DNA from: a virus
DNA length: 21,401 nucleotides
IMG/VR virus record: IMGVR_UViG_3300030390_001776
Coordinates: 1-21,401 of that record
Direction: 5' to 3' (one strand)
Shown piece after piece: positions 1 to 21,401 of the stretch (within the stretch, counting starts at the first letter, position 1; the number at the start of each line of letters is the position of its first letter). Below the pieces are notes generated by a model. That model made no database searches. It had not been told where the DNA came from and saw only the letters and a list, made by a program, of their open reading frames with translations. The position numbers and the translations under genes are program-made.

Positions 1-42
1 AACTACGCGCCATTGATCTTCATCCCTTGAATACATTTTCAT
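1..42 (-). CDS. 5' end of an unrecognised gene running off the left edge
   Basis: The stop codon of the neighbouring 99-residue gene (TAA, 44-42) overlaps an ATG at 42-40 in a TAATG arrangement, the same coupling used between many genes here. The frame stays open to the window edge and gives 14 residues (MKMYSRDEDQWRVV). Too little is visible to name it; the junction style is the main support. Confidence 0.45.
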   Translation of the reverse strand, partial: MKMYSRDEDQWRVV

Positions 43-341
43 TATGCGGCCTCATCCTTTATGCTTTCAATGATTAATAGATTGCTCAATAATGAAAGAA
101 GTTCTTCCATTGTTTCAGCTTCAAAGCTTATGCCATTATCAATTCGTTCAAGATCATCATTGACTTGTATGGCTTGAAACCGTTTCCATGATGGGCATTC
201 TCTTTGTTCTTTAAGCCTATGTTCACAAAAGATTTGAAACTTGCCTGTTAAGTAAGATGGGCAAGCATCATTTGAATAAGTGATATCTTGCCAATCGTTG
301 GGGATTGTTAAATCTTCGAGACCTTGATAAGTTGATTTCAT
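42..341 (-). CDS. Hypothetical phage protein, 99 aa
   Basis: I do not recognise this family. The ATG is preceded by a good Shine-Dalgarno site (AGGAAG, about 8 bases upstream). The protein is soluble and acidic, with two cysteines in the first half (near residues 27 and 39), a third near 49, and a leucine-rich amphipathic C-terminal helix (about residues 78-95). It is the second gene of a short leftward unit served by the promoter at 765-792 and is separated from the preceding gene by a 14-base hairpin. It may extend coupled translation into the partial gene at the window edge. Function unknown. Confidence 0.7.
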   Translation of the reverse strand: MKSTYQGLEDLTIPNDWQDITYSNDACPSYLTGKFQIFCEHRLKEQRECPSWKRFQAIQVNDDLERIDNGISFEAETMEELLSLLSNLLIIESIKDEAA

Positions 342-367
342 TGGGTTGCTTCCTGTGTTGGGGTTGT

Positions 368-381
368 GGGGCTTTCGCCCC
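368..381 (-). other. GNRA-tetraloop hairpin in the leader of the 99-aa gene
   Basis: On the minus strand the transcript reads GGGGC-GAAA-GCCCC: a perfect 5-bp GC stem closed by a GAAA tetraloop. It lies in the 47-base gap between two genes, 27 bases before the ATG at 341. No U-tract follows, so it is unlikely to be an intrinsic terminator; an mRNA-stabilising, processing or protein-binding element is more plausible. Confidence 0.5.
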
Positions 382-388
382 TGTTGAA

Positions 389-730
389 TTATAAGATTTT
401 TCGTTCGATGTGGTTATCAAGGATCGCCGTTAATTGATCGGCGTATATGCTGTCTGTTAATTTTGACCAAACTTTACCGCGAGGGCTTGTAGTAAAGATC
501 GTATATGTATCATTAGCATTTAACATGACGCGCACTTGACCTCTAAACAATGCGCCAGTAACTTTGAACTGCAAACCGCCAAAATGGTTGTCGTGTTCAA
601 CTTCATTGATGGCGGCTGCCTTAGTTAAGCCCCAGCACATCATACAAGTTAAGCCTGAAGTGTTTTCATCTGTATTACCTGCTTTGATTTGGCTGTATAT
701 AGTTTTTGCAATTTGCATATAGTTATTCAT
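389..730 (-). CDS. Hypothetical phage protein, 113 aa
   Basis: A longer reading starting at ATG 766 exists, but that ATG lies inside the -10 box of a strong promoter. The ATG at 730 (MNNYMQIAKT) has AGGA about 8 bases upstream and is the sensible start. Visible features are an N-terminal helix, a CMMCWG cysteine motif near residues 29-34, and a beta-rich second half (LQFKVTGALF, VRVMLNANDTYTIF). It resembles small early phage proteins of unknown function; a binding or inhibitor role would be guesswork. It is the first gene after the promoter. Confidence 0.7.
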   Translation of the reverse strand: MNNYMQIAKTIYSQIKAGNTDENTSGLTCMMCWGLTKAAAINEVEHDNHFGGLQFKVTGALFRGQVRVMLNANDTYTIFTTSPRGKVWSKLTDSIYADQLTAILDNHIERKIL

Positions 731-764
731 TTTATTTATCCTTGATTGTTGAGTTGATGGGGTC

Positions 765-792
765 ATTATATACCCCTATCAATTTAAGTCAA
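765..792 (-). promoter_or_regulatory. Sigma70-type promoter for the leftmost gene pair
   Basis: On the minus strand: TTGACT (-35, 792-787), 16-bp spacer, TATAAT (-10, 770-765), followed about 35 bases later by the ATG at 730. The -10 is a perfect consensus and the -35 matches 5 of 6 positions. The promoter fills the gap between two small genes, so the last genes of the leftward region can be transcribed independently of the methyltransferase operon. Confidence 0.65.
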
Positions 793-796
793 GGGT

Positions 797-1018
797 TTAG
801 GACAAATAAATTTTATCGATGGCGTCAACATCTTTCCCTGTTCTCTCTTTGTGAACCGCTGCGCCTATGCTTAATATGCGGCGTCCTGTGGGCTTTGGTA
901 TGCCATACCAATCTATAAACCCTTGTAAGGTCATAAAATTCTGTTGAGACTCAAGATATAGCTTTTGATATCTGTCTTTTAATTTCTCTGATATTGTTAA
1001 AATCTTTCTTTTATTCAT
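797..1018 (-). CDS. Hypothetical protein, 73 aa
   Basis: The ATG at 1018 is chosen over an in-frame TTG at 1024 because AAGG is properly spaced only from the ATG. The start overlaps the end of the methyltransferase gene by 8 bp, indicating coupled translation. The product is basic and helical; the segment LQGFIDWYGIPKPTGRRIL (about residues 30-48) has the look of a short DNA-binding helix pair, but there is no firm family match. Its link to the methyltransferase could mean a modification-related role; that is inference only. Confidence 0.6.
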   Translation of the reverse strand: MNKRKILTISEKLKDRYQKLYLESQQNFMTLQGFIDWYGIPKPTGRRILSIGAAVHKERTGKDVDAIDKIYLS

Positions 1019-1814
1019 TGTCAAACCTTTTTGCTAATAACTCCCAAGCCAATGCCGCTGTTTGTGGGACTACTCCGTTTCCCAATAATCGCAATCTGTC
1101 CACCCTGCTGGAATACCCATCAGATACTCGACCCACTCTGGGTTTAACTCTGCTGGGTTCCCATGACTGTTGTGGTTCATTGGGTCTTGCTGGCCACCTG
1201 TATGCAGATTTTGCATAATGTTGGGCAGTGTGTCTGATGGGTTCCCTTTGCGCTTCTGGGCCTCTAAGCCCCTCGGGCCTTTGTAGTCTCTCGCTGTTGG
1301 TGTTGGCCATGATGAACACTCGCTTTCTTCGGTGGGGTGCGCCAACTTCTTCCGCGCTAAATAATCCGTACGCTGTTCTAAAATCATCTTCTTCCATGTC
1401 GCTGATGACTGTAGACAATCCAAGCGATATGTGCCCTTCGACATTCTCGAAAAAAGTTCGTTCTGGTCTGATGGTTCGAATGTGTTGTCTGATGTAGGGC
1501 CACAAGTGTCTGGGATCATCTGCCCCTTGTCGTTTCCCTGCTGCTGAAAATGGTTGGCATGGATATCCGCCAGTGATGATTGTAGTTTTGTCTCGAAAGA
1601 GGTGTGCTGGGAAGGTTTTAAGATCCGTCCAAATAGGGGCGGGATGAAGTTTACCCGCTTCCATCTTTGCAACCAAATTCGCAATAGCGAAGGCTTCGAT
1701 TTCCACATAAGCGACGACTCTATGCTTGACTCCAGCAAGGTCAAGTCCTCTTTCGATTCCACCATATCCTGTGCAAAAGCTGATGAGTGTTGGTAATTCT
1801 TTGGAAGTATCCAC
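1011..1814 (-). CDS. C5-cytosine DNA methyltransferase (Dcm type)
   Basis: This enzyme transfers a methyl group from S-adenosylmethionine to C5 of cytosine in DNA; in phages it usually protects the genome from host restriction. Conserved motifs appear in order: motif I FCTGYGGIERGLD (13-25), the catalytic PCQPFS (C86), ENVEG (123-127), HRRKR (161-165), and the C-terminal RVDRLRLLGNGVVPQ (237-251). At 267 residues it is short for the family, and the target-recognition segment between HRRKR and RVDRL is only about 70 residues. Translation must begin at GTG 1814, with AGGA about 10 bases upstream; a competing ATG sits 2 bases earlier in another frame. The gene lies downstream of the HNH gene with a 62-bp gap holding a possible weak promoter (a TATACT -10). 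No cognate restriction enzyme is seen, so it looks orphan. Confidence 0.92.
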   Translation of the reverse strand: MDTSKELPTLISFCTGYGGIERGLDLAGVKHRVVAYVEIEAFAIANLVAKMEAGKLHPAPIWTDLKTFPAHLFRDKTTIITGGYPCQPFSAAGKRQGADDPRHLWPYIRQHIRTIRPERTFFENVEGHISLGLSTVISDMEEDDFRTAYGLFSAEEVGAPHRRKRVFIMANTNSERLQRPEGLRGPEAQREPIRHTAQHYAKSAYRWPARPNEPQQSWEPSRVKPRVGRVSDGYSSRVDRLRLLGNGVVPQTAALAWELLAKRFDNE

Positions 1815-1816
1815 AT
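1070..1816 (-). CDS. Second reading frame within the methyltransferase gene, with its own conserved-looking motifs
   Basis: A 248-residue open frame starts at ATG 1816, two bases before the methyltransferase GTG, and shares the same AGGA with better spacing (8 bases). It stays open almost to the end of the methyltransferase. Its last third (DNA about 1309-1070) reads WPTPTARDYKG, then LNPEWVEYLMGIPAGWTD, ending WETE. From memory these strings are recurrent in phage proteins annotated near or as cytosine methylases. The first two thirds may be a mere shadow of the conserved catalytic domain. Whether it is translated is unknown. It could instead be a fossil of a frame-shifted methylase C-terminus, or overprinting. 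Confidence 0.4.
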   Translation of the reverse strand: MWILPKNYQHSSAFAQDMVESKEDLTLLESSIESSLMWKSKPSLLRIWLQRWKRVNFIPPLFGRILKPSQHTSFETKLQSSLADIHANHFQQQGNDKGQMIPDTCGPTSDNTFEPSDQNELFSRMSKGTYRLDCLQSSATWKKMILEQRTDYLARKKLAHPTEESECSSWPTPTARDYKGPRGLEAQKRKGNPSDTLPNIMQNLHTGGQQDPMNHNSHGNPAELNPEWVEYLMGIPAGWTDCDYWETE

Positions 1817-1876
1817 TTTTGATTTCCTAGTTGATTTGGGCAAAGTATAAACCAACTAAAAAAGAAATCTATATCT

Positions 1877-2242
1877 TTAAACTACAAAATCAGGTAGTGC
1901 TTTTGCGCTTCTTGCTTGTTTTGCTTCTTCAGCAGTTTTGATATCATGGCAGGGCTTGCATATGGCTTGCAGGTTGTTCAGGTCAAAGAAGTTGAACCGC
2001 TGCAAATGCTGTGGGGTGATGTGATCGACTATTTTTGCAGGGCTTAGAATGCCCCGGCTGATGCAAACCTGACAAAGGTGGTTATCCCTTGCCAGAACCG
2101 CTGACCTTGTGCGCTTCCATTGCGCCGATCCGTATTGTTTACGGGTTTCCTTGGTGCTACTGTGCCACACCTTTGTGGGCTTGTGCTTGGTGCATCCTGC
2201 AACACCGCACCGTTTACAAGCCCTTGGTGGGGACTGTGGCAT
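1877..2242 (-). CDS. HNH endonuclease, 121 aa
   Basis: A small metal-dependent DNA nuclease of the HNH family. Residues 37-100 carry the signature: YGSAQWKRTR, a CxxC knuckle (57-60), the catalytic DHI (73-75), an asparagine in NLQAIC (about 89-95) and the closing CxxCH (95-99). An extra N-terminal CxxC-type cluster (about residues 9-17) is typical of phage HNH proteins found near terminase genes, where they act with the packaging machinery; terminase is not in this window, so that role is inference. It begins 3 bases after the stop of the 939-residue gene, with no strong Shine-Dalgarno, so coupling is likely. A free-standing homing-type nuclease is the alternative. Confidence 0.85.
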   Translation of the reverse strand: MPQSPPRACKRCGVAGCTKHKPTKVWHSSTKETRKQYGSAQWKRTRSAVLARDNHLCQVCISRGILSPAKIVDHITPQHLQRFNFFDLNNLQAICKPCHDIKTAEEAKQARSAKALPDFVV

Positions 2243-2245
2243 TGT

Positions 2246-5065
2246 TTACATATAACCGCGTTTTACTAAGCGTTTAGAGGTTGTAAGCCCAAGGTTTTTG
2301 GCTGTCATTTCAATAGTGACTTCATAAATATTGCCAACTTCAAAATCAAGGGTTCTGTTTTCAGCTCCAGTGTTGCCGTTTAGATAACTGTAGTTGTAAA
2401 CTGAAGAGACGTTGACCCATGGCTTCAAGTCTGTGCCATTGACAACAATGTCATTTAAGTCAGCTCTTTGTAAGTTTTTAAAAGTCATCTTTGTAACTTC
2501 AGGCTGCTTGCCTGCCAATTCAGTAAGTCTGGCAGAATCTGCGCCATCTTTTGCAAAGATTACAAAAATGGTTCTTGATGCTTCTGCAAAACTTAAACCT
2601 ATGGCTGCTGCATCAGCATTCATAACATTTAAAACACCGAATTGAAATTGTATTTCATCATTGTCATTTCGATACTCAAAAGAAGTAGGCCTTGAACTGA
2701 CTTCTGGTAAATTAACATAGGGAACACCTGCGGCATATACTGCATCCCCGTAATCATTAGCCGGGTCTATATACTCTTGTTGTAATAACCCCGTAGTATC
2801 ATTAACGGGCGTCACAACTTGCGTTTCTTCATTTACGACAGCCGCATTATAAAAAGCCCTAATTCCAAAACGCCCATTATTTGAAGCATTTGTACCTTCT
2901 ATTTTTACAAAGGTAAAAAGAGCATTGATACCCGCGTCAGCCCTGCAAGCTGCCAGTAAGCCATCCGTTATATCTTCTAAGCTGTCTGTGGCTAAACCTT
3001 GGTAGCTGATTGTTTTACTACCCCAAGGAGTCACCCCGAAAAAGTCATCTGTGTCAAAATCAATTGAATAAAGAAGATCATTTCTTACAGTCAATCTAGC
3101 ATCTGATTGTCCCGAAAGAGAACCCGTCATTGTTAATATATCACCGTGGGCATGACCTGAACCTCTGTTGAGGGTTGGACGACTTGAGTTTGCGCTTTGT
3201 ATGTAACCTGCAATAGTACCAGTTGCAGCAATCACAGTTCCGACCCTGAACAATGTTCCCGAACCAGTACCAGTGGTTGCTGTTTGCGCTATATTATCCG
3301 CAATAGAATAATTTGTTCCTGCATTTGTTAAATCATAACCATGGTCAATAAAAAAGTCTTTTGATTGGTTTTGATTGTTTGGTTGACCTGCATTTATCGG
3401 AAATAGGCTAGTCCCCGACACGCTGCCAACACTCCCATTGGTTAAAAAGAAAGGGCTTGAAACCGCTGTCTTCCCGCTAATTATTGCCGTCAATTTTTGT
3501 TTCATTTTTCTATCACCTTCAATGATGTCATTTGCTTGTGTTTTGTAGGGCTGTGCTAATCCATCGCCCCAAAGTTCATGTTCGTCTGTCCAGTCGTCTT
3601 GAGTGCGCATTGCTGCCAGAGCATAGCTATTGCCCCTCAATAAGCTAAAAATGAATCTTTCAGCTTTCATGATTGCGCTTGTTGCTAAAGGTTCAACATA
3701 ACTGCAAAGGGCAGCAGATGCGCCGTGTCGCAAAGCCATTGGCGATATTTTGTGACCATGACTTGTAAGCTCAACAATACAACCACCATCTTTAACTTTC
3801 ATTGTCTGGCTGTTTGGATTTGCTGAGTTGTAAAAATCTAAATTGTTGTTCGAATTAAAGTTCCCAAAAAGGCTAAAGTGAATGAAGCATTCAAGTGGGA
3901 AAGTGGCGTTGTTGTATGCGTCAAAGCGCATCCCCTTATGACCGGGTGAATTTTGGGTGTCTGTATAGTATCGCAGAACATTTGTATTGACTAAATCAGG
4001 TTCAGTATCAAGAACTGGTGTATTAGTTGCAACAAAGCGCGGGTCTGTTTGATCAGATATCGGGTCAAGTTTTTTGAAGTGTGCAAGGCTTGAATCATCA
4101 ACCGCTGGTATCGTTGCTAAAGTGTTGCTGTGGGTAGTTCTAAAGCCATAGTTGTAATTTGTATAACCTATTGAATCAAGAACCTTCCCAAGTGCAACAC
4201 CTTTTCCGCAGTGACCCTCTGATGTCCTATCGCGCAAAGTCATTGATATTCTTGACTGTGCCTTATGATCATCAAAGCTTACAGCGCCAGCCGCTTTGCC
4301 CCGGTTGACCATGTTTGTAATTTCTTCAGGTGTTGGTGATGGCATTTGGCCAGATGCCTTCCAACCAATGCGCCAGCTTGGAATTTTTAAGATTGCGGCC
4401 TCATTGTGTGGGTTTCTTGGTTTAATACCTGACAAGCCCTTTACAGCGTTGAATTCAGTTGACCAAAGATTCGGAGGTGAAAGGCCAGCGTTCCTGAAGT
4501 CCGAACTAAGTATTCCATCAATGTTGAAATCATAAGCATTGACTGGCAAATCATCCCTCAAAAGGCCGCCATTTTGTGTGTAAAATGCTATCTCTGTATT
4601 ATCTAATGTTTTGACGGTTAAATTTTTTATTTCTTGGTCTAAAAATTTGGTGCTTAATAAAGTGGCTAAGGGTATATTTTCAATCTGTAATATTTTCTTT
4701 ATTGAAACAGAAGAAGCCAATAATGTACTAAATGCCGTTAAACTATCATTCCCAGAATTTATAAACTCCTGAGTAAGCGGGCAATTAGGGGAACAACAAA
4801 TAGCTTGAATCTGGTGCTTTTCAATGTAGTCAGCCAAATCACTAAGCCAAGCACCCCAAAGAAGTTCCCGATCTGTGTTTTCTGCAATTGATAAATCAAG
4901 GCCGTATTTGTGGGCTGAGTTCAAACCATGCGCTGCAATGTAAGCATCAATAAGCGCTTCTTCTGATGCGCCTAAATTTGTATCCCAAAAGATACAAACT
5001 TTTTTCTTATCAATTTGGTGACGGTATGCCTGTTCCAGACCGTTGATGATGTCATATGTTGACAT
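2246..5065 (-). CDS. 939-aa late protein with TIGR03790-like N-terminal half; probable virion/tail-associated protein
   Basis: Residues about 20-507 resemble bacterial TIGR03790 proteins: an N-terminal VCIFWDTN...EALIDAYIAAHGL segment, IQAICCSPNCPL (87-97), a WRIGW...PTPEEI...GKAAGAVSFDD stretch (231-266), and a strong C-terminal signature HGASAALCSYVEPL (447-460), LLRGNSYALAAM and WGDGLAQPY (499-507). Family knowledge links such sequences to the caspase/gingipain-like fold; here SHG (435-437) and C454 are a possible His/Cys pair, but catalysis is not established. The rest (510-939) is rich in Gly, Asn, Ser, Thr and Asp and looks like beta-structured phage fibre material. The gene follows the lysis cassette (previous stop 5067, TAGTATG junction) and precedes the HNH gene. 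No signal peptide is visible. A host-surface-binding or degrading structural protein is my best guess. Confidence 0.7.
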   Translation of the reverse strand: MSTYDIINGLEQAYRHQIDKKKVCIFWDTNLGASEEALIDAYIAAHGLNSAHKYGLDLSIAENTDRELLWGAWLSDLADYIEKHQIQAICCSPNCPLTQEFINSGNDSLTAFSTLLASSVSIKKILQIENIPLATLLSTKFLDQEIKNLTVKTLDNTEIAFYTQNGGLLRDDLPVNAYDFNIDGILSSDFRNAGLSPPNLWSTEFNAVKGLSGIKPRNPHNEAAILKIPSWRIGWKASGQMPSPTPEEITNMVNRGKAAGAVSFDDHKAQSRISMTLRDRTSEGHCGKGVALGKVLDSIGYTNYNYGFRTTHSNTLATIPAVDDSSLAHFKKLDPISDQTDPRFVATNTPVLDTEPDLVNTNVLRYYTDTQNSPGHKGMRFDAYNNATFPLECFIHFSLFGNFNSNNNLDFYNSANPNSQTMKVKDGGCIVELTSHGHKISPMALRHGASAALCSYVEPLATSAIMKAERFIFSLLRGNSYALAAMRTQDDWTDEHELWGDGLAQPYKTQANDIIEGDRKMKQKLTAIISGKTAVSSPFFLTNGSVGSVSGTSLFPINAGQPNNQNQSKDFFIDHGYDLTNAGTNYSIADNIAQTATTGTGSGTLFRVGTVIAATGTIAGYIQSANSSRPTLNRGSGHAHGDILTMTGSLSGQSDARLTVRNDLLYSIDFDTDDFFGVTPWGSKTISYQGLATDSLEDITDGLLAACRADAGINALFTFVKIEGTNASNNGRFGIRAFYNAAVVNEETQVVTPVNDTTGLLQQEYIDPANDYGDAVYAAGVPYVNLPEVSSRPTSFEYRNDNDEIQFQFGVLNVMNADAAAIGLSFAEASRTIFVIFAKDGADSARLTELAGKQPEVTKMTFKNLQRADLNDIVVNGTDLKPWVNVSSVYNYSYLNGNTGAENRTLDFEVGNIYEVTIEMTAKNLGLTTSKRLVKRGYM

Positions 5066-5066
5066 A

Positions 5067-5210
5067 CTAAGATTCCATTAATGCTTTTAATTCTTGGGCT
5101 TTTTCATCTTCACCAGCAAGTTCCATAGCATTGATCCAAAAAGCACATATTTCAACAAAGTATTCTTTTTTGATGTTTTCTTTTAATGATTGAAAATCAG
5201 GTGTGTTCAT
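5067..5210 (-). CDS. Small hypothetical protein, 47 aa
   Basis: This short gene fills the space between two others: its ATG (5210) overlaps the previous stop in an ATGA junction and its TAG is followed at once by the ATG of the 939-residue gene. The product (MNTPDFQSLK start, ELKALMES end) is acidic and almost entirely helical, with one aromatic stretch (EYFVEICAFWINAM). It resembles small chaperone-like or assembly helper proteins encoded beside tail-fibre genes in other phages, but no family can be named. Confidence 0.6.
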   Translation of the reverse strand: MNTPDFQSLKENIKKEYFVEICAFWINAMELAGEDEKAQELKALMES

Positions 5211-5494
5211 ATTGATGCCTTCTGTAATAGTTTGATAATTTCTAATTGATTGTTTTGTATCTGCTGGCGCGACCTTGCAGCATCTTCAGCATCTTGTTTA
5301 AGTAATGCAACATCAATTGTTAATGTGTCTATGTTCTGTTCTATTTCTTTGCTAACAATTTTAGCTTCATTGATGTTAGTTTTGTTTATTTGGACCTGTC
5401 CCTCAACACTTGACCAAGCTGTCAAAGCCACCACCATCGTCAGAAAAATAGTAATGATGTTAGCAATTGAAAATTCAGGGTTTATTTTGGCCAT
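5207..5494 (-). CDS. Membrane-anchored coiled-coil protein in the lysis cassette (inner spanin-like or holin-associated)
   Basis: One N-terminal transmembrane helix (IANIITIFLTMVVALTAW, about residues 11-28) is followed by about 65 residues of polar, heptad-like helix (KTNINEAKIV...LTIDVALLKQDAEDAARSRQQIQNNQLEIIKLL). An N-in membrane anchor plus periplasmic coiled coil is the architecture of inner spanins (Rz-like), which help breach the outer membrane, but no partner outer-membrane lipoprotein gene is evident. The ATG at 5494 follows AGGAAG. It lies between two tiny genes, downstream of the holin-like and M15 genes. Alternatives are a regulator of holin timing or a type of holin. Confidence 0.6.
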   Translation of the reverse strand: MAKINPEFSIANIITIFLTMVVALTAWSSVEGQVQINKTNINEAKIVSKEIEQNIDTLTIDVALLKQDAEDAARSRQQIQNNQLEIIKLLQKASI

Positions 5495-5505
5495 TAAATT
5501 ACTTC

Positions 5506-5673
5506 CTAACTGTTTAAGTGTTCAAGCTCAAGAAACAAGTCATTTGTTTCAATTTGGATAATGTCAGCTTCACTGAATTGTGCGCCTAATCGGGTCTTAG
5601 TGATTAAGTCAAAAATCACAGAAGCTTTTAATTCTGTGTTAGACAAGATTTCAATTGCTTCATGTATTTTCAT
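5506..5673 (-). CDS. Small hypothetical protein, 55 aa
   Basis: The ATG at 5673 overlaps the stop of the holin-like gene in a TAATG junction, and the TAG ends 11 bases before the next ATG. The product (MKIHEAIEIL start, LEHLNS end) is a soluble helical protein with NTELKASVIFDLITKTRLG in its middle and an acidic C-terminal half. No family was recognised. It was found by reading the gap between genes; the exact fit between its neighbours is the main evidence. Confidence 0.6.
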   Translation of the reverse strand: MKIHEAIEILSNTELKASVIFDLITKTRLGAQFSEADIIQIETNDLFLELEHLNS

Positions 5674-6053
5674 TACTTGCCGCCAAGCTTAAATGCCCAT
5701 CTAATGCCAAGGCTGGCAGCAATTGCGCCCATAAAAGCCATTTGATACCAATCAGGCGTGTTTGCAATATATGTGAAACCTGTAGCTATATAATCTTGAA
5801 GGCCGGGTATGAATGAAGCTATGAAGGGTAGCGTTATAATTAAAAGGGCGAATTCATCCTTCCAAGTATATTGCGTTTGGTGCAATGCGGCCAAGTCATA
5901 ATCCTTTTCTGTATCGGCGCTTTTGCTAATCATCTTGATTTGTGCATCGACTTTGGCTTGCTCAATAGCGTGGTTTTGCTCAGATTTTAAAGTTCTGTTT
6001 TTTAAAAATTGGGTTCCAAGATCAGACACCGCTTTGATTGCCAGATTAATCAT
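5673..6053 (-). CDS. Holin-like membrane protein, 126 aa
   Basis: Residues 1-60 form a charged helical region (TLKSEQNHAIEQAKVDAQIKMISKSADTEKDYD). A conserved-looking YTWKDEFALLI follows, then two hydrophobic segments (about 70-92 and 102-121) and the basic tail FKLGGK. This layout (long helix, aromatic TWKDE motif, two C-terminal membrane helices) matches holin-like proteins common in phages of Gram-negative bacteria and resembles the gene-transfer-agent 3TM holin family. Such proteins form lesions in the inner membrane that release or activate the endolysin. It starts just after the AP2-like gene; the TAG stop of that gene is part of its Shine-Dalgarno (TAGGA). Assignment rests on architecture and context. 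Confidence 0.7.
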   Translation of the reverse strand: MINLAIKAVSDLGTQFLKNRTLKSEQNHAIEQAKVDAQIKMISKSADTEKDYDLAALHQTQYTWKDEFALLIITLPFIASFIPGLQDYIATGFTYIANTPDWYQMAFMGAIAASLGIRWAFKLGGK

Positions 6054-6061
6054 TATTTTTC

Positions 6062-6253
6062 CTAAATTGCGTTCTTTGTTGCCGCTAAAAATGGCCGCTC
6101 TGAATATATAGTTAATTCCGCCACATATCTTGCGCGGGCTGCTTCTCTGATATCTTTAAAAAAACCAAGGTGTTTGCGTCTACCGCTTGGGGTGATAATA
6201 AAAGCCGCCCATTCGTTCGATGATTTTAAATAGATTACCCCATTAATTTTCAA
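6062..6253 (-). CDS. Free-standing AP2-like DNA-binding domain, 63 aa
   Basis: The frame continues upstream into the M15 gene, but the conserved part begins at TTG 6253. That TTG lies 1 base after the M15 stop (TAAATTG) and follows AGGAAAGG, which is well placed; I take it as the start. The whole product is one domain: NEWAAFI, SGRRKHLGFFKDIREAARARY (about 23-43) and a closing FLAATKN. The pattern W.A.I, GR..HLG.F, EAA.ARY is that of AP2/ERF-type DNA-binding domains, which in phages normally sit at the C-terminus of HNH nucleases. Here no nuclease is attached, and it sits between endolysin and holin genes. It could regulate late genes or be a remnant of a homing nuclease. Confidence 0.6.
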   Translation of the reverse strand: MKINGVIYLKSSNEWAAFIITPSGRRKHLGFFKDIREAARARYVAELTIYSERPFLAATKNAI

Positions 6254-6254
6254 T

Positions 6255-6614
6255 TTACCCTTTCCTGTAAAGTTTATCCCGGCAATCAATGTGGATGAAA
6301 GAGTCATACTTGATACAACTGATTTCTGGCAAGTTATCCACAACAAACTTGAACAAACCATCTGGGTCATCTGTTGGAAGGTCTAAAGCAAAACCAACCA
6401 TTTCGCCCTCATAAAACCTTGGTAAGTGATAGCTTGCAGGTGCGCCGCCTACTTTCTTATTATGATCTGGGCATCGACAACCAGAACTTATTGCCTGTGG
6501 CTTGCCTATATATGATCTTATAGTATCGGCTGCGCTCAATGTCACAGGGTGAATCGCGGCAAAACCGCACCCGCACCTGCAAGCGTATTCGTTTTTATTA
6601 AAAAATTTACTCAT
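6255..6614 (-). CDS. M15-family peptidase endolysin (D-Ala-D-Ala carboxypeptidase-like)
   Basis: A zinc peptidase that cleaves peptide cross-links of peptidoglycan at lysis. Residues show the M15A layout: FFNKNEYACRCGCG (4-17), SGCRCPDHNKKVGG (44-57) with zinc-ligand candidates H63 (SYHL) and D78 (ALDL), and the final histidine in FIHID (H108). The 119-residue length is usual for this single-domain family. No signal peptide is present, so export would rely on a holin, consistent with the holin-like gene two genes downstream. The start ATGAGTAA overlaps the stop of the 56-residue gene by 8 bp. N-terminal cysteines C12, C14 and C16 are a feature shared by many phage members. Confidence 0.88.
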   Translation of the reverse strand: MSKFFNKNEYACRCGCGFAAIHPVTLSAADTIRSYIGKPQAISSGCRCPDHNKKVGGAPASYHLPRFYEGEMVGFALDLPTDDPDGLFKFVVDNLPEISCIKYDSFIHIDCRDKLYRKG

Positions 6615-6777
6615 CAGTTAATTCAATTGACGCGGTGATATAATAAGCCTGAGCCATTGTCAAAGCCCCGACAATTTCAATTTCTGTTAAATAAGAATCA
6701 TGATCAATGCAGCATTCATAAATTGAATTTAATAAGGTTTCTGGGGTTTTGGGTGAAATTTCGACAATATTTGACAT
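6607..6777 (-). CDS. Small acidic hypothetical protein, 56 aa; first gene of the leftward late/lysis operon
   Basis: The ATG at 6777 follows AGGGG (about 6 bases upstream) and a consensus -10 box about 30 bases further up, making this the promoter-proximal gene of the leftward operon. The product runs from MSNIVEISPK to ELTDE; it is acidic, with YECCIDHD near residues 20-27 and a hydrophobic patch IVGALTMAQAYYITASI that is probably too polar for a membrane helix. Its end overlaps the endolysin start. No family recognised. Confidence 0.6.
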   Translation of the reverse strand: MSNIVEISPKTPETLLNSIYECCIDHDSYLTEIEIVGALTMAQAYYITASIELTDE

Positions 6778-6805
6778 TTTGACCCCTGCATCGTTTAGGT
6801 CATCA

Positions 6806-6835
6806 ATTATACGTTATCGGATCAGTTCATCCCAA
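6806..6835 (-). promoter_or_regulatory. Leftward promoter of the divergent region
   Basis: On the minus strand: TTGGGA (-35, 6835-6830), 18-bp spacer, TATAAT (-10, 6811-6806). The -10 is perfect and the -35 matches 4 of 6. It lies 28-57 bases before the ATG at 6777 and would start the lysis/939-residue gene operon. Confidence 0.5.
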
Positions 6836-6879
6836 TGATATAAGAAACTGAAAAAACTATACTTAAATTAATTAAACCC

Positions 6880-6908
6880 TTGTTAAATCACAAATCCTTG
6901 TCTATATT
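6880..6908 (+). promoter_or_regulatory. Rightward early promoter
   Basis: TTGTTA (-35, 6880-6885), 17-bp spacer, TATATT (-10, 6903-6908), followed by AGGA and the initiator ATG at 6935. Spacing is ideal and each hexamer is close to consensus. It would drive the whole rightward replication/recombination operon. The -35 elements of the two divergent promoters are 44 bp apart, room for a shared regulator, but no clear operator palindrome was found. Confidence 0.6.
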
Positions 6909-6934
6909 CAGCAAAACCTAACAGGAATTTAAAA

Positions 6935-7657
6935 ATGGATAAAAAACCAACAGGGTGTTTTTCAATGATTCCCTTAGAAATTTGGTCAGACCAATCATTG
7001 ACATTGAGAGAAATTAAGGTCTTAGGCGTTTTGATCGCATTTGGCAACCCTTCAAATGGGCATAAAGCTTGGCCGTCAGCCTCACAACTGTGTGAATATA
7101 CAGGTATTAAAGGTTTACAAAACATATCAACAATCACATCAAGCTTGATGGCTAAATCCTATATTGTAAAAACAGAAGGCGAACGCGGCAAGCGCTGCCA
7201 ATACGTTATAGCTAACAAAGCTAGGATCAATACCCAGCTAGATACCCCTCTCTCAGACGAGAGTATACCCCTCTCTCAGACGAGAGGTGACCCCTCTCTC
7301 AGGCGAGACCCTAATAATACTATTAATAATAATAATAATAAGATCAAACATAAATTATTAATCAAAGACATTGCCAAAGCTTGGAATTTTCACTTTGAAT
7401 CTACCCCAGTGCCCAAGGTTGACGTTGACAGAGTTTTAAGAGGCAAAAGGGGCGCAAGCCTATCCGCAAGGATTAATGAGGATAAGGCGCTTAATGATCG
7501 CCTTGTGTGGGAAGCCATGATCATCCACCTACGAGAGAATGAATTCTATCTTGGCAAGAATGATAGGGGCTGGAAAGTGACTTTCGATTACATCTGCAAT
7601 CAGAACAAGCTAGACAAGCTTCTTGATCATGTACAACAAGACACAAACATCACATAA
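6935..7657 (+). CDS. Replication initiator, lambda O-like (winged-helix N-terminus), 240 aa
   Basis: Residues about 10-95 form a helix-turn-helix/winged-helix segment (IPLEIWSDQSLTLREIKVLGVLIAFGN, then KAWPSASQLCEYTGIK, then a wing KTEGERGKRCQYVI). A variable linker (100-140), poor in structure and containing an Asn run, follows. The C-terminal part (145-232) ends FYLGKNDRGWKVTFDYICNQNKLDKLL, a motif seen at the end of many phage O-like or DnaT/DnaD-like replication proteins, where it contacts the helicase or primosome. The linker is encoded by three iterons and an AT-rich tract, as in lambda O, so the protein probably binds its own coding sequence. The downstream DnaB helicase gene supports the role. 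Confidence 0.8.
   Translation: MDKKPTGCFSMIPLEIWSDQSLTLREIKVLGVLIAFGNPSNGHKAWPSASQLCEYTGIKGLQNISTITSSLMAKSYIVKTEGERGKRCQYVIANKARINTQLDTPLSDESIPLSQTRGDPSLRRDPNNTINNNNNKIKHKLLIKDIAKAWNFHFESTPVPKVDVDRVLRGKRGASLSARINEDKALNDRLVWEAMIIHLRENEFYLGKNDRGWKVTFDYICNQNKLDKLLDHVQQDTNIT
7244..7309 (+). repeat. Three iterons at 23-bp spacing inside the initiator gene
   Basis: Copies of ACCCCTCTCTCAGACGAGAG start at 7244, 7267 and 7290. The first two are identical over 20 bases; the third differs at two positions (AGGC for AGAC, and a final C). Each contains an inverted repeat CTCTC...GAGAG. The 23-bp period is not a multiple of three, so the copies are read in three different frames (TPLSDES, IPLSQTRG, DPSLRRD): selection is on DNA, not protein. 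Confidence 0.85.
7244..7365. other. Putative replication origin (iterons plus AT-rich unwinding tract)
   Basis: The iterons are followed directly (7311-7365) by an almost pure A/T tract (TAATAATACTATTAATAATAATAATAAT, then AAATTATTAATC) that could serve as the unwinding element. Iterons followed by an AT-rich tract within the initiator gene is the lambda ori arrangement. On this reading initiator binding at 7244-7309 would melt 7311-7365 and load the DnaB-like helicase encoded next. Confidence 0.7.
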
Positions 7658-7666
7658 GGAATTGGC

Positions 7667-8989
7667 ATGATTATTGATTTAAACGTATTAAAGTCAGCGA
7701 CCCAGCAATACCATTTAGTTTGCGGCTTTGGTGTCACCGCTGATGATTTCACATCAAAAATATATAAAGATATCTTCACAGCAATTGGTGTAATTGTTGA
7801 TCGGCGCAATCAATGCGATTTGGCGACTATTGTTGACGAATTAGTAAGACAAGGATCAAGGGCCAGCTTTGCTGATGTCCGTGATGTTTACGAATCAGAA
7901 TTTAGCGTTGCCCTAATCAAAGATTATTGCAAAGCGTTGATGCGAGAGAATAAAAAATCTAAGCTTTTGACCGTCTCAGAGCAATTAGTCAAGATAGCGC
8001 TTAATGAGACTTTGACAATTGAGCAAGCCGCTGATCAAGCAGAACGGGCCATCACTGGTTTCACTGTTGAGGCTTCAAAGAATGTTGAGACAATGAATGA
8101 TTTTTTGCAAGATTCGATAGATGATATCTTGCGCCGCGTTGAAAACAAGGGCATACAAGGCATTGAGACAGGGTTCACAGCATTTGATTCAATGCTTGGA
8201 GGATTGAACAAGGGTAATCTTGTTGTAATAGCTGCTCGGCCTGCAATGGGAAAAACTGCATTAGCTTTAAATATAGCAATTAAAGCCAGCCATCAGGGGA
8301 ACCGCTGCCTTTTCATGTCTCTTGAAATGACCAAGAACGAGGTTTTTGATAGATACGCCTCAATCAAGGCGGGGATAAATCACACCAACTTGAGAAATGG
8401 CAATTTAACAGATCAAGATCTAGATGACCTTAATCGGCTCTGTTCTAATTTAAAAAAGCTAGAAAGCCCTTTATTAGTCGATGACACGGCAGGGCAAACC
8501 ATCAATGAAATCAAATCTAAAATAAGGGCAGCCCACAGGAAACAAAAGCTTGATCTTGTTGTCATTGATTATCTTGGATTAATCAAGGATAGATCAGCAA
8601 GGTCAAAGAATGAAGAAATGGGAAACATTACAGCAGCTTTGAAAGCCATTGCAAAGGATATCAACTGCCCTGTTGTGCTGCTTTGCCAATTAAACAGGGA
8701 TTGTGAAAGGCGTGATGATAAGCGGCCCCTGATAGCTGATTTGCGCGATTCTGGAAGTATTGAGCAAGACGCTGATAGCGTTTCATTTATTTACAGGGAT
8801 CAGGTCTATAACCCCAACAGTAGCCGGGCTGGTATCACGGAATTAATAGTGAGAAAAAACCGACACGGCAACACTGGAACCGCGTTTTTGAGTGATGATC
8901 TATCCCGTCAAAGGTTCACCAACCACATCGGTGATATACCAGAGCAAGAAATAGTTCAAGCTTATACGAAGAAGTCAGCGTTTAGTTAA
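7667..8989 (+). CDS. DnaB-family replicative helicase, 440 aa
   Basis: Hexameric 5'-3' helicase that unwinds the replication fork. The N-terminal domain (about 1-130) is the DnaB primase-interaction region, slightly short. The RecA-like core shows Walker A ARPAMGKTA (190-198), Walker B LDLVVIDYLG (295-304), the QLNR...DLRDSGSIEQDAD segment (341-370) and the arginine-finger region VRKNRHGNTG (395-404). A GFTAFDSMLGGL stretch (169-180) precedes Walker A as in all DnaB proteins. The ATG follows AAGGA and lies 9 bp after the initiator stop. With no phage polymerase or loader seen, the initiator probably recruits this helicase and host enzymes do the synthesis. Confidence 0.95.
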   Translation: MIIDLNVLKSATQQYHLVCGFGVTADDFTSKIYKDIFTAIGVIVDRRNQCDLATIVDELVRQGSRASFADVRDVYESEFSVALIKDYCKALMRENKKSKLLTVSEQLVKIALNETLTIEQAADQAERAITGFTVEASKNVETMNDFLQDSIDDILRRVENKGIQGIETGFTAFDSMLGGLNKGNLVVIAARPAMGKTALALNIAIKASHQGNRCLFMSLEMTKNEVFDRYASIKAGINHTNLRNGNLTDQDLDDLNRLCSNLKKLESPLLVDDTAGQTINEIKSKIRAAHRKQKLDLVVIDYLGLIKDRSARSKNEEMGNITAALKAIAKDINCPVVLLCQLNRDCERRDDKRPLIADLRDSGSIEQDADSVSFIYRDQVYNPNSSRAGITELIVRKNRHGNTGTAFLSDDLSRQRFTNHIGDIPEQEIVQAYTKKSAFS

Positions 8990-9051
8990 TATATAATTAA
9001 ACATTTATTCAATGAAGTTCATATTTATATATACAAAAGAGGAATCAAAAA

Positions 9052-9318
9052 ATGGCTAAATATCCAGATATCACTATCAAAGTTATAAAAGGCAATGAAG
9101 AAATCAATGACCGAATAAGGGTTTGGACACATGGCTTTTTATCTGAAACAAGGGTTGTAGATCCTGACTTAAGTTTAGAACCTCAAGTTCTCGAGCTTGC
9201 GCAAAGTTTCGCAAAAAACACAGGGCTAAAACCGCCATTGAAAATGTCTATGCAAATAGACGGTGATTATAGCTCGAAAAAACCAGTGGTTGATAATGAC
9301 GGTGAAGAAGATGAATGA
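9052..9318 (+). CDS. Hypothetical protein, 88 aa
   Basis: Begins after an AT-rich 62-bp gap that contains a possible weak promoter (TTTATT 9004-9009, TATATA near 9026-9033) and a clear AGAGGA Shine-Dalgarno. The product starts with a beta-like MAKYPDITIKVIKGNEE, has a central acidic/aliphatic helix (LEPQVLELAQSFAKNTG) and ends in the acidic tail DNDGEEDE. No family recognised. Its end overlaps the DUF3310 gene by 8 bp. The position directly after the helicase suggests a DNA-metabolism accessory role. Confidence 0.7.
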   Translation: MAKYPDITIKVIKGNEEINDRIRVWTHGFLSETRVVDPDLSLEPQVLELAQSFAKNTGLKPPLKMSMQIDGDYSSKKPVVDNDGEEDE

Positions 9319-9628
9319 AAAAATTAGAGGATCTATACCAACCCCAGTGCTTGAAGAAATTGAATCCCATTTATCCTGTCATTTTGAAAAAAGCGCAACT
9401 GATCCTGTCAACCACCCAAGTCATTACACTGCTGGCAACATTGAAACGATTGATTATTTGGTTGATGTTCTTGGTGTGCAAGGTGCTATTCATTATTGTC
9501 ATGGTAACATTATTAAATATACTGGTAGCCGCTTACATAATAAAAACAATCCTATACAAGACGCACAAAAAGCTGTCTGGTATACCAAGAAAATGATCGA
9601 ATTGATGAAGGAACAAGAAAATGGCTAA
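9311..9628 (+). CDS. DUF3310 protein (SaV-like, putative nucleotide-kinase-like), 105 aa
   Basis: The start is set at ATG 9311 (MNEKIRGS), overlapping the previous gene, because an earlier in-frame ATG would lie deep in that gene. Residues 31-39 read DPVNHPSHY and are followed by IETIDYL, GNIIKY (65-70), R...K..P..DAQKAVWY and a C-terminal helix: the DUF3310 signature. Family members are widespread in phages and sometimes annotated as nucleotide kinases, though activity is not well shown. The first 25 residues are not part of the family core. The next gene starts within its last codons (ATGGCTAA). Confidence 0.85.
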   Translation: MNEKIRGSIPTPVLEEIESHLSCHFEKSATDPVNHPSHYTAGNIETIDYLVDVLGVQGAIHYCHGNIIKYTGSRLHNKNNPIQDAQKAVWYTKKMIELMKEQENG

Positions 9629-9788
9629 CACTGCTCAAAATGGTAAAGGCTCAAAGCGTAGAAAGAAAGCTGATGATGTTTCATTCAATGATAATTTTGA
9701 TAAGATTGATTGGTCAACAACTAAGTCTGAACCCATCAAAAGCACCAAAGATGAAGATCGAAAAATAACCAAAGACAAAAAGCAGTAA
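9621..9788 (+). CDS. Small basic phage protein, 55 aa
   Basis: Overlaps the DUF3310 gene by 8 bp (ATGGCTAA) after GGAACAAG. The product begins MANTAQNGKGSKRRKK and continues FNDNFDKIDW, then a highly charged Lys/Asp tail. A GKGSKRR...F.DN.D.I pattern recurs in short phage proteins near DUF3310 genes, as I recall, but their function is unknown. It is probably natively disordered and could bind nucleic acid through its basic N-terminus. Confidence 0.65.
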   Translation: MANTAQNGKGSKRRKKADDVSFNDNFDKIDWSTTKSEPIKSTKDEDRKITKDKKQ

Positions 9789-9860
9789 AATTAACAAAGG
9801 CTGGCATTCTTTTTTTTATGGTCTATTGTTTAAACATAACCAATTAATAGGATGTATCAA

Positions 9861-9971
9861 ATGAAAAAGAGAATGTCAGCAAAAGCAGAAAATATTCAGG
9901 CAGCTATAATGTCATTAATTATTCTAGCCGTTTACGGATGGGGTTTGAACGTATTTTTAGAAAGTTTATAA
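9861..9971 (+). CDS. Membrane microprotein 1, 36 aa
   Basis: ATG 9861 follows AGGA by 8 bases. After a basic head (MKKRMSAKAENIQ) comes one hydrophobic helix (AAIMSLIILAVYGWGLNVFL), giving a likely N-in single-span protein. It is the first of three consecutive tiny membrane ORFs. A 72-bp gap lies upstream. Function unknown; candidates are superinfection-exclusion or host membrane-enzyme modulators. Confidence 0.55.
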   Translation: MKKRMSAKAENIQAAIMSLIILAVYGWGLNVFLESL

Positions 9972-9983
9972 AAGGTGAAATTT

Positions 9984-10070
9984 ATGGATAATGAAGACTT
10001 AATCTGTTTTTTAATAATAGTTATACCAGCTTTACTGGTTTTCACTGCGATAATGGATGGGCGTTTATAA
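9984..10070 (+). CDS. Membrane microprotein 2, 28 aa
   Basis: Begins at ATG 9984 after AAGGTGA. The product has an acidic head (MDNEDL), a hydrophobic helix (ICFLIIVIPALLVFTAIM) and a short DGRL tail, suggesting the opposite topology to its upstream neighbour. Its stop is fused to the next start (TAATG at 10068-10072). Confidence 0.5.
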   Translation: MDNEDLICFLIIVIPALLVFTAIMDGRL

Positions 10071-10150
10071 TGAGAGAGCATATTTTTCAAATAATTTTGA
10101 TTGTTTGGGGTGGATATGTTGTTATAGAGCTTCTTTCTATAATCCAATAA
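10070..10150 (+). CDS. Membrane microprotein 3, 26 aa
   Basis: Starts in the TAATG junction with the preceding ORF. The product MREHIFQIILIVWGGYVVIELLSIIQ is almost entirely one membrane helix with a charged head. There is little of a Shine-Dalgarno of its own, so it would depend on coupling. Confidence 0.45.
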   Translation: MREHIFQIILIVWGGYVVIELLSIIQ

Positions 10151-10168
10151 TTTAGGTAAGATTTTAAA

Positions 10169-10384
10169 ATGTTTAATAAACAAATAGAATCAAAAACAAA
10201 CAAACAATTGATTGACCTTTATAATGAGCTTGGCAATGAACTTGAGAGAGTCAATTCTTTATACAATGCCAAGTTTATTAATCGAGGTGATAGGGATTTT
10301 GTCAGCGCCAATATGTATGAGCAAAGAACAAGAATTTTTGATTTAATGCTTGGTCTTGATATCCATATAAATGAGGATTCATAA
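10169..10384 (+). CDS. Hypothetical helical protein, 71 aa
   Basis: AGGTAAG lies about 10 bases before ATG 10169. The protein is helical throughout, with heptad-like leucines (QLIDLYNELGNELERVNSLYNAKF), so it may be a small coiled-coil dimer. It ends in a TAATG junction with the zinc-ribbon ORF. No family recognised. Confidence 0.65.
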   Translation: MFNKQIESKTNKQLIDLYNELGNELERVNSLYNAKFINRGDRDFVSANMYEQRTRIFDLMLGLDIHINEDS

Positions 10385-10515
10385 TGGCAATTTACTTGTG
10401 CGAAAGCTGCAACCAATTCAGGGATGATGATTACAATCCTTGTGAATCACACGAAAAATATGATTGGCTTTGTGATTACTGCTATTTAGAACTTACGGAA
10501 GATGTAAATGATTGA
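10384..10515 (+). CDS. Zinc-ribbon-like microprotein, 43 aa
   Basis: Coupled to the previous gene (TAATG) and overlapping the next by 8 bp. Four to five cysteines lie in a CxxC...C...CxxC pattern (LCESCNQF near residues 6-9; CDYCYLE near 34-37; an extra PCESH between), a likely single zinc-binding knuckle. The rest is acidic and aromatic. Small phage zinc ribbons often bind host proteins or nucleic acids; nothing more specific can be said. Confidence 0.6.
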   Translation: MAIYLCESCNQFRDDDYNPCESHEKYDWLCDYCYLELTEDVND

Positions 10516-10789
10516 TTTAAAAAAACTGCATAAGCAATACGGCAAAGATATTGAGTTTATTGATACTTTATATATTAACAGCAAGCTTGATGAGGAATAC
10601 TGGAAGATCGCATCAAATGAGTTATATTCAAGGCGTATGGCTTTGGTTGAAGAAATGATACTTCAAGGTATCCCTGTTCATAATCTTTCTGCTGTTGAAG
10701 TCAGAGGCGCAAGAAAAGCGCTTGATTTACTTCTACGCAATGAAAGAATGAAACAATTAATTAAGAAAATAAAAAAGGCGGCCCTGTAG
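10508..10789 (+). CDS. Hypothetical helical protein, 93 aa
   Basis: ATG 10508 overlaps the end of the zinc-ribbon ORF and follows GGAAG. The sequence is helical with many charged residues and a strongly basic C-terminus (MKQLIKKIKKAAL). The middle (LYSRRMALVEEMILQGIPVHNLSAVEVRGARKALDLLL) is the sort of segment seen in small phage nucleic-acid-binding proteins, but I recognise no family. It ends in a TAGTG junction with the next gene. Confidence 0.65.
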   Translation: MIDLKKLHKQYGKDIEFIDTLYINSKLDEEYWKIASNELYSRRMALVEEMILQGIPVHNLSAVEVRGARKALDLLLRNERMKQLIKKIKKAAL

Positions 10790-11019
10790 TGTCAGCCATT
10801 GTGACCCCCGAAAGATTGATTGAAATCGCAGGGAACACAAAGTCCCCTTGTGAAATTATCAATTGTCCAAAAATCAAAATTTGCGCTACTGGCCTTGCTT
10901 GCATTGCCTTTGAAGATTTTGTTGATGGCATAAAGCAAACACCCGAAACTTTAACAGAACCTTATTTACAACCAGATCAAGAAATTTATGATCGTATATT
11001 CTTTGGAGCGCCGTTTTAA
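10789..11019 (+). CDS. Cysteine-containing hypothetical protein, 76 aa
   Basis: Starts at GTG 10789, fused to the previous stop (TAGTG), with AAGGCGG upstream. The cysteines in SPCEIINCPKIKICATGLAC (about residues 19-38) are spaced like a metal-binding knuckle (C x4 C x5 C x5 C). The C-terminal half is acidic and aromatic. Similar short phage proteins with a CP..C..C..C cluster exist but have no known job. Ends in TAATG with the next ORF. Confidence 0.6.
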   Translation: MSAIVTPERLIEIAGNTKSPCEIINCPKIKICATGLACIAFEDFVDGIKQTPETLTEPYLQPDQEIYDRIFFGAPF

Positions 11020-11207
11020 TGAGAAAAAAAACAATCATTAACCACCTTGGGCAAATGCAACTTTGCCGCATTGATAGAAGAAGATTAATTCGCAAAGGTT
11101 TAACCGCTTCAGAGTATTTAACAGTGAACCAAGAATCTGGATCTTGGTTTAATGATTACATGAAAAGAAACCCGACTATTGTTAATCATAAAAAGGACAC
11201 AATATGA
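11019..11207 (+). CDS. Hypothetical basic protein, 62 aa
   Basis: Coupled at both ends (TAATG at the start, ATGA at the end). The sequence is basic with RIDRRRLIRKGLTASEYLTVN in the middle, which could be a helix pair contacting nucleic acid. No family recognised. Confidence 0.6.
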   Translation: MRKKTIINHLGQMQLCRIDRRRLIRKGLTASEYLTVNQESGSWFNDYMKRNPTIVNHKKDTI

Positions 11208-11413
11208 CTTATCTCGATTTTATCATTGACCCAGTAACTCTGGCCGATGCCGTTGGTGATGGTGTTGCATATAGCATAGAAAACGAACCTCAAGTTTTCG
11301 ACCAAATGGTTGAGGCTTTGCGGAATGATGATGACTCAATGATTGGTAGAATAGTCAGAGAGCAAATCAGAGCTATTATTGAAGATGAATGGCAGCTTCA
11401 ATTTTCAGCTTAG
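11204..11413 (+). CDS. Hypothetical acidic protein, 69 aa
   Basis: Starts in an ATGA overlap. The product is acidic and helical (DPVTLADAVGDGVAYSIENEPQVFDQMVEALRNDDDSMIGRIVREQIRAIIEDEW). The opposite charge of the preceding basic protein and their coupling might suggest a complex, but this is speculation. No family recognised. Confidence 0.6.
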   Translation: MTYLDFIIDPVTLADAVGDGVAYSIENEPQVFDQMVEALRNDDDSMIGRIVREQIRAIIEDEWQLQFSA

Positions 11414-11422
11414 GGAATAGAT

Positions 11423-11863
11423 ATGATTAAAAGCAAAAAGAAAATACAAGTTAAATCGCCATCTGAAATGGGAAAGATTATAAACGAACCAGACCTTTCG
11501 CCATACCCCGATGGCGGCTATTTAATAACCATTCAGCCTTTTTATCAAGTAAAGAAAACCAGAACCAACCCACAAAACGCCGCTTTGCATTTATTTTTTG
11601 ATTGGTTAGCAATTGAATTGAATGCTGAAGGTCATACCCAAAAACTTGTTTTCGATAATCTCAAGGATGGATCACACGCCGCTTGGGATCGGGACTCTAC
11701 CAAGAATCTATGGCGAATAATGCAAAGGGCATTAGTTCAGAAAAACAGCACCTCAGAACTGACCACCACAGAAGTTGATAAAATCTATTCAGCACTACAA
11801 GCTTTCTTTCTTGCTCGGATGAACTTCACAATAACAGAATTTCCGACAAGGGATGATTTGTAA
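11423..11863 (+). CDS. NinB-like phage recombination-region protein, 146 aa
   Basis: The ATG follows AGGGAATAG. Residues 42-60 read YQVKKTRTNPQNAALHLFFDWLA, the R..PQN...H start of a family common in phage replication/recombination regions. It continues with LKDGSHAAWDRDSTKNLWRIMQRALVQKNSTSELTTTEVDKIYSAL, ending FPTRDD. In layout this recalls NinB, a single-strand-binding partner in lambdoid recombination, and a related phage family of unknown function; I cannot separate the two by eye. Coupling to the NinG-like gene downstream (TAATG) favours the NinB-like reading. Confidence 0.6.
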   Translation: MIKSKKKIQVKSPSEMGKIINEPDLSPYPDGGYLITIQPFYQVKKTRTNPQNAALHLFFDWLAIELNAEGHTQKLVFDNLKDGSHAAWDRDSTKNLWRIMQRALVQKNSTSELTTTEVDKIYSALQAFFLARMNFTITEFPTRDDL

Positions 11864-12282
11864 TGGCAAAGACAACACCAAGAACAAATGCCCTCAATGC
11901 GCTTCAAAAGCTTGTCAGGCTTAAAGCTGCTGATGACCAAGGGTTTTGCGCCTGTGTCACTTGTGGCCATGTCAGTCAATGGAATGTGGGGATGCAAGGA
12001 GGCCACTTTATCGCAAAAGGTAAAGGTGGGACTAATGAATGGGCATTAATTGAAGAAAATGTTCACCCTCAATGCGCTGGTTGCAATGGTTTTCGCATGA
12101 AATATGGGAACGCTGAAGCCGCATATACTTTATATATGGTTGATATGTATGGCAGGGAACAAGTTGACCTTATGATCGAGCGCAATCAAGTCGTTAAACA
12201 TAGCAAACAAGACTTGTTCGACATGACAGCAGATTGGAAACAGCAAATCAATTTTCACTTGAAAAGGATTGGTCAAGCATGA
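11863..12282 (+). CDS. ninG: NinG (Rap)-like recombination nuclease, 139 aa
   Basis: Family members (lambda Rap/NinG) cleave branched recombination intermediates. A zinc/HNH-like core is visible: CVTCG (31-35), MQGGHFI (44-50), N66 and QCAGCN (70-75), followed by a helical C-terminal part (YMVDMYGREQVDLMIERNQ). The length is shorter than lambda NinG but usual for the phage family. It is coupled to the NinB-like gene upstream and to the phosphoesterase downstream (ATGA), and the ERF annealing gene is close by, so the four probably act in one recombination pathway. Confidence 0.8.
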   Translation: MAKTTPRTNALNALQKLVRLKAADDQGFCACVTCGHVSQWNVGMQGGHFIAKGKGGTNEWALIEENVHPQCAGCNGFRMKYGNAEAAYTLYMVDMYGREQVDLMIERNQVVKHSKQDLFDMTADWKQQINFHLKRIGQA

Positions 12283-13157
12283 AAAAAGGCAAAAGACATT
12301 TATTTATTCCAGATATGCAAGTGACCCCAGACACGCCAACTGACCACCTTGATTGGATAGGGCGTTATATTGTGTCGTCTCAACCTGATGTTATCGTCTG
12401 CATTGGTGACTTTGCTGACATGGAATCGCTTTCTTCTTATGACAAGGGCAAGAAATCCTTTGAAGGTAGAAGGTATTTAAAAGACATAAGCGCCGCCAAT
12501 GCTGCAATGAAGATATTGATGGCACCAATTAGAAAGCACAATAAAAAAAGGCTCAAGCGAAAAGTTAAACAGTGGAAGCCGTTGATGGTTATGACCCTTG
12601 GTAATCATGAACATAGGATCAATAGAGCTGTGCAAAATGACGCTACTTTATCAGGTGTCCTGTCAACAGATCACTTAAATTATAAGGTTGAAGGTTGGCA
12701 AGTTATCCCGTTTCTTGATGTAATAGAAATTGACGGTGTACATTACAGCCATTACTTTTCAAATCCAATGTCAGGCAAGCCTTATGGCGGCACCTCAATT
12801 GATACCAGATTAAAAACAGTTGGATTTAGTTTTTCAATGGGACATCAACAGACATACATTACAGGGCAGCGCTTCTTAAACAATGGGCAGCGCTTGCGTG
12901 GTTTGGTGTGTGGTGCCGGGTATTTGCATTCAGAAGATTACATCGGCGCACAAGGGAACACAGAATGGCGCGGTATTCTTGTAAAAAATGAAGTTTCAAA
13001 TGGTGCATATGATTTAACCGAAGTTTCTCTTGATTATCTTTGCAGAAAATATGAGAAGCAACCGTTGTGGGAGTTTATGGAGAATAAATACCCTGATATC
13101 TTTGCCACTTCGACAAGATATCACCGACAGAAGAAAGAATTTTTTAATGAATATTAA
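12279..13157 (+). CDS. Calcineurin-like metallophosphoesterase, 292 aa
   Basis: A dinuclear metal hydrolase. The start at ATG 12279 (ATGA overlap with NinG, AGGA upstream) is chosen over one 45 bases earlier because the domain begins here with HLFIPDMQ. Motifs: D11-M-Q13 (classic proteins have DxH), GDFADMESLSSYD (43-55), GNHEHR (108-113), H155/H158 in VHYSHYF and GHQQ (188-191, where GHxH is usual). Two usual histidines are therefore glutamine. In phages this family sits near recombination genes and may be a nuclease or phosphatase; substrate unknown. The end overlaps the next small gene. Confidence 0.88.
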   Translation: MKKGKRHLFIPDMQVTPDTPTDHLDWIGRYIVSSQPDVIVCIGDFADMESLSSYDKGKKSFEGRRYLKDISAANAAMKILMAPIRKHNKKRLKRKVKQWKPLMVMTLGNHEHRINRAVQNDATLSGVLSTDHLNYKVEGWQVIPFLDVIEIDGVHYSHYFSNPMSGKPYGGTSIDTRLKTVGFSFSMGHQQTYITGQRFLNNGQRLRGLVCGAGYLHSEDYIGAQGNTEWRGILVKNEVSNGAYDLTEVSLDYLCRKYEKQPLWEFMENKYPDIFATSTRYHRQKKEFFNEY

Positions 13158-13371
13158 TGAAAGAGAAGTTGACGTTTTGATTGATCAGATAGAAAAAGAC
13201 AGGCTATCAGATAATATTGTTTCAATCAGTCCTGTTAAGGTTTACACTCAGATAAACAAGATAAACCAAGATATCAAGGCCGGGATGACTTTAAACCAAG
13301 CGCTTTCTTTTGCTGCATACACTGAAAAAAACCACATATCAAAACCCCATGAAGGAGAAAAAGAACAATGA
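13147..13371 (+). CDS. Hypothetical protein, 74 aa
   Basis: The frame is open far upstream inside the phosphoesterase gene, but ATG 13147 (MNINEREVDV) overlapping its last codons is the natural start. The product is helical (VDVLIDQIEKDR; INKINQDIKAGMTLNQALSFAAY) with a polar C-terminus. Its end overlaps the ERF start by 4 bp and provides the strong AAGGAG site for ERF. No family recognised; a helper of the recombination module is plausible. Confidence 0.6.
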   Translation: MNINEREVDVLIDQIEKDRLSDNIVSISPVKVYTQINKINQDIKAGMTLNQALSFAAYTEKNHISKPHEGEKEQ

Positions 13372-14018
13372 ATCAATCCGAATCAATAAGTAAACTAGCG
13401 CCTGCATTGTCAATCGCACAAAGCCAAATTGGTGGCGCTGTACGATCAAGCACCAATCCCTTTTTCAATTCATCATATGCTGATCTGGGTGATGTCATAA
13501 GAGCAATCAAAGAACCGCTTGCAGCTAATGGTTTGTCAATGATTCAGATGCCAATCACCAACCTGATTGAAAAGTCTGTTGGCGTATCAACTCGGATCAT
13601 TCACAGTTCAGGTGAATGGATCGAAGGCGAATTCTTTTTGCCCCTGACTAAGTTTGATAGCCAATCGGTTGGTTCTGCACTTGCTTATTCGCGTAGGTAT
13701 GGAATTGCATCTATTTTGCTGATCCCGCAAGCTGATGACGATGGTGAAGCAGCGACTATGAAAGTTGACCAGACGAAGGTGCAAGCAAGAACGACAGAGA
13801 GGCAACAGCTTCATAATGACGCTTTGAACGCTAACAAAAAAAGCGTTGCCGCAATCAAAGATTATCTTGCACAAGAAACACACGAAGGCATTGAGATGGC
13901 GAAAGAGTGTCTATCAGAGCTTAGTGAGAGCGACCAGCAAGCGCTGTGGCTTGCGCCATCTAAAGGCGGGTGTTTTACTACCCGCGAGCGCCATCTTATC
14001 AAGAACGGCCTACAATGA
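13368..14018 (+). CDS. erf: ERF-family single-strand annealing recombinase, 216 aa
   Basis: ERF-type proteins anneal complementary single strands in phage recombination and genome circularisation. The core domain spans about residues 5-130: LAPALSIAQSQIGG, NPFFNSSYADLGDVIRAIKEPLAANGLSMIQ (31-60), STRIIHSSGEWIEGEFFLPL and the hallmark QSVGSALAYSRRYGIASILLIPQADDDGE (99-127). The C-terminal third is variable, as is normal. It has the strongest Shine-Dalgarno of the region (AAGGAG), suggesting abundant synthesis. NinB-like, NinG-like and phosphoesterase genes upstream complete a recombination module. Confidence 0.93.
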   Translation: MNQSESISKLAPALSIAQSQIGGAVRSSTNPFFNSSYADLGDVIRAIKEPLAANGLSMIQMPITNLIEKSVGVSTRIIHSSGEWIEGEFFLPLTKFDSQSVGSALAYSRRYGIASILLIPQADDDGEAATMKVDQTKVQARTTERQQLHNDALNANKKSVAAIKDYLAQETHEGIEMAKECLSELSESDQQALWLAPSKGGCFTTRERHLIKNGLQ

Positions 14019-14275
14019 GCATTACCGCCGTTGGCTGGCTAGCCGTGGCTTTCCTTGTCGCTTCATATTTAAAATCATGCCAAAAGTTATCAATGCCGCT
14101 GTCTTTTGCTGGTTATTCTTTATTGTTATATCAGCTTTATTACTTAGCCGCTTTTAATCTTATGTTTTTATATATAGCGGGCTTTCTTTGGAATACAATT
14201 AGAATCATAAAAATCATAGATGTTCCAGAAATAAAATCTAATGACGAAGAAACCAAGCGGAATGATGAAGGATAA
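14015..14275 (+). CDS. Small membrane protein, 86 aa
   Basis: ATG 14015 overlaps the ERF stop (ATGA), which decides between this and an earlier in-frame start. Two or three hydrophobic segments (ITAVGWLAVAFLVASYL about 3-19; LSFAGYSLLLYQLYYLAAFNLMFLYIAGFLW about 29-59) precede a charged cytoplasmic-looking tail (EIKSNDEETKRNDEG). It resembles small multi-pass phage proteins of unknown function; exclusion or membrane stress roles are possible. Its end overlaps a 42-residue ORF. Confidence 0.65.
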   Translation: MSITAVGWLAVAFLVASYLKSCQKLSMPLSFAGYSLLLYQLYYLAAFNLMFLYIAGFLWNTIRIIKIIDVPEIKSNDEETKRNDEG

Positions 14276-14390
14276 AAACAACCTTTCTTCTGCGGAGCTG
14301 GAAGAAAACCAGCGAGGTTATGGTGCCGACCTCTGTAATAAGGCACCGCTCATTCAACCAAGTATAAACTATGAGACCACAGAGGCGTAA
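14262..14390 (+). CDS. Very small ORF, 42 aa
   Basis: Starts with two adjacent ATGs (14262, 14265) inside the tail of the membrane-protein gene and ends at TAA 14388-14390, three bases before the next ATG. The product (MMKDKNNLSS start, NYETTEA end) is polar and acidic with no domain. It would fill the gap exactly, but the same bases also form the inverted repeats described at 14314-14396, so it may be only a leader for the next gene. The Shine-Dalgarno is weak (GCGGA). Confidence 0.4.
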   Translation: MMKDKNNLSSAELEENQRGYGADLCNKAPLIQPSINYETTEA

Positions 14391-14396
14391 AGTATG
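14314..14396 (+). promoter_or_regulatory. Possible RNA switch or pseudoknot masking the ribosome site of the 94-aa gene
   Basis: Three complementary pairs compete: GAGGT (14314-14318) with ACCTC (14329-14333); GGTGCC (14322-14327) with GGCACC (14342-14347); and CCTCTGT (14330-14336) with ACAGAGG (14379-14385). The last segment contains AGAGG, the Shine-Dalgarno 8 bases before ATG 14394. Pairings one and three share bases and exclude each other; two and three together would make an H-type pseudoknot. Translation of the 42-residue ORF would also open the structure. Seen by eye only; no folding energy computed. Confidence 0.35.
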
Positions 14397-14678
14397 AGCA
14401 TTGCAAATGAGAAATCAGGTGATCCAAATAAAGATTGGTGGGCAGCTAGATCGTTAGTAACAAATTATCTTTCTAACCCTGCCCCGTTTAGAGACTTATC
14501 AATTGCTGAGGCTAATTTTGAAGCACTGTTAGAAAAGTATCTGATAGAATCAGGCAAAATCCATGCGTTCATACGCCAAGCGTTTAGTACTGAGCATTAT
14601 GATCTTGATGTTGACATCATCGACTTTCTTAATGAGTTTGCTAAAGACCTTGTTAAGAATGGATTGATAAAAAAATGA
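14394..14678 (+). CDS. Hypothetical protein, 94 aa
   Basis: The ATG is preceded by AGAGG at 8 bases. The protein is soluble and acidic, with a GDPNKDWWAARSLV start and a long helical part (LSIAEANFEALLEKYLIESGKIHAFIRQAF), ending in VDIIDFLNEFAKDLVKNGLIKK. No family recognised. Its stop overlaps the next gene (ATGA). Confidence 0.65.
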   Translation: MSIANEKSGDPNKDWWAARSLVTNYLSNPAPFRDLSIAEANFEALLEKYLIESGKIHAFIRQAFSTEHYDLDVDIIDFLNEFAKDLVKNGLIKK

Positions 14679-14875
14679 ATGATTTACGTTTTAGTATTAA
14701 GATGTATTTTAAAATAAAATGGTTCTTTTTGTCGTTGATAGTTTTAATAATCTCACCTATTTGGGTCTTATTAATTGCTCTGTGGGAAATAAAAGATGAT
14801 GTTTTATATTTCTATAAAAGCATTTATTTAGGATTAACTTTTAGATTAAATCATGAAGGTCGTCGGCATAAATGA
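14675..14875 (+). CDS. Small membrane protein, 66 aa
   Basis: ATGA-coupled at both ends. One clear transmembrane segment (FFLSLIVLIISPIWVLLIALW, about residues 17-37) separates a basic head from an aromatic, basic tail (YFYKSIYLGLTFRLNHEGRRHK), so the protein is probably a single-span inner-membrane protein. No family recognised. Confidence 0.6.
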   Translation: MNDLRFSIKMYFKIKWFFLSLIVLIISPIWVLLIALWEIKDDVLYFYKSIYLGLTFRLNHEGRRHK

Positions 14876-15078
14876 AAAAGACTGATGATAGTTCGCTAAA
14901 AATAGATAAATCAAATTATCATCGTTTGCATTGGGAGGATATTCTACAAGAAGCATTATTAAACAATATGACCATTTACGCCATAGAATTTGAATTTGAT
15001 AATTTCTATCAGTTTAGAAAGAAAATGATGGATAATTCCCAGATCGTTTGGGCCAGCTTAGAAGATAGCAAGACATAA
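14872..15078 (+). CDS. Hypothetical protein, 68 aa
   Basis: Starts in an ATGA overlap. The product is soluble with an aromatic, acidic centre (HWEDILQEALLNNMTIYAIEFEFDNFYQFRKKMMDNS). It looks like a compact helix-strand protein but matches nothing I know. It is followed by a 29-bp gap containing the AAGGA site of the next gene. Confidence 0.6.
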   Translation: MKKTDDSSLKIDKSNYHRLHWEDILQEALLNNMTIYAIEFEFDNFYQFRKKMMDNSQIVWASLEDSKT

Positions 15079-15107
15079 ATTTAAACCAACCAAAAAGGAA
15101 AAAATGA

Positions 15108-15368
15108 ATGACAGATTACGATGATACAAATCGCGGCCAAGTTTGGGTCAATGATAAAAAAGACAGCGAGCGCCACCCTGACTTAAAAGGTTCAATCAAT
15201 GTGAATGGTGTGGAATTCTGGTTGTCAGCTTGGAAGCGAAAGCCTGATGCTAACCCTAAAGCGCCGGTTTTGTCTTTTAGTATTCAAGAAAAGGAAGGGC
15301 AATCAATGGCAGCAAAGCCAAGCAAGCCAGCCGCCGCTGTTCCTGACGACGAAGATTTGCCTTGGTAG
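15108..15368 (+). CDS. Small phage protein with SSB-like acidic tip, 86 aa
   Basis: AAGGA lies about 9 bases before the ATG. Residues 7-60 (TNRGQVWVNDKK..RHPDLKGSINVNGVEFWLSAWKR...APVLSFSIQEKE) form a beta-rich domain seen in many phage early proteins of unknown function. A Lys/Ala/Pro linker follows, and the last residues are DDEDLPW. Bacterial single-strand binding proteins end in DDDIPF-type tips that dock replication and repair enzymes; this tip suggests a replication-linked role, perhaps single-strand binding or docking of host SSB partners. It is the last gene of the rightward operon. Confidence 0.7.
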   Translation: MTDYDDTNRGQVWVNDKKDSERHPDLKGSINVNGVEFWLSAWKRKPDANPKAPVLSFSIQEKEGQSMAAKPSKPAAAVPDDEDLPW

Positions 15369-15377
15369 AAAAGTAAA

Positions 15378-15431
15378 CCCTGTGGGTGCAAAGGGCAAGC
15401 AACCCCTTGATCAACCCAATGCGCCACAGGG
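15378..15431. terminator. Long hairpin between the converging operons
   Basis: CCCTGTGG (15378-15385) is complementary to CCACAGGG (15424-15431); inside, AAGGG (15391-15395) pairs with CCCTT (15404-15408). Read on the minus strand it is followed by GTTTACTTTTC, a T-rich run suited to ending the tail operon; on the plus strand only CATACTTTAAAC follows. It sits 9 bp after the last rightward stop and 46 bp from the last leftward stop. The long loop makes it an atypical terminator. Confidence 0.45.
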
Positions 15432-15476
15432 CATACTTTAAACAACTTTTCAAAATTGTGGTATTTGATACTGCTT

Positions 15477-16280
15477 TTAACTTGTAAAAACTTCATTATC
15501 ACTGAATACCAGAGTATCAGAAGATCCCCTGCCAAGAATAAAATAGTTTAAAATGGTTGTTCCAAATGAAACGGTTGTCCCTATATTGTCTGGGTGCGTG
15601 TCTATATAGCACAGCCTTAATTTAAGCGCTCCAAAATCGTCAAATTGACTGACTAATCCTCTATCTAATGCAATCGGGTCTATACAGCTATTAGCTGACA
15701 TCATAACAATGCATTGGGTCACAACTTCAACCCTTACACCTAATCCCGTTGCGGTTCCAGAAACATGATAGTTTTTTATTTCGTATGTTTCGCCGCCAGT
15801 CATTGCAAGTGAAATTTGATCTTGGAAGCCCACAGATGTTGCTGATGTCTGCGTATGCGTAAATCTAACAACCCCATCAACAGTTAATTCTGTTTTTGTT
15901 ATGTATGTGTTATTGCCATAATCCCTGAAAGCTGAACTAAAAAAGAACGTGTAAGTCCCAGCCCTGTTGATGCTTTTTGTTTCTGTTGTGTGCGTGGCAA
16001 ATGAATTTGAATTTCGCGTTGCTACCAATCCAAGGGCGTCATAATAGGCTGCATTTGTATAGATGCCATTGCCCGACGAGCTTGGGGCTGTCACGGGTGC
16101 AATTTTAGCCATGTTTATGGCCGCCGTTTGTATTGCTGGCTCTTGTAATTGTGCAAAACCTGAAGCGGTTAAATCTCCCTCTAGCAATGCGTAAAGGTTG
16201 CGATCAAGCGCGGTGACCACCGTTGTGGTTAATGGCTCTGATGCTTGAGTGTTTGCTTGAATGTTGGTGTATGCTGTCAC
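15477..16280 (-). CDS. Tail-fibre-like protein, third of three tandem paralogs, 267 aa
   Basis: An ATG 33 bases upstream is possible, but the GTG at 16280 makes a GTGA overlap with the previous stop, follows GGGGA, and aligns the product (VTAYTNIQANTQASEP) with the starts of its two paralogs. The N-terminal motif ALDRNLYALLEGD (about 26-38) is shared by all three. A RAGTYTFFFSSAF segment begins the beta-rich middle domain, and a unique C-terminal part (from about residue 195) lacks counterparts in the others. Probably a tail-tip or receptor-contact protein at the end of the tail operon. Confidence 0.65.
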   Translation of the reverse strand: MTAYTNIQANTQASEPLTTTVVTALDRNLYALLEGDLTASGFAQLQEPAIQTAAINMAKIAPVTAPSSSGNGIYTNAAYYDALGLVATRNSNSFATHTTETKSINRAGTYTFFFSSAFRDYGNNTYITKTELTVDGVVRFTHTQTSATSVGFQDQISLAMTGGETYEIKNYHVSGTATGLGVRVEVVTQCIVMMSANSCIDPIALDRGLVSQFDDFGALKLRLCYIDTHPDNIGTTVSFGTTILNYFILGRGSSDTLVFSDNEVFTS

Positions 16281-16984
16281 GATATATTCCCCGGATAAGG
16301 TGTGGAGTCCCAATCAATATGTTTCACATTTATTACCGCTGGGAATGAAGCAGAAATAACAAAAACCCTTTGCCTATTTAATGAAAACCCTACCGTTTTT
16401 GGCGCTTCAACATGGCTATCTTTAGCAAATATTTTATATCTCATCTTGAACTTGGGCTGTACTGAACCAGTATCATCGCCGTCAAATCCTATTAATGTGA
16501 GCGTCTGACCAGCCGTTACCGTTACAAGTTGGTTAATGTATACAAAAGTGTTTAATGTGTCTGCTGTGTCACTTTCCGCTATAGTTCCATTAGCGTCAAA
16601 TAATCTCATCTTTGCGCTTCCTAGTGTTATGCCACCACCAGCCGCAGAAAATCCAAGCTCACCAATAATTCTGTAGGTTCCTGCCCTTGTAAAAGTTTTG
16701 ACTATGCCTCTAAAGTTTCCGCCAAGGTCAGAATAATCACCCCAGTCACCAGATAATTCTATTGAGTCAACAGGGCCAAGTGATGAACCATCAGCATGAG
16801 GCCCAAGTTTATTGGTTGTAATTGACGAAGGTGTAAAAGCGTCATTTTCTGCTTGAAGAAATAGGGTTGCTGTTGGGTCGCCTTCAAAAGCTGCAATTTG
16901 GTTTCTGTCTAGTCCTGAAATCAAAGTAGAAACGACAGGATCGCCAGCTTGGGTTGATTGTGACAAATCAGTAAATGTTGCCAT
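16277..16984 (-). CDS. Tail-fibre-like protein, second tandem paralog, 235 aa
   Basis: Starts MATFTDLSQSTQAGDP and contains GLDRNQIAAFEGD (24-36), the shared N-terminal module. A divergent linker is followed by a beta-rich middle domain (TRAGTYRIIGELGFSA to QTLTLIGFDG) and a basic C-terminus (KTVGFSLNRQRVFVISA). The L.DRN..A.EGD motif resembles N-terminal attachment modules of phage fibre proteins, in which a constant head docks to the tail and the remainder varies. AGGA precedes the ATG by 9 bases. Confidence 0.65.
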   Translation of the reverse strand: MATFTDLSQSTQAGDPVVSTLISGLDRNQIAAFEGDPTATLFLQAENDAFTPSSITTNKLGPHADGSSLGPVDSIELSGDWGDYSDLGGNFRGIVKTFTRAGTYRIIGELGFSAAGGGITLGSAKMRLFDANGTIAESDTADTLNTFVYINQLVTVTAGQTLTLIGFDGDDTGSVQPKFKMRYKIFAKDSHVEAPKTVGFSLNRQRVFVISASFPAVINVKHIDWDSTPYPGNIS

Positions 16985-16986
16985 TT

Positions 16987-17631
16987 TTATGTAGTCCTGA
17001 AGGTTATTGGATATCGTGCGCTTGTGTTGTAATTATAGCCCCAAGACATCGAGCGGTTAGGCTCTGAAAAGATTTCATTTGTGTAGATTTGCATCATACA
17101 AGAATGGTTCACAACTGAAGCTGATGAACCAGCCACCCTAAAGCTTTCAATTGAAACTTTACTGTTTGCCGCTATTGTATAAACCGCATCATTCACCTGT
17201 GTAGTTGTTCCGCTTGTCGCTGCTGTTTCACCTACTACTGAACCATTGATTAATAGTCTGCATTTAAACGACGAGCTAGAAATTTGTTGTATTGGTGTGG
17301 CTGTAAGCTTGATTCTATAAACGCCAGCTTTTGCAATAAAGCTTTCTTCTGTTTGTTGATCGCTTGAGCTTGTATTGAAAGTTCTTGAGCCTTTTATTTT
17401 TTGAAAATCGAAAAGCTGCGTTGAACCTGTTGTTGCAAAGCCTCCCGCCAAAGCCCTACCTGATATTCCGCCGTCTGCTATAGCTGCATTGGCAAACCTT
17501 ACACCTGCTGCAATCGCTGTAGAATCGCCCTCAAAAGCTGCAAACAAGTTTCTATCAAGCGCCGTTGCAACTGTCTCTGTGAATGGTGCGTCAGCCCCGG
17601 TTGCCCCTGAAAGGTCTGTGAATGTCGTCAT
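16987..17631 (-). CDS. Tail-fibre-like protein, first tandem paralog, 214 aa
   Basis: Starts MTTFTDLSGATGADAP with ALDRNLFAAFEGD at about residues 24-36. The middle domain has AKAGVYRIKLTA, then CRLLINGSVVGETAATSG, like the other two copies. It has the shortest C-terminal part, ending in SMSWGYNYNTSARYPITFRTT. At DNA level the EGD-coding stretches of copies one and two still match closely (TCGCC.TCAAAAGCTGCAA on the plus strand near 16879 and 17530), which argues for duplication within this lineage. Confidence 0.65.
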   Translation of the reverse strand: MTTFTDLSGATGADAPFTETVATALDRNLFAAFEGDSTAIAAGVRFANAAIADGGISGRALAGGFATTGSTQLFDFQKIKGSRTFNTSSSDQQTEESFIAKAGVYRIKLTATPIQQISSSSFKCRLLINGSVVGETAATSGTTTQVNDAVYTIAANSKVSIESFRVAGSSASVVNHSCMMQIYTNEIFSEPNRSMSWGYNYNTSARYPITFRTT

Positions 17632-17643
17632 CTGTTCAACCTG

Positions 17644-19416
17644 TTATGTTATGTAATAGGCATCATCGCCATTGACCATTGTGCCATCAGCCTGTGAAAT
17701 CCATGCAAGCACCCCGCCATTCTCTGGGTTGGCTGCAATGTAAGTGCTGTAATCCTGACCATCAAAAGATGTTGCGCCAATCGCTGCATTGTTCCCGGCA
17801 AAGTAGGAATAAGCCACAGCTTCCACATTCAAAATCATGTCTTTGTCATACTTTGTAGAAATACAAATGAACTCTGGTGAATAGGCTGCGCCTGTGCCAT
17901 TTTGAAACTGGCTGCTTGTTAATCTAAAATTGTCGCCTGTGTTTAATCTGCTTGAGTAAAAATTGTCATATGCCATCTTGAATGTGATTCTAAACGGTGA
18001 CGCCCTAAACCTATTAATCAAGACCCCGGTTGTTGATAATGCAACAGCGCTTGAAGTTATCCATTTTGAATAAAGGTTTCTTTCTTTTGGTGAACCATAC
18101 AAATCATAATAAAGGGTGTCGAGCGAAACAGCGACATTTTCAAAATCTGATGCCTTGCTTCCGCCAATCCATGAACGTGGTGTAAAATACATGGAACAAG
18201 AATTTAATCTAAGCGTGTCATCTTCTTTGACCTGCAAATCCCAAATATCATTCGCATCAGTATAGCTTTTTAACGTCCCAAGTTCAGGTGCAACAGCTTT
18301 CAATTTAACTCTTGACGATTGAGAGTCATACCACATCATAATCTGATTTTGATCACATATTTCAGATATTAAGGTTTTGATATCAGTGGGTTCTGAAATG
18401 TAACTTGTCAAAAGGTTTGATGATCGCCATGCGGCAATTTCTGTAGCCCAGTTTATGGAATCGAGTTGATAAGAAGATAATTCAGAATAAGTGTTTATAA
18501 TTTTTAGAAGGGCAGCATCAACAGACAAAGAATCAAATCTTGCAACCTCTTGAACTACCGCCCCAACTGCGTGGGCTGCGTGTGTTGTGCCAAGAATACC
18601 CCTTCCGTTTGTTGTGAAGTTTAATTTAATGCTTCCATCAGGTTGTGGTGCGTATGTTGAACCATCAACTTCACAAAGTTCATCGCCAATTCTTAAAATG
18701 GTTAAAAGATCAGGGCTTTTTATACCAGTGACAGAATCAAGAAATAAGTGATTTGTTCCAACTGATAAAGCGCTAAAAAGTTTAACTTTTGAAACTGGCG
18801 GGCATTTAGCATTTAAGGCATCAGTTAGGTTCAAAGGGTCTTTTGCAGTAATTGTGACTTCACCGTTTTTATTTGCCCATGATACTGATTCAATCTGCCA
18901 AGTATTGGTCATGGAGTTCAATTGACCATTAGAGTTTAAGAATGTTACTTTATATTTAATCAGTTGACCCTGAAGAAAAGAATTTCTTGCTTTGAACTTA
19001 CCCCAGAACGTCCCTTGTTCGCGGGCAATGTATGTTCTGTCAATAATGTTGTCATCAGTATCAAGGTCAGTGTCTGGTTCATCAATGAAAGTGAACTTCA
19101 CTTTTGACACGTTTGCCAATCCACCTCTTGGTGGCAGCTTGCTTGGTGCAAATGAAACGCTTTTGAGTAAAGGTCTAAAACCGTCAATAACTGTTGAATT
19201 GTCTTTTTCACTAAATAAATAATACTTCACAGCAGGATCAAAGTTGGGCACATCCTGACAATCATTTAGAACATTCCTAGTTTTGAAGCAAGCATTAGCA
19301 TCATTCAAATTTGCTGTGCAAGGTGATGACCCATATGTTAGTTGACAATGCCGTGTCTGGATTTCTACTGTGGCAAAGACATCTGAACCCGCAAGCAGTG
19401 TTGATTGAACTGTCAT
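17644..19416 (-). CDS. Tail hub/tip protein with N-terminal four-cysteine (lambda gpL-like) motif, 590 aa
   Basis: The first 60 residues hold RHCQLTYGSSPC and ACFKTRNVLNDCQ, with cysteines at 24, 33, 43 and 53. The pattern C..(T/G)Y....C...C.KT...C is that of the C-terminal domain of lambda tail-tip protein gpL, whose four cysteines bind an iron-sulfur cluster. The following 500 residues look like a tail hub: beta-rich segments (KVKFTFIDEPD, GQLIKYKVTF, WQIESVSWANKNGEVTITAKD), then a helical/beta part around IKTLISEICDQNQIMMWYDSQSSRVKLKAV. The C-terminus GGVLAWISQADGTMVNGDDAYYI is shared with other phage tail proteins. It follows the two tail-tip genes (ATGA overlap) and precedes the fibre-like genes, the usual hub position. 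Confidence 0.75.
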   Translation of the reverse strand: MTVQSTLLAGSDVFATVEIQTRHCQLTYGSSPCTANLNDANACFKTRNVLNDCQDVPNFDPAVKYYLFSEKDNSTVIDGFRPLLKSVSFAPSKLPPRGGLANVSKVKFTFIDEPDTDLDTDDNIIDRTYIAREQGTFWGKFKARNSFLQGQLIKYKVTFLNSNGQLNSMTNTWQIESVSWANKNGEVTITAKDPLNLTDALNAKCPPVSKVKLFSALSVGTNHLFLDSVTGIKSPDLLTILRIGDELCEVDGSTYAPQPDGSIKLNFTTNGRGILGTTHAAHAVGAVVQEVARFDSLSVDAALLKIINTYSELSSYQLDSINWATEIAAWRSSNLLTSYISEPTDIKTLISEICDQNQIMMWYDSQSSRVKLKAVAPELGTLKSYTDANDIWDLQVKEDDTLRLNSCSMYFTPRSWIGGSKASDFENVAVSLDTLYYDLYGSPKERNLYSKWITSSAVALSTTGVLINRFRASPFRITFKMAYDNFYSSRLNTGDNFRLTSSQFQNGTGAAYSPEFICISTKYDKDMILNVEAVAYSYFAGNNAAIGATSFDGQDYSTYIAANPENGGVLAWISQADGTMVNGDDAYYIT

Positions 19417-20240
19417 GACCAGCTTCTCGCTTTTGTTGTGATTGGCAAGGAATAAAGGTGATTATTATTAATTGCAACGCCTTTCTGTTGGCCTATTGGT
19501 AAACAGAAAGCGGCCAAATTCTCACCTGATGTTGAATACCTATAATAAAAAATGAAAGGTGATTTCACCCCTTCAAGTATTCTTGGTGCGTTGTTGTCAA
19601 TATATGACTTGGTTAAGTTTTTCAAATTTATGGTGAAATTATCAAATGATTGGTCAAATTTTGAAAGGTGATAGTTCTTGCCATAGCCTGCTTTTGTTTT
19701 GCCTTCCAACATATCGCCAACAATGTAAGTGAATGAAGCTGACACCTCTGTTGGGTATACGACATCGCAAAAGCTAAATAAGCCAATTTTAAAATTTGTT
19801 TGCACGTTATTGAATCTTATTTTCCAGTATTTAAATGATCCAGATGAAGCAAATAAAACCCTATCAGCATCGCTATTAAAGTTTGTGCTTGTTGAATTAC
19901 TGATTTCTGTGAATGTCACATTGTCTGCGCTTGCTGAAAGTGTCCACCCATCTGATTGGGTTGCAATGTTGTGATTGCCAAAAGCAACCCATGTAACCGC
20001 CTTGGCAACTTTGAATTCAAATAAAAATTCTGGGTATTGGTTGCCACTTGTTAATGAGCTTCCAGAGCTATCAAAAGTTTGGTATATATCACCAAGCGCC
20101 CAGTTCACCAAAGACCTGATTTGTTGGTTTTGTATAGCTGTGCCTTGTGTTATCCCAGACCCGGAATCATAATAATTTGTTCCTGAAATATTGTTGATAT
20201 TATCAAGGGTCAGGCTGTTAAAAAAGAATCTAGTAGACAT
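19413..20240 (-). CDS. Tail-tip protein with discoidin-like part, 275 aa
   Basis: Overlaps the previous gene by 11 bp (ATGTCTACTAG). The N-terminal two thirds contain WVAFGNHNI, WTLSASADNVTFTEI and KYWKIRFNNVQTNFKIGLFSF, a pattern like F5/8 type C (discoidin) carbohydrate-binding domains. The C-terminal third (FTINLKNLTKSYIDNNAPRILEGVKSPFIFYYRY... INNNHLYSLPI) is closely similar to the end of the 289-residue neighbour. The pair sits between tape measure and hub, where distal-tail and minor tail proteins lie. The exact homolog is uncertain. Confidence 0.65.
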   Translation of the reverse strand: MSTRFFFNSLTLDNINNISGTNYYDSGSGITQGTAIQNQQIRSLVNWALGDIYQTFDSSGSSLTSGNQYPEFLFEFKVAKAVTWVAFGNHNIATQSDGWTLSASADNVTFTEISNSTSTNFNSDADRVLFASSGSFKYWKIRFNNVQTNFKIGLFSFCDVVYPTEVSASFTYIVGDMLEGKTKAGYGKNYHLSKFDQSFDNFTINLKNLTKSYIDNNAPRILEGVKSPFIFYYRYSTSGENLAAFCLPIGQQKGVAINNNHLYSLPITTKARSWS

Positions 20241-21099
20241 AAACTTTCGCCTGTGCTTTGATGTTTACATCATACAAATGGTTTGTATTTATCTTCGGGC
20301 TTTTGATTTTTTCAGTAAGCCAACAGAAAGGAATCAATGGCAAGTTGCCTGAATCATCAAAGATGAAAAAAGGATTCTTTGACATATCATTGGCCATATT
20401 TTGAAAATTTGTCTCAATGAAATTTTTTGTTTGATTCTTCAGTTTGAAATCAATCTTGCTTGGCAGTACCTTTGAACTTGTGCTAATTACTAGACCAGTA
20501 TCAGACCGATGATGCTTTGCTTCATATGATACGCCATAAGGTATATTCAATGGCGTTTGCAGTTCACGCAATTCTGTTGACTTGCCGATCTGAACATATG
20601 AAAGCCTCAAATCTGTTGATCCATAACGCCAATTTACACCAGTCCCGCTTTGGAATTTGTTTAAAGAAAACAACACTCTTATTTTGTCACCTGCATTCAA
20701 AGTGACAGAATCAAACTTGATGACAATGTTGTCTCTGTTTGTAATCGTCGAGCCGTTAATTATAGGTGCCAGTTGTGTCAAAAAGCCCGAAGTGCTTTGT
20801 TTATAGAAGCTGATATAACTTATTAATTTGTACCCACTTTCCACAAGATCAAGACTGTGCTTATTGAATGCAATATAATCAACATCTGTATTTTTTTTTG
20901 CTTGCCAAAACATGGTCATCGATCTTTGTGCTGGCGCGTTTCCGATAAAAGAAGGCGCTTGAATATATGTTGAATTGTATTCTCTGGGATCGGTCACATT
21001 CAAAGCTGTTGCAATTGGGAATGTCCCAGCAGAAACAGTGACTTCAAGATCAAAATTGCCTTTTGCATATTGGTCATCATGTAATATATATGAAGTCAT
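20230..21099 (-). CDS. Tail-tip (distal tail-like) protein, 289 aa
   Basis: The ATG lies in a TAATG junction with the tape measure gene, with AGGTGG upstream. The N-terminal part is beta-rich (FDLEVTVSAG; DYIAFNKHSLDLVESGYKLISY) and resembles a degenerate discoidin-type domain. The C-terminal third has IDFKLKNQTKNFIETNFQNMANDMSKNPFFIFDDSGN...LIPFCWL...INTNHLYDVNIKAQAKVYVY, paralogous to the end of the following gene. Being first after the tape measure it occupies the distal-tail protein position of siphoviruses. Confidence 0.65.
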   Translation of the reverse strand: MTSYILHDDQYAKGNFDLEVTVSAGTFPIATALNVTDPREYNSTYIQAPSFIGNAPAQRSMTMFWQAKKNTDVDYIAFNKHSLDLVESGYKLISYISFYKQSTSGFLTQLAPIINGSTITNRDNIVIKFDSVTLNAGDKIRVLFSLNKFQSGTGVNWRYGSTDLRLSYVQIGKSTELRELQTPLNIPYGVSYEAKHHRSDTGLVISTSSKVLPSKIDFKLKNQTKNFIETNFQNMANDMSKNPFFIFDDSGNLPLIPFCWLTEKIKSPKINTNHLYDVNIKAQAKVYVY

Positions 21100-21401
21100 T
21101 ATCCACCTACAAAGTTGACATCATAATTGACCGCGATATCTTCTTCTCTTAGTTTTTCGATAAAATCCCTAATCACTGAAGGCGTGAAAGGGTCTGATGC
21201 TGTGACTATGACTTCTTGCCTGAATGGTGTGGCGGCCTCTTGAAAGTCAACATCAGGCGCGGCTAGTTCTGGTTCTGGTGGTGCTGATGGCGCTGATGCT
21301 GTTGGTGCTGATGGTGCGCCCCCAGATGATACGCCACCGCCGCTATTAAATTTTCTAGCTTTAATTGCCTTAACTTGCATAGCACCAAAGCCAACAGCCG
21401 C
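21099..21401 (-). CDS. C-terminal end of the tail tape measure protein (partial)
   Basis: An internal ATG at 21380 exists, but the frame is open through the window edge (AAVGFGAMQVKAIKARKF), so this is the end of a longer gene. The Gly/Ala-rich membrane-like stretch followed by QVKAIKARKFNSGGG is typical of tape measure C-termini. Next comes a low-complexity Ala/Ser/Pro linker encoded by GCTGATG-type repeats (about 21240-21320 on the plus strand) and a short folded end (VIRDFIEKLREEDIAVNYDVNFVGG). It lies directly before the tail-tip genes, as in siphoviruses. The tape measure sets tail length and is ejected with the DNA. Confidence 0.7.
   Translation of the reverse strand, partial: AAVGFGAMQVKAIKARKFNSGGGVSSGGAPSAPTASAPSAPPEPELAAPDVDFQEAATPFRQEVIVTASDPFTPSVIRDFIEKLREEDIAVNYDVNFVGG

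Follow-up and report, generated by a model that had tools for sequence, protein, structure and literature searches.

The window (by which we mean the whole stretch of DNA analysed) is a virus record of 21,401 bases, in which one gene of the minus strand is open in two overlapping frames. The first of these, frame A (1011–1814, minus strand; GTG start, 267 amino acids), encodes a C5-cytosine methyltransferase that we refer to as ‘alpha’; it matches PF00145 across residues 10–188 (E 5e-29) and phrog_363 (E 9e-56). Motifs I–VIII and X are present in this frame, including a motif I that reads CTGYGG, the catalytic cysteine (Cys86) in PCQPFS, or motif IV (1545–1562; invariant in an alignment of A relatives), and LLGNGVVP at the start of motif X (1065–1088; G245, N246 and P250 invariant in the same alignment), which lies mostly beyond the end of the second frame. 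No motif IX was found in frame A's own reading frame, and A thus fails the expectation for a C5-methyltransferase (PF00145) that recognition domain and motif IX share one chain.

An AlphaFold2 (AF2) model of A alone shows a confidently predicted C5-methyltransferase core and motif X helix, with M.HhaI as its top structural match (Z 18.9, rmsd 4.2, 213 residues aligned; C5-methyltransferase fold). Residues 176–236 (1107–1289, minus strand) take the position expected of the recognition domain and motif IX, with the motif X helix coming next; this stretch is variable and predicted to be disordered, its AF2 pLDDT being mostly below 50 and identity among relatives falling to 0.13–0.40 over residues 166–225.

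The second frame, frame B, lies in the +1 register relative to A. It is open between 1855 and 1070, runs to 248 amino acids from an ATG at 1816 (1070–1816, minus strand; putative ‘beta’ subunit) and overlaps A from the start of that gene to just short of motif X. B matches phrog_1008, a family labelled DNA methyltransferase, with an E-value of 1e-19; searches of Pfam, NCBIfam and the PDB gave no match, the sole returns from a PDB profile search being insignificant ones to a mitochondrial ribosomal protein. Working from its N-terminus, we distinguish an extension of 75 residues (1592–1816), under constraint in the clade whose two starts nearly coincide; a module beginning W-P-T-P (1148–1309; WPTPTARDYKG at 1309–1277), inferred to be a target-recognition unit from its modularity across relatives, and lying, together with what follows, directly over the disordered stretch of A; and a motif IX-like end, LNPEWVEYLMGIPAGWTD (1094–1147), in which E230, M233 and G234 are invariant in the B alignment and after which the protein closes with CDYWETE. 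Since the AF2 model of B alone is poor (pLDDT 56, pTM 0.21, with 46 relatives in the alignment), the fold of B remains unproven. In phages that carry motif IX in frame with the catalytic core it precedes motif X and is collinear with M.HhaI residues 282–308, in a profile comparison that is not significant alone. A further ATG is found in B at 1517–1519 (residue 100, MIPDTCGPTS), behind an AAGGGG inside A; as the homology of B in shorter relatives begins near this codon, a short form of beta could also be made.

The two frames begin within the sequence ATGTG (1814–1816, minus strand), with the ATG of B at 1816 and the GTG of A at 1814; a single Shine-Dalgarno-like AGGA (1825–1828) stands 8 nt before the former and 10 nt before the latter. 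A preliminary description of this locus, made from sequence alone, had given these coordinates for both frames along with the overlapping starts, two bases apart and sharing one AGGA, and all of this held. It had also paired SDGYSSRVDRL of A (1124–1092) with YLMGIPAGWTDC of B, read from the same bases, as strings that both resemble family consensus. Both are indeed conserved across relatives, but their treatment as interchangeable forms of one segment failed: they belong to two different proteins, the first being the lead-in to motif X in A and the second motif IX in B. What that description had missed is the probable reason for the overlap: B holds motif IX, which is absent from A, and the pair thus resemble subunits of a single enzyme.

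The openness of frame B is not a property of genes in this window generally. Whilst A has a +1 frame that stays open over 247 codons, none of nine other window genes (217–940 codons) has a +1 or +2 frame open for more than 65. Shuffling the synonymous codons of A, with its protein and codon usage kept, leads us to expect a mean of 5.6 B stops in the window gene, against none observed, and not one of 300 shuffles reached zero. Extending this to the window and its relatives (103 loci, the 80 main relatives having been picked on A and not on B), 98 have no B stop over A codons 1 to n-45, where about 6.6 per gene are expected from shuffles of the same kind; the +2 frame of the same genes, taken as a control, has 14.6 stops against an expected 14.5. 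The count across 103 loci takes in near-identical loci and so overstates their independence, for which the synonymous-site and A-landmark tests use reduced sets.

Counting stops within regions set by the openness of B is circular, and we therefore recounted them between landmarks of A with near-copies removed. The viral contigs have 0 B stops against 165.8 expected and the bacterial and archaeal genomes 1 against 121.3. Cultured phages have 5 against 26.7, all five coming from three phages with motif IX in A; in these, B stops occur at the expected rate. A sample chosen blind to B, comprising 14 bacterial genes from three groups picked on A alone, has 0 B stops against 33.5 expected; motif IX is found in B in 13 of the 14 and in A in none, the fourteenth having its A broken by a stop.

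A second line of evidence comes from the synonymous sites of A. The contigs of two relatives (L006 and L022) also carry the window's DnaB helicase, providing a control within the same genomes. Between the window and the L006 phage, DnaB is 82% identical with 53% of 4-fold sites changed and the methyltransferase 70% identical with 26% changed; between the L006 and L022 phages, the corresponding values are 98.9% and 23% for DnaB and 73.9% and 10% for the methyltransferase. Synonymous sites of A thus change about half as much as those of the helicase in the same phages. A profile of 4-fold divergence along A (54 nonredundant genes, 1,415 pairs) gives 0.07–0.51 for well-aligned positions under an open B, 0.57 for codons 196–210, where the alignment is poor, and 0.57–0.67 past the B stop, the sites being free from motif X on.

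Across the first 75 codons, which carry the B extension, divergence in the window clade is 0.10–0.40. In relatives where B opens only near A codon 61, divergence is 0.64–0.73 before B opens, 0.16–0.62 inside B (the value of 0.62 coming from 101 sites in a variable stretch) and 0.69 after it. These late-opening genes provide a control inside one gene: constraint on A starts where B opens and ends where B ends. As they are free over the first codons, the low divergence seen there in the window clade reflects the presence of the B extension and is not a property of the methyltransferase.

The arrangement is widespread in phages, bacteria and archaea, and for the most part one of its two frames goes without annotation. 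A profile of the second half of B matched 80 viral and 80 genome loci, the latter from Bacillota, Actinomycetota, Pseudomonadota, Bacteroidota, Nitrospirota, Thermoplasmatota and further groups; B overlaps an A gene in every one of these 80 bacterial and archaeal loci, always in the +1 frame. We looked for a free-standing B gene: a regular-expression pass found no upstream PCQ in several bacterial loci, but the idea was rejected once the profile search had put an overlapping A at 80 of 80. Cultured phages with the arrangement include Escherichia phages K1ind2 and fKuEco01, Klebsiella phage Seifer, Paenibacillus phages Lily, Xenia and Arcticfreeze, Mycobacterium phages Rhynn and ShroomBoi, and Stenotrophomonas phages S72, C72C1 and C75C1. 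Both frames are annotated in some of them (as ‘g62 internal gene’ in Lily and as two methyltransferase ORFs in K1ind2) and one only in others. In most bacterial loci B ends at a fixed 50 nt before the LGNAVVP of A.

Across relatives, B carries between one and seven modules starting W-P-T-P (W.TP), with one in the window, and module types recur at differing positions and in differing combinations. One type (QARDHRQG.../QARDYRSG...) is common to two viral contigs (L059 and L145) and to Paenibacillus and Brevibacillus loci (L216 and L223); such sharing between viral contigs and Bacillota genomes, which holds for some of the module types, suggests that recognition cassettes are swapped across hosts.

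Three phages depart from this division of motifs: the mycobacteriophages Graduation and KyMonks1A and the Gordonia phage Trax carry motif IX in frame A, immediately ahead of motif X. We also observe that a PTPLARDSKG-like module is still found in frame B of Graduation (L003/L269) and KyMonks1A (L271), behind an ATG (MTDTCG...), as is an FPTPRSADA-like module in Trax (L272). It is likely that the split point between the frames has shifted in these phages, leaving a shortened B. Searched against viral contigs, the one-frame sequence of Graduation matched only itself, and no deep alignment of one-frame members could thus be made. A further variant occurs in Paenibacillus macquariensis (L257, ~2700–3270), where PCQPFS and motif IX lie in one ORF and motif X in a second frame; this could be a natural A–B fusion or a frameshifted copy.

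Start signals for B are kept in more than one form. Among 54 nonredundant relatives, the B and A starts are an ATG two bases before a GTG in 52, GTG/GTG in one and separate ATGs in one, with an AGG-like element at the shared Shine-Dalgarno position in 45. In a tree of the A core, 38 of 42 extended-B loci (the window included) fall with one other locus into a group of 39 rows with a support of 96. Many bacterial loci instead open B near A codon 61, from an ATG behind a Shine-Dalgarno-like sequence within the A coding sequence (for example AAGGAGG followed by ATG). The mean Shine-Dalgarno match of these internal starts is 4.97, as against 3.82 ± 0.21 in synonymous shuffles and a maximum of 4.52 over 500 of them; strength at single internal starts is rarely significant alone, and it is the group mean only that reaches significance. 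A related form is seen in Pseudomonas and Acinetobacter loci, where B opens close to the A start and the region is again constrained. A separate B start is thus kept as ATGTG, as ATGAATG and in internal forms of variable spacing, and in many loci a B-frame stop stands just before the B ATG.

Taken as computational results, dual coding of this DNA, the split of motifs between the frames, the retention of starts for both and the modularity of B are shown. We consider it likely that A and B together form a two-polypeptide C5-cytosine methyltransferase of the M.EcoHK31I kind, encoded by the same DNA in two frames; saying this, the translation of both proteins, the heterodimer and the need for both chains are inferred, and there are no protein data behind the two-subunit reading. 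In the mechanism we propose, ribosomes loading from one Shine-Dalgarno sequence would start either at the ATG of B or at the GTG of A two bases on, thereby making both subunits; alpha would bind S-adenosylmethionine and hold the catalytic cysteine and motif X, and beta would bring one or more target-recognition modules together with motif IX, so picking the site and completing the fold. The subunits would then join into one site-specific enzyme methylating phage DNA, which may in turn be protected from restriction. That the W-P-T-P modules are target-recognition units is an inference from their shuffling, which is as expected of such units; recognition of DNA by each of them is likewise inferred. 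The ability of natural or artificial splits of C5-methyltransferases to reassemble is established (PMC5944983).

The closest precedent is M.EcoHK31I, whose large polypeptide holds motifs I–VIII and X and whose small one holds motif IX only (PMC3404938). The small gene of that system is nested within the large one in another frame, and M.EaeI is a further two-polypeptide C5-methyltransferase of the same kind. The distribution of motifs between first and second frame is alike here, at the level of coding sequence and with the B polypeptide inferred; the bacterial loci in which B opens near A codon 61 resemble the M.EcoHK31I nesting most directly. In the window clade, by contrast, B reaches the A start at ATGTG, with constraint on the 75 residues at its N-terminus. 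A possible second difference concerns recognition: the predicted recognition domain of M.EcoHK31I is in its large subunit (PMC3404938), whereas the matching stretch of A is variable and predicted to be disordered and the module-like units, tandem in relatives, are in B. M.AquI is similar in being a natural split of one C5 enzyme into catalytic and recognition parts. Its small subunit, however, holds both motif IX and motif X (PMC3404938); here motif X belongs to A, B having already ended, and the overlap between the genes is nearly complete.

Multispecific methyltransferases of Bacillus phages, of the phi3T and SPbeta type, offer a parallel in their tandem, exchangeable recognition units. Those units share frame and chain with the catalytic core (PMC8936443), whereas here the inferred units are in the other frame. 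The methylase of mycobacteriophage ShiLan likewise has a second protein out-of-frame in a phage DNA methylase gene (PMC11855218), but there it is a homing insertion with an HNH endonuclease, whilst in the present case the second frame runs across the methyltransferase proper and rounds out its motif set. M.BatI, an orphan prophage C5-methyltransferase, is described as short, its motif I being CxGxxG, its catalytic cysteine Cys86 and its recognition region very short (PMC8936443); having CxGxxG and Cys86 in common with the window A, it is a possible characterised member of this group, a suggestion resting on these described features alone. A clone of M.BatI would carry any B frame unnoticed.

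As for phrog_1008, it matches the B proteins of K1ind2 (ORF28; 1e-64) and Lily (the internal gene; 6e-44) besides that of the window; its label hides the fact that the matched part is the second-frame product in the phages tested here, and it also covers the C-terminal part of methyltransferases written in a single frame, Graduation gp47 among them. A two-polypeptide C5-methyltransferase kind with motif IX set apart is known already from M.EcoHK31I; what is new is the very wide spread, the extended B starting within two bases of A, and the shuffled tandem modules in the second frame. A search of the open-access literature found no paper describing a wide spread of this two-frame arrangement.

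We have weighed three other accounts of the locus. The simplest is that B is a passive shadow, in which the conserved protein of A and codon bias alone keep the +1 frame open and no B product exists. In its favour, B homologues are found only overlapping A and the similarity among B sequences follows partly from that among A sequences. Against this, A-preserving shuffles give 6.6 B stops per gene where 98 of 103 loci have none, the synonymous sites of A are constrained only where B is open, B start codons and Shine-Dalgarno-like sequences are kept, and the cultured phages with motif IX in A accumulate B stops at the rate expected; a passive shadow is all but excluded, and our computations show that B is not one. 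The preliminary description had proposed that two overprinted products arise from a single start region, a view to be refuted if B homologues occurred only over A, if the synonymous sites of A were free to vary and if B stops were common in relatives. The first of these is indeed the case (80 of 80 bacterial or archaeal loci); the other two failed decisively, the sites being constrained and the stops all but absent, and overprinting is supported, with translation of B still inferred. Its alternative, that phage methylase C-termini are interchangeable by frameshift, has a grain of truth, in the presence of motif IX in A in Graduation, KyMonks1A and Trax.

Ribosomal frameshifting might make B from A, or A from B, with the functional enzyme including an A–B fusion. 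The two starts are close, such that early slippage would yield an almost identical B, and the P. macquariensis locus does have core and motif IX in one ORF. Opposing this are the separate B start kept in its ATGTG, ATGAATG and internal forms, the B-frame stop just before the B ATG in many loci, and the fact that an A–B fusion would be without motif X; slippery sites were not systematically searched, and we regard this account as very unlikely. Equally hard to sustain is the idea that B is a separate overprinted protein unrelated to methylation, serving for instance in anti-restriction or host shut-off. Its N-terminal extension has no known fold, and M.BatI, with the same motif I type and Cys86, has a toxicity that does not depend on the catalytic cysteine (PMC8936443). 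Yet the single motif missing from A, motif IX, is what B ends in, at its fixed distance from LGNAVVP in most bacterial loci; three phages have motif IX in A instead; and the modules shuffle like recognition domains.

Returning to the two-subunit enzyme, a bolder version of it invokes reciprocal overprinting. The core would be ancestral in A, and the recognition modules and motif IX ancestral in B, with the disordered linker of A and the N-terminal extension of B each arising de novo over the other frame; modules would be exchanged between phages and bacteria as cassettes obliged to remain open in both frames, and in one large clade a single ribosome-loading site would set the subunit ratio. 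The argument for the ancestral frames comes from motif homology without a rooted reconstruction, and on balance we lean slightly against this fuller version.

It is very rare for overlaps of 230–500 codons to be retained across phages, bacteria and archaea, and here the products look like halves of one enzyme, making the adaptive conflict inherent in overprinting testable via a simple methylation readout. Two-frame coding may account for those phage and prophage C5-methyltransferases that are ‘short’ and have no motif IX. As gene callers tend to retain a single frame, many beta subunits are probably missing or mislabelled in public genomes, and the exchange of recognition modules takes place in a frame that annotation leaves out; cloning alpha alone by its protein sequence, with altered codons, would destroy beta.

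Elsewhere in the window, two plus-strand ORFs at 9263–9628 and 9315–9596 overlap in different frames, the longer holding DPVNHPSHYTAGNIETIDYL...; the shorter of this pair may be no more than a shadow. Immediately upstream of the methyltransferase, on the same strand (1877–2242, minus), lies an ORF resembling a small HNH endonuclease (CQVCISRGILSPAKIVDHITPQHL...LQAICKPCHDIK).
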